Source: Halomonas salipaludis
Lineage (GTDB): Bacteria > Pseudomonadota > Gammaproteobacteria > Pseudomonadales > Halomonadaceae
Assembly (NCBI RefSeq): GCF_002286975.1
Contig: NZ_NSKB01000005.1
Location: 186,001 to 250,000 of the forward strand
Length of the DNA stretch: 64,000 nucleotides
Direction of reading: 5' to 3'
This document shows positions 1 to 64,000 of this stretch, piece by piece (the first letter of the stretch is position 1; each line of letters opens with the position of its first letter). The position numbers and the translations under genes were made by a program. The notes below the pieces were generated by a model, which was given only the letters and a program-made list of their open reading frames with translations, searched no databases and was not told the DNA's origin.

Positions 1-1
1 T

Positions 2-151
2 CACGACGAGAACTACATGCCGCCGGAAGTCGCCCAGGCGCTGGAAGAAGCAGGTTACTCGCCGGCCGATTTCCAGGCCAAGGCTGCCGAGGTCGGTAAA
101 CGACTCGAGGCCCAGGGCGAGTACGACGACAACGGCGCTAGCCAGTACTGA
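2..151 (+). CDS. ccmE: CcmE, C-terminal fragment (heme chaperone)
   Basis: Only the last 49 codons are in the window; the gene begins upstream. The visible part starts with HDENYMPPEV, the conserved stretch of CcmE, whose histidine forms the covalent bond to heme in the family. The tail is the usual flexible, acidic CcmE C-terminus. CcmE is a periplasmic, membrane-anchored chaperone that receives heme from CcmC and passes it to CcmF/CcmH for attachment to apocytochrome c. ccmF follows after 12 bases, as in the standard ccmABCDEFGHI operon. Confidence 0.9.
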   Translation, partial: HDENYMPPEVAQALEEAGYSPADFQAKAAEVGKRLEAQGEYDDNGASQY

Positions 152-163
152 TCCGGAGCCGCC

Positions 164-2164
164 ATGCTGATCAAGATGATTCCCGAAATCGGCCACTTCG
201 CGCTGGTGATCGCGCTGCTGTTGGCGATCGTCCAGGGCACCCTGCCGCTGGCCGGGGCCACCACCCGGCGTCCGCTGTGGATGGCCTTCGCGCGGCCCAT
301 GGCAGCCGGCCAGTTCCTGTTCGTGGCGATTGCCTACGCCTGTCTGACCGCCAGCTACATGCTCGACGACTTCAGCGTCGCCAATGTCGCCAACAACTCC
401 AACTCGATGCTGCCCTGGTACTACAAGTTCAGCGCGGTATGGGGCAACCATGAGGGGTCGGTGCTGCTGTGGAGCCTGATGTTGGCCGGCTGGGGCTTCG
501 CCGCCAGTCGCTTCTCCAGGGACCTGCCGGAAGACATGGTGGCGCGGGTGCTGGGGGTAATGGGCCTGGTCTGCGTGGGCTTCCTGCTGTTCATCCTGGC
601 CACCTCCAACCCCTTCGAGCGGCTGCTGCCCAACATGCCGTCCGACGGCGCCGACCTCAACCCGCTGCTGCAGGACTTCGGCCTGATCATCCACCCGCCG
701 ATGCTGTACATGGGCTACGTGGGCTTTTCGGTGGTCTTCGCCTTCGCCATCGCCGCGCTGCTCGGCGGGCGCCTGGACGCCGCCTGGACGCGCTGGGCGC
801 GGCCCTGGACCAACCTGGCCTGGGCCTTCCTCACCGTCGGCATCGCGCTGGGCAGCTGGTGGGCATACTACGAGCTGGGCTGGGGCGGCTGGTGGTTCTG
901 GGACCCGGTGGAGAACGCCTCGCTGCTGCCGTGGCTGACCGGCACCGCGCTGATGCACTCGCTGGCGGTGACCGAGAAGCGCGGCTCGTTCAAGAGCTGG
1001 ACGGTGCTGCTGGCGATCTTCACCTTCTCGCTGTCGCTGCTCGGCACCTTCCTGGTGCGCTCCGGGGTGCTGACCTCGGTGCACGCCTTCGCCAACGACC
1101 CCTCGCGCGGCTTCTTCATCCTGATGCTGCTCACTGTCACGGTGGGGCTGTCGCTGCTGATCTTCGCCCTGCGCGCGCCGCGGGTGCGCCACACCGTGGG
1201 CTTCAACTGGGTCTCGCGTGACGCCCTGCTGCTGGTCAACAACATCATGCTGGTGATCGTCACCGTCACCGTGCTGCTGGGCACCGTCTACCCGCTGCTG
1301 CTCGATGCCCTGGGCTTCGGCAAGATCAGCGTCGGCCCGCCCTACTTCAACGCCCTGTTCGTGCCGCTGACGGTGCTGATGTGCGTATTCATGGGCCTCG
1401 GTCCAGGGGCGCGCTGGAAGAGCATGTCGGCCCGCGACCTAGGGCGCCGCGTGGCCCTGGCCGGGGTGGCGGCGCTGGTGCTGGGGGCGCTGCTGCCGCT
1501 GATCTTCGCCGAGCAGTGGAACCTGTGGGTGGCGATCGGCCTGATCACTGCGCTGTGGATCGTGCTGCCGATGTTCCGCGACCTCTACGACAAGACGCGC
1601 AATGCCAGCTCGTTCGGCGCCGGACTCAAGAAGCTGTCGCTGGCCTACTGGGGCATGCAGCTCGGCCACCTTGGTGTGGCGGTGACCATCGTCGGCGTGG
1701 CGGTGGTCTCGCACTACAACGTCGAGCGCAGCGTGCGCATGGGGCCGGGTGATAGCGTGCAGGTGGCCGGCTACGAGTTCACCATGACCAACCTGCAGTC
1801 CCGCCGTGGCCCCAACTTCCTGGCCGACACCGCGACCATCGAGGTCAGCCGCGTGGGCAGCGAACGCAGCTTCGAGATGCGCCCCGAGAAGCGCCTCTAC
1901 ATCGCCCGCGGCATGCCGATGACCCAGGTCGCACTGCGGCCCGGCTTCTTCCGCGATCTCTACGTGGCGATGGGCGAGGAACTCGACGGCGGCGACTGGG
2001 CGATGCGCATCCAGTACAAGCCGTTCGTGCGCTGGTTGTGGCTGGGGGCGCTGCTGATGGCCGCCGGCGGCATCCTGGCCATCGCCGACCGCCGCTATCG
2101 CCGTCGGCGCACTGCCGAGGTGCCCCGCGAGGCTGGCTCGGCGGCCCAGGAGGCGCACGCATGA
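164..2164 (+). CDS. ccmF: Cytochrome c-type biogenesis protein CcmF
   Basis: A 666-residue polytopic inner-membrane protein, the normal length for CcmF, the core of the heme lyase that ligates heme to apocytochrome c. The tryptophan-rich WWD segment (GWGGWWFWDPVEN) lies at about residues 237-250. Conserved histidines are present, for example in the IIHPPMLYMGY segment, and a large periplasmic loop precedes the last transmembrane helix. The ATG at 164 follows a GGAG-like site. The stop overlaps the ccmG start in an ATGA arrangement, which implies translational coupling. Confidence 0.95.
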   Translation: MLIKMIPEIGHFALVIALLLAIVQGTLPLAGATTRRPLWMAFARPMAAGQFLFVAIAYACLTASYMLDDFSVANVANNSNSMLPWYYKFSAVWGNHEGSVLLWSLMLAGWGFAASRFSRDLPEDMVARVLGVMGLVCVGFLLFILATSNPFERLLPNMPSDGADLNPLLQDFGLIIHPPMLYMGYVGFSVVFAFAIAALLGGRLDAAWTRWARPWTNLAWAFLTVGIALGSWWAYYELGWGGWWFWDPVENASLLPWLTGTALMHSLAVTEKRGSFKSWTVLLAIFTFSLSLLGTFLVRSGVLTSVHAFANDPSRGFFILMLLTVTVGLSLLIFALRAPRVRHTVGFNWVSRDALLLVNNIMLVIVTVTVLLGTVYPLLLDALGFGKISVGPPYFNALFVPLTVLMCVFMGLGPGARWKSMSARDLGRRVALAGVAALVLGALLPLIFAEQWNLWVAIGLITALWIVLPMFRDLYDKTRNASSFGAGLKKLSLAYWGMQLGHLGVAVTIVGVAVVSHYNVERSVRMGPGDSVQVAGYEFTMTNLQSRRGPNFLADTATIEVSRVGSERSFEMRPEKRLYIARGMPMTQVALRPGFFRDLYVAMGEELDGGDWAMRIQYKPFVRWLWLGALLMAAGGILAIADRRYRRRRTAEVPREAGSAAQEAHA

Positions 2165-2688
2165 ACCGCCGCCTGATCCTGCTGCTGCCGCTGCTGATCT
2201 TCCTGGTGCTCGGGGTGTTCCTGTATCGCGGCCTGTCGCTGGATCCCTTCCACCGCGACTCGGCGCTGCTGGCCCGCGAGTTTCCGGCCTTCGACATGGT
2301 TACCCTCGAAGACTCCGAGCGGCGCGTCGACCCGTCGCTGTTCGACGGAGAGGTGACCCTGGTCAACGTGTGGGGCGAGTGGTGCCCGGCCTGCAAGCAG
2401 GAGATGCCGCAGCTGCTCGACCTCGCCGACCGCGGTGTACGGTTGGTGGGGGTCAATTACCGTGATACCCGCGACAAGGGGCTCGGCTTCCTCGAGGAGT
2501 TCGGCAACCCCTTCGAGGTCAACATCTTCGATCCCGACGGCGAGCTGGGCTTCGATCTTGGCGTCTACGGCGCCCCGGAGACCTTCCTAGTCGACCGCGA
2601 CGGGGTGATCCGCTACCACCACACCGGGTATATCGACCCCAGTGACGTCCGCGACCATATCCTGCCGGAGGTGGAAAAATGGCAGTGA
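2161..2688 (+). CDS. ccmG: Thiol:disulfide interchange protein CcmG (DsbE)
   Basis: A 175-residue thioredoxin-fold protein with an N-terminal membrane anchor (residues ~5-24) and the active-site motif WCPAC (cysteines at residues 75 and 78). CcmG keeps the apocytochrome CXXCH thiols reduced on the periplasmic side before heme ligation. The longer frame open from 2038 is not the gene. The ATG at 2161 gives the normal family length, begins with the signal anchor MNRRLILLLPLLIF, and overlaps the ccmF stop. The GVYGAPETFLVDRDG stretch contains the cis-proline loop of the family. Confidence 0.94.
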   Translation: MNRRLILLLPLLIFLVLGVFLYRGLSLDPFHRDSALLAREFPAFDMVTLEDSERRVDPSLFDGEVTLVNVWGEWCPACKQEMPQLLDLADRGVRLVGVNYRDTRDKGLGFLEEFGNPFEVNIFDPDGELGFDLGVYGAPETFLVDRDGVIRYHHTGYIDPSDVRDHILPEVEKWQ

Positions 2689-3152
2689 TCCGACACGCCA
2701 CACTTGTGCTGATGCTGACCCTGCTCGCCGGCCTGAGCTGGGCGGGGGGCATCGAGATACGCGAGTTCGACGACCCGGTCATGGAGCAGCGCTACAACAG
2801 CCTGACCGCCTCGCTGCGCTGTCCGCTGTGCGAGAACCAGGCCATCGACGACTCCGACGCGCCGATCTCCGGCGACATGCGCGAGCAGGTCTACGTGATG
2901 CTGCAGGACGGCCGCGCGGACATCGAGATCCTCGATCACATGACCACGCGCTTCGGCGACTACGTGCTCTACAATCCGCGCCTCGAGGGGCGCACCCTGC
3001 TGCTGTGGGGGCTGCCCGGCACGCTAGTGGTGCTGGGTGGCGTGCTGGTGGTGGTGATCGTGCGGCGGCGGCGCAACGCCTCGGCGCAGGCCCTGTCCGC
3101 CGAGGAGCGCGCGCGCCTCGATGAACTGATCAACCGCGAGAGGACACCATGA
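2679..3152 (+). CDS. ccmH: Cytochrome c-type biogenesis protein CcmH (N-terminal-type)
   Basis: This 157-residue protein has a Sec signal peptide (residues ~1-22), the redox motif RCPLCENQ (cysteines 48 and 51; most relatives have RCLVCQNQ or similar), and one transmembrane helix near residue 107. It corresponds to the short CcmH/CcmL type that reduces apocytochrome together with CcmG and CcmF. It overlaps ccmG by 10 bases and ccmI by 4, so the block is tightly coupled. The TPR part found fused in E. coli CcmH is encoded here by the next gene. Confidence 0.93.
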   Translation: MAVIRHATLVLMLTLLAGLSWAGGIEIREFDDPVMEQRYNSLTASLRCPLCENQAIDDSDAPISGDMREQVYVMLQDGRADIEILDHMTTRFGDYVLYNPRLEGRTLLLWGLPGTLVVLGGVLVVVIVRRRRNASAQALSAEERARLDELINRERTP

Positions 3153-4393
3153 CGTTACTGTGGGCCGCCTTTGCCCTGTTGTTGTTGCCTGCTGCCTGGC
3201 TGTTGATCGCGCCGCTGCGTGGGGCTCGTCGGCTGCACGACGCCCAGCACGAGTTCGAGAGCAACGACCGCACCGCCGAGCAGAACGTGGCGATCTACCA
3301 GCGTCGCCTGGCCTCGCTGGAAGCGGCGCTGGAACGCGGTGATATCGATCAGCCGCGCTTCGACGAGGACCGCCTCGACCTCGAGCGTAGCCTGCTCGAG
3401 GACACCGAGAACCTCAAGCGCGCGCCGCTCAAGGCCGCCGCCGACGGGCGTATCGTGGTGCCGGTGCTGCTGGTGCTGGTGGTGGTGGCCAGCGTGGTGT
3501 GGTACCAGCGCGAGGGTGCCGAGGGCGACCTGGCCCTGCACGCCGCCCAGCAGGAGGTCCGCGAGCACCCCCAAGGGTCCCGCGAGATGATGATCGAACG
3601 CCTGGAAGAGGAGGCCGCGCGCCAGCCGGGCAACGTCAACGTCTGGTACTCGCTGTTTCCGCTGTATCGCGATGCCAACCGTCCCACCCAGGCGCTGGAT
3701 GCCATCGAGCGCCTGATCGAGATGGAGGGGCGTGAGCCCTCGCTGCTGGCACAGAAGGCGCAGCTGCAGTACTTCGTTGCCCAGCGCCAGATGAACGACG
3801 AGATCCGCGCGCTGGTCGACGAGACCCTCGAGCTCGACCCGCGCCAGCCCACCGTGCTCGGCATGCTGGGCATCAACGCCTTCGACGAGGGCCGCTACGA
3901 AGACGCCATCGGCCACTGGCGTCGCGCCATCGCCGGCTACGACGACCCCGGCTCCGCCGCGGCGCTGCGCGAGGGTATCGCCGCTGCCCAGCAGCGCCTG
4001 GGCTTGTCGCAGGACGAAATCGAGGCGGACGTCAGCGAAGGTCCCGGGGTGCGCGTCGAGGTCAGCCTCGCCGAGGCGCTGCGCGATCGGGTCGACGACG
4101 AGGCCACGGTATTCGTGGTCGCTCACGACCCCGACGGCGAAGGCCCGCCGCTGGCCGTGTCGCGGCTGCTGGTTGGCGAACTGCCGGCCACGGTGACGCT
4201 CAGCGACGCCAACGCCATGAGCGACCAGGGGCGTATCTCCCAGGTCAATCAGGCGCGGCTGATGGTGCGTGTTTCGCCCAGTGGCCAGGCCACCCCGCAG
4301 CCCGGCGACCTGTTCGGTGACCATGACGCGGTACCCGTCGGTGCCACCGACGGCGATGCCGTGCCGGTGGTCATCGACCGCGTCTTCGAATAA
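3149..4393 (+). CDS. ccmI: Cytochrome c biogenesis protein CcmI (TPR chaperone)
   Basis: 414 residues: two N-terminal transmembrane helices (about 1-22 and 95-115) separated by a charged, coiled segment, then TPR-like repeats (residues ~150-280), then a C-terminal beta-rich domain of ~110 residues. CcmI/CycH-type proteins bind the C-terminal helix of apocytochrome c and deliver it to the CcmF-CcmH heme lyase. The gene starts within the ccmH stop (ATGA overlap) and is the last ccm gene. smc follows only 18 bases later, so co-transcription with smc is possible. Confidence 0.9.
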   Translation: MTLLWAAFALLLLPAAWLLIAPLRGARRLHDAQHEFESNDRTAEQNVAIYQRRLASLEAALERGDIDQPRFDEDRLDLERSLLEDTENLKRAPLKAAADGRIVVPVLLVLVVVASVVWYQREGAEGDLALHAAQQEVREHPQGSREMMIERLEEEAARQPGNVNVWYSLFPLYRDANRPTQALDAIERLIEMEGREPSLLAQKAQLQYFVAQRQMNDEIRALVDETLELDPRQPTVLGMLGINAFDEGRYEDAIGHWRRAIAGYDDPGSAAALREGIAAAQQRLGLSQDEIEADVSEGPGVRVEVSLAEALRDRVDDEATVFVVAHDPDGEGPPLAVSRLLVGELPATVTLSDANAMSDQGRISQVNQARLMVRVSPSGQATPQPGDLFGDHDAVPVGATDGDAVPVVIDRVFE

Positions 4394-4411
4394 CGGAGAC
4401 CGACTGCCGCC

Positions 4412-7400
4412 ATGCGCCTCACCTCGATCAAGCTGGTTGGCTTCAAGTCCTTCGTCGACCCGGTGACAGTGCCCTTCGATGGCAACATGACCGCCATCGT
4501 CGGGCCCAACGGCTGCGGCAAGTCCAATGTCATCGACGCGGTGCGCTGGGTGATGGGCGAATCCTCGGCCAAGACCCTGCGCGGCGAGTCGATGACCGAC
4601 GTCATCTTCAACGGCTCCACCGGACGCAAGCCGGTGGGCCAGGCCTCCATCGAACTGCTGTTCGACAACCGCGACGGCAGCATGGGCGGCATGTACGCCC
4701 AGTACGCCGAGATCGCCGTCAAGCGGGTAGTGACCCGCGACGCCCAGTCGAGCTACTTCTTCAACGGCCAGAAGTGCCGGCGCCGCGATATCGCCGACCT
4801 GTTCATGGGCACCGGCCTGGGGCCGCGCTCCTACGCCATCATCGGCCAGGGCATGATCTCGCGGCTGATCGAGGCGCGCCCCGACGACCTGCGCGCCACC
4901 CTCGAGGAAGCCGCAGGGATCTCCAAGTACAAGGAGCGGCGCCGCGAGACCGAGAACCGCATGCGCCGCACCCAGGAGAACCTGGAGCGCCTCGAGGACA
5001 TTCGCGACGAACTCGACAAGCAGCTCGAGCGCCTCAAGCGCCAGGCCGAGGCCGCCAAGCGCTACCAGACCCTCCAGCAGCAGGAGCACCGCCTCAAGGG
5101 CGAGCTGGCGCTGCTGCGGGGCCGCGCGCTGCGCGCCGAGCAGGGCGAGCAGGAGGCCCGGGTGCGCGACCTGGAGACCGCCGTGGAGCGCGAGGTGCTC
5201 GGCGCCCGCCAGTGCGAGACCCGCCTCGAGGAGGCGCGGCTCGAGCACGACGGCCTCAGCGAGCAGTTGGAAGGCTGTCAGGCGCGTTTCTACGAAACCA
5301 CCGCCGCCATCGCCCGCCTCGAGCAGCAGCTCGAGCACGCCCGCAGCCGCGACCAGCAGCTGGCTCGCGACCTGGAGGGCGCCCGCCAGGAGTTGGCCGA
5401 GCTCGACCGACTCGGCGAGGCAGATGGTCTGCGTCTGGCCGAGCTCGACGAACAGATCGCCGAGCTGGGGCCGCAACAGGAGACGCTTGCCGAACAGCTC
5501 GAAGAGCTCGAAGCGGCGCTGGACGAGGCCGAGCAGCGCCAGCAGCAGACCAGTGAACGCTGGGAAGCCTTCAACGACGGCCATCGCGATGCCAGCCGCG
5601 ACGCCGAGCGCGCTCAGGAGCGCATCGCCAGCCTCGAGCGCGGCCTCGAGTCGCTGACTCAGGAGCGCCAGCGTCGCCAGCAGCAGCGCAGCGAGCTGCC
5701 CGACGCTGGTGAGCTGCGCGAACAGCGTGACATGCTCGCCGAGCAGCTCGCCGAGCTGGAGCTCGAACAGCAGGCGCTGGCCGAGCAGCGCGATACCCAG
5801 CTGGCGCGGCGCGACGCGGCCCGCCAGCGTCTCGAGCAGGACGAAGCACAGCGTGAAACGCTGCGCCAGCAGCGCAGCCAGCGCCAGGGCGAAATGGCCT
5901 CGCTGGAGGCACTGATCGAGGCAGCACTGGTCGATAACGATGCGGCACTCACCCAGCACCTCGACGACCACGGCCTGGGCGAGGCGCAGCAGCTCGGCGA
6001 GCGGCTCGAGGTCGCCGCCGGCTGGGAGGACGCGGTGTCCTGGGTGCTGGCACCCTGGCTCAGCGCGCGGCTGGTCGACCTGCCCGCCGCCGCGCCGGTA
6101 CTCGACGGCCTCGACGGCGGCGAACTGGCGCTGCTCGACGCCAATGGCGCCGCCACTGCGTCGCCCGCCGGCAGCCTGGCCGCTGAAGTCGCCGGTGCCG
6201 GTGCCTGCCAGCAGCTGCTGGCCAACATCCTCACCGTCGAGTCGGCCAGCGAGGCCTGGCAGCGGCGCGCCGAGCTGGCCCCGGGGCAGAGTCTGATCAG
6301 CCGCGACGGCCTGTGGCTCGGCCACGGCTGGGCGCGGCGCCGCGCCGGCCAGCAGCACGCCGACAGCCTGCTCGTCAGCCGCCGCCGGCGCGACGAGATC
6401 GCCGCCACCCTGGAGGAGCTCAACGCCCAGCTCGCCGAGCTCGATGCTGGCGTGGAGGCCAGCCGCGAGGCCAGTCGCGAGGCCGAGGCGGCGCTGGAAG
6501 CCTGTCGGCAGCCGGAAGCCGAGCTGCAGCGTCGCCGCCAGCAGCTGGCCCTCGAGGAAGCCAACCTGGCCACGCGGCTCGAGCACCTCGATGGCCGCAG
6601 CCGCGAGCTCGATGCCGAACTGGCCGACCTGGCGGAGCGCCATGCGGCGCGCCTGCTGGAGCTCGAAGAGGCCCGTGAGACCTGGCAGCAGGCCATGACG
6701 CGCCTCGAAGCCAGTGGTGCCACCCGCGAGCAGCTCGAACGCGAGCGCCGCGACGCTGGCGAGGCGCTGCAGGCGCTACGGGTGCGCCAGCGTCCGCTCA
6801 GCGAGCGCCGCCAGCAGCTGGCCCTCGACCTGCAGCGCCTGACCACCGAGCGCGCCGGCCTGGTCCAGCAGCGTGGCCGCAGCGCGGAGAGCCGTACCCG
6901 GCTCGAGGAGAAGTGCGCCGAGCTCGCTGCCAGCCGCGAGGCCCTGCATGAGCCCGAGGACGTCGAGCGCGAGCGTCTCGAGGAGCTGTTCGAGCAGCGC
7001 GAGCGTCACGAGCAAGCGCTCAACGCCTGCCGTGACCAGGCCGCCGAACTCAGCGAACGGCTGCGCAATGACGAGCTCGAGCGCCAGAACCACGAGCGCA
7101 ACCTGGAAGGCGTGCGCGAGCGCTTGCAGGAGGCGCGGTTGCAGGTTCAGGCGCTCAAGCTCAAGGCCGATGCCCAGGACGAACAGCTCGGCGAGCTGGG
7201 TCATGACGCCGCGGCGCTGGCCGAGCGGCTCGACCCCGAGGCCACCGAATCGGCCTGGCAGGCGCATCTCGAGGGCCTTGGCGAGAAGGTTCGCCGGCTG
7301 GGGGCGATCAACCTCGCCGCCATCGAGGAGTACGACCAGCAGGCCGAGCGGCGCGACTACCTCGAGGCCCAGCAGGCCGAGCTCAGCGAGGCGCTGGAGA

Positions 7401-7912
7401 CCCTGGATCGGGCGATTCGCAAGATCGACCAGGAGACCCGCACCCGCTTCAAGCAGACCTTCGACCAGGTCGACGCCGGTCTACAGACACTTTTTCCCAA
7501 GGTCTTCGGCGGTGGCACCGCATGGTTGACGCTCACCGGCGAGGATTTGCTCGAGACCGGGGTGGCAATCATGGCTCGGCCGCCGGGGAAGAAGAACAGC
7601 ACCATTCATTTGCTGTCGGGGGGAGAAAAAGCCCTCACCGCGTTGTCACTGGTATTTGCCATCTTCCAACTCAATCCGGCACCCTTCTGCATGCTTGATG
7701 AAGTCGATGCGCCACTCGACGATGCCAATGTCGGGCGTTATGCAGCGCTGGTAAAAGAGATGTCAGAGACAGTACAGTTCATATATATCACCCACAACAA
7801 GATCGCCATGGAGGCCGCCGAACGCTTGATGGGGGTGACCATGCAGGAGCCAGGCGTATCGCGGCTGGTTTCCGTGGGTGTCGAGGAAGCCGCGGAGCTG
7901 GCAGAAGCCTGA
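4412..7912 (+). CDS. smc: Chromosome partition protein Smc
   Basis: 1166 residues with the canonical SMC layout: an N-terminal ABC head with Walker A GPNGCGKSN (residues ~30-38), a very long Glu/Arg/Gln-rich coiled coil broken by a globular hinge (~residues 505-610), and a C-terminal head with signature LSGGEKALTALSL (~1067) and Walker B FCMLDEVDAPLDD (~1092). SMC dimers act with ScpA/ScpB to organise and segregate chromosomes. The extreme arginine and glutamate codon bias of the coil produces long false frames on both strands; none was kept. The gene lies directly downstream of ccmI. Confidence 0.96.
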   Translation: MRLTSIKLVGFKSFVDPVTVPFDGNMTAIVGPNGCGKSNVIDAVRWVMGESSAKTLRGESMTDVIFNGSTGRKPVGQASIELLFDNRDGSMGGMYAQYAEIAVKRVVTRDAQSSYFFNGQKCRRRDIADLFMGTGLGPRSYAIIGQGMISRLIEARPDDLRATLEEAAGISKYKERRRETENRMRRTQENLERLEDIRDELDKQLERLKRQAEAAKRYQTLQQQEHRLKGELALLRGRALRAEQGEQEARVRDLETAVEREVLGARQCETRLEEARLEHDGLSEQLEGCQARFYETTAAIARLEQQLEHARSRDQQLARDLEGARQELAELDRLGEADGLRLAELDEQIAELGPQQETLAEQLEELEAALDEAEQRQQQTSERWEAFNDGHRDASRDAERAQERIASLERGLESLTQERQRRQQQRSELPDAGELREQRDMLAEQLAELELEQQALAEQRDTQLARRDAARQRLEQDEAQRETLRQQRSQRQGEMASLEALIEAALVDNDAALTQHLDDHGLGEAQQLGERLEVAAGWEDAVSWVLAPWLSARLVDLPAAAPVLDGLDGGELALLDANGAATASPAGSLAAEVAGAGACQQLLANILTVESASEAWQRRAELAPGQSLISRDGLWLGHGWARRRAGQQHADSLLVSRRRRDEIAATLEELNAQLAELDAGVEASREASREAEAALEACRQPEAELQRRRQQLALEEANLATRLEHLDGRSRELDAELADLAERHAARLLELEEARETWQQAMTRLEASGATREQLERERRDAGEALQALRVRQRPLSERRQQLALDLQRLTTERAGLVQQRGRSAESRTRLEEKCAELAASREALHEPEDVERERLEELFEQRERHEQALNACRDQAAELSERLRNDELERQNHERNLEGVRERLQEARLQVQALKLKADAQDEQLGELGHDAAALAERLDPEATESAWQAHLEGLGEKVRRLGAINLAAIEEYDQQAERRDYLEAQQAELSEALETLDRAIRKIDQETRTRFKQTFDQVDAGLQTLFPKVFGGGTAWLTLTGEDLLETGVAIMARPPGKKNSTIHLLSGGEKALTALSLVFAIFQLNPAPFCMLDEVDAPLDDANVGRYAALVKEMSETVQFIYITHNKIAMEAAERLMGVTMQEPGVSRLVSVGVEEAAELAEA

Positions 7913-7955
7913 AGCGCTTGCACCACAACAGCAAACACGTTAACAAGGAAGATAC

Positions 7956-8033
7956 ATGATGAAGGTCAAGGACAGACGCAGGGCATTTGCACGAGGCGCC
8001 ACTGCTTGGCGATTTATCATTCACCAAGCGTGA
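7956..8033 (+). CDS. Possible 25-residue small protein or leader peptide
   Basis: A short frame in the smc-zipA spacer begins with tandem ATGs (7956 and 7959) eight to ten bases after a good Shine-Dalgarno AAGGAAG (7945-7951). It encodes a basic peptide, MMKVKDRRRAFARGATAWRF and five further residues, and stops at 8031. It has no recognisable family. The strong ribosome-binding site is the only positive argument. It could equally be chance in a spacer. Confidence 0.25.
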   Translation: MMKVKDRRRAFARGATAWRFIIHQA

Positions 8034-8051
8034 TAGACAAGCTTGACATTC

Positions 8052-8072
8052 AAAAAAAGTGGCCCTTTTTTT
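8052..8072 (+). terminator. A-tract / T-tract hairpin downstream of smc
   Basis: Seven A's and a G (8052-8059) face a C and seven T's (8065-8072) around a TGGCC loop. The A/U hairpin with a built-in U-run resembles a bidirectional rho-independent terminator. It lies between smc and zipA, so zipA probably has its own promoter: a TATGCT -10-like hexamer at 8084-8089 and a TTGACA at 8043-8048 are present, but they are not correctly spaced with each other. Confidence 0.45.
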
Positions 8073-8142
8073 GGTAATCGCGCTATGCTGGTGACGAACA
8101 ACTTATCAGGCATGGCGCCTTAGCAAACAGGCAAGATGACCC

Positions 8143-9897
8143 ATGGAACTAAGAGAGTGGCTGATCATCCTGGGGCTGGCCCTGGTGACCATCATCGTCA
8201 TTGACGGTGTGCGTCGTCTTCAGCGTCAGCGTCGCGTGCCCAGATTGGACCGGGTCGATACACGATCCAGCGGTACCAATCGGGTAGACATGGACCTCGA
8301 CGACGAGGCCAAACAGGCCGAGATCAATTGGGAGCTGCCCAACGGCGGCGCCCGGGTGATTCGCCCCGCCGCATCGGAGCAGGTCGCGGCCAAGCCCAAG
8401 CTGAAGCGCCAGGAGCATCCTGGCGCTTCACGCGTGCTGTCGGAGTGGCGAGACAAAGAGTGGCGAGACAAGACGCGCGACTCGGCCAGCGTGTCTGCTT
8501 CCGGCGGCGCGGCGCCGCCGCGCCAGGCCGCCGAGCCAGGTCACGCCTCGACGCCTCGGGCGCCTGACAGCGTACCCGCAACGGCGGCCGCTTCCCCGCA
8601 GGAAGCGGCCGCGCCTGCTACAGCGCCCCGCGCCGAACCGACACGCAAGGTGGACGCCGACGAGCGCCGGCATGCCGAACCGCCGGCCGACACCGCGCCG
8701 CGAGCTGAGTCCGCTGCGTCTGACGCCGCGCCCGAGCCTGCCAGCAGCGAAACGCCCGAGGTTGCAGCGCAGGCCGAGGCCCCGCGGGCCGAGGAACCGA
8801 CGCGTACCGAGCCGACACTCTCGGCGCTGGATGCCGACGAAACGCCCCAGGCCGCCACCGAGCCGCTGGCTGCAGATCCCGATGATCATGACGAGCATTA
8901 CGACACCGAGCGCTATCGGCTGGTCGATCTCGAGGGCATGACCGATTCGTTCAAGGAGCGCTCGACCCAGGTCGGCGCATCCATGCAGCGTTTCGGCTCC
9001 TCGATGAGGCAATCCCTTGCCGCGCGCAAGGAACAGCGCAAGAAGGACAAGCTCGAGAAAGCGCGTCTCAAGGCCGAGAAGCAGGCCCGCGAAGCCAGCC
9101 GTCGCAAGCAGGCCGAGGCCGAGAAGGCGGCCAAGCTGGCCGCCGAGCGCGAGCAGGAAGCTGCCCGCCAGGCCGAGCTTCGCGAGCAGCAGGCGCGCGA
9201 CGCCCAGGCAATCAGCGCCCAGGACCAGGACGATCCGCTGTTCGCGCCGAGTCGCTTGCATCATGTCGACAGCCGCTACGCCGAGCCGAGCTTCGACGAA
9301 GCCAGCGCCAGGGTGCAGCGTCCGGTGGACGACTCAGCCTACGAGTCGCGTCCCGCCGCCGAGCGCGAGCCGCAGGTCGCCTCGCATCCAGTGGTAGAGA
9401 AGGCGCTGCGTCACGACATCAACGTCGAGCACGCCCGCGATACCCTGAGCCACGCCGAGGAAGTCATCGTCATCAGCGTCATGTCGCGCCAGGAGGAGGG
9501 CTTCAGCGGCTCGGCGCTGCTCGATCTGATGCTGGCCTGCGGCCTGCGCTACAGCAGCGACATGGGCATCTTCAACCGCTTCGAGACCGAAGACAGCGAA
9601 AGCGAACTGCAGTTCTCGATGGTCAACGTGGTCAAGCCCGGCACCTTCCCGCTGGATACCATGGACGAGTTCCGCACCCCTGGGGTGACGCTGCTGATGC
9701 CGCTGCCCGGGGCGGTGGACACCGCCGCCGCCTTCGAGGCGATGGTCGAGACCGCCATGGTCATCGTGCGCCACCTCGGTGGCGAGCTGAAGGACGAGAA
9801 CCGCAGCGTGATGACCGCGCAAACCGTCGAGTTCGCCCGCCAGCGGGTCCAGGAGTTCGAGCGCCGCCACCGCCTGCATCGCTACCAGGCCAACTAG
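8143..9897 (+). CDS. zipA: Cell division protein ZipA
   Basis: Classic ZipA order: a short N-terminal transmembrane helix (residues ~7-24, MELREWLIILGLALVTIIVI) followed by basic residues, a long unstructured linker, and a C-terminal FtsZ-binding domain (~residues 430-575). ZipA tethers FtsZ to the inner membrane at the division site. At 584 residues it is much longer than the ~330-residue enterobacterial protein. The extra length is an Ala/Pro/Glu-rich linker and a Lys/Arg/Glu/Ala-rich, probably helical segment (~295-360). ligA lies downstream, as in many gammaproteobacteria, but is separated by a repeat-like spacer and a terminator. Confidence 0.9.
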   Translation: MELREWLIILGLALVTIIVIDGVRRLQRQRRVPRLDRVDTRSSGTNRVDMDLDDEAKQAEINWELPNGGARVIRPAASEQVAAKPKLKRQEHPGASRVLSEWRDKEWRDKTRDSASVSASGGAAPPRQAAEPGHASTPRAPDSVPATAAASPQEAAAPATAPRAEPTRKVDADERRHAEPPADTAPRAESAASDAAPEPASSETPEVAAQAEAPRAEEPTRTEPTLSALDADETPQAATEPLAADPDDHDEHYDTERYRLVDLEGMTDSFKERSTQVGASMQRFGSSMRQSLAARKEQRKKDKLEKARLKAEKQAREASRRKQAEAEKAAKLAAEREQEAARQAELREQQARDAQAISAQDQDDPLFAPSRLHHVDSRYAEPSFDEASARVQRPVDDSAYESRPAAEREPQVASHPVVEKALRHDINVEHARDTLSHAEEVIVISVMSRQEEGFSGSALLDLMLACGLRYSSDMGIFNRFETEDSESELQFSMVNVVKPGTFPLDTMDEFRTPGVTLLMPLPGAVDTAAAFEAMVETAMVIVRHLGGELKDENRSVMTAQTVEFARQRVQEFERRHRLHRYQAN

Positions 9898-9944
9898 CGC
9901 CCAGCGGCAGCTCAACGACTCCAAGTCCGTAGCTACTCGAGCGA

Positions 9945-10133
9945 AGGACGCCGGGGACAGGCCGCAGAGGAGGTTTGCGCCATGGGTGAGGAGGATTCCT
10001 CCGAACGGGCTGGCCATGGATGGCCAGCCCCGGTCCTGCAAGCGGAGCAGGATGCGATAGCGCAGCAGGGCGCAAGGTAGCGCCCAGGGATGGGTTTACA
10101 GCGCCTCCTCGCAGGCCTGTCGACGGATCAGTC
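9945..10133 (+). repeat. Candidate dispersed intergenic palindromic element
   Basis: The zipA-ligA spacer holds a run of nested hairpins with no reading frame. These include a perfect 10-bp stem GGGCTGGCCA / TGGCCAGCCC (10007-10016 with 10021-10030, loop TGGA), a GGAGG/CCTCC hairpin just before it, and a CCTGC/GCAGG hairpin after it. The 9-mer TAGCGCCCA occurs at both edges (9896 and 10079). The compact multi-hairpin layout resembles bacterial intergenic repeats. Copy number elsewhere cannot be judged from this window. Confidence 0.35.
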
Positions 10134-10152
10134 CCTAACTGCGATAGCGCCC

Positions 10153-10196
10153 TGCCAACAACCCCCGGTAACTCCCACCGGGGGTTGTTGCTTTGG
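10153..10196 (+). terminator. Rho-independent-like terminator upstream of ligA
   Basis: A perfect 14-bp stem (10156-10169 pairing with 10177-10190, CAACAACCCCCGGT / ACCGGGGGTTGTTG) closes a 7-base loop and is followed by a short T-rich tail CTTTGGT. It would end zipA transcription 75 bases before ligA. Confidence 0.7.
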
Positions 10197-10204
10197 TAAG
10201 CTAG

Positions 10205-12624
<2,420 letters not shown>

Positions 12625-12643
12625 GGGGCTGAGCAGCGGCCAG

Positions 12644-12678
12644 CAAAAAAACAGGCCCTGCCGTTACGGCAGGGCCTG
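12644..12678. terminator. Bidirectional terminator between yheU and the citrate/malate transporter
   Basis: A perfect 12-bp stem (12652-12663 with 12667-12678, CAGGCCCTGCCG / CGGCAGGGCCTG) with a three-base loop. A run of seven A's directly upstream becomes the U-tract for leftward transcription, so it best fits termination of the minus-strand transporter gene. It can also stop ligA-yheU transcripts arriving from the left. Confidence 0.8.
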
Positions 12679-12709
12679 ACGCAGGCGGGGGGCTTGCCGC
12701 GCTAAGCGC

Positions 12710-14014
12710 CTAGTTGAACAGCAGCGGCAGGCCCAGACCCGAGATCAGCAGGATCAGCGCGCCACCCAGCCGCGACGAGATCTGGGCGAAGGGCATCAGG
12801 CGCATGCGCCGCGCCGCGGAGAGCACCGCCACGTCACCGGTACCGCCCATGTTGGCCATGCACAGCCCGGCGGTAATCGCCGACTCGATGGGGTAGAAGC
12901 CGACCAGCTTGCCCAGCAGGCCGGCGCCCAGGGCCGCGCCGGCGACCACGGCAAAGACGATCATCACGTAGGCGGGGGTCAGCGCCTCGATCACGGTGCC
13001 CAGGTCGGTATAGGCCACGCCGATGCCGAACAGCAGTGCGAAGGTCCAGTTGCGCGCCACGAAGCCATACCACTGGGTGGCCGCATCGGCCAGCGACTGG
13101 GGCACCAGGCCGAGGATCTTGAACAGTGCCACGACGATGATCATCAGCGCATAAGGGTGCAGCGGGATCAGGTCGGCGAGCACCTGGCCGCCGATGTAAA
13201 AGCCCAGGGCGACCATCACACCGGTGCCCATGCTGGCCAGGCTCAGTGACTGCTGGCGCTCCTCGATCTTGACCCCTGGCATGATCTGGCCATCGCCGGA
13301 GAGCGACGGATAGCGCTCGCCGAGCTTGGCCAGCAGGCTGGCGAAGACGATGGCGAAGACGTTGCCCAGCGCCAGCGCCGGGACCAGCAGCGAGATGTAG
13401 TAGCTGGCCGGCTGGCCGAGCATCTGCTCGTAGATCTGGCTCATCGGCACCGCGCCGGCGCCCATGCCACCGCCGAGGATCGGCAGGGTAATCACCAGCA
13501 CCGCATCGGCGATGGTGAAGCCCACCAGGGTGCCGATCAGGCCCGCCAAAAGCGCGGCCCCCAGCACGGCGCCGATGATCGGCACGAAGTAGCGCGTGCC
13601 GATCTTGACCAGCGAGTCGGAATCCATGCCCAGGATGCTGCCGGTGATCAGTGCGGCAATATAGAAGTTGAGGAAGTCGCCACCCTGCATGAAGGTGGTA
13701 ATGTTCTCGCCCACGGCGTCCGGCAGCACCGGGAAGTACATCAAAGCGGCGGCGCCGAAGATCGCCAGGATGGCGCCGCCACCGAGGTAGCTGCGCACGA
13801 TGGGCAGGCGGTCGCCGACGAAGCCGAGCAGCTCGCCGAACACCATCATCACCAGCAGGCCGCCAATCATCCCGGCGGGCAGGTTGTCGGTATAGATCGC
13901 GGTCACCAGCACGGCGGTCAGCAAGCCGAAGGCCGTCAATGGCATGCCGGCGATGCGCGGCAGGCTGTGCCGGGGATTGACGAACTCGGTCGTCGCGTCG
14001 TTGGCGTGGCTCAT
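12710..14014 (-). CDS. 2-hydroxycarboxylate:cation symporter (CitS/MaeN/CimH family)
   Basis: A ~434-residue polytopic membrane protein with the two GGxG-type re-entrant loops of the 2-hydroxycarboxylate transporter family: ILGGGMGAGAVPMSQIY near the middle and MANMGGTGDVAVLSAARRM near the end. The following ARRMRLMPFAQISSRLGGA segment contains the conserved C-terminal arginine implicated in carboxylate binding. Citrate or malate is the likely substrate, driven by Na+ or H+. The start at 14014 follows a strong AGGAGGAG Shine-Dalgarno; the 15 codons open upstream (RRRRR-containing) are not supported. It is divergent from a CitA/DcuS-type sensor kinase, which probably regulates it. Confidence 0.9.
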   Translation of the reverse strand: MSHANDATTEFVNPRHSLPRIAGMPLTAFGLLTAVLVTAIYTDNLPAGMIGGLLVMMVFGELLGFVGDRLPIVRSYLGGGAILAIFGAAALMYFPVLPDAVGENITTFMQGGDFLNFYIAALITGSILGMDSDSLVKIGTRYFVPIIGAVLGAALLAGLIGTLVGFTIADAVLVITLPILGGGMGAGAVPMSQIYEQMLGQPASYYISLLVPALALGNVFAIVFASLLAKLGERYPSLSGDGQIMPGVKIEERQQSLSLASMGTGVMVALGFYIGGQVLADLIPLHPYALMIIVVALFKILGLVPQSLADAATQWYGFVARNWTFALLFGIGVAYTDLGTVIEALTPAYVMIVFAVVAGAALGAGLLGKLVGFYPIESAITAGLCMANMGGTGDVAVLSAARRMRLMPFAQISSRLGGALILLISGLGLPLLFN

Positions 14015-14211
14015 GCGTCTCCTCCTGCGCGGGATAACGGATAGGTGGTGAGCGAGCATAAGCCGGCTGCCCCGTCAGCCAAGTTTTGCAAAGTTAACAA
14101 AGTGTTTTGACACTATTGAAAGCGGGCGGGGGATCGACGGCACAGCCCCTCGCGGCTGAAAATGCCACCAAGGTCGAACCCCCGCGCTTCACGGGGCCGC
14201 AACAGGAGAGC
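14015..14211. promoter_or_regulatory. Divergent control region between transporter and two-component system
   Basis: About 200 bases separate the transporter start from the likely kinase start. The middle is AT-rich (14085-14125) and contains near-repeats of TTTTGCAAAG / TTTTGACA and GTTAAC. This is where an overlapping divergent promoter and a CitB-type response regulator would be expected to bind. No single -35/-10 pair stands out clearly enough to name. Confidence 0.4.
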
Positions 14212-14220
14212 GTGATCCCC

Positions 14221-15831
14221 GTGTCGAATCCATCCCCGTCGCTGCGCCGGCTGCCGCTCAACCTGTGGATATCGCTGCTCGCGGTGGCGATGGTTGCGGT
14301 GACCCTGGGCTTGGCGCTGTGGTTGTTCATGGCCCAGCAGCGCAGCGCCCTGGAGCAGGCCCATGCCACCCGGGTCATGGACCTGGCCGAGGTGGTGGCC
14401 GCCAAAGCCAAGGTGCGCGACGCGCTGCAGCAGCCCGGGCGCTCCGATGCGGCGCTCCAGGAGGAGATCGACGGCCTGCGCCGCGCGCTGGGGGTCGACT
14501 TCATCGTGGTCATGGACCGCCAGGCGCGGCGCCTGACCCACCCCGAACCGGCCAGGATCGACGCTCCCTTCCAGGGCGGCGACGAAGGCCCGGCGCTGGC
14601 CGGCGAGCGCTACGCCTCCCGCGCCGAGGGCACGCTGGGAACCAGCATTCGTGGCTTCGCCCCGGTGCGCGATGCCGAGCAGCAGGTGGTCGGCGCGGTG
14701 GCCGTGGGTATTACCCTGGCGGCGCTGCTGCCGACTCTGGAAGAGCACCGGCGGCGAATTCTGCTGGCGGTGCTGGCGCTGGTGATGGCGGCCGGCGTGG
14801 CCGCGGGGGGCCTGGCGCGCTACCTCAAGCGCACCCTGCTGGGGCTCGAGCCGCATCAGATCGCACGCCTGGTCGAGGAGCGCCAGGCGCTGCTGTCATC
14901 GGTGCATGAGGGGATCCTGGCGGTGGACCCGCAGGGGCGCATCACTCTGGCCAATGCGGCGGCGGCGCAGCTGCTGCAGCGAGCCGGGCTGGCCGCGCCG
15001 CCGCCGGGCACCGCCCTGGCCGACTACCTGCCACCCGGGGCGCTGCAGGAGGTGCTGGCCACCGGCCAGCCAGAGCTGGATCGCGAGGTCACCCTGAATG
15101 GCCAGGCGTTGATCGTCAATCGGCTACCCATCTATCATCGCCAGCAGCTGATCGGCGCCGTGGCCACCCTGCGCGACAAGGGCGAGGTGGACCGCCTGGC
15201 CGAGCAGCTGACCGGCGTACGCCGCTACGCCGAGGCGCTGCGCGCCTCGACCCATGAGGTCAAGAATACCCTGCACGTGATTACCGGTCTGGCCCAGCTG
15301 GGCGATCTCGAGGCACTGCGCCGCTACCTGCGTGAACTCGCCTCCGGCCCGCTGGTGGCGCCGCTGCCCGATGAGCGGCTGCGCGATCCGGTGCTGGCCG
15401 GCTTCCTGCTCGGCAAGCGCAGCGAAGCCCAGGAGCGCGGTATCCGCCTGGGCATCGAGGTCGACGGCGAGATCCCGGTATTGCACGACCCGGCGCTGAG
15501 CCACAGCCTGGTCACGGTGATCGGCAACCTGCTCGAGAACGCCTTCGAGGCGCTGGTCGACGCCGAGCAGCCTGAGGTCTCGCTGCTGCTGGCGGTAGAC
15601 GAGGAGGTACTGACCATCGAAGTGCAGGATAACGGGCCGGGCATCGCCCCGGCGCTGCTCGCACGGGTCATTGGCCGCGGGGTCTCGACCAAGGGCGAGG
15701 CGCGCGGGCTCGGTCTGGCGCTGGTCAAGGCACGCCTCGAGGCCCACGGCGGCTCGTTGTCGCTGTATAGCCACCCCGGCCAGGGCACCCTGGCCGAAGC
15801 CAGCCTAGCGCTGCAGGAGCCATTGGCATGA
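14221..15831 (+). CDS. CitA/DcuS-family sensor histidine kinase
   Basis: From the GTG at 14221 the protein has ~536 residues. It has a transmembrane helix at ~14-35, a periplasmic PAS-like (PDC) sensor domain with the conserved VxMDxxxxRxxHP-type stretch (VVMDRQARRLTHPEP), a second helix at ~178-198, a cytoplasmic PAS domain, the DHp motif THEVKNTLHVITGLAQLG with the phospho-acceptor H345, and a C-terminal HATPase (ENAFEAL, DNGPGIAP, GLGLALVK). Family members sense external C4/C6 carboxylates. AGGAG at 14204-14208 fits this start or the GTG at 14212 imperfectly, so the exact start is uncertain. The stop overlaps the regulator gene. Confidence 0.88.
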   Translation: MSNPSPSLRRLPLNLWISLLAVAMVAVTLGLALWLFMAQQRSALEQAHATRVMDLAEVVAAKAKVRDALQQPGRSDAALQEEIDGLRRALGVDFIVVMDRQARRLTHPEPARIDAPFQGGDEGPALAGERYASRAEGTLGTSIRGFAPVRDAEQQVVGAVAVGITLAALLPTLEEHRRRILLAVLALVMAAGVAAGGLARYLKRTLLGLEPHQIARLVEERQALLSSVHEGILAVDPQGRITLANAAAAQLLQRAGLAAPPPGTALADYLPPGALQEVLATGQPELDREVTLNGQALIVNRLPIYHRQQLIGAVATLRDKGEVDRLAEQLTGVRRYAEALRASTHEVKNTLHVITGLAQLGDLEALRRYLRELASGPLVAPLPDERLRDPVLAGFLLGKRSEAQERGIRLGIEVDGEIPVLHDPALSHSLVTVIGNLLENAFEALVDAEQPEVSLLLAVDEEVLTIEVQDNGPGIAPALLARVIGRGVSTKGEARGLGLALVKARLEAHGGSLSLYSHPGQGTLAEASLALQEPLA

Positions 15832-16553
15832 GCGATCCTATCCGGGTGCTGATCGTCGAGGACGACCCGATGGTCATGCGCCTCAACCTCGAGTACCTCA
15901 ACCGGTTGGACGACGTCACCCTGGCGGCGCAGTGTCTCGACGTGCCCACTGCCCTGGAAGTGCTGGAACAACAGCCGGTGGACCTGCTGCTGCTGGATGT
16001 CTACCTGCGTGAGCGCAGCGGGCTGGAGATCGTCCGCCAGCTGCAGCGCCAGGGGCGCGATGTCGACGTGATCCTGATCACCGCCGCCTCCGAGCTCGAG
16101 ACGGTGCGTAGCGCGCGTCAGCTGGGCGTGCGCGACTTCCTGATAAAACCCTTCGAATTCGAGCGTTTCCGCGACGCGGTGAGCGCCTGTGTCGCCAATC
16201 GCCGTTCGCTGCAGCAGCTCCCGCCGCAGGTCGAGCAGCGTGATCTCGACCGCCTGTTCCAGGCCACGCCCGCGCCGGCGCCGCGCCGCCCGGATGGCCT
16301 GCCCAAGGGGCTGACCGCGCCGACCCTGGCACAGGTCGCTCAGGCGATTCTGCGCCTCGGCGACGCCACCTTCGCCACCGACGAGCTGGCCCCGCTGACC
16401 GGCATGTCGCGGGTGTCGCTGCGCAAATACCTCAAGCACCTGACCGAGAGGGAGGTGCTCGAGGAGTCGTTTCACTACGGCCAGGTGGGGCGCCCGGCGT
16501 TCAGCTACCGCTGCCGCGATCCCCAGGCGCTGCGCTCACTCAGCGGGGAGTGA
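15828..16553 (+). CDS. CitB/DcuR-family response regulator
   Basis: 241 residues: a receiver domain (VLIVEDDPMV, phosphorylated D57 in LLLLDVYLRERSG, lysine in FLIKPFEF) and a C-terminal winged-helix-type domain (LAQVAQAILRLGDATFATDEL ... GMSRVSLRKYLKHL) typical of CitB/DpiA/DcuR regulators. It is translationally coupled to the kinase (ATGA overlap), so the two form a cognate pair. The adjacent divergent carboxylate transporter is the most likely target. Its end overlaps the convergent mnmC gene by 14 bases. Confidence 0.9.
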   Translation: MSDPIRVLIVEDDPMVMRLNLEYLNRLDDVTLAAQCLDVPTALEVLEQQPVDLLLLDVYLRERSGLEIVRQLQRQGRDVDVILITAASELETVRSARQLGVRDFLIKPFEFERFRDAVSACVANRRSLQQLPPQVEQRDLDRLFQATPAPAPRRPDGLPKGLTAPTLAQVAQAILRLGDATFATDELAPLTGMSRVSLRKYLKHLTEREVLEESFHYGQVGRPAFSYRCRDPQALRSLSGE

Positions 16554-18567
16554 GACGGATCAGGTCGCGGATCAGCCGCCGCCCCGGATGGAGCTGGTCG
16601 ACCAGCGCCGCGGGCAGCGGTAGCGGTTCGTCGCAGATCCTCGATGCGATCAGCTCGGCACACAGCGGCGCGCTGGCCAGTCCCCGCGAGCCGTGGGCGG
16701 CGCTGATCCATAGCCCGCCATGATGCGCCCCCGGCGTGGCGGGAATGCGCTTGGCATCCTTGGCCAGGGCGGTGTAGTCGCGCCGCCAGGCCTCGCTGTC
16801 GGGCACCGGCCCGGCGTAGGGGAGCTTGTCGGGGCTCGCGGCGCGCACCGCAGCGCGCCCGTCCATGCGCGCCGGGTCGAGGTCGACGCCGGCCTTGCGC
16901 AGCGCCTCGAGGTAGCCGGGCAGGGTGCGCTCGAGCTCGGCCAGGTTGGCGGCGTGGTCCGCCTCGCGTAGCTTGTCGCCCTGGTCGTGGGGCGCGAAGG
17001 TAGCGCCGAAGGTCAGCACGCCCTCCTGGGGCGGCGGCACATAGCCCCCGGCGCAGATCACCCGAGTCGGCGCCGGCACGCCCTCGGGCAGGCTGACCTG
17101 GCTCACCTGGCCGCGGATCGCCTGCAGCGGCAGCTCGGCGGTCTGGTCGAAGCGGTTGGCCAACTGGGCGGTGGCGATCACCACCTGGTCGGCGTCGAGG
17201 TTGGCGCCGTCGGCCAGCGTCAGGCACCAGCCGTGTGCCGTTGGCGCCAAGCGTGCCACTTCGCCACGCTGAAAGGTCACCCCGGGGCTGGTGGCGAGCC
17301 GTTGGCAGAGGGCCTGGGGCCGCACCCAGCCGGCGCCTGGGTAGTCGAGGGCGCGCGCGGCGCTGAACGCCTGGGGCGGCAGGCCGCTGCGCTTGGCCAG
17401 CGAGTCGCCACCCACTCCCTCCACCACCGTTTCAGGCAGCCCGTACTGGACCAGGAAGCGCGCCTGGCGCTCGGCCTCGCGGCTATCGTTGGCCAGCTGC
17501 AGCACCCCGCTTGGCTGCCACAGGGCGCCCTCGGGGTCGAGCGCCTCGAGCCAGCGGCGGCTGTGCAGCAGCCCGGCCAGGTAGACCCGACTGTGGGCGT
17601 TGGGCGCCACTGCCAGCTTGATATACAGCGCCCCCTGGGCGTTGCCCGAGGCGCCGGCGCCGGGTGCCTCGCGGTCGAGCAGGGTAATCCTTACCCCACG
17701 GCGGGCCAGGGCATGGGCCACGCTGGCACCGGCCAACCCGGCGCCGATCACCGCGACGTGGCGTGCCGGGCGCGGCGGGGGCGGGGTAAACCAGGGCGTT
17801 GCACGGCGCGTCTCGTCGGCGCTGGGCGTGGCGAGCTCGCCGGCCAGCATCTCGCGCTTGCGGCCGAACCCCGGCACCTTGCGCCAGGCGAAGCCGGCCG
17901 CCTTGAGCCCGCGCTTGACTACCCCGGCGCAGGTAAAGGTGGCGAAGGTGGCGCCGTCGCGGCTCCTGCGCGACATCGCCTCGAATAGCGCCGGCTGCCA
18001 CATTTGTGGATTCTTCGACGGCGCGAAGCCGTCCAGGAACCAGGCGTCAACGCGGCCGTCGAGGGCTGCCAGGCACTCGGCGCTGTCGCCGAAGTGCAGG
18101 TCCAGCGTGACCCGCGAATCGAGCCACAGGCGGTGCACGCCGGCCACCGGCTCGGGCCACTGGTCGACCAGCCTGGCGGCTGCCTCGGCCAGCTCGGGCC
18201 AGGCAGCCAGCGCGCGGGCGAGGTCGGCGCGGGCCAGCGGGTACTTCTCGGTGGAGACCAGATGCAGACGCGCGTCAGGGGAGGCATAGCGGGTAAAACA
18301 GGCCCAGGCGCAGAGTACATTGAGCCCGGTGCCAAACCCGGTCTCGCCGATCACGAAGGGGCGTGGCTCGCACCATTCGCGAAAGCGCCGGGGCAGGTCG
18401 TTCCCCTCGACGAACACGTGCTCGGTTTCGGCGCGGCCGTCTTGGCGCGAGAAGTAGACATCGCCGAAGGCCAGCGAATGGGGCGTCTCCAGGTCACCGT
18501 CGTCGCGCTGCCAGTCGAGGCGGGCGGTTTCCAGGGCAGCAAGGCTATCGCGAGGGCGGTCGGTCAC
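16540..18567 (-). CDS. mnmC: Bifunctional tRNA modification enzyme MnmC
   Basis: 675 residues, the usual length for the fused enzyme. The N-terminal half (~1-240) is the SAM-dependent methyltransferase (FGDVYFSRQDG, ETGFGTGLNVLCAW, WFLDGFAPSKNPQMW). The C-terminal half is an FAD-dependent oxidoreductase beginning with the dinucleotide fold VAVIGAGLAGASVAHALARR (~269). Together they convert cmnm5s2U to nm5s2U and then mnm5s2U in the tRNA wobble position. The downstream end overlaps the convergent response regulator by 14 bases. Confidence 0.95.
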   Translation of the reverse strand: MTDRPRDSLAALETARLDWQRDDGDLETPHSLAFGDVYFSRQDGRAETEHVFVEGNDLPRRFREWCEPRPFVIGETGFGTGLNVLCAWACFTRYASPDARLHLVSTEKYPLARADLARALAAWPELAEAAARLVDQWPEPVAGVHRLWLDSRVTLDLHFGDSAECLAALDGRVDAWFLDGFAPSKNPQMWQPALFEAMSRRSRDGATFATFTCAGVVKRGLKAAGFAWRKVPGFGRKREMLAGELATPSADETRRATPWFTPPPPRPARHVAVIGAGLAGASVAHALARRGVRITLLDREAPGAGASGNAQGALYIKLAVAPNAHSRVYLAGLLHSRRWLEALDPEGALWQPSGVLQLANDSREAERQARFLVQYGLPETVVEGVGGDSLAKRSGLPPQAFSAARALDYPGAGWVRPQALCQRLATSPGVTFQRGEVARLAPTAHGWCLTLADGANLDADQVVIATAQLANRFDQTAELPLQAIRGQVSQVSLPEGVPAPTRVICAGGYVPPPQEGVLTFGATFAPHDQGDKLREADHAANLAELERTLPGYLEALRKAGVDLDPARMDGRAAVRAASPDKLPYAGPVPDSEAWRRDYTALAKDAKRIPATPGAHHGGLWISAAHGSRGLASAPLCAELIASRICDEPLPLPAALVDQLHPGRRLIRDLIRLTPR

Positions 18568-18667
18568 CGGCGGACTCCGATCGGTGGAGAGTGGTTAAAA
18601 AATGAGCAATCTTCGCCGGGCGGCATCTCATGGCGCCTGCCAAAAGGCGTCCGCGGGCTACTAACAG

Positions 18668-18709
18668 GGTTTTCCACAGACGGTGTGTATAGTCCGGCTG
18701 TGGAAAACC
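18668..18709. promoter_or_regulatory. 12-bp inverted repeat containing two DnaA-box-like sequences
   Basis: GGTTTTCCACAG (18668-18679) and CTGTGGAAAACC (18698-18709) form a perfect inverted repeat with an 18-bp spacer. Each arm contains TTTTCCACA, which matches the relaxed DnaA-box consensus TTWTNCACA. The spacer carries TATACA on the minus strand (TATAGT region on plus), a plausible -10 for mnmC. It therefore looks like an operator bracketing the mnmC promoter, or a DnaA-binding site. Confidence 0.5.
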
Positions 18710-18734
18710 TAAGGCTTGTCAGCCTAACGTGGTG

Positions 18735-19034
18735 TTAAGGAAGGACTTTCTTGAACGGCTTGACCGTGACCTTGGCGTAGACCCCGGCGATCACGAAGGG
18801 GTCGGCGTCGGCCCAGGATTGGGCGGCGCTCAGGTCGTCGAATTCGGCCACCACCAGGCTGCCGCTGAAACCGGCATCGCCAGGATTGTCGCTGTCCACT
18901 GCCGGGTGCGGGCCGGCGAGGATCAGGCGGCCCTCGTCGCGCAGCTTCTCGAGGCGGGCAAGATGGTCGGGACGAGCCGCCATGCGCCGTTCGAGGCTGT
19001 TCTTCACGTCTTCACTGATGATCGCATAGAGCAT
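18735..19034 (-). CDS. YciI-like protein
   Basis: A 99-residue protein of the YCII family ([20 protein letters not shown], then the HLxxLxxLxxEGxLxLAGPHP segment and a DPFVxAGVY-type end). These small dimeric proteins resemble muconolactone isomerase; their biochemical role is uncertain. The ATG at 19034 is chosen because MLYAI is the family start and an AAGGAA site lies just upstream; the longer open frame starting at 19289 runs into the divergent gene. It is divergent from yciV, and yciO follows, a grouping also seen near trp/yci genes in other gammaproteobacteria. Confidence 0.85.
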
Positions 19035-19122
19035 CTCAGGGCTTCCTTGAGTAGTGATTGACCCTCTGGCGCGCGGCGCGCACCATGGGGCTCCTATTCT
19101 GACAAAGACGCCAGTCGGCGTC

Positions 19123-20022
19123 ATGCCAATGACCTCACTTGCGCCACTGCCGGCTGCCCTGGAAGGCGTCGGCGGCATCGATCTGCATATGCACTCCACC
19201 GCCTCGGACGGTGCGCTGCCGCCTGCCGAGCTGATGGCGCTGTGCCATGCCCGCGGCCTGACGCGCCTGGCGCTGACCGACCACGACACCGTCGCCGGCG
19301 TCGCCGAGGCGCAGCAAGCCGCTCAGGCGCTGGGTCTGCGCGTGCTGCCCGCCGCCGAGCTTTCGACCCAGTGGCGTGGCATGAACATCCACGTAGTGGC
19401 GCTGCTGCCCCAGGGCGTACGCGGCAGCCTCGAGGCCGGGCTCGTTGCCCAGGCCGAGGCCCGCGAGGCGCGCGCCGAGGAGATCGCCCGGCGCCTGGAG
19501 AAACTGGGGCTCGACGACGCCCTGGCCCGCGCCCGCGAACAGGCCGGTGGCCCACGCCCGTTGGGCCGCCCCGACTTCGCCCGGGCGCTGGTCGCTGCCG
19601 GCATCACGCCCGACATCAAGACCGCCTTCAAGAAGCACCTGGGCAGCGGCAAGCCCGGCGACGTCAAGGCCCATTGGCCGTTCATCTCCACCGCGGTGGA
19701 GTGGATCCGCGATGCCGGCGGCGTGGCCGTGCTGGCCCACCCGCTGCGCTATGGCACTACCCGGCGCAAGCGTGGCCTGCTGCTCGATGACTTCACCGCC
19801 GCCGGCGGCGAGGCCGCCGAGCTGATCAGCGGCTACCAGAATGCCGACGCCACCCGCGACCTGGCCCGCCAACTCGACGAGCGTGGGCTCTACGCCTCGC
19901 TGGGCAGCGATTTTCACTTTCCCGGTGGCGCGCTGGCGCCGGGCAGCATGAGCCCTGCGCCGCGCAGCGCGGTGAGGCCGGTGTGGATGCATCCGGCGCT
20001 GGCCGCCTTCGCCGCCGCCTAG
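19123..20022 (+). CDS. PHP-domain phosphoesterase / RNase AM (YciV, TrpH)
   Basis: A PHP-fold metal-dependent phosphoesterase: HMHSTASDG near the N-terminus, LTDHDTV, the conserved glutamate in [26 protein letters not shown] and the C-terminal GSDFHFPG. This set matches the YciV/TrpH family, shown in E. coli to have 3',5'-nucleotide and 5'-3' RNA exonuclease activity. The frame opens at 19054, but MPMTSLAP at 19123 gives the usual ~300-residue length; no strong ribosome site decides the start. yciO follows 57 bases later. Confidence 0.88.
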
Positions 20023-20079
20023 ATCGCCTTTCTCCCGCCGGCCGATTACGCTGAAACAAACGCGACAAGGAGTCATGCC

Positions 20080-20703
20080 ATGACCCAGTTCTTCCAGCTG
20101 CATCCCGACAACCCCCAGAAGCGCCTGATCGACCAGGCCCTTACGATCATTCGCCAGGGTGGGGTGGTCGCCTATCCCACCGACTCCGGCTATGCCCTGG
20201 GCTGCCATCTCGGTGACAAGAAGGCGATCGAGAAGATCAAGTGGCTGCGCTCGCTGGATGATAAGCACAACTTCACCCTGGTGTGCTCGGACCTGTCCGA
20301 GATCGGCACCTACGCCAAGGTCGACAACGCCGTGTTCCGCCTGCTCAAGACGCATACGCCGGGGCCTTACACCTTCATCCTCAATGCCACCTCGGAGGTG
20401 CCGCGGTTGTTGCTGCACCCCAAGCGCCGCTCGATCGGCGTACGCGTGCCGGACCACCGCATCACCCATGCGCTGCTCGCCGCGCTGGGTGAGCCGCTGA
20501 TGAGCGTGACGCTGATCCCGGTCGGCGAGGAGCTGCCGATGACCGATGCCGAGGAGATTCGCGAGCGCTTCGGCGCCCACCTTGACCTGATCATCGACGG
20601 TGGCGCCTGCCACCTGGAGCCGACCACGGTGGTCGACCTGCGCGACCTGCCGCCAGTGATCGTGCGCGAAGGGCGCGGCGACCCGGCACCCTTCCAGGTC
20701 TAG
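20080..20703 (+). CDS. yciO: YciO family protein (Sua5/YrdC-like)
   Basis: 207 residues with the YrdC/Sua5 nucleotide-binding fold: GGVVAYPTDSGYALGCHL, KRLRSLDDKHNFTLVC-like segment and SIGVRVPDHRIT. YciO is a paralogue of TsaC/Sua5 (threonylcarbamoyl-AMP synthase), but its role in t6A formation is unproven. The C-terminal ~15 residues (VDLRDLPPVIVREGRGDP) match the family end. A GC-rich hairpin terminator follows 27 bases after the stop. Confidence 0.9.
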   Translation: MTQFFQLHPDNPQKRLIDQALTIIRQGGVVAYPTDSGYALGCHLGDKKAIEKIKWLRSLDDKHNFTLVCSDLSEIGTYAKVDNAVFRLLKTHTPGPYTFILNATSEVPRLLLHPKRRSIGVRVPDHRITHALLAALGEPLMSVTLIPVGEELPMTDAEEIRERFGAHLDLIIDGGACHLEPTTVVDLRDLPPVIVREGRGDPAPFQV

Positions 20704-20730
20704 CGCGACCCTTCGCTCGAGCGATGCCCG

Positions 20731-20765
20731 GCGCCGCCCTATGCAGGGCGGCGCTGCTATTTGGT
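20731..20765 (+). terminator. Rho-independent terminator after yciO
   Basis: Perfect 10-bp stem GCGCCGCCCT (20731-20740) / AGGGCGGCGC (20745-20754) with a four-base loop, followed by TGCTATTTGGT. It ends the yciV-yciO unit. The following 170 bases (20766-20939) are AT-rich and should contain the promoter of the phosphatase gene. Confidence 0.75.
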
Positions 20766-20939
20766 CTGTGTCTCCCGTCATTGACTTGGGCTACGAGTCG
20801 GGAGTTCGAGGGGCCATCTGGTGTCTTTTTGATCTATATTGAATGTTCAAAGAAAATAAAACACAATGAAAAAGCCCGTTATTCATAATTTGGTGTAATC
20901 ATCTCGACGGGCGACTTCGATCACTCAAGGAGAGTTTTC

Positions 20940-21737
20940 ATGGCGATGCATATTGGATTCCGCACCATGCCCAGTGTCCTGATGGTTGGGCTGGCGAGCC
21001 TGTCACTGGCGTCGACGGCGAATGCCGAGGAGCCGTCAACTGCCAGTGAGCCGACGCTATGCGCTCAGCAAGCCTACAAGATGGGCCTGCGTTATCAGCA
21101 ACAGTCTGCCGAAATCGCCGCGTTGCAGCGTCAGGGCTTCACACTGGCGACCCTGCGCCTCGAACAGCAGATTGCCGAGCACGGTGACGATGCCAACCTG
21201 GCGATCATCACCGATCTCGATGAAACGGTGATCGACAACACCGAGCTCCTGGTGCGTGACATGAACCTATGTCACGACTACACCGTCTGGGATACCTGGT
21301 TGCACTGGGAGCGAGAGGGCACTCCGCGGTTGATTCCTGGTGCCATGGACTTCCTCGAGTTTGCCGATGAGCAGGGCGTGGCGATCTACTACGTCTCGGA
21401 TCGCTACGAGGAGAACAAGCAAGACTCCCTGGCCACCCTCGAAGCACTGGGATTGCCGCAGGTATCTGATGACACGCTGCTGCTGCTTGGCCCCCCCAAG
21501 CAGGAGCGTCGCGACGTCGTCGACGAGAACTACACCCTGGTGATGCAGCTGGGCGATACCCTGCATGACTTTTCCGAGGAGTTCGTCAGCGACGTACCCC
21601 TCGACGAGCAGCATGAGCGGGTCGAAGCGCATGCCGAGCGTTTCGGTGTCGACTGGATCGTATTCCCCAATGCGACCTACGGCACCTGGGAAGAGGCTGA
21701 ACTCGAAGAGTGGGATGCGCCCTTCGAGACACAGTGA
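20940..21737 (+). CDS. Secreted HAD-IIIB acid phosphatase (e(P4)/5'-nucleotidase-like)
   Basis: 265 residues with a Sec signal peptide ending in the AxA-type site around SLASTANAEE. The mature part has the HAD class B/C signature TDLDETVIDN (nucleophile Asp), the VSDRYEE motif II and the LQLGDTLHDF motif III. This matches the lipoprotein e(P4)/class C acid phosphatase group, which dephosphorylates nucleotides such as NMN or AMP in the periplasm. No lipobox is visible, so it is probably soluble or otherwise anchored. An AGGAGAG site precedes the ATG. Confidence 0.87.
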   Translation: MAMHIGFRTMPSVLMVGLASLSLASTANAEEPSTASEPTLCAQQAYKMGLRYQQQSAEIAALQRQGFTLATLRLEQQIAEHGDDANLAIITDLDETVIDNTELLVRDMNLCHDYTVWDTWLHWEREGTPRLIPGAMDFLEFADEQGVAIYYVSDRYEENKQDSLATLEALGLPQVSDDTLLLLGPPKQERRDVVDENYTLVMQLGDTLHDFSEEFVSDVPLDEQHERVEAHAERFGVDWIVFPNATYGTWEEAELEEWDAPFETQ

Positions 21738-21791
21738 ATCCGATGACCTGCCGGGCTAGCCGGCAGGGCCAATGAAGTGCCTAGCGCCCCC

Positions 21792-22688
21792 TCACGCCGG
21801 ATCGGTGGAGGGGGCGTCGTCGTCGTGGTTCTGCTCGGCGTTGGGATCGGGGGTCTCCTCGTCGAGCCAGGTGCCGCAGCGCAGGCAGTAGCGGGCGCGC
21901 TTCTCGTGGCGGTCGTGGCCGCAGCCCGGGCAGGCCTCGTCGGAGTAGCGGTCGGCGCGAATCGAGCGAATCACCTCGGCGGAGAACACCCCGGTGGGCA
22001 CCGCGATGATCGAGTAGCCGAGCAGCATGACCATGGTCGAGATCGCCTGGCCGAGCGGCGTTACCGGCACGATATCGCCGTAGCCCACCGTGGTCAGGGT
22101 GACGATGCCCCAGTAGATCGACATCGGGATGCTGGTAAAGCCTGCCTCGCGCGACTCGATGGTGTACATCAGCGCCGAGAACAGCGTCACCATCATCAGC
22201 ACCGCGAACAGGAACAGCATGATCTGGTGCCAGCTGTTCTTGAGCGACTCGACCAGCAGCCGCCCCTCGCCGACGAACTGCATCAGCCGCAGCACGCGGA
22301 AGATGCGCAGCGCGCGCAGCAGGCGGATCATCACCAGCGACTGGGTGCCCGGTACCACCAGCAGCAGCCAGGTGGGCAGGATCGCCAGCAGGTCGACCAC
22401 GCCGTAGAAGCTCTTGAGGTAGTGGTGGGGGCGCTCCAGGCAGTAGATGCGCAGCAGCAGTTCCACGGTAAAGGCCAGGGTAAAGCCCCACTCCATCCAG
22501 TAGAACAGCTCTCCATGGGCGGCGTTGAGGTGCTCGACGCTGTCGAGCATGACGATCAGCACGCTGGTCAGGATGGCAACGATCAGCGCGATATCGAAGC
22601 CCTTGGCCAGCGGCGTGTCCGACTCGAAGATGACCTGAAACAGCCGGGTGCGCAGGCCTTCGCCGGCGGGCTTGAGGGTGGGGTGCAT
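21792..22688 (-). CDS. Voltage-gated-type K+ channel with C-terminal zinc ribbon
   Basis: 298 residues: S1-S4 with a charged S4-like helix (LLRALRIFRVLRLMQF), a pore loop with the potassium selectivity filter TLTTVGYGDIVP, and S6. The cytoplasmic tail carries CPGC and CLRC spaced by ~12 residues, a zinc-ribbon-like element, and an acidic tail. It should conduct K+ across the inner membrane. The zinc ribbon may be a redox or metal sensor or an assembly element; that is inference. A CYTH-domain gene lies immediately upstream on the same strand (17-base gap). Confidence 0.88.
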   Translation of the reverse strand: MHPTLKPAGEGLRTRLFQVIFESDTPLAKGFDIALIVAILTSVLIVMLDSVEHLNAAHGELFYWMEWGFTLAFTVELLLRIYCLERPHHYLKSFYGVVDLLAILPTWLLLVVPGTQSLVMIRLLRALRIFRVLRLMQFVGEGRLLVESLKNSWHQIMLFLFAVLMMVTLFSALMYTIESREAGFTSIPMSIYWGIVTLTTVGYGDIVPVTPLGQAISTMVMLLGYSIIAVPTGVFSAEVIRSIRADRYSDEACPGCGHDRHEKRARYCLRCGTWLDEETPDPNAEQNHDDDAPSTDPA

Positions 22689-22705
22689 GGGATCCTCCCG
22701 ATCCG

Positions 22706-23566
22706 TCAGTCGACGAGCCGCTGCGCCAGGGCCAGCGCTGCCTGGCCGCCGGCGAGATCGAGGCGGCCGTTTGCATCGAGGCCCTCGGCGGTGCGCCGGG
22801 CCAGGCTCTGAGTGTCGCGATCATCGGCGCTGGCGGCAACCCCGGCCAGCGCCGCGTGGGCGGTCTCGAGAAACGCCGGCTGGCGGCTATCGCGAAAGGC
22901 GTCGAGGGCGGCCATGGCGCGGTCGAGGCAGGCCCGCGGCGTGGTGTCGTCTTCAGGCAGCGTCCACTGGCTGGTGCCCAGCGACGCGCCCCGCGCGGCC
23001 TTGCTGGTCTGGGCCGGGCGCAGGGCGACCTGCTGGGCGAGCTGCTCGGCCAGCTGCCACAGCGCCTCGACATGGCCGGACTTGAGCTCGAGTTCCAGCT
23101 CGCAGATCTCGGCATGCCGTCCGCCGGCGACGATCTCGCCCTGGTCCACGGCCAGCTCGATGCGGTTGCCGTGGTGCTCGAGCTGCCAGGTGAGGCGCTG
23201 GAAGTCGGTGCGAAAGCGCGGTGCCAGGGCATCGAGGGTGGCGTGATCCACATCGCGCATGGGCGTCAGGGCGGCGAGCCCGGGCAGGTCCAGCGCCGGG
23301 CCGTCGATTTGCCACTCCCACTCGCCGCGCTGGGAGAGCCCGCCGCTGCCGGCACCGCTGGTCTTGAGCGTCTGCAGATAGCGCCCGCCAACCTGGCGAA
23401 TGCGCAGCGCCACCCGGGCCTTCTCGAGGGCGCCGTCGGGGGTGTCGAAGTAGGTATTGCTCAAGCGGCGCGGGCCTTCGGCCCCGCTGGCCAGCAGCGG
23501 GTGGGCGGGCAGGGCAGCGAGGTCGCCGTGCTCCACGGCGAGCTTGAGTTCGATTTCCTGGCTCAT
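22706..23566 (-). CDS. CYTH domain protein (inorganic triphosphatase-like)
   Basis: 286 residues beginning MSQEIELKLAV, the ExExK signature of CYTH/triphosphate tunnel enzymes, with further tunnel residues (NTYFDTPD, VALRIRQVG, ELELELKSG). It resembles the N-terminal part of E. coli YgiF, which hydrolyses inorganic triphosphate, but the usual full CHAD domain is lacking; only a ~90-residue helical tail follows. The gene is divergent from the DUF47-PiT phosphate transport pair, suggesting a link to phosphate or polyphosphate metabolism. Confidence 0.85.
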   Translation of the reverse strand: MSQEIELKLAVEHGDLAALPAHPLLASGAEGPRRLSNTYFDTPDGALEKARVALRIRQVGGRYLQTLKTSGAGSGGLSQRGEWEWQIDGPALDLPGLAALTPMRDVDHATLDALAPRFRTDFQRLTWQLEHHGNRIELAVDQGEIVAGGRHAEICELELELKSGHVEALWQLAEQLAQQVALRPAQTSKAARGASLGTSQWTLPEDDTTPRACLDRAMAALDAFRDSRQPAFLETAHAALAGVAASADDRDTQSLARRTAEGLDANGRLDLAGGQAALALAQRLVD

Positions 23567-23678
23567 GAGCTAAGGTCCCCTTGGCGCGGATGAGATGACA
23601 GTAAGATGAAATTTTCATGACGCTGAGGGTGGCAGTCTCTATACTGTCGCCGCCATTCCCAACTGCGCAAACCGCTCT

Positions 23679-24359
23679 ATGGTAACCACCAATCCGTTCT
23701 CGGCGATGTTCGGTCGCTCGCCATTCCAGCCGTTGCTGGCGCACATCGTCAAGGTCAATGAGTGTGCCGACCAGTTGCTGCCGTTCTACGACGCCGCGCT
23801 CGCCAGCGACTGGGACGCCGCCGCTCGCCATCGTGAGGCGATCACCGACCTCGAGCATCAGGCCGACGAACTCAAGACCGAGCTGCGCCTCAACCTGCCC
23901 AACACCATGTTCCTGCCGGTGTCGCGTTCCGACCTGCTCGACCTGATCAGCGTCCAGGACAAGATCGCCAACAAGGCTCGCGACATCACCGGCATCATGC
24001 TGGGGCGCTGCATGACCATGCCGCAGCCGCTGGCCCAGCCGATGCGTGACTATCTGGTCACCTCGGTGGCCTCGGTGGCCCAGGCGCGCAAGGCACTGGA
24101 GGAGCTCAAGGAGCTGCTCGAATCGGGTTTCGGGCGCAACGTCACCGAGGTGATGCAGAACCTGATCCGCGATCTGCACGAGCTCGAGCACCAGACTGAC
24201 GACCAGCAGGTGGCGATTCGCCGTCAGCTGTTCGAGCTGGAGAGCGAGCTGCCGCCGGTAGACGTGATTTTTCTCTACAAGATCATCGACTGGATCGGCG
24301 AACTCTCCGACCGCGCCGAGCGCGTCGGCAGCCGCCTGCAGATCCTCACCGCCCGCTGA
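23679..24359 (+). CDS. DUF47 / PhoU-like accessory protein of PiT transporter
   Basis: 226 residues, all helical, of the TIGR00153/DUF47 family (PhoU-related): MFGRSPFQPLLAHIVKV at the start, the DLEHQADELKTELR helix and the SRSDLLDLISVQDKIANKA segment. These cytoplasmic proteins are encoded next to PiT permeases and are thought to regulate them. The PiT gene starts 34 bases downstream, supporting an operon. Confidence 0.9.
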   Translation: MVTTNPFSAMFGRSPFQPLLAHIVKVNECADQLLPFYDAALASDWDAAARHREAITDLEHQADELKTELRLNLPNTMFLPVSRSDLLDLISVQDKIANKARDITGIMLGRCMTMPQPLAQPMRDYLVTSVASVAQARKALEELKELLESGFGRNVTEVMQNLIRDLHELEHQTDDQQVAIRRQLFELESELPPVDVIFLYKIIDWIGELSDRAERVGSRLQILTAR

Positions 24360-24393
24360 GGCCTGACCCGACACCTACATAGGACCCGACCCT

Positions 24394-25662
24394 ATGTCGA
24401 TCATTGCGCAACACGGCGAAATCTTCATCCTGCTGGCGTGTGCCTTCGGCTTCTTTATGGCCTGGGGCGTGGGTGCCAACGATGTCGCCAATGCCATGGG
24501 CACCTCGGTGGGCTCCAAGGCGATCACCATCAAGCAGGCGATCATCATCGCCGTGATCTTCGAGTTCCTCGGCGCCTGGCTGGCCGGCGGCGAGGTCACC
24601 TCGACCATCCGTGGCGGGATGATCGATCCCGACCTGCTCGACGGCAATCCCGAGCTGCTGGTCTACGGCATGCTCTCGGCGCTGCTGGCCGCGGCGATCT
24701 GGCTGATGATCGCCTCGGCGCGGGGCTGGCCGGTCTCCACCACCCACTCCATCGTCGGTGCCATCGTCGGCTTCGGTGCGGTGGGGTTGGGCATAGAGGC
24801 GGTGGCCTGGGGCCGGGTCGGTACCATCGCTTCGAGCTGGGTGGTGTCGCCGCTGCTGGCCGGCAGCATCGCCTTCATGCTGTTCAAGACCGTGCAGTAC
24901 CTGATCTTCGAGGCCAAGGACCCGTTCGCCGCGGCCAAGCGCTACGTGCCGGTGTACGTCTTCCTGGTCGGTTTCGTGGTCGCCATGGTTACCCTGACCA
25001 AGGGCCTGACCCATGTTGGCCTCGACCTCAGCTTCGGCCAGAGCCTGCTGCTGGCGATCCTGTTCGGTCTGTTCATCATGCTGCTCGGGATCGTGCTCGA
25101 GCGCAGCGCCAACCCCTCGCGCCCGCCCGCCGACGACCACTTCGGCTATGCCGGCGTGGAGCGCGTGTTCGGTGTGCTGATGATCTTCACCGCCTGTGCC
25201 ATGGCCTTCGCCCACGGCTCCAATGACGTCGCCAACGCGGTCGGGCCGCTGGCCGCGGTGATCAGCGTGGTGCAGAGCGACGGCATCATCGACAGCGCCG
25301 CCCTGGTGCCCTGGTGGGTGCTGATCCTGGGCGGCGGCGGCATCGTCTTCGGCCTGGTCACCTATGGCCACAAGGTGATCGCCACCGTGGGTACCGGTAT
25401 CACCGAACTGACCCCCAGCCGCGGCTTCGCCGCGACCCTGGCCGCAGCCACCACCGTGGTGCTGGCCTCGGGCACCGGGCTGCCGATCTCCACCACCCAT
25501 ACCCTGGTCGGAGCGATCCTGGGCGTTGGCCTGGCGCGCGGCATGGCAGCCCTCAACCTGCGGGTGATCGGCACCATCGTGATGTCGTGGCTGATCACCC
25601 TGCCGGCCGGGGCCGGCCTGGCGATCATGTTCTTCTTCATGTTCAAGGGGATCTTCGGCTAG
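24394..25662 (+). CDS. PiT family inorganic phosphate transporter
   Basis: 422 residues with the duplicated PiT signature: GANDVANAMGTSVGSKAI near the N-terminus and HGSNDVANAVGPLAA in the second half, plus GWPVSTTHSIVGA and GLPISTTHTLVGAILG. About ten transmembrane helices are evident. The protein is a cation-coupled low-affinity phosphate symporter. It is co-transcribed with the DUF47 gene upstream and followed by a GC-rich hairpin. Confidence 0.94.
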   Translation: MSIIAQHGEIFILLACAFGFFMAWGVGANDVANAMGTSVGSKAITIKQAIIIAVIFEFLGAWLAGGEVTSTIRGGMIDPDLLDGNPELLVYGMLSALLAAAIWLMIASARGWPVSTTHSIVGAIVGFGAVGLGIEAVAWGRVGTIASSWVVSPLLAGSIAFMLFKTVQYLIFEAKDPFAAAKRYVPVYVFLVGFVVAMVTLTKGLTHVGLDLSFGQSLLLAILFGLFIMLLGIVLERSANPSRPPADDHFGYAGVERVFGVLMIFTACAMAFAHGSNDVANAVGPLAAVISVVQSDGIIDSAALVPWWVLILGGGGIVFGLVTYGHKVIATVGTGITELTPSRGFAATLAAATTVVLASGTGLPISTTHTLVGAILGVGLARGMAALNLRVIGTIVMSWLITLPAGAGLAIMFFFMFKGIFG

Positions 25663-25690
25663 GCGGTAGCGCCGAGGCCAAGTACCCACC

Positions 25691-25717
25691 GACGGCCCGC
25701 ACCCGCTGCGGGCCGTC
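25691..25717 (+). terminator. Hairpin between PiT gene and argA
   Basis: Perfect 10-bp stem GACGGCCCGC / GCGGGCCGTC with a 7-base loop. No T-run follows, so termination would be weak or rho-assisted. Confidence 0.5.
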
Positions 25718-25807
25718 GCCTGTCGTGGCGGTAGTGCCGCGCTTTTGGTTGCTCTGCTATCATCGAGCCTCGCCCCTTTCCATTCTCCTGCTGCCGGAGC
25801 GCGGCCC

Positions 25808-27121
25808 TTGAATACTCGCTTTCCCTTCGTCGACTGGTTCCGTAACTCCTCGCCGTATATCAATGCGCACCGCGGGCGAACCTTCGTCATCCTGATCGAG
25901 GGCGAGGCCATGGCGCAGGGGCGAGGCGAACAGCTGATCCAGGACCTGGCGCTGCTGCACACCCTGGGCGTGCGGCTGGTGGTGGTGTTCGGCATTCGGC
26001 CCCAGGTCAACGCCGCGCTCGAGGCCGCGGGGGTCACCCCCACCCGTCACGACGGCCGCTGGATCGCCGACGCCGACATCATGGCCTGCGTCGAGCGGGT
26101 CGCCGCCGAGCAGCGGCTGTGGCTGGAGGCGCGCCTGTCGCTGGGGCTGCCCAACACGCCGCTGCACGGCGTCGAGCTGACCGCGGTCTCCGGCAACCTG
26201 GTGATGGCCAAACCGCTGGGCGTGCGCGAGGGTGTCGACTACGACCACAGTGGCGAGGTGCGCCGGGTGCGTGCCGCGGCGGTCCAGGCGCTGCTCGAGC
26301 AGGGCGCGCTGGTGCTGCTGCCGCCGCTGGGCTTCTCGAGCACCGGCGAGGTCTTCGACCTGGATGCTTCTGAGGTTGCCCAGCAGGCGGCGGTGGCGCT
26401 CAAGGCCGACAAGCTGATCCTGCTCGGCGAAGCCGACGGCCTGCACGACGAGAGCGGTGCCCTGCAGCGCCAGCTGACCCCCGCCGAAGCCGAGCCGCTG
26501 CGTCGCCGCTCGCCGCCGGGCAGCGAGCTCGATCGCCATCTCGCCGCGGCCTGCGGTGCGGCGCGCTTCGGCGTGGCACGTACCCATCTGCTGTCGTGGC
26601 ACGACCACGACGCCCTGCTCGGCGAGCTGTTCACTCGCGACGGCGTCGGCACCATGATTACCCAGCACCGCTACGAGCAGCTGCGTGCCGCACAGCTCGG
26701 CGATATCGCCGGCCTGCTCGAGCTGCTCGAGCCCCTCGAGCGGCGCGGCATGCTGGTGGCCCGCTCCCGCGAGCGCCTCGAGCACGAGATCGACGACTAC
26801 CTGGTGATCGAGCGCGACGGCATGATCATCGGCTGTGCGGCGCTGCACGCCTTCCCCGAGGCGCAGATGGCCGAGCTGGCCTGTGTGGCGGTGCATGACG
26901 ACTATCGGCGCGGCGCCCGGGGCGGGCTGCTGCTGGCCGAGACCGAGCGCCGCGCCAGGCGCCAGGGGCTGACCTCGCTGTTCGCGCTGACCACCCACAC
27001 CACCCACTGGTTCTTCGAGCACGGCTTCCGCCTGGCCGAGCTCAGCGAGCTGCCGAACCTCAAGCGCGATGCCTACAATCACGCGCGCAAGTCCAAGATC
27101 CTGCTTAAGCCGCTGGTCTAG
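25808..27121 (+). CDS. argA: N-acetylglutamate synthase ArgA
   Basis: 437 residues from a TTG start: an N-terminal amino-acid-kinase-like regulatory domain (~1-285; FVDWFRNSSPYINAHRGRTF, LVVVFGIRPQVNAAL) and a C-terminal GNAT acetyltransferase domain (~290-437; VHDDYRRGARGGLLL, HGFRLAELSELP). It catalyses the first step of arginine synthesis and is normally feedback-inhibited by arginine through the AAK domain. The TTG at 25808 is preferred over upstream frame codons because it gives the family N-terminus; a GGAGCG site lies just ahead. It ends before a hairpin. Confidence 0.94.
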   Translation: MNTRFPFVDWFRNSSPYINAHRGRTFVILIEGEAMAQGRGEQLIQDLALLHTLGVRLVVVFGIRPQVNAALEAAGVTPTRHDGRWIADADIMACVERVAAEQRLWLEARLSLGLPNTPLHGVELTAVSGNLVMAKPLGVREGVDYDHSGEVRRVRAAAVQALLEQGALVLLPPLGFSSTGEVFDLDASEVAQQAAVALKADKLILLGEADGLHDESGALQRQLTPAEAEPLRRRSPPGSELDRHLAAACGAARFGVARTHLLSWHDHDALLGELFTRDGVGTMITQHRYEQLRAAQLGDIAGLLELLEPLERRGMLVARSRERLEHEIDDYLVIERDGMIIGCAALHAFPEAQMAELACVAVHDDYRRGARGGLLLAETERRARRQGLTSLFALTTHTTHWFFEHGFRLAELSELPNLKRDAYNHARKSKILLKPLV

Positions 27122-27128
27122 CCGCGGG

Positions 27129-27164
27129 GCCGGCCTGTCGCAAAAATGCGGCAGGTCGGCTTGG
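27129..27164 (+). terminator. Terminator-like hairpin after argA
   Basis: A 14-bp stem with two G-U pairs (27129-27142 with 27147-27160, loop AAAA) starts eight bases after the argA stop. The tail is TTGGGG, so it is not a strong U-tract. The left arm also contains TGTCGC, a motif repeated in the upstream sites that follow. Confidence 0.55.
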
Positions 27165-27166
27165 GG

Positions 27167-27183
27167 TGTCGCCAGATGGCAAC
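27167..27183 (+). promoter_or_regulatory. Putative GlrR upstream activating site 1
   Basis: TGTCGCCAGATGGCAAC. It matches 14 of 17 positions of a second copy in the opposite orientation at 27233-27249. The form TGTC-N10-AAC(C/A) is close to TGTC-N10-GACA, the site known for the enterobacterial regulator GlrR, whose gene lies downstream. It is centred ~208 bp upstream of the predicted sigma-54 start. Confidence 0.55.
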
Positions 27184-27232
27184 CTTGCAAGGCATTGATT
27201 TTAAAATAATATCTTATTTGTCGCATATTAAT

Positions 27233-27249
27233 GTTGCCGTATGGCGACA
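27233..27249 (-). promoter_or_regulatory. Putative GlrR upstream activating site 2
   Basis: Read on the minus strand this is TGTCGCCATACGGCAAC followed by A, which gives TGTC-N10-AACA, one base from the TGTC-N10-GACA form. It is the inverted partner of the site at 27167-27183, ~66 bp apart centre to centre. A third TGTCGC half-site is at 27219-27224. Confidence 0.55.
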
Positions 27250-27322
27250 TAAATGCCGGTAATTTGCCTCGATCTGACGATTTTTCGCACCCCATCTCGA
27301 ACTGGCACTCTTTCCTTGTTTT

Positions 27323-27335
27323 TAACTATTTGATT
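27323..27335 (-). promoter_or_regulatory. Putative IHF binding site
   Basis: On the minus strand the sequence is AATCAAATAGTTA, a 13/13 match to the IHF consensus WATCAANNNNTTR, in an AT-rich tract. It sits between the upstream activating sites and the sigma-54 promoter, where DNA bending is needed for enhancer contact. Confidence 0.65.
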
Positions 27336-27356
27336 TTAAAAGATCATCGCGATTTT

Positions 27357-27372
27357 TGGCACGCTCGTCGCA
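27357..27372 (+). promoter_or_regulatory. Sigma-54 promoter (-24/-12)
   Basis: TGGCACG-N4-TCGCA with GG at 27358-27359 and GC at 27370-27371, the exact GG-N10-GC spacing. It differs from the consensus TGGCACGRNNNTTGCW only at the R and one T. The predicted transcription start is near 27383. No coding gene starts close downstream; the promoter faces a structured non-coding stretch. Confidence 0.75.
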
Positions 27373-27382
27373 ATGTATAGGG

Positions 27383-27840
27383 CGAGCAAGGGAAACGGAT
27401 CAATACGGCTCGATCCGCTTCCCGGGCCGGACCAGCAGGGCAAGGATCACCACCCTGTGCCACTTGCTCACTGGACCGGTCAGCGTCTGCTCCACGCGAT
27501 GTGTGACTAAGGTTGCGATGAGACGAGGTGCCGCCAGTACGGCAAGGAATGGCACCGTAAGGGCAAGGATGCCCCGGCATGGATGCCTCATCCCCTGCGG
27601 GGGATCGAATTCAGGATCATGGCGCGATGAGCGGCATGATGAAGAATGAAGCCGAGTGGCGTGCCACTCCAAAGTGCGACGGCGGATCCTGGCATGATGA
27701 GAATGCCGTCGCATGGCTTCCGGACCTTCGGGTCCCCAGAGTGCGATGATGGATGATCCGGCCAGGCGGCTAATGCATCTCAATCTCTACCCCTTCAGTT
27801 CCCTGCGTACCTTGGGCCGGCTCTGCCGGCCCTCTTTTTT
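27383..27840 (+). ncRNA. Candidate sigma-54/GlrR-dependent small RNA (GlmY position)
   Basis: A ~458-nt interval without a convincing reading frame runs from the predicted sigma-54 start to a strong terminator. It folds into several clear hairpins: 27390-27401 with 27412-27423 (one mismatch); 27427-27435 with 27471-27479, enclosing GCAAG/CTTGC; GAGTGGC/GCCACTC; a perfect 9-bp stem at 27675-27683 with 27705-27713; and GGACC-TTCG-GGTCC. GGCATGATGA(A)GAATG occurs twice (~27634 and ~27691). In enterobacteria the GlmY RNA occupies this same place upstream of glrK and is driven by GlrR, IHF and sigma-54. Sequence similarity to GlmY is not evident and the length is more than twice GlmY, so homology is unproven. 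Confidence 0.55.
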
Positions 27841-27841
27841 T
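27814..27841 (+). terminator. Strong rho-independent terminator upstream of glrK
   Basis: Perfect 8-bp GC stem GGGCCGGC (27814-27821) / GCCGGCCC (27825-27832), loop TCT, followed by TC and seven T's. It separates the predicted RNA from glrK, 86 bases further on. Confidence 0.88.
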
Positions 27842-27926
27842 GCCCGCCGGCAATAACGACAAATCTGTTATCCTGTGTGGAACACCCATGACGCCGCCTC
27901 TTTTCCTTTTACATAGAACATTGGTC

Positions 27927-29435
27927 ATGACCACCCAGGTCTCGCGCCGCTGGCGCCCCCGCTCGCTGCTGCAGCTGGTGCTGCTAGCCTTCATCGTGGT
28001 GATGCTGCCACTAGGTGTGCTGATGTTTCAGGCTGGGCAGGCACTCTCCGAACTCACCCGCCTGGCCGACGTTAGCGCCCGCCAGGCGGTGGAAGAGACG
28101 CGCCGTGCCCGCGAGCTCTCCAGCCTGGCGCTGGAGATGGAACGCAGCGCGCGGCAGTACGCAGTGATCGAGCAGGAAGGCTTGATGGAGATCTATCTCG
28201 AGCGCGTCGAGGAGTTCGGCGACCTGCTCGCCCAGCATCGCCGGCTGCTGCCCGATGACCCGCACATGCTGGCGCTGGTCGACCAGCTCGGCCTGCTGCG
28301 CAGCATGCCCGAGCTGCCCATCGAAGAGTTCCGCGAGGAGCTGTTCGCCTTCGTGCCCTTCGCCGCCAACACCGAGGCGGTACGCCGTGCCACCAACCGG
28401 CATATCGATGCGCGCATCGACACCATTCGCGAGCAGGCCAGTAGCGTCCAGACCCAGCTATGGCTGCAGACCGCGGCACTGGTGTCGGCAAGCCTGCTGC
28501 TGATGCTGCTATTCACCTGGCTGATCATCCGCCCCATCCGGCAGCTCGAACGGCGCATCCTGGGGCTCGGCAACAGCGGCACGGCGGCGCCGGCCAAGAC
28601 CATCCAGGGCCCGGCCGAGCTGGTCAGCCTCGGCGATCGGCTCGACTGGCTGTCATCGCGGCTCAGCGAGCTGGAGGCCCAGAAACAGCAGTTCCTGCGC
28701 CATATGTCCCACGAACTCAAGACCCCGCTGGCCAGCGTGCGCGAGGGCACTGCGCTACTCAGCGACGGCGTGGCCGGCGAGATCACCCCGCGCCAGTTGG
28801 AGATCCTCGAGTTGATCGACAGCAGCGGCAAGGAGCTGCAGACCCTGATCGAGCAGTTGCTCGACTACAATCTGCTGCAGCACGACAAGGGCACCAGGGT
28901 GGTGCGTTTCGACCTGGCTACCGTGGTCAAGGAGCTGCTGGCCAAGCACCAGCTGGCCCTCGAGCACAAGGAGATGCGTGTCGAGTGGTTCGACAAGCCC
29001 CTCGACTGGCAGGCCGATCGCATTGCCACCGGGCGTATTCTCGACAATTTGCTGTCCAATGCCATTGCCTATGGCGAAGACGGCGGCGAATTGGCGATCC
29101 GCGCCTGGGTCCGCGGCGAACGGCTGTTCGTCGAGGTGGCCAACAGCGGTGAGCCGATCGCCGAGGAAGACCGCCCGCGGCTGTTCGAGGCGTTCTACCA
29201 GGGCCGGGCGCGCCGCAAGGGCCCGCTCAAGGGGTCGGGGATCGGCCTGTCGGTGGCCGCCGACTGCGCCCGCGCCCAGCACGGTGAGCTAATGCTGGTC
29301 GAAGACAACCAGTTGCCGGTGTGTTTTCGCCTGGTGCTGCCCTGGATAGATGCCGATGCCAGCGGGCAAGAGACGAACAATACGACCTTGATGCTGCCCA
29401 CAGAGGCGGCGAGCTTACACGCAAGGAACAACTGA
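27927..29435 (+). CDS. glrK: Sensor histidine kinase GlrK (QseE)
   Basis: ~502 residues from the ATG at 27927: a transmembrane helix (~13-35), a ~150-residue periplasmic helical domain, a second helix (~180-200), HAMP, a DHp helix with RHMSHELKTPLASVREG (H262), and an HATPase with DNLLSNAIAYGEDGG and GSGIGLSVA. The layout and the qseG-glrR neighbours identify it as GlrK. The partner regulator activates sigma-54 promoters, and the site upstream of the predicted RNA is the obvious candidate. The upstream frame from 27840 overlaps the terminator, so the later start is preferred. Confidence 0.9.
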   Translation: MTTQVSRRWRPRSLLQLVLLAFIVVMLPLGVLMFQAGQALSELTRLADVSARQAVEETRRARELSSLALEMERSARQYAVIEQEGLMEIYLERVEEFGDLLAQHRRLLPDDPHMLALVDQLGLLRSMPELPIEEFREELFAFVPFAANTEAVRRATNRHIDARIDTIREQASSVQTQLWLQTAALVSASLLLMLLFTWLIIRPIRQLERRILGLGNSGTAAPAKTIQGPAELVSLGDRLDWLSSRLSELEAQKQQFLRHMSHELKTPLASVREGTALLSDGVAGEITPRQLEILELIDSSGKELQTLIEQLLDYNLLQHDKGTRVVRFDLATVVKELLAKHQLALEHKEMRVEWFDKPLDWQADRIATGRILDNLLSNAIAYGEDGGELAIRAWVRGERLFVEVANSGEPIAEEDRPRLFEAFYQGRARRKGPLKGSGIGLSVAADCARAQHGELMLVEDNQLPVCFRLVLPWIDADASGQETNNTTLMLPTEAASLHARNN

Positions 29436-29438
29436 ACC

Positions 29439-29975
29439 ATGAACTATAGAACACTGCTGTCACTCGCCGCGGTGATGCTGCTGGTGGGATGTGAAGCGTT
29501 TCCTGCCATGCAGCAGAGCGAGGTGGAACCAGAGCCAGAGCTGCCCACCCAGTGCAATGAGCCGACTCCTACCCTGGTTGAGAGTCCCTGCCTGGTGGAT
29601 GCCTGGGTGGCCTATGGCCTGGCCTCGCAGCGCGGCGACCGCGAGTGGCGGGATGCGCAGATCGAGCAGCTGCAGGGCAGCACGCCGGAGCAGCACCTGC
29701 AGCGCGCGGTGGTGCTGGCCTGGGGCAGTGAGCGGCAATGGAGCGAGGCCGCCGAGCTACTGCGCGACGACCTGCATGCCGCACCCAGCGACCTGCAGCC
29801 GCTGCTGCGCTACTGGCTCAACGAAGTAGAGGGGCGACGCGCCTTGGCCAACCGGCTCGAGCGCAGCGAAAGCGAACGTCGCGGCCTGGCTGAAGAAAAC
29901 GAGTCGCTGGCCGAGAAGCTCGAGGCGCTGACCGATATCGAGCAGAGCATCAACCTGCGCCAATTCTCGCCCTGA
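29439..29975 (+). CDS. qseG: QseG-like outer-membrane lipoprotein
   Basis: 178 residues with a lipoprotein signal (MLLVGCEAFP; the lipobox cysteine at residue 17) and a largely helical, Glu/Leu-rich body ending in a coiled-coil-like segment (ENESLAEKLEALTDIE). It lies between glrK and glrR exactly as qseG (yfhG) does in enterobacteria, where QseG interacts with QseE at the periplasmic side. The identification rests on position and lipoprotein layout more than on strong motifs. Confidence 0.75.
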   Translation: MNYRTLLSLAAVMLLVGCEAFPAMQQSEVEPEPELPTQCNEPTPTLVESPCLVDAWVAYGLASQRGDREWRDAQIEQLQGSTPEQHLQRAVVLAWGSERQWSEAAELLRDDLHAAPSDLQPLLRYWLNEVEGRRALANRLERSESERRGLAEENESLAEKLEALTDIEQSINLRQFSP

Positions 29976-30009
29976 GGCCTGAAATACCGACGAGACGAGG
30001 AAGTGAATC

Positions 30010-31392
<1,383 letters not shown>

Positions 31393-32748
31393 CTACTCCT
31401 CCAGGCGCCGCTTGACCTCGACCGCGAGGCGCCCCTCGCCGAGCCGGGTAGTCAACGCCTGGCCGGGCTGGGCGTCGGCGGCGCGGCGCACCACCTGCCC
31501 CTGTTCGTCCTCCACGATGGCATAGCCGCGGCCCAGTACCGCCAGCGGGCTGACCGCCTGCAGCTCGCGGGCCAGGGCCTCGAGGCGGCTGCGCTGGCGC
31601 TCCAGCTGGCGCGGCATGGCGGCGAACAGCCGCTCACTGGCCTGGCGCTTGCGCAGCTCGGCCTGGCGTAGCAGGCCGGCCGGGTCGATGCCGTTGAGCC
31701 GCGCCTGCAGGTGCTGCTGGCGCTGGCGGCCGTGCTCGAGGCGCGCGCGCATGGCGCGCTGCAGGCGCGCCTCCAGCTGGGCCAGATGCTGGCGCTGCTG
31801 GGCGAGGCGCTCGCCGGGGTGGCGCAGCCGTGCGCGCAGGTGGTCGAGGCGCTGGGTCTCGCGCTGAAGCCGGGTCTGCTGAGCTGCGGCCAGCCGCCGG
31901 CCGGCGAGGCCCAGCCGCCGGCGCAGGTCGGCCTGGTCGGGCACCAGCATCTCGGCGGCGGCGGAGGGGGTCGGGGCACGGGCGTCGGCGGCGAAGTCGC
32001 TGAGGCCGGTGTCGACCTCGTGGCCCACCGCCGACATCACCGCCAGCCGCGAATGGAAGATCGCCCGCGCCAGGTGCTCGTCGTTGAAGGCCCACAGGTC
32101 CTCGAGGCTGCCGCCGCCGCGGGTGATCAGCAGCGCATCGCGCGCCGGGTCGAAGCGGCCTCCCGGTTCGCTCTGACGGTTGAGCAGCGCCAGGGCGCGG
32201 ATCATCGCCGGCGCCGCCTCGCGGCCCTGCACCGGTACCGGCACGATGCTGACCTCCACCAGCGGCCAGCGTGCCTGCAGTACCGCCAGCACGTCGCGGA
32301 TCGCCGCGCCGCTGGGCGAGGTCATCACCACCAGCCGGCGCGGCGGAAAGGGCAGGGCGCGGGCATTGGCGAACACCCCCTGGGCGGCGAGCTGATGCTT
32401 GAGGCGCTCCAGGGCGGCGAGCAGGTCGCCGGCGCCGGCCGCCTGTACCGCATCGACGATCATCTGGAAATCGCCACGCGGTTCGAACAGCGACACCTTG
32501 CCGCGCAGCTTGACCCGGTCGCCGTTGTTGAGCGGCGCGGCGACGAAGCGCGCGCGGTTGCGAAACAGCGCGCAGCGCAGCTGGGCGCGCTCATCCTTGA
32601 GGGTGAAGTAGACGTGGCCCGAGGCCGGCCGCGACACCCCGGACAGCTCGCCTTCCACCCAGCAGTCGCCGAAGTCGCCCTCCAGCAGCAGGCGGGCGCG
32701 GCGGTTGAGGTCGCTGACGGAGAGCACGGTATCGGGAGCGGCGGGCAT
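31393..32748 (-). CDS. xseA: Exodeoxyribonuclease VII large subunit XseA
   Basis: 451 residues from MPAAPDTVLSVSDLNRRAR. It has an N-terminal OB fold (CWVEGELSGVSRPASGHVYFTLKDE), the conserved catalytic region (TSPSGAAIRDVL, ITRGGGSLEDLWAFNDE, MSAVGHEVDTGLSDFAADARAPTPSAAAE) and a long Arg/Gln-rich coiled coil. It degrades single-stranded DNA with XseB, whose gene is not in the window. The frame is open 28 codons further upstream, but the chosen start matches the family. It is convergent with glrR (they abut) and divergent from guaB. Confidence 0.95.
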   Translation of the reverse strand: MPAAPDTVLSVSDLNRRARLLLEGDFGDCWVEGELSGVSRPASGHVYFTLKDERAQLRCALFRNRARFVAAPLNNGDRVKLRGKVSLFEPRGDFQMIVDAVQAAGAGDLLAALERLKHQLAAQGVFANARALPFPPRRLVVMTSPSGAAIRDVLAVLQARWPLVEVSIVPVPVQGREAAPAMIRALALLNRQSEPGGRFDPARDALLITRGGGSLEDLWAFNDEHLARAIFHSRLAVMSAVGHEVDTGLSDFAADARAPTPSAAAEMLVPDQADLRRRLGLAGRRLAAAQQTRLQRETQRLDHLRARLRHPGERLAQQRQHLAQLEARLQRAMRARLEHGRQRQQHLQARLNGIDPAGLLRQAELRKRQASERLFAAMPRQLERQRSRLEALARELQAVSPLAVLGRGYAIVEDEQGQVVRRAADAQPGQALTTRLGEGRLAVEVKRRLEE

Positions 32749-32817
32749 GGCGGAAGCTACTTTACGCGGCGAAAACCCGCAGCTTAGCACGCCATGTGCG
32801 ACAGACCACGACTCGCA

Positions 32818-32847
32818 TTGCTGCACCCGCACCCGACCCGCTATAAT
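32818..32847 (+). promoter_or_regulatory. guaB promoter (sigma-70 type)
   Basis: TTGCTG (32818-32823), an 18-bp spacer and a perfect TATAAT (32842-32847), 58 bases before the guaB start. The initiation region is pyrimidine/purine mixed rather than strongly GC-rich. Confidence 0.75.
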
Positions 32848-32905
32848 GCTCGATTAACTTTTCCCTCGCCCCACTTCCCATCTGCTCAAAATGGGTGTTG
32901 CCGCT

Positions 32906-34375
32906 ATGCTACGTATGGCTCAAGAAGCACTTACGTTCGATGACGTATTACTCGTTCCCGGCTACTCTGAGGTCCTGCCCAAGGACGTCAGCCTCAAGTC
33001 CCGCCTGACCCGCAACCTCGAACTCAATATCCCGCTCGTCTCGTCCGCCATGGATACCGTCACCGAAGCGCGCCTGGCCATCGCCATGGCCCAGGAAGGT
33101 GGCATCGGCATCATCCACAAGAACATGACCATCGCCGGCCAGGCCGCCGAGGTGCGCAAGGTCAAGAAGCACGAGAGCGTGATCGTCAAGGACCCCGTCA
33201 CCGTGGGCCCCAAGGCCAAGCTGCAGGACCTGCTGGCGATGGCCGACGAGTACGGCTACTCCGGCTTCCCGGTGGTCGAGGGCGAGACCCTGGTGGGCAT
33301 CGTCACCGGCCGCGACATGCGCTTCCAGCCCGACCACAGCGACAGCGTCGAGGCGATCATGACCCCGCGCGACAAGCTGGTCACCGTGCCGGTGGGCACG
33401 CCGCTGTCGGAGATCAAGGTCAAGCTGCAGGAGAACCGCATCGAGAAGATCCTGATCGTCGATGAGGACTTCCATCTGCACGGCCTGGTCACGGTGCGCG
33501 ACATCGAGAAGGCGCGCACCTACCCGTTCGCCGCCAAGGATGCCGACGGCCGCCTGCTGGTCGGCGCCGCGGTGGGCACCGGCCCCGAGACCCCGGACCG
33601 CATCGCCGCGCTGGCCGAGGCCGGGGTCGATGTGATCGTCGTCGACACCGCCCACGGCCACTCCAAGGGCGTGATCGACCGCGTGCGCTGGGCCAAGGAG
33701 CACTTCCCCGGGGTGCAGGTGATCGGTGGCAACATCGCCACCGCCGGCGCCGCCGTGGCACTGGCCGAAGCCGGTGCCGATGGGGTCAAGGTCGGTATCG
33801 GCCCGGGTTCGATCTGCACCACCCGCGTGGTGGCCGGCGTCGGCGTACCGCAGATCAGCGCGGTCTCCAACGTCGCCGAGGCGCTCAAGCCCTACGACAT
33901 CCCGCTGATCGCCGACGGTGGCATCCGCTTCTCCGGCGACCTGGCCAAGGCCATCGCCGCCGGTGCCAGCACGGTGATGATCGGTGGCCTGCTGGCCGGC
34001 ACCGAAGAGGCGCCGGGCGAGGTCGAGCTCTACCAGGGGCGCACCTACAAGGCCTACCGCGGCATGGGCTCGATGGGCGCCATGTCCCAGAGCCAGGGCT
34101 CCAGCGACCGCTACTTCCAGGACAAGGACGCCGGCGCCGACAAGCTGGTGCCGGAAGGCGTCGAAGGCCGCGTGCCCTACAAGGGCATGATGAGCGCCAT
34201 CGTCCACCAGCTGATGGGCGGCCTGCGCGCCTCGATGGGCTACACCGGCTGCACCACCATCCTCGAGATGCGCACCAAGCCCGAGTTCGTGCAGATCACC
34301 GGGGCCGGCTTCGCCGAATCCCACGTCCACGACGTGCAGATCACCAAGGAAGCCCCGAACTACCGGGCTAGTTAA
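32906..34375 (+). CDS. guaB: Inosine-5'-monophosphate dehydrogenase GuaB
   Basis: 489 residues from [19 protein letters not shown], the normal start; an in-frame ATG five codons earlier is less likely. Two CBS domains (~residues 95-200) interrupt the TIM barrel. The catalytic loop [11 protein letters not shown] carries the active cysteine C304, followed by the flap RGMGSMGAM. It oxidises IMP to XMP, the committed step to GMP, and pairs with guaA downstream. The classical guaBA order is kept with a 95-base spacer containing a hairpin. Confidence 0.97.
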
Positions 34376-34398
34376 CCGCTAGCCCAAGAGGTACCACC

Positions 34399-34428
34399 GC
34401 GGCGGGGCATATCCCGCCGCACCCTTTT
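34399..34428 (+). terminator. Hairpin in guaB-guaA spacer
   Basis: Perfect 8-bp stem GCGGCGGG / CCCGCCGC with a 6-base loop, then ACCCTTTTGT. It may act as a partial terminator or an mRNA-processing or stability element setting the guaB:guaA ratio. Confidence 0.45.
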
Positions 34429-34470
34429 GTATCCGGCCCGCCGCCTACGCTGCCAGCAAGAGACGCCCAG

Positions 34471-36045
34471 ATGACCGACATTCACGCCCACAAGATCCTG
34501 ATCCTCGACTTCGGCTCCCAGTACACCCAGCTGATCGCCCGCCGCGTGCGCGAGATCGGCGTTTACTCCGAAGTGCGCGCCTTCGACATCACCGAGGAGG
34601 AGATCCGCGAGTACGCCCCCAACGGCATCATCCTCTCCGGTGGGCCGGAGTCCACCGTGGCCGAAGGCTCGCCCCGCGCGCCGCAGTGCGTGTTCGAACT
34701 GGGCCTGCCGGTGCTGGGCATCTGCTACGGCATGCAGACCATGGCCGAGCAGCTCGGCGGCGCCGTGGAAGGCTCCAATAAGCACGAATTCGGCTACGCC
34801 CAGGTCACCATCGACAGCAGCGACGACCTGTTCCGCGACATCAAGGACCATGTGGACCACGACGGCAAGGCGCTGCTCGACGTGTGGATGAGCCACGGCG
34901 ACAAGGTCGCCCGCGCGCCGGACACCTTCACCGTGACCGCCTCCACCCCGAGCTGCCCCATCGCCGCCATGAGCTGGGCCGAGAAGCACTTCTACGGCGT
35001 GCAGTTCCACCCCGAGGTGACCCACACCCTGCAGGGCCAGCGCATTCTCGAGCACTTCGTGGTCGGCATCTGCGGCGCCGAGAAACTCTGGACCCCGGCC
35101 AAGATCATCGAAGACCAGGTTGCCCGGGTGCGCGATCAGGTCGGCGATCGCCACGTGCTGCTGGCCCTTTCCGGCGGCGTCGACTCCTCAGTGGTGGCAG
35201 CCCTCCTGCACCGCGCCATCGGCGACCAGCTGACCTGCGTGTTCGTCGACAACGGCCTGCTGCGCAAGAACGAGGGCGGGCAGGTGATGGAGACCTTCGC
35301 CAAGCACATGGGCGTGAAGGTGATCCGCGTCGACGCCGAGGACCTGTTCCTCGACAACCTCAAGGGCGAGGCCGACCCCGAGGCCAAGCGCAAGATCATC
35401 GGCAACACCTTCATTGAGGTGTTCGATGAAGAGGCCAGCAAGATCGAAGGCGTCGACTTCCTGGCCCAGGGCACCATCTACCCTGACGTGATCGAATCCG
35501 CCGCCAGCAAGACCGGCAAGGCCCACGTGATCAAGTCGCACCACAACGTCGGCGGCCTGCCCGAGACCATGAAGCTCAAGCTGGTCGAACCGCTGCGCGA
35601 GCTGTTCAAGGACGAAGTGCGCAAGCTCGGCGTCGAGCTCGGCCTGCCGTATGACATGGTCTACCGCCACCCTTTCCCGGGGCCGGGCCTGGGCGTGCGC
35701 ATCCTCGGCGAAGTGAAGAAGGAGTACGCCGACATCCTGCGCGAAGCCGACGCCATCTTCATCGAGGAACTGCACAACGCCGACTGGTACCACAAGACCA
35801 GCCAGGCCTTCGCCGTGTTCCTGCCGGTCAAATCCGTGGGTGTGGTCGGCGACGGCCGCCGCTACGAATGGGTTATCGCCCTGCGCGCCGTGGAAACCAT
35901 CGACTTCATGACCGCAAGGTGGGCACATCTCCCGTATGAGCTGCTGGAGACCGTCTCCAACCGCATCATCAACGAGATCAGCGGCGTCTCACGTGTGACC
36001 TATGACGTCAGCAGCAAGCCGCCCGCGACGATTGAGTGGGAGTGA
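34471..36045 (+). CDS. guaA: GMP synthase (glutamine-hydrolysing) GuaA
   Basis: 524 residues: a class I glutamine amidotransferase domain ([17 protein letters not shown], nucleophile C85 in [14 protein letters not shown]), an ATP-pyrophosphatase domain ([16 protein letters not shown]) and the C-terminal dimerisation domain ending in [14 protein letters not shown]. It converts XMP to GMP. Its 3' end is duplicated twice downstream (43099 and 43316), the hallmark of a guaA-associated integration or recombination hot spot. A terminator follows 47 bases after the stop. Confidence 0.97.
36006..36045 (+). repeat. guaA 3'-end repeat, native copy
   Basis: The last 40 bases of guaA (CGTCAGCAGCAAGCC, G, CCCGCGACGATTGAG, then TGGGAGTGA). 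The same sequence with two substitutions and one missing base is at 43099-43137, and a more diverged copy ends at 43414. The 3' end of guaA is a known attachment site for genomic islands and phages in bacteria. No integrase gene is present in the window. Confidence 0.75.
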
Positions 36046-36092
36046 GGCGCGGCTAGGCAGAACGCCTGATGCGGCTAAGCTGACCGAGATCA

Positions 36093-36124
36093 AGGGTCTA
36101 CCAAAGGGTGGGCCCTTTTTTTTG
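36093..36124 (+). terminator. guaA terminator
   Basis: A 10-bp stem with two G-U pairs (36093-36102 with 36107-36116, loop AAAG) followed directly by eight further T's. Classic rho-independent form; it marks the end of the conserved block. The next 186 bases hold no gene, only a short CGCTG..CAGCG hairpin near 36250. Confidence 0.88.
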
Positions 36125-36310
36125 CAATCTGTTACCTAGTCTTGTGTACTGGGTTAAGGTCGCTGAGATAGCTGCCGATAACAGTGGTAATAACCAGGGA
36201 CTGTAGAAGGGAAGTGGCATGCAGAGCCATCAGACCATGCCCCCCGGATCCTGACCGCTGCGTTCAGCGATCCCTTTCAACAATAAAGACAATACGCAGG
36301 GAGAGTGACC

Positions 36311-37687
36311 ATGGAGCGTCCTGATTTCGTCAAACGTGGCGAAGAGGCCAGATTGATTCCTGTCGTTGCCGATACTAATCGTGAACAACGTGCGGCCTCG
36401 GTACTGCTCGCCGCGCTGCGAGGCGTCCATGAGTTCCGGCAGCAGATGCTCCTGTCACTGGGAGTGCGCGTAGGAAGCCGGGCGGTGTTGGGGGCCTGGA
36501 CGGAGATCGTGCTGGAAGCCGATCCCGGTGCGGCCAAGAGTGACCGGCCAGATGGACTGATTGTGCTGCAAACCGGGCGCAAGACGTGGAGTGCTCTAGT
36601 AGAAGCCAAGATCGGCAATGCTGACATCGGCGAGGAACAGCTCAAGCAATATCTTCAGCAGGCCAAGAAGCACAAGGTAGACGCGGTCATTACCATCACC
36701 AACCAGTTCGTCGCGATACCCTCACATCACCCGGTGAAGGTGCCAAAATCGATGCTCAAGGGCGTCGAGCTCTATCACTGGTCCTGGATGTACGCGGTGA
36801 CTCAGGCGACGCTACTGCTGGAGTCTGGCGAGATCACTTCGCCTGACCAGCGCTTTATGCTGGAGGAGGTGCTTCGCTACCTCGGCCATGAATCCAGTGG
36901 CATCTCCCGTTTCGATAGCATGAACCGGGAGTGGAAGGAGGTGGTGGGCAAGGTCAAGAGTGGCGCCGTACTGGGCAAGAATACCGAGGAAGTGGAGAAC
37001 ACCGTCTCCAGCTGGCATCAGGAGCAGCGCGACCTATGCCTGGTAATGAGCCGCAAGCTGGGGCGGCCCGTCAAGCTAAAGCTGGCTCGTGCTCACCGCA
37101 CCGATCCGGTCAAGCGACTCAAGGACGACTGCGAAGCCCTGGCCAAGGACAAGGTATTGAGTTGTTGTCTGGAAGTGCCGGATGCTGCTGCCGACTTGGA
37201 CGTTTCTGCCGATCTCACCAAGCGCACCATCGTTTGTTCCATGCGTGTGGTGGCACCCCAGGACAAGAAGCGCAGTACTGCCCGCGTCAACTGGCTAGCC
37301 CGGCAGCTTACCAAGGCAGAGGTCGACAGCATGTACATCAAGGCTGTCCGCCCAGGCCGCGCCGAGGAGACGCAGGCCACCCTAGCCCAAGTACTTGAAG
37401 ACGCCACTGCACTGGACTCACCAGCGACCACAGTCGTTCCGAGTGCCTTCGAGGTGTTCTATATGGCCGATCTTGGCCATCGCTTCGCGGGCAACAAGAT
37501 TTTCATCGAAGAACTGGAAAAGGCAGTGCCGCACTTTTACCAGCAGGTTGGGCAGCGGCTCAGGGCGTGGGTAGCCCCCCCACCCAAGCTGCATCGGCGC
37601 GATCCGGCCGAGGGAAAAAGTGATGCTGATGAAGATGATGTGGAGCAACGGCAAAGTGATACGGAAGGATGGGATGCGGCTGAGTAG
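36311..37687 (+). CDS. Uncharacterised protein with PD-(D/E)XK-like nuclease core
   Basis: 458 residues starting MERPDFVKRGEEARLIPV after AGGGAG; a GTG two codons earlier is less likely. Residues ~80-150 read like a restriction-endonuclease fold: SDRPDGLIV, then SALVEAKIGNADIGEEQLKQY, i.e. D...(E)xK with a following Q-containing helix, then DAVITITNQF. The rest (~200-425) is of unknown fold; the tail is acidic and low in complexity. No methylase or helicase lies next to it. It is the first gene after guaA in the variable region, a location where defence-related genes are frequent. Nuclease function is inferred from the motif alone. Confidence 0.6.
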   Translation: MERPDFVKRGEEARLIPVVADTNREQRAASVLLAALRGVHEFRQQMLLSLGVRVGSRAVLGAWTEIVLEADPGAAKSDRPDGLIVLQTGRKTWSALVEAKIGNADIGEEQLKQYLQQAKKHKVDAVITITNQFVAIPSHHPVKVPKSMLKGVELYHWSWMYAVTQATLLLESGEITSPDQRFMLEEVLRYLGHESSGISRFDSMNREWKEVVGKVKSGAVLGKNTEEVENTVSSWHQEQRDLCLVMSRKLGRPVKLKLARAHRTDPVKRLKDDCEALAKDKVLSCCLEVPDAAADLDVSADLTKRTIVCSMRVVAPQDKKRSTARVNWLARQLTKAEVDSMYIKAVRPGRAEETQATLAQVLEDATALDSPATTVVPSAFEVFYMADLGHRFAGNKIFIEELEKAVPHFYQQVGQRLRAWVAPPPKLHRRDPAEGKSDADEDDVEQRQSDTEGWDAAE

Positions 37688-38093
37688 TACACACATCATC
37701 TTCAGAGAGATTGGTAGCTCTCCCGGGGTTCCTGCGGTATGCGCAGCCATCCCGATGACTGTGGGAGAAGGCAGCTACAAATCACAACTCATGGAGATAG
37801 TCTTGGCTTGTTGGGCATCGCAGCATTGGCTTGAGAAAAAGGCAGAAATCGACCCAAAGCGGACATGCGGGAAAGCAGAAGGCACGTTCACTGGGGATAA
37901 ACAGCATGCACAATGATCGGTATTATTCTGCCAAGCTATACTTAATTTCCTGGGTTTTCAACAAGATAAACGGTGGGCGAGCGCGCAGCATAATATTATT
38001 GAACGCACGTGCGCGTTCAAATGGAATATCAAGCATGCTACATAATACAACTGTTGGGGTGGCAATAACGCCAAAGCCCTTAAGGAGAGATAA
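37688..38093 (+). other. Non-coding stretch before the cassette cluster
   Basis: No supportable gene. GC content falls towards 38090. It contains a perfect 8-bp hairpin TTGAACGC / GCGTTCAA (37999-38006 with 38013-38020, loop ACGTGC) in an AT-rich surrounding, which may be a regulatory hairpin or a decayed recombination site. The strong AAGGAGAGA ribosome site at its end belongs to the next gene. Confidence 0.4.
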
Positions 38094-38387
38094 ATGAGAA
38101 AAGTAAACAGGGTAATTATGCTTGCGGCCTTAGCTTTTTGCACGAGCTCCGTTGCGTATGCCAATTCTTACTGTGAGCTGGATGGCGCTTACACAGAAAG
38201 TGGTGAGTATGTTTATGGCGAATGTTACATGTATAACAAGGACTACGGGGAACTGGATGGCGCTTACACAGAAAGCGGCGAGTATGTTTATGGCGAGTGT
38301 TACCGCTATTCAAAGGACTACGCTGAACTAGAAGGTGCTTATACGGAAAGTGGCGAATATGTATATGGCGAATGTTATTTTTATTAG
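38094..38387 (+). CDS. Secreted protein with three tandem ~25-residue repeats (cassette 1)
   Basis: 97 residues: a Sec signal peptide (~1-23, ending SSVAYA) and then three near-identical units of the form ELDGAYTESGEYVYGECY, the first two each extended by a short (M/R)Y(N/S)KDY linker. Every unit contains one Glu-Cys-Tyr, so the mature protein would have evenly spaced cysteines plus one near the signal cleavage site. It has a strong AAGGAGAG ribosome site. An integron attC site follows 17 bases after the stop, so this is a gene-cassette product. No known family is recognised. AT-richer than the core genes. Confidence 0.75.
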   Translation: MRKVNRVIMLAALAFCTSSVAYANSYCELDGAYTESGEYVYGECYMYNKDYGELDGAYTESGEYVYGECYRYSKDYAELEGAYTESGEYVYGECYFY

Positions 38388-38403
38388 CGTAAAATGAGAA
38401 ATT

Positions 38404-38477
38404 GCCCCCAACAAGGCGCTGCACTGGACGGCAATTCCGCTGCGCTACATTTCCGGCTGTGAGCTTGGCCGTTATAT
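38404..38477 (+). repeat. attC recombination site 1
   Basis: It begins CCCCCAACAAGGCGCTGC, passes through a central imperfect hairpin (GACGGCAATTCC ... TTTCCGGCTG) and ends GTGAGCTTGGCC-GTTATAT. The AAC / GTT ends, the GCGCTGC and TGAGCTT half sites and the ~74-base length are those of integron attC sites. It lies directly after the repeat-protein gene. Confidence 0.75.
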
Positions 38478-38510
38478 TTTTCTGATACATATTGTCGATT
38501 GGGAAGTCTA

Positions 38511-39289
38511 ATGAAAAAAGACCAATACCAGTTTCGAGAAAAGTCCCAATTCCTCAATTTACTGATATTGCGCGATGAGCTTCAGCACCTAGATGAGGTC
38601 CTTTCCCAACCGATAAAAGAGACCAAAGACCTTCTGACAAAATTTCGAGCAACGCGAAGTGTTTTTCTGACGTTAAACAACGTCAAAGACGCATTGGACA
38701 GATTGCAGCTGGAAGCCCCAAAAGATTTTGTAAATAAAACCAGAGAGCTAAAAAAGAAACTTGTTTTCTCGAACCATTTTCGCAATCGCGGGATTGGCCA
38801 TCTTGATGGGACTCTGTTGAGCCGTGCCGTGCCGTGCAGTGGAGCCCTCAAATTTTCTATGAGACAGCTAAAGGAAATGAACTGTTTCGACTCATAGAGT
38901 CACACAGAGCGATAATCGAGTCCTGTATCAATTCGTTTTTAGACGGCGATGGGGTTCAAAAAGTATTCGGTAAAGAAATTGATCTCATGTATCCTCCGGA
39001 AGCAAGAGAATTTTATTCATATTTATCTGGCGTGGTGAAAGAGGCGATAGATTTATTGGCTAGAGCAGAGTCGATGACATTTGAAAAAATAGATCATCAT
39101 TCCGACGAGGATATCCAAGAATTGGCGGCTATTGCAGGGCAAACTAATTTTGATCTGAAAGAGCCCCCTGAGTTCAGTTGTTCAGTTGAAGAACATCGGG
39201 AAGTCCTGTATGCCGTGCTCGCGGAACTTGAAGAACATGGTGCCGATCCAGAGACGGTTGCTTATTTGAGATCCAAATTTCAAATATAA
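38511..39289 (+). pseudogene. Frameshifted HEPN-like hypothetical protein (cassette 2)
   Basis: Two overlapping frames make up one ~258-residue protein. The first (from the ATG at 38511 after GGGAAG) reads MKKDQYQFREKSQFLNLL to about 38835; the second continues QWSPQIFYETAKGNELFRL to the stop at 39289. The break coincides with three copies of GCCGT at 38821-38835. With two copies the frame is restored (LSRAVQWSPQIF). The first part contains FRNRGIGHLDG, an R-x5-H-type motif reminiscent of HEPN ribonuclease folds, in an all-helical context. The stop lies inside the following attC site, as is typical of cassette genes. Function unknown. Confidence 0.65.
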
Positions 39290-39361
39290 CAAGCCGCTGT
39301 TGCCTTGCAATTTTTACACCGTTTCGCGGTTCCAAAATTGCCGCAAAGCTCAGTGTTATAT
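39284..39361 (+). repeat. attC recombination site 2
   Basis: Best of the three sites: 5' ATATAAC (39284-39290) is the exact inverse of the 3' GTTATAT (39355-39361). Between them are AAGCCGCTG and AAAGCTCAG half sites and a central stem GCAATTTT / AAAATTGC. Length 78 bases. It closes cassette 2 and starts cassette 3. Confidence 0.85.
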
Positions 39362-39379
39362 GCTAGGGGGAGGTAGGTT

Positions 39380-39844
39380 ATGGATCATAATAGAGAGCGC
39401 TTAGCCGCTCACATTTTACCCCTCTCAGTGGCCAACGATTTCGATACGGCAAGAACTGAATGGACTCTTATTGGGGTAGAGGTCAGCGAAGAGTTTGATA
39501 GTTGCCCTTGCGGTCAGGACATCAAAGAACATTGCTATATTCGAAATCAGCTTAATGGCAATACAACGTATGTCGGCAACGTCTGCATTAACAGATTTAT
39601 AGGCATTGAAACTGGCAACCTTTTCGCAGCTCTTCGCCGAATAGCTGCCGACGATACCGCTAATGCAAACGAGGATTTAATTCATCATGCTTTCAAGCTT
39701 GGTTATATCTTTGACACAGAATATAAGTTCTTGATGGACACCCGCCGGAAGCGGAAGCTATCGCCGAAGCAGATTGCCTGGAAGAAGAAGATTAATCGGC
39801 GAATAATCAAAAAAACTGTGGTGCAGCGCCGGAGCAGCACATAA
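39380..39844 (+). CDS. Cys-rich hypothetical protein (cassette 3)
   Basis: 154 residues from the ATG at 39380 (AGGGGGAGGTAGGTT upstream). Residues ~35-75 have WTLIGVEVSEEFDSCPCGQ, IKEHCYIRNQLNGNTTYVGN and VCINRF. The CxC...C...C spacing suggests a small zinc-binding fold, a pattern seen in phage and mobile-element proteins of unknown function. The C-terminus is strongly basic (KRKLSPKQIAWKKKINRRI), suggesting nucleic-acid binding. The stop lies within the next attC site. It is AT-richer than the core. Confidence 0.7.
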   Translation: MDHNRERLAAHILPLSVANDFDTARTEWTLIGVEVSEEFDSCPCGQDIKEHCYIRNQLNGNTTYVGNVCINRFIGIETGNLFAALRRIAADDTANANEDLIHHAFKLGYIFDTEYKFLMDTRRKRKLSPKQIAWKKKINRRIIKKTVVQRRSST

Positions 39845-39922
39845 CTAGTGCAGGCATGGCGACGCCCATTACATTGCGCCTTCGGCTCCATTCCCTGGAC
39901 GCGCATGCTGCAAACGTTATAC
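39839..39922 (+). repeat. attC recombination site 3
   Basis: 5' ACATAAC (39839-39845) with the following TAGTGCAGGCATGG half site, matched by GCGCATGCTGCAAAC and a 3' GTTATAC (39916-39922). The GCAGGCATG / CATGCTGC arms pair with one bulge, as in attC bottom-strand hairpins. It closes cassette 3. The next 310 bases hold no gene. Confidence 0.75.
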
Positions 39923-39950
39923 ATCAGAGTAATCTCAATGGCTGCTTCTG

Positions 39951-40115
39951 GCCCAGGCTGTGTGAAAACTCCTCGGCTTTCCTGAAGATGGTGCTTGTAC
40001 GCGAAATCTGGAGAGAACTTGCCTTGCAACTGCCTCATAATGCGCGAGAGAGCACCATTTTTGATCACCTTTTGACCAGCCCGAGACGCTCCAAGCGTTT
40101 TCACACAGCCTCGGC
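39951..40115. mobile_element. MITE-like element or IS remnant with 19-bp inverted ends
   Basis: GCCCAGGCTGTGTGAAAAC (39951-39969) is the inverse of 40097-40115 with one mismatch. The 165 bp between carry no transposase. The GGCTGTGTGAAAAC end resembles termini of some insertion sequences of gammaproteobacteria, so this is probably a non-autonomous derivative. It lies just downstream of attC 3. Positions 40116-40434 show no gene; a GCCGGG/CCCGGC hairpin is at 40371-40390. Confidence 0.55.
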
Positions 40116-40434
40116 CGAAAGCGGCCATGCCTATCATCTCTGGCTGGCGATGGTTAGATGTGGCTCTTCAGGCTGTGGCGATGGGAGCTGCATTCGACGT
40201 GAACTACCCAAGCTTATATCTCCAAGAGTAGATCAATAAAGCATCAAAACTTTGAAGTTTCAGCACAAAAATTCTAGGAACTGTTGCATGGGGGGGTTGT
40301 CGATTTAAACCAATGGCTCATGCTGCAATAACACGATATAGACTGCGGTAAGAGACTAGTACTCGTTGTCGCCGGGAGCGCGCGCCCGGCTTGGCCTAAG
40401 CTTGGCAGCAAGAGCGGCTTGCTGGAGACCCCCC

Positions 40435-41817
40435 ATGCGCCACCTCTTCCTGATGCGTCACGCCAAGGCTCGCCAGGCTAGCAGCGACATGAGCGACCAC
40501 CAGCGGCCGCTGCGCCGGCGTGGGCTGCGACAGGCCGCCGCCATGGCCGGCCCCCTGCAGCGCTGGGGCGCCCTGGCGGGTGAGATCCACGTCAGCAGCG
40601 CGCGGCGCACCTGGGAGACCCTGGTGGCCCTTGATGCCGCCGTACCCAACCTGGGCCTGGCCGCACGGGCCCACCGCCAGGATGCACTCTACGCCTTCGC
40701 AGGGGAGGCGCTGCTTGACTGGGTGAAGCGTCTTCCCGACCCGACCGAGCGGATGCTGGTGATCGGCCACAACCCGGCCCTGGTGGAGCTCGGCCGTTGG
40801 CTCTGCCATGACGCGCCAGATCGGCTGCCCACCGGCGGCCTGCTGCATCTCGTCCTGCCGGGTGGCCCCTGGCAGGCACTTGCGCCCGATTGCGCCCGGC
40901 TTGCCGCCAGCCTGGTGCCGACGGCGGCCAGCCACTCGCTCTTCCAGCGCCGTGCCCCCGCGCCGCGCGCGCAGGGAAAGGCCGACCTGGCTGCCTGCCT
41001 ACAGATGCAGCTTGGGCATCTCTACGCCCTGGTCAGAGCCCTCGAGCCCGGGGTGATGGCCGGTGCCGACCCCGAATTCCTGCACCAGTACCGGGTCAAC
41101 CTGCGTCGCAGTCGCGCCATCGGCGAGGCGCTACTGGCCACCGCCCGCGCCTCTGGGCGCGACAAGGTGCCCGGCCTGAAGCGCCACCTCAAGCACCTCA
41201 AGCGGCGCGCCCAGGACACCAGCGACCTGCGCGACCTCGATGTCTTCCTGGCGCGCCTGGCAACCGCGCCGCCCGCCGCGGAGGAGGGCACGCGCCGTGC
41301 TCTTCACGGTTGGCTGAGCGAGCGGGCTCGCGGGGAGCAGCAGCGGCTCTGCCAGCAGCTTCGCCAGCCGGACTATGCCGTGGAGATGCAGGCCTGGGAG
41401 GCCTACCTCGAGGGTGAAGCGTTCCGTGAAGCCCTGGCTCGGATAACCCCGGCGCGTATCGAAGCGGTACTCGCCGAGCGCATCGCCGACCACAACCGCG
41501 ACCTTGTCGCCCTCTCGCTTGAGGCCCCGGACCAGGCCTTCCACGACCTGCGCAAGACCGTGAAGCGCATCCGTTACCTGGCCGAGCTGCAACCGAAGCG
41601 CCACCGTGCGCTGCTGGCCGACCTGAAGCAGCGCCAGACCCTGCTGGGGGAGCTCCAGGATCTCTGCACTCGGGAAGCCTGGCTTGCCGCCTTCGTCGAG
41701 AGCGGCGCGGCCCCCGCCGACGCCAGCGCTGATATCGCCGCCTGGCAGGCCGCCCTCCAGACCGAGAAGGACGCCCAGCGCGAGGCGATCATGACGCTCG
41801 CCCCGCTGAACGCCTGA
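40435..41817 (+). CDS. SixA-type phosphohistidine phosphatase fused to CHAD domain
   Basis: 460 residues. The N-terminal ~155 are a histidine-phosphatase domain of SixA type (MRHLFLMRHAKARQ with the RHxK signature and VIGHNPALVELG). Residues ~195-455 form a CHAD domain of conserved histidines and basic residues (YRVNLRRSRAI, LKHLKRRAQDTSDLRDLDVF, FHDLRKTVKRIRYL). CHAD domains bind polyphosphate. The fusion suggests phosphatase action on phosphohistidine or a polyphosphate-associated partner; that is inference. The ATG at 40435 is chosen because MRHLFLMRHAK is the domain start. GC-rich, like the core genome. Confidence 0.85.
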   Translation: MRHLFLMRHAKARQASSDMSDHQRPLRRRGLRQAAAMAGPLQRWGALAGEIHVSSARRTWETLVALDAAVPNLGLAARAHRQDALYAFAGEALLDWVKRLPDPTERMLVIGHNPALVELGRWLCHDAPDRLPTGGLLHLVLPGGPWQALAPDCARLAASLVPTAASHSLFQRRAPAPRAQGKADLAACLQMQLGHLYALVRALEPGVMAGADPEFLHQYRVNLRRSRAIGEALLATARASGRDKVPGLKRHLKHLKRRAQDTSDLRDLDVFLARLATAPPAAEEGTRRALHGWLSERARGEQQRLCQQLRQPDYAVEMQAWEAYLEGEAFREALARITPARIEAVLAERIADHNRDLVALSLEAPDQAFHDLRKTVKRIRYLAELQPKRHRALLADLKQRQTLLGELQDLCTREAWLAAFVESGAAPADASADIAAWQAALQTEKDAQREAIMTLAPLNA

Positions 41818-41872
41818 ACGGCAGCAGCGCCGCCGATCATCCGGGACCCTACATCTAGGCGCTGATAAGCCA

Positions 41873-42438
41873 TTAAGGCAATAGCATCTGAATAAGCGCT
41901 TCCCGCTCCATCTCCAGCATCTCTTCCACCATTGGGTTCTTCATCGGATCGTCGCTGGCTTGCCACTCCTCTAGCAGGGGAATGGCTTCGGGTGATGCGG
42001 CCAGGCGAGCCGCCAGGACGTGGTTGGCATCCGGGGGGCAGTGATTTCGCTGGCGTAGTCACTCTGCACTTCTGAGTAGCACGCCAAGGCATCGTCCGTG
42101 GCTCCCTCCAAACGCTCTTGCAACATGCAGCGCATCAGCCTCCCTTCCTTGTGTAACTCTCCTTCTTTAAGAATATCCAGATCAGCCTTGGCCGCAGCGT
42201 AGTGGCCTAGGCTAGCGTTTAGCTGTGCGCGGCTGTTGAGAAGATCGGTGTCGGTTGGGTGCTTTTCGAGACCCTCATCGTAGATCCTGAGCACATCCTC
42301 TAGCTGGTTGGCATCGCCATGTGCTTTGATAAGTGCTGCGTTGGCACGTTCCTGGTAGTGCTCTGCTGATTCGCCTTGGGCCGGTGAGCAGGCGGTAAGC
42401 AGTAGGGTGGCTAGCGCAATAAGTAAGCTGCTTTTCAC
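41873..42438 (-). pseudogene. Frameshifted TPR-like lipoprotein
   Basis: It begins MKSSLLIALATLLLTACSPAQ with a clear lipobox, then helical repeats (ALIKAHGDANQLEDVLRIYDEG, LLNSRAQLNASLGHYAAAK) resembling TPR units. At a run of six G's (~42032-42037) the frame breaks. In the next frame the protein continues DANHVLAARLAASPEAIPLL and ends at a stop at 41873. A paralogous C-terminus (LLEEWQASDDPMKN, VEEMLEM) is encoded at 62398-62500. It starts immediately downstream of a PAAR remnant, so the pair may derive from a secretion-effector locus; role unknown. Confidence 0.6.
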
Positions 42439-42836
42439 AATGGTTCTACCTCGATCTCAACGGCGATGCTTGTCGTGCGGGAGGCCAAGTTACCTGAGCC
42501 GCTGGAATAGAAATAGCCGCCGTTCAGTTGAAGCGCCAGGCGGCGGGGCGGCATAGGCAGTGAGAAGTCGGCATGGCCAATGGGGTCGAAGTTGTCATCA
42601 GGCCAGGTGGAAATGCCCGCTTGACTTCGAGAAATGGGACGGAGAACTCGCGATACTTCAGTGCGGGCACTTCGATGTCTTTCGATGCAATATCGGTCGT
42701 CAGGGTAGTAAGAAAATCGCCGAGTAATGTATAGCCGCTTGTACTGGAGGGGGAGGGTAGAGGCACCGGAAACGATGTGGTGCGGCCCTCCTTTACAGGA
42801 GCAGGCCACCTTATCGCCAAGCTTTGCCAGATCCAT
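42435..42836 (-). pseudogene. Degraded PAAR-domain protein remnant
   Basis: The ATG at 42836 opens MDLAKLGDKVACSCKGGPHH and IVSGAST, the beginning of a PAAR domain (sharp tip of type VI secretion spikes). Downstream the frame alternates: a stretch in another frame (YTLLGDFLTTLTTDIASKDI) gives better protein sequence, then the first frame resumes (GHADFSLPMPPRRLALQLNG). Several indels are therefore inferred. The end overlaps the start of the lipoprotein gene by 4 bases, so they were once an operon. No other T6SS gene is in the window. Confidence 0.5.
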
Positions 42837-42979
42837 GGACTGGTACCTTCGATCTCGTACCCTGAGTGATTATCGATTATCACTATCGTTGGTGCCTTGG
42901 CTACCGATGGGACGGGATTTCAGCAATCTCTTACAGCAATGTAAGCAATGTCTTACAGCGCTGTTTTGGTGATTCACAC

Positions 42980-43062
42980 TCAGAAGCGATCAGCCAGGAA
43001 CGGCGCTATATCCACCGCGGGTTCTTCGCCATCCATCATCTGGGCGAGCCACTGCCCGGCAG
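42980..43062 (-). pseudogene. Echo of the dadA-like gene 3' end
   Basis: The minus strand encodes WLAQMMDGEEPAVDIAPF-LADRF and a stop, matching the C-terminus of the intact gene at 44589 (LLAQMMDGETPAVDMAPFRV-DRF). DNA identity is roughly 80% over ~80 bases, including TATATCCACCGCGGG and GCCATCCATCATCTGGGCGA on the plus strand. The rest of the gene is missing. It lies 36 bases before a guaA 3'-end echo. Confidence 0.8.
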
Positions 43063-43098
43063 CTTGGCCTGGCCTACGACGTTTCTCTCGCAACGTAT

Positions 43099-43137
43099 CG
43101 TCAGCAGCAAGCCCCCGCGACGATTGAGAGGGAGTAA
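43099..43137 (+). repeat. guaA 3'-end repeat, copy 2
   Basis: CGTCAGCAGCAAGCC then CCCGCGACGATTGAG then AGGGAGTAA: identical to the guaA end at 36006-36045 except for one missing base and two substitutions. Upstream of it there is no further guaA similarity. The region 43138-43315 that follows holds no supportable gene. Confidence 0.8.
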
Positions 43138-43315
43138 ATCAATCATAACTCGCTGGCGTCGACCTGTATGTGATGGATGAAGTGGGTCAAGCAGGCTGCC
43201 GCAACAATGAGGAAATGCGGTTGTTGCGTCTTGGTGGTTTTAAATATTAGAATGTATAAATGTTGCACGCTATGGAATAGTCTAACGGCGCCCCATAGAT
43301 CTATCAGCCACGGTA

Positions 43316-43414
43316 AGGGGCTGGCCAGTTTGGCAAGAGCTGCTGGAAACCGTTCCCTATCGCGTCATGTACGACGTAAGCAGCAAGCCACCCGCGACGA
43401 TCGAGGGGAAGTGA
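43316..43414 (+). pseudogene. guaA 3'-end fragment, copy 3 (diverged)
   Basis: In frame this encodes RGWPVWQELLETVPYRVM then [14 protein letters not shown] and a stop, against [17 protein letters not shown] ... [14 protein letters not shown] in the intact GuaA. About 18 residues are deleted in the middle (the [15 protein letters not shown] region). The divergence exceeds that of copy 2, so it probably came from another strain or an older event. Confidence 0.75.
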
Positions 43415-43481
43415 TCTTCGCGAAGTGGTTTATCCGCAAGGTAAGTACCCCGCAACGTTAATGTAATTCCTAAGGAAAGGT

Positions 43482-44492
43482 ATGTTTCACATCTTTAAAG
43501 AACTTTACCGGCTCCGTCCGATGAGCGAGCCGCGCCAGGATCGTCACCGCTACTGGCTGGCTGCCTACTTGCTATTAAGCATACAGTTAGGCAGTGCGTT
43601 TCTTATGAGCCAAAGCCGTTTCTTATGGGACATGACGCCAAGATTCTATCCTGAAGCCATCTTTTGGGGTAGCTATTTCACGCCGCATGTCTCAATGGAT
43701 CTCGCATTGATCGCTCTGTACACCATCGTGGGTATGAACGCCTTCGGCCGGGTTTGGGGTAGCCTCGCCGGGGTCGGCATATTCTCATTAGGGGCTTCGG
43801 GCTCAGTGTTCAACTGGGCGACATCGAATCCTATGGATGAGCATCTTTGGTATTCACTACTATCGACAGGGGGGCTGGCAATAATGGGCGTAGTGGCGCT
43901 GCTCATGGGGTTCACGTTACGCTCTCTTCGCGATGTCGAGCCGTCGCATGCGCTCTTGCGACAGCGGCCGGACATGCCTGCGGAAAAACAGCTGGACTGC
44001 CTGGCCTTCTTGCGCCGTTACCTGTTAGCCCACTTGGTGATCAGCGTAATAGGTGTCGCAATTAGCACCATCATGTTTTGGCGTCTTAACAACCAATCAG
44101 GGATGGGTTACTATGGGGCAGCCGATTCAACGCTAAAGACCGGTGGTTTTTTCCTACTGCTACTGGCAGTGGTGGGATGCATCTGGATCCTCAAGCTAGT
44201 CGCCAAGCGATTGAACAGTTTCACCGATGCTACGGTGGCAATTTTATGCTGGGGTATAGGCCTGACAGTCGTCATCGGAGGCGGTACGATCTGGCTGGCA
44301 ATAAACGAGTTTTATGCTAACGGGTGGCTGTTTCTACTGGCGAAAACCATCGGTCTCAGCCTGTGGCCTATCAGCATTGCCGCTCATATTTATTTGCTAA
44401 CCAATCCCGCGAAACAGCCCTCATCCGCAGAGACGGAAATGGCGGAACCATCGGCGCAGGCACCTGCCACTTCACCACAGATCGATACCTGA
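43482..44492 (+). CDS. Uncharacterised multi-pass membrane protein
   Basis: 336 residues with about seven to eight hydrophobic helices (for example YWLAAYLLLSIQLGSAFLM, VSMDLALIALYTIVGMNAF, LVISVIGVAISTIMFW, TVAILCWGIGLTVVIGGGTI) and a hydrophilic, Ala/Ser/Pro-rich tail. Good ribosome site AAGGAAAGGT before the ATG. It sits alone between the guaA echo and the dadA-like gene, in the variable interval. No family was recognised. Base composition is somewhat less GC-rich than the core. Confidence 0.7.
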   Translation: MFHIFKELYRLRPMSEPRQDRHRYWLAAYLLLSIQLGSAFLMSQSRFLWDMTPRFYPEAIFWGSYFTPHVSMDLALIALYTIVGMNAFGRVWGSLAGVGIFSLGASGSVFNWATSNPMDEHLWYSLLSTGGLAIMGVVALLMGFTLRSLRDVEPSHALLRQRPDMPAEKQLDCLAFLRRYLLAHLVISVIGVAISTIMFWRLNNQSGMGYYGAADSTLKTGGFFLLLLAVVGCIWILKLVAKRLNSFTDATVAILCWGIGLTVVIGGGTIWLAINEFYANGWLFLLAKTIGLSLWPISIAAHIYLLTNPAKQPSSAETEMAEPSAQAPATSPQIDT

Positions 44493-44588
44493 CGCCCCCT
44501 ACCAAGCGACCATGACCAGCTTCACAGATGTGCCGGCATGGTCGCTGATCATCAGGGACCCAGCATCTAACTCCTGGTGGACTTATAT

Positions 44589-45830
44589 TCAGAAGCGATC
44601 GACGCGGAACGGTGCCATATCCACCGCGGGCGTTTCGCCATCCATCATCTGGGCGAGCAGTTCGCCGGTGGCGGGGCCCAGGGTAAAGCCCTGATGGCCG
44701 TGGCCGAAGGCGAGCCATAGTCCGGCCTTGTCGGGAGCAGGGCCGATCACCGGCTTCATGTCGGGCAGGCAGGGGCGGGCGCCTTTCCAGGGTTGGCCGT
44801 CGCGGCGCTTGCCCAGCGGAAACAGCTTGCGTGCCACCTTCTCGGCGGCCGCCAGCTGCTTGTACTGGGGCGGCGAGTCCAGGTCGGCAAGCTCGGCGCC
44901 GGTGGTCAGGCGAATCCCGGCGCGCATCGGTTCGAGCAGGAAGCCCTTCTCGGCGTCCATCACCCAGTGGTTGAGCTTGGCGCCCTCTTCCGCGGAGTAG
45001 TGCATGTGGTAGCCGCGCTTGACGAACAGCGGCACCTTCATGCCCAGCCGTTCCAGCATATCGCCGGCCCAGGGCCCCAGGGCCACTACCACTTGGTCGG
45101 CCTCCATTGGCCCCTCGCTGGTCTTGACCTGCCAGCCGCCCTCGACCTGGAGTACGTCCTCGACGCTGGCCTGCATCACCTTGCCGCCCTGTTCGGCAAA
45201 GCTGCGGGCGTAGGCCTGCACCAGGCCGCCCGGGTCCGAGACCATCCACGGCTGCGTCCAGTGGATCGCGCCGATCAGCCCCTTGTCCAGGTGCGGCTCC
45301 TTGGCGTGGAGCGCCTCGGCGTCCAGCACCTCATACTCGACCCCGAAGCGCTCGTGGTTTTCTCTGGCTTTTTCCTGGCACGCCTCGAACGCCTTGCGGG
45401 TGCGGTAAAGTTCCAGCCAGCCGCCCTGGCGCACCAGCGCCTCGGCGCCGGCGGCCTCGATCATCGGCGCGTGGGCATCCTGGCAGCGCATGATCAGCGA
45501 TGCCCACTCGGTAACGATGCGCTCGTAGCGCTTACCGCTCGAGTTCAGCCAGTAGTTCAGCAGCGGGCCCGCGGCGTTCATCATGCCGGTGGGGCGGTAG
45601 CGGATATCCACCTTGCGGTTGGGCACCACTCGCAGCAGGGTGCCGATATCGCGGGGGAAGGCGTAGGGGCGCACCGCCTCGCGCTGGATGATGCCGGCAT
45701 TGCCGAAGGAGGTCTCGAGCCCCGGCTCGCGGCGGTCCACTAGGGTGACGTCATGACCGCGACGCACCAGATGCCAGGCTACGGATACGCCGACCATGCC
45801 GGCACCAAGAACGATGATATTGCGGGCCAT
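44589..45830 (-). CDS. dadA: FAD-dependent D-amino-acid dehydrogenase-like protein (DadA family)
   Basis: 413 residues with an N-terminal FAD-binding fold (IIVLGAGMVGVSVAWHLVRR), the conserved substrate domain of the DAO family, and the C-terminal FAD motif GLWLAFGHGHQGFTLGPATG. This is the DadA/glycine-oxidase type that oxidises D-amino acids to 2-oxo acids, passing electrons to the respiratory chain. Specificity cannot be set by sequence reading. It is convergent with guaA across the variable interval, and its 3' end is echoed at 42980. Confidence 0.83.
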   Translation of the reverse strand: MARNIIVLGAGMVGVSVAWHLVRRGHDVTLVDRREPGLETSFGNAGIIQREAVRPYAFPRDIGTLLRVVPNRKVDIRYRPTGMMNAAGPLLNYWLNSSGKRYERIVTEWASLIMRCQDAHAPMIEAAGAEALVRQGGWLELYRTRKAFEACQEKARENHERFGVEYEVLDAEALHAKEPHLDKGLIGAIHWTQPWMVSDPGGLVQAYARSFAEQGGKVMQASVEDVLQVEGGWQVKTSEGPMEADQVVVALGPWAGDMLERLGMKVPLFVKRGYHMHYSAEEGAKLNHWVMDAEKGFLLEPMRAGIRLTTGAELADLDSPPQYKQLAAAEKVARKLFPLGKRRDGQPWKGARPCLPDMKPVIGPAPDKAGLWLAFGHGHQGFTLGPATGELLAQMMDGETPAVDMAPFRVDRF

Positions 45831-45909
45831 GAAGGTCTCCCTGCCGATGAGAATGGAGGCTCCGCCGCGGGGCAGAGCCTGTTACGGGCGGAGTTTATCA
45901 GCACTTCCC

Positions 45910-45928
45910 AGAAGATCGGTTATCTTCT
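45910..45928. promoter_or_regulatory. Inverted repeat upstream of dadA-like gene
   Basis: AGAAGAT-CGGTT-ATCTTCT, a perfect 7-bp inverted repeat 80 bases upstream of the start, in an AT-rich stretch where the promoter should be. A plausible operator for a regulator of the Lrp/AsnC or similar type; the protein is unknown. Another hairpin, ATCGCCA/TGGCGAT, lies near 45980. Confidence 0.4.
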
Positions 45929-46085
45929 GAAAATTAAGATAAAGACACCAATTTTTCACTGATTAGCAGAATATTCGATCGCCATGTTGGCGATAAATGG
46001 AGCTTGTTCTTGTGCTGGCTCCAGGGCCTTCTCGCGCCCTCACCCGTACAGCGTAGGTGCTGCCCAGGTGGCTGCCGTGGCCTAA

Positions 46086-47235
46086 TCAACCGCTTCCGAC
46101 CGTCCACCGCTCTGGCAGCTTGTGGCAGTTGCTCAACAGACGCTGCTGTAGCCTCTCCAGCAGCGTTTGCTCGTTGCCTTGGTGCGCCTCGGGGCTCAGG
46201 GTGGCGAGGGTGGCGTCGATGGCTGCCGGTATGCGTTCGGCGAGTTCGAGGCCTTGCTTGATGAAGTAGCGCGGCTGGAATCGCATCGAGCGTGCCAGGG
46301 CTTCCAGGTGAGAGCGTTCGATACTGCCGGGGCGATCCTCACCATTGATGCGAAACGCGAAGCGGCGTGCGAGGCCGCTATAGAGCGTGGTGCAGGCGCT
46401 GCAAGTCCTTGGCCGGCGTTCCCATCTGCTGCATGAGTCCACGACAGCGTGCCAGGCCGGGGCCGCCGTCGCTTTCGTATTTGATCAGCGAGGGTGTACC
46501 GGCGAGCTGGCAGAAATCGAGCTGGTGCAGTCGTCGTAGCCCTCCCTGTGCGTCGGGCACGCGGTCGTAGCGGCGCACGAGGCAAGCGCGGGTCTCGGGC
46601 TGGTAGCTGGCGTCGGCAACCTCGAGCCCGAGCTCGGCGGCAAGCTGCATGCAGAAGGTCTCGTTGATGGCGCTGGCCCATACACCTCTCAGGCCTTGAA
46701 TATCTGGCTTGAGGATATGGCTGGAAGGGGCCAAACCTTCCGGGAAGGCGGGGCTACCGTCTGCCTGCACCATCAGAAGGAGCTTGTCCTGGGCGCCGGC
46801 CAGCGAGATCCGCGCCTCTTCGCCCTGCTGCGAGAGCAGAGGCCCCCGTTCCCCGTGCCGCAGGTGCTCCGCCAGGGCTTGCCAGCTGATGGGCCGATAG
46901 TGCGGCGGAGCGGGTGTTTCTCCTGGCGGCAGCAGGGTGAAGCCGCTGGCCGTGTCTCCGCCGATGGCGTTAAGCAGACCGAATACGCTAGTGGTGTGGT
47001 GGCGAAGCTCAAGGTGACGGCGTAGGTCGTCTTCCGGCAGTAGGTTCTCGAAGTAGGCCAGCACCGCATCACCTGCGTGCTCCTGCTGCGAGAGGGGCAG
47101 GGTGGGGGAGAGACTCACCGCTTCAGGGTGCTCCAGCCAAGCGGGGGCATACTCGAAGCGCAGCGGTTGTGCGTCATGCAGCCGTCCGACATGCCTGTCG
47201 CCGTGGTAAAGCGCCAGGATATCGTCACTCGCCAT
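46086..47235 (-). pseudogene. hipA: HipA-like kinase toxin with deleted catalytic core
   Basis: The N-terminal ~285 residues match HipA (MASDDILALYHGDRHVGRLH, LAGAQDKLLL, SHILKPDIQGLRGVWASAIN). At ~46380 (LQRLHHAL) the expected segment with the GNxDxHxKN and DFG-like motifs is missing, and the sequence jumps in another frame to YSGLARRFAFRINGEDRPGS, the HipA C-terminus, ending at 46086. So ~45 residues including the catalytic aspartates are lost and the frame is broken. The N-terminal part could still be made, but no kinase activity is expected. Confidence 0.8.
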
Positions 47236-47377
47236 GGCGGTTGCCACCCTTGCGCCGTACCACCACCTCGAGCCCCATCAGGTCGAGTACATCCAGCACC
47301 TTCTGCAACTGCAGTGTAGGCTTGCCGCGCTCCAGGTAATGCGCCGCTGGCTCGCCCTGGGCCGGTGACTTGGTCAT
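47225..47377 (-). pseudogene. hipB: HipB-like antitoxin remnant
   Basis: A 50-codon frame (MTKSPAQGEPAAHYLERGKP, TLQLQKVLDVLDLMGLEV) whose second half is the end of a HipB/Xre-type antitoxin (family LERGKPT...LLxVLDALGLE). The first helices of the helix-turn-helix are replaced by an unrelated lead of about 12 residues. It overlaps the hipA start by 11 bases, the usual hipBA coupling. Both genes are damaged. Confidence 0.65.
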
Positions 47378-47390
47378 TAAGGCCGCCCTG

Positions 47391-48881
47391 TCATGGTGTA
47401 ACAGTGCCCCCTTCCAACTCGTTGACGAGGTGTGCCAAGTCGGTTTCCGGAGGGGCTTCTAGCAGAGGCTCCAAGGCGGTGGCGAGGGCCAGCAGGCGGT
47501 CGTCTTCGCCCAGCGGAGCGCATAGTTCGAGCCCGACCGGTAGGCCACTGTCGGTAGTGCCGGCCGGTAGCGACAGGCTCGGTAGACCCGCGCTGCTCAG
47601 CGGTGTGGTATTGCGGATATAAGCTTCGAAGCGGCTAACGTGGTGGCCGCCGATCACCAGCTGTTCGCTGTCCGGCGTCACCAGCGGGCGTGCTGCTATC
47701 AGGGTGGTTGGTATGCACAGGGCCTCCAGCCGGTGGGTCTTGAAGCTGTGTTGGAGATAGCTCGTCAAGGCCGGCGAGTGGTGGATAGCGGAAGGATAGG
47801 CGTTAGCTTGTTCACGGCTCAGGGTTCTCTCGAGTAGTGCCCTGACATCATCGCAGGCGACCTGGGTGACGATCTCCTCGAGCGTTATCCGGCGGTTATC
47901 TTCGTCCAACCCGAAAGTCTGCAGGAAGCGGGGAATGGAGGTCAGCGGTTCGTGCAAGTTGATGATCGGTGAGACACGGGCATTCAGCTCGCCTAGTCTG
48001 TCGAGCTCGATCTCGACCAGTTCTACCCCGGCATCGGTTAGCCGCTCCAACGCCCGTGTTAGCGGTCGACGAGACTCGCCATCCAGCGCCGACCAGAACC
48101 AGGACGCTATACCCAGTCGTAATCCTCGTGGGGTGGGGGTAGGAGCGAGTCGTGGCATGCCGCTCAGTACGTCGTCGAGTAGCCGGATGTCGGCAACTGT
48201 CCTGGCCATGGGGCCCACGGTGTCGTGGCGTGGGCTAATTGGCAGGAAGCCGTGGCTGTTGTAGCGGCAGGTTCGGCTGGACGGGTGATGCGATGGGCGG
48301 AAGCCGACGATACCGGTCAGCGCGGCGGGAATACGTAACGAGCCGCCGGTATCAGTGCCGAGGCCACAGGCCACGATGCCTGCGGCGATCGCTGCGGCAT
48401 TGCCACCCGACGAGCCACCGGCGATGCACTCCGGGGCATGCGGGTTGCGTACGCTGCCGGGGTTGGCGAGACGGTGCACGCAGGTGGTGCCTGAAGCCAT
48501 TTCGTGCAGGTTGGCCTTGCCGAGCAGGATAGCGCCGGCATCCATTAGATGTTGCAGTGATGGGGCGTTGCCCTTGGTCCGGAAGTCGCGTAGTGCCGGT
48601 GTAGCTGCGGTGGTGGGTAGCGCGGCGCTAGCGATGTTGTCCTTGGCCAGCAACGGCAGGCCGGCCAGGGGTGGCAAGGGCTCCCCCGCGCGGCGTCGGA
48701 TATCGATACAGCGTGCGGCGTCCAAGGCGCCCTGGGCATCGAGCGATACCACTGCATTAAGGCCCGCCAGGCGTCGTGCGCGTGCCAGGCTAGCGGTGAC
48801 CAATGCCTCGGCGCTGCAGTCACCTTCGACGATCCTGCGAACTATCTCCTGAGCGCTTGCTGCCAACAACTCATCGGACAT
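47391..48881 (-). CDS. Amidase (amidase-signature family)
   Basis: 496 residues with the amidase-signature core: catalytic Lys in PLLAKDNIAS, the Gly/Ser-rich GGSSGGNAAAIAAG and GLGTDTGGSLRIPAAL carrying the cis-Ser and nucleophile Ser, then GFRPSH. It hydrolyses carboxamides; gatA function is unlikely because the gene lies in a transport/catabolic cluster and no gatB/C is nearby. It starts after GAGGAAAG, 19 bases downstream of the adjacent permease gene, and is the last gene of the leftward operon. Confidence 0.85.
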   Translation of the reverse strand: MSDELLAASAQEIVRRIVEGDCSAEALVTASLARARRLAGLNAVVSLDAQGALDAARCIDIRRRAGEPLPPLAGLPLLAKDNIASAALPTTAATPALRDFRTKGNAPSLQHLMDAGAILLGKANLHEMASGTTCVHRLANPGSVRNPHAPECIAGGSSGGNAAAIAAGIVACGLGTDTGGSLRIPAALTGIVGFRPSHHPSSRTCRYNSHGFLPISPRHDTVGPMARTVADIRLLDDVLSGMPRLAPTPTPRGLRLGIASWFWSALDGESRRPLTRALERLTDAGVELVEIELDRLGELNARVSPIINLHEPLTSIPRFLQTFGLDEDNRRITLEEIVTQVACDDVRALLERTLSREQANAYPSAIHHSPALTSYLQHSFKTHRLEALCIPTTLIAARPLVTPDSEQLVIGGHHVSRFEAYIRNTTPLSSAGLPSLSLPAGTTDSGLPVGLELCAPLGEDDRLLALATALEPLLEAPPETDLAHLVNELEGGTVTP

Positions 48882-48899
48882 TTATCTTTCCTCGGGGGA

Positions 48900-49646
48900 T
48901 CATCGCCAGAACACCAAGCGCCGCTCCAGCCACGAGATCAGGCCAAAGAATAGCAGGCTCATGATCGAGGCCAGGAAGATCGCCGCCCACACGGTCAGGA
49001 AGTCGCTCATCACCACCGACTGGAAGATTGTCCAGCCCAGCCCCTGGTAGGCACCGAGCATCTCGACGACGATGGTGGCGATGATGCTGCGCACGGTGGA
49101 CAGCCGCAAAGCCGTCATGATCGCTGGCAGGGCGGTCGGCAGGCGTAGCCTGGTCATGATGGTCAGCGGCCCAGCGCCGAAGCTGCGCAGCAGGTCGATT
49201 GAGCGCTGGTCGGTCTGGTTCAGGCCGCCGAGCGTGCCCAGCAGAACCGTGAAGCCGACTTCGCAGGAGACGATGATCACCTTCGATTGCATGCCCACAC
49301 CGAACCACAGGATCACCAGGGGCGCATAGGCGATCATGGGGACCGTGTTGATCGCTACGACGATGCTCAGCAACGACTGGCGAATCGACTTCATGAAGGT
49401 CAGGGCGATGGCCAGCGTCAGGCCGACGAGGGCGCCGATCGAGAAACCGGCGACGGCTTGGAACAGTGTCACTCCTGCCGCACCAAGCAGATTGGCCAAG
49501 TCGCTGTAGACCTGGCCGACGATACCGCTCACCGGGGGCAGCAGATAAGCGGGGATCTCCAGCAGGTGTACCGCCAGTTCCCAGAACAGGAAGAAACCCA
49601 GGATACTTAGCGCGGCCCACAGGCGGCTTCCGACGTATTCCGTCAT
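48900..49646 (-). CDS. ABC transporter permease (SsuC/TauC/ThiX type)
   Basis: 248 residues, about six transmembrane helices, with the BPD-type EAA loop (LNQTDQRSIDLLRSFGAG ... RLRLPTALPAIMTALR). A member of the SsuC/TauC/ThiX group. It is one of two non-identical permeases of this importer, 28 bases after the next one, suggesting a heterodimeric membrane channel served by the single ATPase gene at 53225. Confidence 0.88.
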   Translation of the reverse strand: MTEYVGSRLWAALSILGFFLFWELAVHLLEIPAYLLPPVSGIVGQVYSDLANLLGAAGVTLFQAVAGFSIGALVGLTLAIALTFMKSIRQSLLSIVVAINTVPMIAYAPLVILWFGVGMQSKVIIVSCEVGFTVLLGTLGGLNQTDQRSIDLLRSFGAGPLTIMTRLRLPTALPAIMTALRLSTVRSIIATIVVEMLGAYQGLGWTIFQSVVMSDFLTVWAAIFLASIMSLLFFGLISWLERRLVFWR

Positions 49647-49674
49647 GCTGCACTCCTTCTCTTGATGGCCGGGC

Positions 49675-50445
49675 TCATGCGCGCGGTTGCCAGAACAGCA
49701 TGACGCGCTCCATCAGTGCCACGGCGGCGAAGCTCAGCGAGCCGAGCAGTGCGACCAGCAGGATGGTGGCCCACAGGGTGACCATGTCCTCGTTGTACAT
49801 CGACTGCAGTAGCAGTACGCCGAGGCCGGTGGTGTCGCCGAACCATTCGCCTACCACCGCCCCGGACAGGCTCAGCGCCACGGCGAGTTTCAGGGCGATG
49901 AAGATGTCCGGCAGCGCCGAGGGTAGTTGCAGTCGCCATAGCAGTTGATGGTCGCTGGCGCCGAAGCTGCGCAGCAGTCTGATCTGGGCGGGATCGACGC
50001 TGCGCAGGCCAGCCAGGGTGTTGACGGTGATGGTGAAGAAGGTCAGGTAGAAGGCGATCACGGCTTTGGACAGCAGTGAATTGCCGAACCACATCACCAC
50101 CAGTGCGCCGAAGGCAATCACTGGAATCGTCTGGGAGACGATAAACAGCGGCAGCAGCAGCTGCCGAAGCAGCTGGTGCCGGTGCAGCAGCACGCCATTG
50201 ATCAACCCCACGAGGGTGCCCGCAGCAAGCCCGATCAGCATCTCGCTGGCAGTGCGTATGAAGCCAGCGATGAAGGGCGCAGGGTGGCGATGCATCATTG
50301 AAAATATCGCATCGAGCCCTGGTAGGTAACTGGCCGGCACGCCGAGCAGTGCGGTGCTGGCCTGCCAGACCAGCGCCAGGCCCAACACCGTCAAGCCAAG
50401 CCTGGTCGTGGCTCCGTGGGCTAGCGTCGCCAGGCGGGGCTTCAT
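49675..50445 (-). CDS. ABC transporter permease, second subunit
   Basis: 256 residues, six predicted helices, EAA loop LRSVDPAQIRLLRSFGASDH followed by LLWRLQLPSALPDIFIALK. Same family as the neighbouring permease but only moderately similar. The start overlaps the end of the substrate-binding protein gene by 4 bases (ATGA), showing translational coupling. Confidence 0.88.
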   Translation of the reverse strand: MKPRLATLAHGATTRLGLTVLGLALVWQASTALLGVPASYLPGLDAIFSMMHRHPAPFIAGFIRTASEMLIGLAAGTLVGLINGVLLHRHQLLRQLLLPLFIVSQTIPVIAFGALVVMWFGNSLLSKAVIAFYLTFFTITVNTLAGLRSVDPAQIRLLRSFGASDHQLLWRLQLPSALPDIFIALKLAVALSLSGAVVGEWFGDTTGLGVLLLQSMYNEDMVTLWATILLVALLGSLSFAAVALMERVMLFWQPRA

Positions 50446-51464
50446 GGCATCCGCTCGTCTTTGTCAATGGCTTCAAGGATGCGGGAATCGAAGGCGATAT
50501 CGAGATCGACATCGGACCCGATCACGTCGTAGCGCCGCAGCAGGTCATGCTCCTGCTCAAGCGTCTCACGGTCCAGCCAGTAGAGGCCGAACTCTTCCGC
50601 CGGGCCGGCTGTCATCAGGCGCTGCATCTCGCTGAGCATTGCTAGTTGGTGGTTGCGGTCCAGCGTTGGTGCCCACTGCATGACGGTATCCACTGCAGCG
50701 TCGTGATCGGAGAACGCTTCTTTCCAACCTTTGAGAGTGGCACGCACGAAGCCCTCGACCAATTCCGGTCGTTCGGCGAGAGTTCTCTCGGAGACAATCA
50801 GTGCATCGCGAGGGAAGGTGATGCCGTAGTCGTCAGGGCTGAAGATACGCAGGTTCTCTTCGCCAACTCGATTGCGGATGGTGTTGAGCTCGTTGTACCA
50901 GGTGGCTGTAGCGACATCGACGGTGCCGTCGACGAATGGTGTGACGCTGACCTGTTGAGGTTGGATGTTGACCGTTTCGCGATCGATTCCCTGTTCGGCG
51001 AGCATCGCGTAAAGCACGTAGTTGGCGCCGGTGAACCAGGTTGTGACACGGTGACCGACGAAATCCTCGAGGGTCTCGATCGGACCATCCTGCTTGGCAA
51101 CGAAGACGAAATCCGTCAGTTGGGTGCCAAGTCCAATGGCGACCACCGGCAAATCCCTGTCGCGGGCCGCGAACACGCTTTCGGCTCCACCGGACAGGCC
51201 GAATGTATCGCTGCCGGATGCCACCAGGTTCTCAGTGAGGATGTTGGGGCCGCCCGGGTTGATGGTCAGGTCAATCCCCTCGTCGGCATAGTAGCCTTTG
51301 GCCAGGGCCACGTAGAAGCCGGCGAACTGTGCCTGTGGCAGCCATTTGAGGCGCAGGCTCGCTTGCGTGGACTGTGCCTCGGCGACGCTGCAGATTAGGT
51401 AAAGTGCCGCTAACGCCAGGGTAGTGATAAGGCGTTGCCAGGCAGGTTTTGTCGTTATACTCAT
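50442..51464 (-). CDS. NMT1/THI5-like ABC substrate-binding protein
   Basis: 340 residues with a Sec signal peptide (~1-30, ending SVAEAQ). The mature sequence opens with LRLKWLPQAQFAGFYVALAKGYYADEGIDL, the hallmark of the THI5/NMT1 group (bacterial ThiY binds formylaminopyrimidine). It also has WFTGANYVLYAML and VDGTVDVATATWYNE. The ligand could be a pyrimidine or a similar N-heterocycle, but the group is broad. No TPP-riboswitch-like sequence precedes the operon. Confidence 0.86.
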   Translation of the reverse strand: MSITTKPAWQRLITTLALAALYLICSVAEAQSTQASLRLKWLPQAQFAGFYVALAKGYYADEGIDLTINPGGPNILTENLVASGSDTFGLSGGAESVFAARDRDLPVVAIGLGTQLTDFVFVAKQDGPIETLEDFVGHRVTTWFTGANYVLYAMLAEQGIDRETVNIQPQQVSVTPFVDGTVDVATATWYNELNTIRNRVGEENLRIFSPDDYGITFPRDALIVSERTLAERPELVEGFVRATLKGWKEAFSDHDAAVDTVMQWAPTLDRNHQLAMLSEMQRLMTAGPAEEFGLYWLDRETLEQEHDLLRRYDVIGSDVDLDIAFDSRILEAIDKDERMP

Positions 51465-51525
51465 GTCGATGACTCCGCTGTTTTGGGTTGATGCAATTGT
51501 TGTTTGGGTGTTGCAGACGCCATCA

Positions 51526-52377
51526 TTAGGCGCCGAAGGGCCGGTCTCCTTCTACGGTGGTGCGGTGCATGACCCGGCGGTAACGTTGGTCGTCATAGGG
51601 TGTCGCACAGTGCATCGTGCAGCGGTTATCCCAGATCACCAGGTCGTGTGCCTGCCACTTGTGGCGGTAGACAAAGGCGTCGCTGATGGCATGGCGATTG
51701 AGTTCGTCGATCAAGCTGCGACTTTCCTCGGCGGGTAGCCCAACGATCTCCTTGACGATGTCCTGGCCCACATACAGCGATGGGCGATGGGTCTCCGGAT
51801 GGATGCGCACTAGCGGGTGGACAACGTCCGGGGTCTTGGCACGCTGCTCTGCGCTTAGCGGTTCACGATCGGCGAAGGCCTTTTCGTAGTAGCCGGTGTA
51901 AGAGTGCACGGCCTTGAGCGAGCGGATTTTATCCTTAATTGCTTTGGGCAATGCCTCAAAAGCGGCATGCATACTGGCGAATAGAGTATCTCCCCCCTCT
52001 GGCGGCACCTCGATGGCATGCAGTAGCGAGCCCATGCTCGGCTCCTCCACATAGGAGAGGTCCGAGTGCCAGTTCCAGCCCTCTTTGTGGTTACCAATCG
52101 GCTTGCCATTTTCAGCGACGTTGGAGAGTACGTAGATCTCCGGGTGATCGGTGGTCAGGAACTGCTTGAGGACGTGGATCATCAGCGGGCCAAAGGTCTT
52201 GCTGAGCTCGACATGACGCTGCGCACTCAATGGCTGGTCGCGGAGCACCAGGATGGAATGTTCGTTCAAGGCGGCCTTGAGCGTTGCCATGGTGTCGTCG
52301 GATTGGGGCTGCGATAGGTTCAGGCCCTGGACTTCGGCGCCGAAAGCCGGCGTCAGAGGGGTAAGGTTCAGTTGCAT
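51526..52377 (-). CDS. TauD/TfdA-family Fe(II)/2-oxoglutarate dioxygenase
   Basis: 283 residues from MQLNLTPLTPAFGAEVQGLN, preceded by AGGAGT; the 18 codons open upstream are rejected. Metal ligands are visible: HSD in GWNWHSDLSYVEEPS and the distal His in DNRCTMHCATPYDD, with the 2-oxoglutarate arginine in YRRVMHRTTVEGDRP. These enzymes hydroxylate substrates such as sulfonates or aryloxyacids. Here the likely role is the first oxidative attack on the imported compound. Confidence 0.88.
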   Translation of the reverse strand: MQLNLTPLTPAFGAEVQGLNLSQPQSDDTMATLKAALNEHSILVLRDQPLSAQRHVELSKTFGPLMIHVLKQFLTTDHPEIYVLSNVAENGKPIGNHKEGWNWHSDLSYVEEPSMGSLLHAIEVPPEGGDTLFASMHAAFEALPKAIKDKIRSLKAVHSYTGYYEKAFADREPLSAEQRAKTPDVVHPLVRIHPETHRPSLYVGQDIVKEIVGLPAEESRSLIDELNRHAISDAFVYRHKWQAHDLVIWDNRCTMHCATPYDDQRYRRVMHRTTVEGDRPFGA

Positions 52378-52409
52378 CGAAACACTCCTATATGACGGAT
52401 GGATAGCCA

Positions 52410-53189
52410 TCACTGGCGATAGTCGGGACATTCACGTGCAAGCTGGCGGATCAGGCTCGGCCACTCCCGTTCGCCGTTGATGAGAATGTCGCCGTGTTGC
52501 TCCCAGAATTGCCGGGCGGCCTTTTCTGAGGTCTCGTGCGACGGCATCATGTGCTCGCTGGCGTTGGGGGTCGCGGCCTGGATCTGGAGTTGGATTTTTG
52601 CGGCGCGCTCGAAGTAGTAGAGCAGCATGAACGCTTCCGCCGGGGTGCGGCCGATGGTCAGCAGACCGTGGTTGCGCATTAGCATGACGGGATGGTCGCC
52701 AAGATCACGGATCAGGCGCTGCTGCTCACTTATGTCGATGGCGACGCCTTCGTAATCATGGAAGGCCTGACGGCGATAAAAGCGCATCGCGAATTGGCTC
52801 AGCGGCAGCAACCCATCCGGTTGTGTCGACACTGCCAAACTGCAGTCCGAGTGGGTGTGCAATACACAGATGGCGTCGTGGCGGCTGGAGTGAATCGCGC
52901 CGTGGATGACGAAGGCTGCGACGTTGACGTCATGGGGTGAGTCGTCGAGCTTTTCACCGTGCAGGTTGATCTTCACCAGGTTGGATGCGGTGATCTCCTC
53001 GAACAGCAAACCATAAGGATTGATCAGGAATTCGTCCGGTTTGCCGGGCACACGTGCCGAAATATGGTTGTAGATCATGTCATCCAAGCCCAAGCGTGCG
53101 ACCAGGCGGTAGCAGGCTGCCAGGTCGATACGCATTTGCCACTCTGAGGCGGTCATGTCGGCGGCACGTTGGGAAGTGTTCAGAGGCAT
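52410..53189 (-). CDS. Class II aldolase/adducin family protein
   Basis: 259 residues from MPLNTSQRAADMTASEWQM, an alternative start being the ATG at 53156. It has the class II aldolase fold: DDMIYNHISARVPG, metal-binding HTHSD (CVLHTHSDCSLAV), RNHGLLTIGRT and further helices. Such proteins cleave phosphorylated or unphosphorylated aldols, or act as decarboxylases. Its place between the dioxygenase and ATPase genes suggests C-C cleavage in the pathway. Confidence 0.84.
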   Translation of the reverse strand: MPLNTSQRAADMTASEWQMRIDLAACYRLVARLGLDDMIYNHISARVPGKPDEFLINPYGLLFEEITASNLVKINLHGEKLDDSPHDVNVAAFVIHGAIHSSRHDAICVLHTHSDCSLAVSTQPDGLLPLSQFAMRFYRRQAFHDYEGVAIDISEQQRLIRDLGDHPVMLMRNHGLLTIGRTPAEAFMLLYYFERAAKIQLQIQAATPNASEHMMPSHETSEKAARQFWEQHGDILINGEREWPSLIRQLARECPDYRQ

Positions 53190-53224
53190 TATGATTGCTC
53201 GCAATGTCGGTGATCGGTGGACTC

Positions 53225-54067
53225 TCAAGGTGTGAAAGACTTCATGCTCTCTTCCTCGAGCTCCTTGAGTAGCTTGCGCTTCAACTGCACGAAGGCCTCG
53301 CTGGTCACCACCTCGCCGAGGCGAGGGCGTGGTAGGCCGATGTGCTGTTCCAGCTTGATCCGGCCGGGACGTGCCGACATCACCAGCACGCGGTCGCCGA
53401 GGAAGATGGCCTCATCGATGTCGTGGGTAATGAACAGCACGGTGCGTTCATGGTGGCGCCAGATCTCTAGCAGCCAGCGCTGCATCATTGATCTGGTCAG
53501 CGAGTCGAGAGCGCCAAAGGGTTCGTCGAGCAACATGAGTTCGCGCTTGAAGAGAAAAGTGCGCATCAGCGCGACGCGCTGGCGCATACCTCCGGACAAT
53601 TGCTGGGGATAGTGGCGCTCGAAGCCCGTCAGGCCGAACTCAGGCAGCATGTCCATCGCCATCCGGCGTGCTTCGCTGCGAGGCGTGCCCTCAAGCTCGA
53701 TGGCGAGAATCGCGTTGTCGAGTACCGTTCGCCATGGCAACAGCAAATCCTGTTGCGGCATGAAGGCGACCTGACCGAGCAAGTCGCCCGCGGCGACCGG
53801 CTTGCCATGGTGGGAAATTCGCCCCTCATCGGGCGACTCCAGCCCCGCTACGATGTTGAATAAGGTGCTCTTGCCGCAGCCGCTGGGACCGATGACGGTG
53901 ATGAATTCGCCTTTGCGGATATCCACGCCGAAATTCTCAAGGGCGGTTATCTGGCCGAATCGTTTAGTCACCCCATCCAGGGCGAGGATCGAGGAGCTTT
54001 CGATCATCAGGCCAGTGGCGGCGGGGTTGTCCCGAGGCGCGGCGAGGTGGGTGCTGGTCGCAGTCAT
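53225..54067 (-). CDS. ABC transporter ATP-binding protein (SsuB/TauB/ThiZ type)
   Basis: 280 residues: Walker A GPSGCGKSTL (~residues 60-69), Q-loop MPQQDLLLPWRTV, signature LSGGMRQRVALMR, Walker B LMLLDEPFGALD, H-loop THDIDEA. It energises the two permeases and the THI5-type binding protein encoded downstream. It is the first gene of the minus-strand operon, divergent from the GntR regulator with a 225-base intergenic control region. Confidence 0.9.
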   Translation of the reverse strand: MTATSTHLAAPRDNPAATGLMIESSSILALDGVTKRFGQITALENFGVDIRKGEFITVIGPSGCGKSTLFNIVAGLESPDEGRISHHGKPVAAGDLLGQVAFMPQQDLLLPWRTVLDNAILAIELEGTPRSEARRMAMDMLPEFGLTGFERHYPQQLSGGMRQRVALMRTFLFKRELMLLDEPFGALDSLTRSMMQRWLLEIWRHHERTVLFITHDIDEAIFLGDRVLVMSARPGRIKLEQHIGLPRPRLGEVVTSEAFVQLKRKLLKELEEESMKSFTP

Positions 54068-54129
54068 TGCTGGTTCCTTGTCGAGTGACTCCCGCTAGGG
54101 AGGACAGGGTTTGTCAAGTCAATGCACTA

Positions 54130-54268
54130 TGCATGCCAACCTTGCATGGCTTGTTCATGTTTTCCGCCATGTTGTGCTTTCATGGCGCCATGAATAGGAT
54201 TTAGACAGGCTTCTTGAAATTCCAAGTAGCGGATTCAAGTATTCAAGTCTTTTATTTAGGTATACCTA
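54130..54268. promoter_or_regulatory. Candidate GntR operators in the divergent control region
   Basis: TAGGTATACCTA (54257-54268) is a perfect 12-bp palindrome just upstream of the regulator start; TGCATGCCAA (54130-54139) is the inverse of TTGGCATGCA found before the SDR gene. Both fit the GGYATRC core of FCD/GntR-type operators. They would let the regulator control its own gene and the leftward transport operon. No convincing -35/-10 pair was identified. Confidence 0.5.
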
Positions 54269-54292
54269 TAGATGTTGATAAGGAACATTGTG

Positions 54293-55009
54293 ATGCAAAA
54301 AACATCCACGGATACGCCGGTTTGCACCATCTCGGCACATGGCGAGTCTCTGGAGCAGGAAGGAGCAACGCTGGGGGAGAGCCTGCGCTGGTGGCTGGAG
54401 AAAGAAATTTCTCTAGGCGATTTGCAGCCCGGGGCGCGGCTGGACGAAAAGGACATCGCCAAGCGCTTCAATGTGTCGCGAACCCCCGTACGCGAGGCTT
54501 TCCGCCTACTGGCCGCTACCGGGCTGGTCGAGTTGCGCGGGAGGCAGGGCGCCATCGTGCGCGAGATCGGTGTCAGCCAGTTGCTGGAAATGTTTCAGGT
54601 CATGGCCGAGCTCGAAGGGCTTTGCGCGCGCCTGGCAGCCAGGCGCATCACGGCGGCGCAGCGCGCTAGCTTGGCCGAGATTCATCAGCGCCTGGTAGAG
54701 GAGAGCAAGACACAGGACCTAGCCAGCTTCTATCGCATCAATCTGGAGTTCCACGAGGCGATCTACGAGGCATCTCACAACGTATTTCTTGCTGAGCAGA
54801 CGCGTATGCTGCGCAACCGGGTGGGCGCTTACCGCCGCCAGGTTACTGACCTGCCGGAACGCATCAACAGTACTCTCGAGGAGCACGAGCGGGTGATGAA
54901 CGCGATCTTCGTTCATGATGCCGAGGCGGCACACAATGCGATGCGCGGGCATTTGACCCTGCTTGGCGACGACCTAATCGACTTCATCGCGCAATTCGGA
55001 AGGAGTTGA
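54293..55009 (+). CDS. GntR-family transcriptional regulator (FCD/FadR subfamily)
   Basis: 238 residues from the ATG at 54293, which lies 8 bases after AAGGA; an earlier in-frame ATG at 54272 lacks a site. N-terminal winged helix (ARLDEKDIAKRFNVSRTPVREAFRLLAATGLVE) and C-terminal all-helical FCD ligand domain with metal-ligand-like residues (INLEFHEAIYEASHN, EEHERVMNAI, MRGHL). It probably represses the adjoining operons until a pathway intermediate binds. Confidence 0.9.
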   Translation: MQKTSTDTPVCTISAHGESLEQEGATLGESLRWWLEKEISLGDLQPGARLDEKDIAKRFNVSRTPVREAFRLLAATGLVELRGRQGAIVREIGVSQLLEMFQVMAELEGLCARLAARRITAAQRASLAEIHQRLVEESKTQDLASFYRINLEFHEAIYEASHNVFLAEQTRMLRNRVGAYRRQVTDLPERINSTLEEHERVMNAIFVHDAEAAHNAMRGHLTLLGDDLIDFIAQFGRS

Positions 55010-55018
55010 TTGTCAATA

Positions 55019-55051
55019 TTGGCATGCAAGTTGCTTTGTTGTGTATACCTA
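55019..55051. promoter_or_regulatory. Candidate GntR operators before the SDR gene
   Basis: TTGGCATGCA (55019-55028) and TGTATACCTA (55042-55051) repeat the two operator forms found before the regulator. They lie 33-65 bases upstream of the SDR start, suggesting that the rightward catabolic operon is controlled by the same protein. Confidence 0.5.
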
Positions 55052-55083
55052 GTGTTTGTTCAAATAAACAAGGGAGCACAACA

Positions 55084-55863
55084 ATGAAGCTCGAACTACA
55101 AGGCAAAACCGTCTTGATCACTGGTGCCTCCAAGGGTATCGGCATGGCCGTGGCGCGGGTGCTGGGTGCCGAGGGGTGCCATCTGCATCTGGCGGCACGC
55201 AACCGGGAGGCGATGGAGGGGCTGCGTGATGAGCTCATCGGTGAATATGGCATCGACGTTCAGGTACATGCCATGGACCTGTCCAGCAGTGAGGCTATGG
55301 CGACACTTATCAAGCATGTCGGCCCCATCGATATTCTTATCAACAATGCTGGCGACATCCCGGCGGGTTCGTTGGAGATCGTCGACGATGCGGCGTGGCG
55401 GCAGGGTTTCGACCTCAAGGTGTTCGGCTATATCACCCTTTCGCGTGCCTTCTACCCGGTGCTGCGCGAGCGTGATGGAGTGATCGTCAATGTGATCGGC
55501 AACTCCGGCGAGAACTGGGATGCCAGCTATATCGCCGGCAGTACCGGCAATGCCGCACTGATGGCGTTCACCAAGGCGTTGGGGGGGGCGAGCCTCAACC
55601 ATGGTGTGCGAGTGGTCGGCGTCAATCCCGGGCCGGTGGCCACTGACCGCATGCTCAAGATCATGAAGCGCAAGGCGGTCGACATGCTTGGCGACGAGGC
55701 GCGCTGGGAAGAGCTGTTTGAGAAGTATCCCGGCGGGCGCCCGGCGGAAGCCAGGGAGGTGGCCGACCTGGTGGCATTTCTGTCTTCGCCGCGGGCATCG
55801 TACATCACCGGCACCATCGTCACTATCGATGGGGGCATCGCTGCTCGTGGTTCGGTGATTTGA
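55084..55863 (+). CDS. Short-chain dehydrogenase/reductase, atypical active site
   Basis: 259 residues from MKLELQGKTVLITGASKGIG after AAGGGAGCA. The Rossmann motif TGASKGIG and the NNAG motif are normal, but the catalytic region reads GNSGENWDASYIAGSTGNAA: the Tyr is present while the YxxxK lysine position is Ser. NPGPVATDRM follows, consistent with NAD(P) binding. The altered tetrad suggests a changed mechanism or a different proton relay. It is the first gene of the rightward operon. Confidence 0.86.
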   Translation: MKLELQGKTVLITGASKGIGMAVARVLGAEGCHLHLAARNREAMEGLRDELIGEYGIDVQVHAMDLSSSEAMATLIKHVGPIDILINNAGDIPAGSLEIVDDAAWRQGFDLKVFGYITLSRAFYPVLRERDGVIVNVIGNSGENWDASYIAGSTGNAALMAFTKALGGASLNHGVRVVGVNPGPVATDRMLKIMKRKAVDMLGDEARWEELFEKYPGGRPAEAREVADLVAFLSSPRASYITGTIVTIDGGIAARGSVI

Positions 55864-55915
55864 GCGCAAACCCGCCGCCCGCATCCGCTACCCTAATCAC
55901 CGATCATGAGGCCCC

Positions 55916-57046
55916 ATGATGAGCGACTTGTCAGCTCGCAACCGCTATTTCGACACCCTGTTCGCCGATCGCGAACGGATCTGGATGGGACAGAACACCA
56001 ACCACATTCCGGCTCACCCGCAGGTGAAGGCCGCTATGCTGGCTTCCATCGACAGTGAGGAGTACAACGCCTATGCGCCGCCCTTGGGATTCGAAGCGCT
56101 GCGCGAGGCCATCGTCGCCGACCTGAACGTACCGGGGCTAGAGGCGCTGGTGACCGAAGGTGGTGTCAATGCCTTGGCACTGATCTGCGAGGCCCGCTGC
56201 ACCCCCGGCACAACGTTCGTCACTACCGACCCGACCTGGAAATGGCCGTGCCAGTTCGCCGAGCGGCGTGGCGCCGAGGTCATCCAACTCCCCATCTTCG
56301 ACGACGATGGCAAGCTAAGTGCGGTGGATCTGGAGCGGGCAGTCGATGAGCGCACCCGTATCATCTACGTAGTCGATCCCAACAACCCGATGGGCACGCG
56401 CTATGAACGCGGTGAGTTGGAGCGCTTCGTGGCCATCGCTCGCGAGTGCAATGCGCTATTGGTCCACGATTGCACTTATCGCGACTTCGCCGCCGGCCAC
56501 ACGCCGGCAGTGGCCATCGATGCCGAGCACTGTGTGGTGACGATAAGCTTTTCCAAGTGGCTGGGGTTGGCCGGCCTGCGCCTGGGAGCACTGGTTGCCA
56601 CGCCGCGATTGGTCGAGGAATTCGCCACACGCAGCGCCAGCGTGCTTGGTGCCAGTGTCGTGGCCCAGCGCGCCGCGCTAGCCGGCCTGGGTGTCAAGCA
56701 GGAGTGGATGGCCCAAGTACGGTGTATCGATGCCGCCAACAAACAGAGGATCCGTGAGTGCGTCGAACGAATTCCTGAACTGCGACTGTTGGTGTGGCCC
56801 TCCCACGGCAACTTCCTGGTCATAGAGACTAGCGCTGCAGGCATCGCCCCGGAGGCGCTGGTCGAGCTTTACCGTCGCGAGGGCATCATGATCCGCCAGG
56901 GCAGCTACCATACGGCACGCTTCGGTGAGCGCTTCATCAAGGTCAGCACCTCGGTGCCTGAATCATGGGCGATCCAATTCTGCGATCTGCTGCCTGCGCT
57001 GGTCGATGCCGCGCGGGGTGTCACCGATGTCGGCCCTCAGTTCTGA
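55916..57046 (+). CDS. PLP-dependent aminotransferase class I/II
   Basis: 376 residues of fold-type I: EGGVNALALI region, VVDPNNPMGTRYERGEL with the conserved Asn-Pro segment, SFSKWLGLAGLRLGALV with the PLP lysine, and a C-terminal arginine region. It resembles the aspartate aminotransferase / histidinol-phosphate group. It may transfer or release the amino group of a pathway intermediate. It starts with ATGATG 53 bases after the SDR stop. Confidence 0.85.
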   Translation: MMSDLSARNRYFDTLFADRERIWMGQNTNHIPAHPQVKAAMLASIDSEEYNAYAPPLGFEALREAIVADLNVPGLEALVTEGGVNALALICEARCTPGTTFVTTDPTWKWPCQFAERRGAEVIQLPIFDDDGKLSAVDLERAVDERTRIIYVVDPNNPMGTRYERGELERFVAIARECNALLVHDCTYRDFAAGHTPAVAIDAEHCVVTISFSKWLGLAGLRLGALVATPRLVEEFATRSASVLGASVVAQRAALAGLGVKQEWMAQVRCIDAANKQRIRECVERIPELRLLVWPSHGNFLVIETSAAGIAPEALVELYRREGIMIRQGSYHTARFGERFIKVSTSVPESWAIQFCDLLPALVDAARGVTDVGPQF

Positions 57047-57068
57047 CCCCTGACCATGGAGCTTTGCC

Positions 57069-57962
57069 ATGCAAGTCGTTACCCATGACAGCATCACGCT
57101 ATATGTCGAGGAGGTCGGGGTTGGCACGCCGATACTCTTCATTCATGAATTCGGAGGCAACCATGCCAGCTGGGAGCCGCAGATGCGCGGTTTCAGCCGG
57201 CGCCACCGTTGCATCTCATATGCCGCCAGAGGCTATCCGCCCTCCGATGTGCCCAGCGATCTGGAGGCATATTCGCAGGCGATCGCCGCCCAAGACGCCT
57301 TGGCGGTACTCGATGGATTGGGTATCGACAAGGCCCATGTGGTTGGCTTGTCGATGGGTGGTTTCACCGCCCTGCACCTGGGGCTGTTGGCCCCGGAGCG
57401 GGTGCTATCGCTAACCGTGGCGGGTGCCGGCTACGGTTGTGAGAAAGAGCATGAGCAGTATTTCCGCGAGGTATCGCTTGCTGTGGCGGACAACTTCGAA
57501 CGCCTCGGCGCCGAGGCGTTCGCGCCGGTCTATGCCGAAGGCGCCAGCCGTGTGCAGTTCCAGAACAAGGATCCGCGCGGCTGGCGCGAGTTCGCGGAGC
57601 GCCTGGGCACCCACTCCGACCTGGGCGCGGCGCTGACCATGCGTGGCGTGCAGGCCAGGCGTCCCTCCTTCGTGGATATGAGCGAACAGCTGGCCGAGAT
57701 GTACTGCCCGACCCTGGTCATGGTAGGCGATGAGGACGACCACTGCCTACAGCCTGGGATCTTTCTCAAGAAGACCCTGCCCGCTTGCGGCTTGGCAATC
57801 CTGCCCAAGACCGGCCACACCCTGAATCTCGAAGAGCCCGCGCTGTTCAACGCGCTGCTCGGCGAGTTCCTGGTTCAGGTCGAGGCGGGGCGCTGGGAGT
57901 GTCGCGACCCTCGGGCGCTGCCGGGGCAGATCATGCGTACCGGTGAGGAGGGGGCAGCATGA
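57069..57962 (+). CDS. Alpha/beta hydrolase
   Basis: 297 residues with the oxyanion segment LFIHEFGGNHASW, the nucleophile elbow VVGLSMGGFTALH and the histidine KTGHTLNLEEP. The MhpC/BPHD-like arrangement could cleave a C-C, amide or ester bond. Its stop overlaps the following amidohydrolase start (ATGA), so the two products are made together. Confidence 0.85.
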   Translation: MQVVTHDSITLYVEEVGVGTPILFIHEFGGNHASWEPQMRGFSRRHRCISYAARGYPPSDVPSDLEAYSQAIAAQDALAVLDGLGIDKAHVVGLSMGGFTALHLGLLAPERVLSLTVAGAGYGCEKEHEQYFREVSLAVADNFERLGAEAFAPVYAEGASRVQFQNKDPRGWREFAERLGTHSDLGAALTMRGVQARRPSFVDMSEQLAEMYCPTLVMVGDEDDHCLQPGIFLKKTLPACGLAILPKTGHTLNLEEPALFNALLGEFLVQVEAGRWECRDPRALPGQIMRTGEEGAA

Positions 57963-59248
57963 CGTTACCCGGCGTTGAGGGCGGAAGGCTCTGGCGGCGA
58001 CTGATGGAGATGGCTGAGATCGGTGCCACGCCCGGTGGCGGCGTTGATCGCCAGGCCTTGAGCGAGGAAGAGTGGCATGCCTGGCGCAAGCTGATTGACT
58101 GGGCGGCGGAGAGCGGAGTCCAGCCGTTCATCGATGACGCCGGTAACCTGTTCCTGCGTCTGCGCGGTGAGGCAGGGGGCGAGTTAGCTCCGATCCTTAT
58201 CGGTAGCCATCTGGATAGCCAGCCGCGAGGCGGACGCTTCGACGGAGTATATGGCGTGCTGGCCGCGGTGGAGGTCTTGGAGACGCTATCGAGCCAGATG
58301 CCGAAGCGTTCCCGCGATGTCATCGCCGTAGCTTGGATGAACGAGGAGGGCTCGCGCTTCGCTCCAGGCATGATGGGATCAGAGGCGTTCGTCGGGGCAC
58401 GTGGGCTGGAGGAGATCCGCCAGGTACGCGACGCGACGGGCATCAGTGTCGGGGCGGCGCTGGATGAGCAGTTAGCGGCCTTTTCTGACGTGCCGCGTAT
58501 CGCCCCCGGCTTCGCCGTGCATGCCTATGTGGAGCCGCATATCGAACAAGGGCCATTGCTCGAGCGCGAGCGGCTCACCATTGGCACGGTCACTGGCATA
58601 CAGGGCAAGCGTACGTACCGTATCTCGGTGCTGGGTGAGCAGGGACATGCCGGCACCCAGGTGATGCGCGAGCGACGCGATGCCCTGGCGGTATTCACCC
58701 GACTTGCCAGCCTGCTACACGAGGAAATCGGCGGATACGACGCGGAGGTCAAGTTCACCATCGGCTGGATACTGGTCGAGCCCAATGCGCCGTCTGTGGT
58801 GCCAGAGCGAGTCACTTTTAGCATCGATCTGCGCCACCCGTGCAACCGCACATTGGCGTTGCTAGGAGCTCGCCTGGTGGCGTTGATGAAGGATGCCGCG
58901 TCGCCCTGCGCGGTGAGTGTCGAGCCGTTGGTTGATGCGCCCTCGAATGTCTTCGACCCAGCCTTGCAGCAGCTTATCGCTGCGTCTGCCGCACGTCGCG
59001 GCTATCCCTCGACGTGCCTACTGTCGGCCGCTGGTCACGATGCGCGGCATCTCGCCAAACACTGCCCTGCGGCAATGATCTTTATCCCGTGCCGCGATGG
59101 CGTTAGCCATGCGGAACACGAATGGGCGGAACCCGAACACGTCACTGCCGGTGCCAATGTGCTACTGGACACGGTCGTGGCGTTGCTGACCTCTCCTGAG
59201 GTTGCTGGGCTCTCCAATGTCACCGCGAACCCCAGGAGCCTGTCATGA
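57959..59248 (+). CDS. M20-family Zn-dependent amidohydrolase (hydantoinase/carbamoylase type)
   Basis: 429 residues: di-metal ligands in LIGSHLDSQPRGGRFDGVYG and NEEGSRFAPGMMGSEAF, the dimerisation domain (GIQGKRTYRISVLGEQGHAGT) and the late GHDARHLAKHCPAAMIFIPC and SHAEHEW ligands. This matches N-carbamoyl-L-amino-acid hydrolase, beta-ureidopropionase and allantoate amidohydrolase relatives, which remove N-carbamoyl or similar groups. It supports degradation of a ureido or amide-bearing compound. Confidence 0.88.
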   Translation: MTLPGVEGGRLWRRLMEMAEIGATPGGGVDRQALSEEEWHAWRKLIDWAAESGVQPFIDDAGNLFLRLRGEAGGELAPILIGSHLDSQPRGGRFDGVYGVLAAVEVLETLSSQMPKRSRDVIAVAWMNEEGSRFAPGMMGSEAFVGARGLEEIRQVRDATGISVGAALDEQLAAFSDVPRIAPGFAVHAYVEPHIEQGPLLERERLTIGTVTGIQGKRTYRISVLGEQGHAGTQVMRERRDALAVFTRLASLLHEEIGGYDAEVKFTIGWILVEPNAPSVVPERVTFSIDLRHPCNRTLALLGARLVALMKDAASPCAVSVEPLVDAPSNVFDPALQQLIAASAARRGYPSTCLLSAAGHDARHLAKHCPAAMIFIPCRDGVSHAEHEWAEPEHVTAGANVLLDTVVALLTSPEVAGLSNVTANPRSLS

Positions 59249-60183
59249 ACGAATCCACTACCGCCATGCCTATGGCCGAGATGCCCGTACAGTATCCCTG
59301 TGCTCCCAAGGGGGAGGTTCAGCGCCGAGGACGTTTCTTCAACTCCGGCAATGCCTTCAACATCAAGTTGCCAGCAGTGGCGGCCAGGAGCTTTAAAGAG
59401 CAGGCTGAGGCCGCGTTGCAAGGACGGGACAGTGCCACGCTGCTGTGCGACCAGTCACGGACGATGGCCGCGTCCATGGCTGCCACCACCCCGCTAATGC
59501 TGGCACGTTATCAGCGCTTCGCCATGGACACGAGCGTGGCTCTGGACTGGCCGGCCAGCGGCCTGCTGGTTTATGTCATCGAAGGGGCGGGGGAGTGCAC
59601 CTGTGCGGCCGAGGGCTGGGATTGGGCAGACGGTGACGTGATGCTGTTACCCGGTGCGGGAAGGGTGATGCTGCACGCGGGAAAGCGTGGGGCACTGCTT
59701 TGGGTGGTCGGTAACGATCCACTACTAGCGTTCGAGGGATTGCTGCCCGATGGCGAGCGGTTATCGGCACCGGTGCATTACGCTGCCGAGGAGATCGATC
59801 GGCAACTGACATTGCTCGAGTCGTTGGGTAGCGATGCCGTTACCTCGGGGGCAGCAGTGATCTTCTCTACTGCGAGCCTCGAGGCACAACGTAATGTCAT
59901 GCCATCGCTGACACTGTCACTGAATACCCTGCAACCTGGCTGTCATCAGCGTGCCCATCGCCACAACTCGGCGGCGATCACCTTGATCTTGCAGGGGGAA
60001 GGATGCTACTCGATGGTCGACGGTGAGCGTTGTGATTGGACACCCTGGACAACCATGGTCACGCCGCCGGGAGCCGCTCATAGCCACCATAACGAAGGCG
60101 ATGCCAAGGCGCTGTTCCTGATCGTCCAGGACGGTGGTTTGCACTACCATGCTCGGACCATGGAATTTCGTTTCCTGGAGTGA
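59245..60183 (+). CDS. Bicupin protein (gentisate dioxygenase-like)
   Basis: 312 residues with two cupin folds. The second (residues ~220-305) keeps a metal site pattern: HQRAHRHNSAAITLILQGEG, then PPGAAHSHHNEGDAKA. The first (~95-160) has the fold (GEGTC-like turn, DGDVMLLPGAG) but lacks the HxH ligands. Distantly similar to gentisate/1-hydroxy-2-naphthoate dioxygenases, so it may cleave a ring or act as a lyase. It overlaps the amidohydrolase stop and is the last gene of the operon. Confidence 0.75.
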   Translation: MNESTTAMPMAEMPVQYPCAPKGEVQRRGRFFNSGNAFNIKLPAVAARSFKEQAEAALQGRDSATLLCDQSRTMAASMAATTPLMLARYQRFAMDTSVALDWPASGLLVYVIEGAGECTCAAEGWDWADGDVMLLPGAGRVMLHAGKRGALLWVVGNDPLLAFEGLLPDGERLSAPVHYAAEEIDRQLTLLESLGSDAVTSGAAVIFSTASLEAQRNVMPSLTLSLNTLQPGCHQRAHRHNSAAITLILQGEGCYSMVDGERCDWTPWTTMVTPPGAAHSHHNEGDAKALFLIVQDGGLHYHARTMEFRFLE

Positions 60184-60260
60184 ATCTGCTGTATGAAGTA
60201 CTCACTCCGCAATGATACGGTGGCTCAAGTGGCTTCGTGGTTGTGCTCTGGGCGTTTGAC

Positions 60261-60839
60261 TCAGGGCTTCCGGGCGCCGTCCTGATCGCTTGCATGGCGG
60301 GGCAGAGCGGAGCTGGGGATGGTGAATTCAATGACCCGCGAGGGGCGATCTTCCGCTCTCAGGAACATCACCCTCAGGTCGCCTTCGATCTGGGATTTGT
60401 CTTGAAGAAGGTGGATTTCAAGAGTGTGATTGCTAGGGAGCTGCTGGTGGCCGACATTGATTCTCCGGCCCTGTTCGTCGATCACTGCGCTGAAATGCAT
60501 CAGAGAAATGTGCCTGCTGCCTTCGACATAGAACAGCAGCCTGTCGGCAAAGTGCTCGCTCCATGCCTCTCCGTAAAAGGGGATAGAGGCGAAGAATTGG
60601 CTGAAGAAAAAGTCCATGTCGTCGGAAAGACCTTCGCGTTCCTTGAGCTCTGCGACGACTTCGTTGAATTTATCTTCGTCGGACCAGCGCAGATCAAAGA
60701 AGTAGTTTTCGTCCACCAAGATGATCTTTATCTCGGGGTCGCTGCCTTCCAGTAGATCGGTGTGAAGCTTGTCTGATTGATTGGTACAGCCCACTATCAT
60801 CGTTATGAGCAGCAGTCCGAGAAGTAGCTTCTTGATCAT
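60261..60839 (-). CDS. Hypothetical lipoprotein
   Basis: 192 residues with a lipobox (MIKKLLLGLLLITMIVGCTN). The mature part is mixed alpha/beta with an acidic N-terminal region (EGSDPEIKIILVDENYFFDL). No family was recognised. It is divergent from the secreted protein at 60976, with a 136-base shared control region. Confidence 0.7.
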   Translation of the reverse strand: MIKKLLLGLLLITMIVGCTNQSDKLHTDLLEGSDPEIKIILVDENYFFDLRWSDEDKFNEVVAELKEREGLSDDMDFFFSQFFASIPFYGEAWSEHFADRLLFYVEGSRHISLMHFSAVIDEQGRRINVGHQQLPSNHTLEIHLLQDKSQIEGDLRVMFLRAEDRPSRVIEFTIPSSALPRHASDQDGARKP

Positions 60840-60975
60840 TTGTTACGTGTCCTCCTTGATTCCAGACAAAGGCACTCGCCTGCGGCATGGATCGGCAGCA
60901 TTAATACTTCAGTGTTTCGTCGGAGCCTGGCTGTGGCATCATAGTGTTCCACAAGATGCTAATGGACAAAATCGA

Positions 60976-61824
60976 ATGATGCACGGAGCCAAACTGTTTT
61001 TTCTCGCGGTTCTTCTCACGAGTACCGCGAGCGCGCAGGCGGATATCGATGCCTTGATTGAGCAGATGGCGGAGAAGCACGCGTTTCCAGCTCAGCAGAC
61101 CCTTGCAGAGGAGATCACCGATGCGCTGATTGAGCGTCTGCAGCAGGAGCCGCTAGAAGCGGTGTATGACGCTCTTTCCGGCCGCGCCCAGCAAAACGTG
61201 CATGTTGTGACTTGGGAGGATGGGGACAGGCGAATCGGTCTGGCGACCCTTTGGCACAGGAATAACTATCAACCGGTTCGCTTCAATAGCGAGCGCTTCG
61301 CCGACAAGGTGGCCTACAGTCCGGAAGTCTACCCCATCATTCAGTGGCGCCGGGCAGATGGCAGCTGGGCGGCTCAGCCGCTCTACAGCACCGAGGGTGA
61401 ATGGCCGAATGAGCACACCCAGGGTGCCAAGGCTGATTTCTACGAGATTCACAAGCTAAGCTCCCCAAATCAGGAGCTGTATCTGCTGCTCGGTGTCAAC
61501 TCGGGTACCCAGTTCCCCGCGTATCTTCCTTTCCTAGTCATTGGCTTTGATGGCGATGAACTGGTGCTGGACTATCCGGCTTTTGAGGAACGGCACCCCT
61601 TGCTTGAAGCCACCGTGTACGACAATGATGAACCTGCTGCCTACCTCGATTATTTCAGCTATGACCCGGAGGCGCAGGTAATCACTTTTAGTGGCCTGAG
61701 CGAAAAGGACCTGGTTACCGTGCCGGAGGACAGCCGCAAGCTTAGCAGCAAGATACTGAACTCCAGATCCGGAGAAGATCTGGTATTGCAGTTCACTGAC
61801 GGAAAGTTCGTGCGCGTTGAGTAG
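60976..61824 (+). CDS. Hypothetical secreted protein
   Basis: 282 residues from the ATGATG at 60976/60979; the frame is open 65 codons upstream, but that part runs into the divergent gene and has no signal. A Sec signal peptide (KLFFLAVLLTSTASAQ) is followed by a helical N-terminal part and a beta-rich body (YLPFLVIGFDGDELVLDYPA). Function unknown. The stop is followed by a 60-base spacer without features. Confidence 0.7.
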   Translation: MMHGAKLFFLAVLLTSTASAQADIDALIEQMAEKHAFPAQQTLAEEITDALIERLQQEPLEAVYDALSGRAQQNVHVVTWEDGDRRIGLATLWHRNNYQPVRFNSERFADKVAYSPEVYPIIQWRRADGSWAAQPLYSTEGEWPNEHTQGAKADFYEIHKLSSPNQELYLLLGVNSGTQFPAYLPFLVIGFDGDELVLDYPAFEERHPLLEATVYDNDEPAAYLDYFSYDPEAQVITFSGLSEKDLVTVPEDSRKLSSKILNSRSGEDLVLQFTDGKFVRVE

Positions 61825-61904
61825 CAGGAGCCTTTACCGTTTGGTAATTCCAGGCTGAGTGGGTTGGCCTTCTGCAGCGCTTCTTGCCGGGTGGCTGTCG
61901 TTGT

Positions 61905-62393
61905 TTAGTTCGCAACGCCGCGAATCTTTGCCTCGCCTTCCTCCAACACGCGCCATGCCTGGCGCCTCAGTCCCTGGTCACCCGCTGCCATCACTTCCAG
62001 CAGTTGGCGCTTCTCGGCCAGGTAGACGCGGGCGAAACCGCGGTTCCGCGCGACGATACTGATGGTGTTGTCGATCAGGTCGGCGTACTTGATGGTCTGC
62101 GCTTCAGGGGAGACCTGAGCCAGCCTGTTGCGCTCCAGCGCCTTGCGGTGAGCGCGGTTGCCGATCTCCAGATCGATGAATTGATCCGTCAGTTCCTGGA
62201 CCAGGACGGCGACGCGCTGGCCGACGCACTCCTCGATGTCCTGCGCCGTCACGGCGGTATCCTCGAGCACGTCGTGTAGGTGGGCGGCGGCAATCATCTC
62301 CGCTGTCGCCGTCTCCACGGCTGACACGGTTTCTGCGACGGCTACCGGGTGATGCCAGTAGGGCTCGCCAGTGTATTTGCGTCGCTGCCCCAC
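61905..62393 (-). CDS. HD-domain (RelA/SpoT hydrolase-like) protein, N-terminally truncated
   Basis: 162 residues from a GTG, reading MGQRRKYTGEPYWHHPVAVA then AAHLHDVLEDT, the metal HD motif of (p)ppGpp hydrolase-like proteins, and IKYADLIDN. Family members have ~20 more residues before the GQRRKYTGEPY motif. Just upstream the sequence switches to the tail of a different gene, so the 5' end was probably lost by recombination. It may still hydrolyse (p)ppGpp-like nucleotides. Confidence 0.75.
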   Translation of the reverse strand: MGQRRKYTGEPYWHHPVAVAETVSAVETATAEMIAAAHLHDVLEDTAVTAQDIEECVGQRVAVLVQELTDQFIDLEIGNRAHRKALERNRLAQVSPEAQTIKYADLIDNTISIVARNRGFARVYLAEKRQLLEVMAAGDQGLRRQAWRVLEEGEAKIRGVAN

Positions 62394-62397
62394 GGCT

Positions 62398-62721
62398 TGG
62401 TGGGCGGCGTTGCATCTCCAGCATCTCTTCCACCATCGAGTTCTTCATCGGGTCGTCGCTAGCCTGCCACTCCTCTAGCAGGTCGATGGCCTCGGAAGAA
62501 GCCGGGGTAAGGACAAATTCCTCCGCTAGCCGCAAGATAGGTGTCGCATGATTTATGTAGTCTTTTTTATTTAAGCGAGATTCTATTAATAGGGCCAAAT
62601 AACCCAATTTCATCAACATTATATAATTAAAATTCTCATGCCTTGAGATGAGAAGCAATGGTAATATCCTGTTTAGCAAAGGAAAATATTCTCTATATAT
62701 CAGTCGTCTCTGATTTTGCAC
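62398..62721 (-). pseudogene. Truncated paralogue of the TPR-like lipoprotein C-terminus
   Basis: The frame from 62721 begins in AT-rich DNA (MQNQRRLIYREYFPLLNRIL) and ends in IDLLEEWQASDDPMKN and VEEMLEMQ, matching the tail of the gene at 41873 (IPLLEEWQASDDPMKN, VEEMLEME). It then runs out of family sequence into the HD gene. Formally the frame continues to 62104, but this is a shadow of the HD gene. The AT-rich N-terminal half is not like the lipoprotein at 42438. Confidence 0.6.
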
Positions 62722-62820
62722 TTCTTGGCCGTAAAAAAATTATCCTGGCCGTTAAAAAAGCTGCTAGCGTTTAATGTAGGGATTCAAATAAAAAACAAAT
62801 AAATTTGTTCTGGGGGCGAC

Positions 62821-63015
62821 ATGCAAGAGGTTTCAGATAATGATTTCATGGCAACACATAGGGTGTCATTAGCAACTCTTGAAATCGAGAGCTCCTTAGT
62901 AGAAATAAACTGCGATTCGGCTTGGATGGGCCCAGGCCTGACAGTTATAAAAGCAAAAGAAGATGCCGCCTATACTATTTGGGATGGTGGGTATTTTGTC
63001 ATGACAGAGCTATAA
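62821..63015 (+). CDS. Small hypothetical protein
   Basis: 64 residues, acidic, no signal peptide or motif (MQEVSDNDFMATHRVSLATL). The upstream CTGGGGGCG gives a weak ribosome site. It lies in the AT-rich right end of the window. Positions 63016-63274 hold only short frames, such as a 27-codon fragment near 63081 with GGGTYIGYYSGD, which may be a decayed gene end. Confidence 0.4.
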   Translation: MQEVSDNDFMATHRVSLATLEIESSLVEINCDSAWMGPGLTVIKAKEDAAYTIWDGGYFVMTEL

Positions 63016-63274
63016 ATAAACATCTGAAAAGCAAATGACCGTGGAGAGTGAAGTAGTTCCGGAACGATAAAGGAGTAGTGCTTGATAGTGCGAAATATAG
63101 TGAAAGCCATGTCTTCTCCAAAGGCGGCGGCACCTATATAGGATATTATAGTGGTGACTAAAGAGCTGGGGGGATGTTATGTCAACGCGGCCAGAATCAA
63201 TTCAGTATCTGCCGTCCATATAAGAGTGACTGAATGTCGTCAAAAATATGCTCAAGCGAACAAGGATAATTAAT

Positions 63275-63439
63275 ATGAGTTTAGCGAAATGCAGAAGCTG
63301 TGAAAAAGAAGTTTCTACTACTGCTCGGCAATGTCCACATTGTGGACGTCCAAGCCCAAGCACTAGCCCATGGACTATGATTATAATTTATATACTAACA
63401 GTAGTGATTATGGGTTTTGTGTTCTTAATGCTGCTATAG
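63275..63439 (+). CDS. Small zinc-ribbon membrane protein
   Basis: 54 residues from MSLAKCRSCEKEVSTTARQC after AAGGA: a CxxC...CxxC zinc ribbon (CRSC, CPHCG) and one C-terminal transmembrane helix (MIIIYILTVVIMGFVFLMLL). This architecture recurs in bacterial small proteins of unknown function. AT-rich. Confidence 0.6.
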   Translation: MSLAKCRSCEKEVSTTARQCPHCGRPSPSTSPWTMIIIYILTVVIMGFVFLMLL

Positions 63440-63524
63440 TGCACTAGAGCTCAGTTTTATAATAGTCGAATAAATGGGCTGTATATGCAAGATGGTTTAA
63501 TTGTTCTCGCTGATGGGTCTAGTG

Positions 63525-63938
63525 ATGCTAGATAGAACTGAGATTCGCTTTAAATATATGCTTGATCGGCTTTTTTTGTCTGCTCTGGCTATTTATATTT
63601 TAAATAAATGGCTGGTTCCAGTCCATTTAAAAAAAGGCATTGAGTTCTTTGATAGTTATTTAAACGATATTCTTTTTCCTGCGGTTGTATTTCCTATCAT
63701 GTTGTTTATAACAAAGGTTTGTGGCGCTAGAAAAGTGGATATTCCTCCACAGCTTAAGGAGATGATTCCTCCCCTAATTATTTGGTCAATTGGATTCGAG
63801 TTTGTTGGACCTTACTATTTTGACAGGGGCACTGCTGACATAATTGATGTACTTGCATATTTCACTGGCGGGATTGGAAGCTGGATGTTTTGGAATCGCG
63901 TTAATATATTTCGCGCTATCTTGGTAAAGAAGATTTAG
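63525..63938 (+). CDS. Hypothetical membrane protein
   Basis: About 137 residues with four probable hydrophobic helices (LFLSALAIYILNKWL, ILFPAVVFPIMLFITKV, LIIWSIGFEFVGPYYF, YFTGGIGSWMFW). The start is uncertain: the frame opens at 63501 and no good ribosome site decides. GC content is well below that of the core genes, so probably horizontally acquired. Positions 63939-64000 show nothing identifiable. Confidence 0.5.
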   Translation: MLDRTEIRFKYMLDRLFLSALAIYILNKWLVPVHLKKGIEFFDSYLNDILFPAVVFPIMLFITKVCGARKVDIPPQLKEMIPPLIIWSIGFEFVGPYYFDRGTADIIDVLAYFTGGIGSWMFWNRVNIFRAILVKKI

Positions 63939-64000
63939 TTTTGGCGTCCAATGTGGTCGGTCTCAATGACCAAGCACAGCCTTCCTTCTGCAAAATTTGG

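Follow-up and report, generated by a model that had tools for sequence, protein, structure and literature searches.

A candidate sigma-54/GlrR-type small-RNA gene between argA and glrK in Halomonadaceae, with GGA hairpins and an invariant 3′ block

The spacer between argA and glrK very probably carries a small-RNA gene of the sigma-54/GlrR type, as judged from promoter parts, conservation, structure and copies, all of which are read directly in the sequences. The window, meaning the whole 64-kb stretch of DNA that was analysed, comes from a genome of 5.48 Mb with the gene order argA, spacer, glrK, a gene for a QseG-like lipoprotein, and glrR (Table 1). The spacer covers 27122–27887, that is 766 nt up to the ATG at 27888. 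We lean towards the reading that the RNA is one of a GlrK/GlrR-driven family that titrates CsrA and acts also through a block at its 3′ end. An RNA of the argA–glrK spacer is not described among the matches listed in a search of titles and abstract openings of the open-access literature, and the gene is apparently undescribed so far.

Table 1. Features of the argA–glrR region, in window coordinates
Feature	Position	Strand	Remarks
argA (N-acetylglutamate synthase)	25793–27121	+	NF003641, 579 bits against a cut-off of 344; candidate start
GlrR-type upstream site 1, TGTCGC-N6-GCGGCA	27136–27153	+	1 mismatch to TGTC-N10-GACA
GlrR-type upstream site 2, TGTCGCCAGATGGCAACC = TGTCGCCA-GAT-GGCAAC	27167–27184	+	inverted site
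Distal IHF match	27188–27200	-	exact consensus; between GlrR-type sites 2 and 3
TGTCGC half-site	27219–27224	+	read in the sequence
GlrR-type upstream site 3, TGTTGCCGTATGGCGACA = GTTGCC-GTA-TGGCGACA	27232–27249	+	inverted site
Promoter-proximal IHF match	27323–27335	-	13/13
Sigma-54 box TGGCACG-CTCG-TCGCA	27357–27372	+	1 mismatch to TGGCACG-N4-TTGCW
Putative small-RNA gene, ~459 nt	27383–27841	+	start predicted from the sigma-54 box
Hairpin CAGGG-caaggatcacca-CCCTG, AGGA in loop	27436–27457	+	kept in own genus
Highly conserved core GTCTGCTCC..GCGATGTGTGAC..GGTTGCGATGAGAC	27485–27524	+	alignment consensus
Hairpin, AAGGA in 3′ side internal loop	27527–27556	+	GGA invariant 49/49
Hairpin GGGC-AAGGAT-GCCC (CANGGANG motif)	27561–27574	+	GGA invariant 49/49
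Hairpin GGC-ATGGAT-GCC (CANGGANG motif)	27576–27587	+	GGA invariant 49/49
Invariant 3′ block AGTTCCCTGCGTA	27797–27809	+	77/77 modules
Intrinsic terminator	27814–27841	+	8 G-C pairs; GGGCCGGC..GCCGGCCC-T7 in alignment
Extended -10-like element TCTGTTATCCT	27864–27874	+	alignment consensus TGnTATnCT just 5′ of glrK
glrK	27888–29435	+	start 27888 or 27927; 42% identity to E. coli GlrK over 472 columns
QseG-like lipoprotein gene	29439–29975	+	assigned by position; 178 aa
glrR, sigma-54-dependent response regulator	30010–31392	+	NF011695 (GlrR, NCBIfam equivalog), 811.5 bits against a cut-off of 763 bits

The QseG-like protein matches E. coli QseG weakly (E 0.001, 30% identity over 81 columns). 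By eye its N-terminus resembles a signal peptide ending LVGC, and a search of Pfam and NCBIfam assigned it to no family.

The original prediction placed a sigma-54 promoter, an IHF match of 13/13, two inverted sites and TGTCGC half-sites in this spacer, and all of them were found. The distal IHF match is an addition to it. Counted in the window alone, the promoter patterns stand at chance level, with 15 sigma-54 matches against 14.7 expected and 21 matches to TGTC-N10-GACA against 19.0; it is the comparison across genomes that marks the sites as real. Sigma-54 sites with at most one mismatch number two in the 64 kb, and exact IHF matches two against 0.39 expected.

For the comparison, glrK upstream regions were taken from 77 genomes, 5 within the own genus and 72 elsewhere in the family, picked from 174 GlrR-bearing family genomes. 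The sigma-54 box, as TGGCA[CT][AG]-N4-T[CGT]GC[AT], is present in 75/77 of these orthologous spacers. With two tandem second copies the 75 spacers give 77 promoters, 70 of which contain half-sites of the form TGTCKC/GMGACA (127 sites, against 10.9 in shuffles). In 38/77 promoters an IHF-like core lies no more than 75 nt away from the sigma-54 box (2.0 in shuffles), and a distal one is found in 25/77 (1.6 in shuffles). TGTCGC-N6-GCGGCA at site 1 occurs in 5/5 own-genus genomes, and site 2 and the core of site 3, GTTG..GG.GAC, are recognisable in 8/8 spacers of one alignment. In the mechanism that we propose, GlrR would bind the three TGTCGC-type sites, IHF would bend the DNA, and sigma-54 RNA polymerase would transcribe the small RNA up to its own terminator. 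Transcription and its dependence on GlrR, IHF and RpoN are what we infer from this layout.

The two spacers without the box are L104 and L087. L104 belongs to a 2.9-Mb genome (G059) in which glrK and glrR are kept and argA terminates some 10 nt 5′ of the likely glrK start; argA extends nearly to glrK, and the RNA gene is therefore gone. In the genome of L087 (G042), argA, the RNA and a glrK are located at another place (L369). This genome has two glrK-like genes, one beside argA and the RNA and the other beside the sole glrR match, whose listing shows one internal stop.

The upstream region resembles the one that precedes glmY in E. coli K-12, where three TGTC-N10-GACA sites occur and the IHF core CATTGATTTTAA separates the second site from the third; TGTC-N10-GACA is given as the QseF/GlrR consensus site, together with IHF, at glmY in an excerpt of PMC8745638. 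Local alignment of the GlrR/IHF region with the glmY enhancer scored 56, whereas 300 shuffles averaged 22.7 and reached 41 at best. The window sites at 27136, 27167 and 27232 pair in order with the three E. coli sites. The second of them aligns with TGTCGC-N6-GCGACA of glmY, and the distal IHF match with CATTGATTTTAA. In this comparison p ≤ 0.05 is attained by 37 of the 77 promoters from the family, and 11 beat 100/100 shuffles, so that the full enhancer likeness is not universal. Shared with GlmY are thus three TGTC-N10-GACA-type sites, two of which flank an IHF site, together with a sigma-54 promoter (here at the level of sequence), alignable over about 115 bp, and shared with GlmY/GlmZ of the Enterobacterales is the place of the gene just upstream of glrK-qseG-glrR. 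We infer that the Halomonadaceae and E. coli glmY enhancers share common descent.

The RNA behind the enhancer is different. GlmY, described as conserved in Enterobacteriaceae in an excerpt of PMC4908143, is unrelated to it in sequence and measures 184 nt rather than about 459 nt. ANGGA hairpins, an invariant 3′ block and extra copies in some Halomonadaceae genomes further distinguish the window RNA from GlmY/GlmZ, and no sign of glmS pairing was seen. The original prediction of a GlrR-controlled RNA upstream of glrK holds at the sequence level, and the enhancer aligns with that of glmY; its suggestion of possible functional equivalence to GlmY is not supported. The reading of the RNA as a functional counterpart of GlmY/GlmZ that works on RapZ and glmS would suit the same place before glrK, the same enhancer layout and the tandem copies in both genomes of one genus (L039, L040). 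However, an Rfam cmscan of the window at E up to 10 gave no GlmY or GlmZ match, and local alignment of the RNA with E. coli GlmY and GlmZ was no better than with shuffles (12 comparisons, p 0.105–1.0). The glmS leaders vary between genomes, and no common seed complement was seen in them: reading the glmS upstream regions of 29 of 30 loci by eye showed nothing conserved that would pair with the 3′ block, the L143 region having a partial CTGCAGGGA. A GlmY/GlmZ homologue was rejected on the Rfam, alignment and glmS leader results, and a functional counterpart is very unlikely. Seven weak Rfam matches in the window, all below the gathering score, were taken as chance or terminator likeness; they include suhB/mmgR and SorY over the 3′ end of the RNA.

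The RNA is rich in hairpins, as predicted. The fold of 27383–27841 beats 100 shuffles with a z of -3.25, and the strong terminator expected at its end is in place; one terminator was found, against 0.7 expected in shuffles. In an alignment of the RNA from 75 spacers the conserved parts are the core ending GGTTGCGATGAGAC, the run of GGA hairpins, and AGTTCCCTGCGTA with the terminator. An exact copy of the core GCGATGAGAC is found in 64 of the 75 promoter-bearing spacers. Predicted transcripts are about 150–560 nt long at the argA–glrK locus of relatives and about 100–330 nt at other loci. Within the own genus, a large portion of the 3′ middle domain is missing from L004, which retains the promoter, the GGA hairpins and the 3′ block, and in 2/5 genomes (L003, L005) the GGA of the hairpin at 27436 is changed to GCA.

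Lying directly 5′ of glrK, the spacer transcript might also be mainly a 5′ leader that controls glrK, and co-transcription of glmY and qseEGF in Proteus is stated in an excerpt of PMC8745638. This is a most improbable reading, as the transcript ends in a strong terminator that is followed by a conserved -10-like element, and copies at other loci have the same type of promoter. The element TCTGTTATCCT is possibly a separate promoter for glrK; it is absent from the list of a sigma-70 scan.

The GGA hairpins suggest a function for the RNA. Hairpins with ANGGA loops would bind CsrA and titrate it, and it is reasonably probable that the window RNA does so. The motif CANGGANG occurs 179 times in the 77 spacer bodies against 14.7 in shuffles, the bodies being related orthologues whose counts are not independent, and 11 times in 18 bodies of extra copies against 1.4. 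GGA hairpins number 195 against 108.7 in the spacer bodies and 29 against 7.4 in the extra bodies. The stems of the extra bodies differ, and among their loop triplets GGA shows the greatest excess (32 against 7.7). The spacer bodies have 199 GGA loops against 110, with CTC, TTC, TCG, CCT and CTT ranking higher, and GGA triplets overall are not enriched in them (610 against 730 in shuffles).

An alignment of the GGA domain comprised 49 of 68 extracted domains. All three GGA are invariant in it, and its 15 pairs are 98% formed. Double changes occur at 6 pairs, in 30 cells against 6.4 when shuffled, for a structure that was drawn from one aligned sequence and is therefore favoured in the slide control. 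The hairpin at 27527 has compensatory changes in both helices, and that at 27561 is paired in 100% of cells with double changes at two pairs; the stem at 27576 is invariant, which makes covariation uninformative there. Alignment of the spacer from relatives, proposed with the original prediction as a check, upheld both the promoter and the hairpins.

GGA hairpins are lacking in some members. None is present in 2/77 spacer bodies (L108, L040b) and 6/18 extra bodies, five of the latter six being also without any ANGGA. Since the shortest members have no GGA hairpins, CsrA binding cannot be the function common to all.

CsrA is encoded in 21/21 genomes. The Rfam CsrB model exceeded its gathering score in 0/21 genomes, with weak sub-threshold matches in G191 and G008 and none in the own genome. 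E. coli McaS acts by base pairing and also titrates CsrA by means of GGA motifs; it differs from the window RNA in control, sequence and phylogeny. Repeated ANGGA-loop hairpins and a CsrA in the genome are shared with decoys of the CsrB/RsmZ type, the ANGGA hairpin being the CsrA decoy motif in an excerpt of PMC7366521. The known decoys are preceded by a Gac box, whereas a sigma-54/GlrR promoter is found here, and the window RNA has only about 3–4 sites plus the invariant 3′ block. Searching the own genome for TGTAAG-N6-CTTACA with at most one mismatch gave seven places, none of them at the argA–glrK locus.

Gac-type boxes were also seen about 10–15 kb from csrA, with GGA-motif RNAs behind them in relatives and in the own genome (L312, L314, L325, L332–L337; L332 belongs to the own genome). 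Hairpins of the kind found in the spacer RNA recur in these RNAs, in favour of the CsrA reading. By eye these boxes adjoin an enolase-like reading frame, most clearly in L314, and the RNAs behind them fall below the Rfam CsrB cut-off. These RNAs make it probable that there is a decoy under Gac control too. They are probably the Gac-driven decoy of the family, missing from the list in the excerpt of PMC7366521, where the table entry for decoy sRNAs in Halomonas anticariensis reads unknown. The window itself has a perfect box, TGTAAG-N6-CTTACA, at 42940–42957, but an RNA with GGA hairpins is not evident behind it.

The 3′ modules were located by the 9-mer TTCCCTGCG inside the 13-mer, and the whole 13-mer AGTTCCCTGCGTA is exact in all 77 modules of the 75 promoter-bearing spacers. 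The block is predicted to be only partly unpaired (0.46, against 0.34 for the bodies). Placed beside the terminator, AGUUCCCUGCGUA may serve either as an antisense seed or as a protein-binding site. In L121 and L124, the shortest members, a hairpin loop UUCCCUU repeats the core of the block.

The block raises the alternative of an RNA that works by base pairing through its 3′ block, in which case the GGA hairpins would be incidental or sites at which CsrA controls the RNA. The block is common to all sigma-54-type members read, the short ones without GGA hairpins included, it adjoins the terminator, and a few extra copies have only one or two base changes in it. Base pairing by itself leaves unexplained that the GGA hairpins are kept by compensatory change and recur on other stems in the extra copies. 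It also meets no conserved perfect complement: perfect 10-nt complements outside the sRNA loci of 7 genomes number 40, compared with 96 for the reversed control, and no orthologous pair of targets was found among the 22/40 complement sites compared. We consider this alternative rather unlikely, and keep to CsrA titration combined with a role of the block.

Particular targets were sought as well. Thirty CGCAGGGAAC loci were read, of which 8 are the sRNAs themselves. Three of the other 22 sites lie 5–8 nt before an ATG, in front of genes named by eye for a PilC-like protein (L351), a nuclease-related protein (L355) and a secretion-type outer-membrane protein (L362). Perfect CGCAGGGAAC sites were rejected as targets, being fewer than in the reversed control and with no two orthologous among the 22 compared. 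The csrA leader was rejected too; 19 leaders read by eye (20 fetched) are conserved 5′ of the start codon and contain no convincing complement of the block.

The 13-mer follows GlrR through the family. With a GlrR threshold of E ≤ 1e-120, 171 of 275 family genomes have both GlrR and the exact 13-mer, 3 have GlrR alone (G059, G098, G135), 3 the 13-mer alone (G156, G192, G236) and 98 neither. The 13-mer is thus present in 171/174 GlrR-bearing genomes, and the three cases without GlrR are no more than chance, as the reversed control matches 28/101 GlrR-free genomes. In the order outside the family, the 13-mer occurs in 12/372 genomes and the control pattern in 22/372. Scanning with a 19-base pattern gave at least 119 stretches, and 79/80 loci among the matches listed are from Halomonadaceae. 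The remaining one, in a Chloroflexi MAG (L201), has by eye neither promoter nor terminator and looks like chance. Phage and plasmid collections gave no match to the 3′ module.

The window RNA would belong to a family with further copies at other loci in some of the Halomonadaceae. In 35/275 genomes the exact 13-mer is present two to five times, and in the window's genome once. Among 20 extra loci that were read, a sigma-54 box is found by pattern within 480 nt in 18 (the exceptions are L120 and L122), and 16 of these 18 promoters have GlrR half-sites, 27 in all against 2.6 in shuffles. In both genomes of genus g3 (L039, L040) two tandem sigma-54-driven RNAs lie between argA and glrK, the second being short and poor in GGA hairpins, with the same 3′ block.

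Eleven further loci comprise one linked to argA (L369), three of the sigma-54 type (L372, L377, L379) and seven with the 13-mer and no box. The block is therefore not confined to GlrR-type RNAs. In genus g7 (L370, L373, L374, L375, L376, L378) there is a second kind of element, in which a long hairpin, for example CTACCCGGTAA..TTACCGGGTAG, is immediately followed by the same TTCCCTGCGTAC block without a sigma-54 box, and Rfam gave one weak match only on these hairpin and block elements. L371 has the block and a terminator-like end in a different context again.

Comparison of enterobacteria with Halomonadaceae suggests a wider picture, for and against which we see an even balance: the GlrK/GlrR–sigma-54–IHF switch would be conserved and the driven RNA not, and in Halomonadaceae a scattered, multiplying sRNA family would feed into Csr, its 3′ block being read by a common partner. 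If this is true, GlrK/GlrR would be an older controller of unrelated sRNAs, and the RNA would be replaceable behind a conserved enhancer. CsrA titration would then be possible under sigma-54 control. The 13-nt block provides a precise handle for the search for its partner, and the group has industrial strains among its members, Halomonas bluephagenesis being an example.
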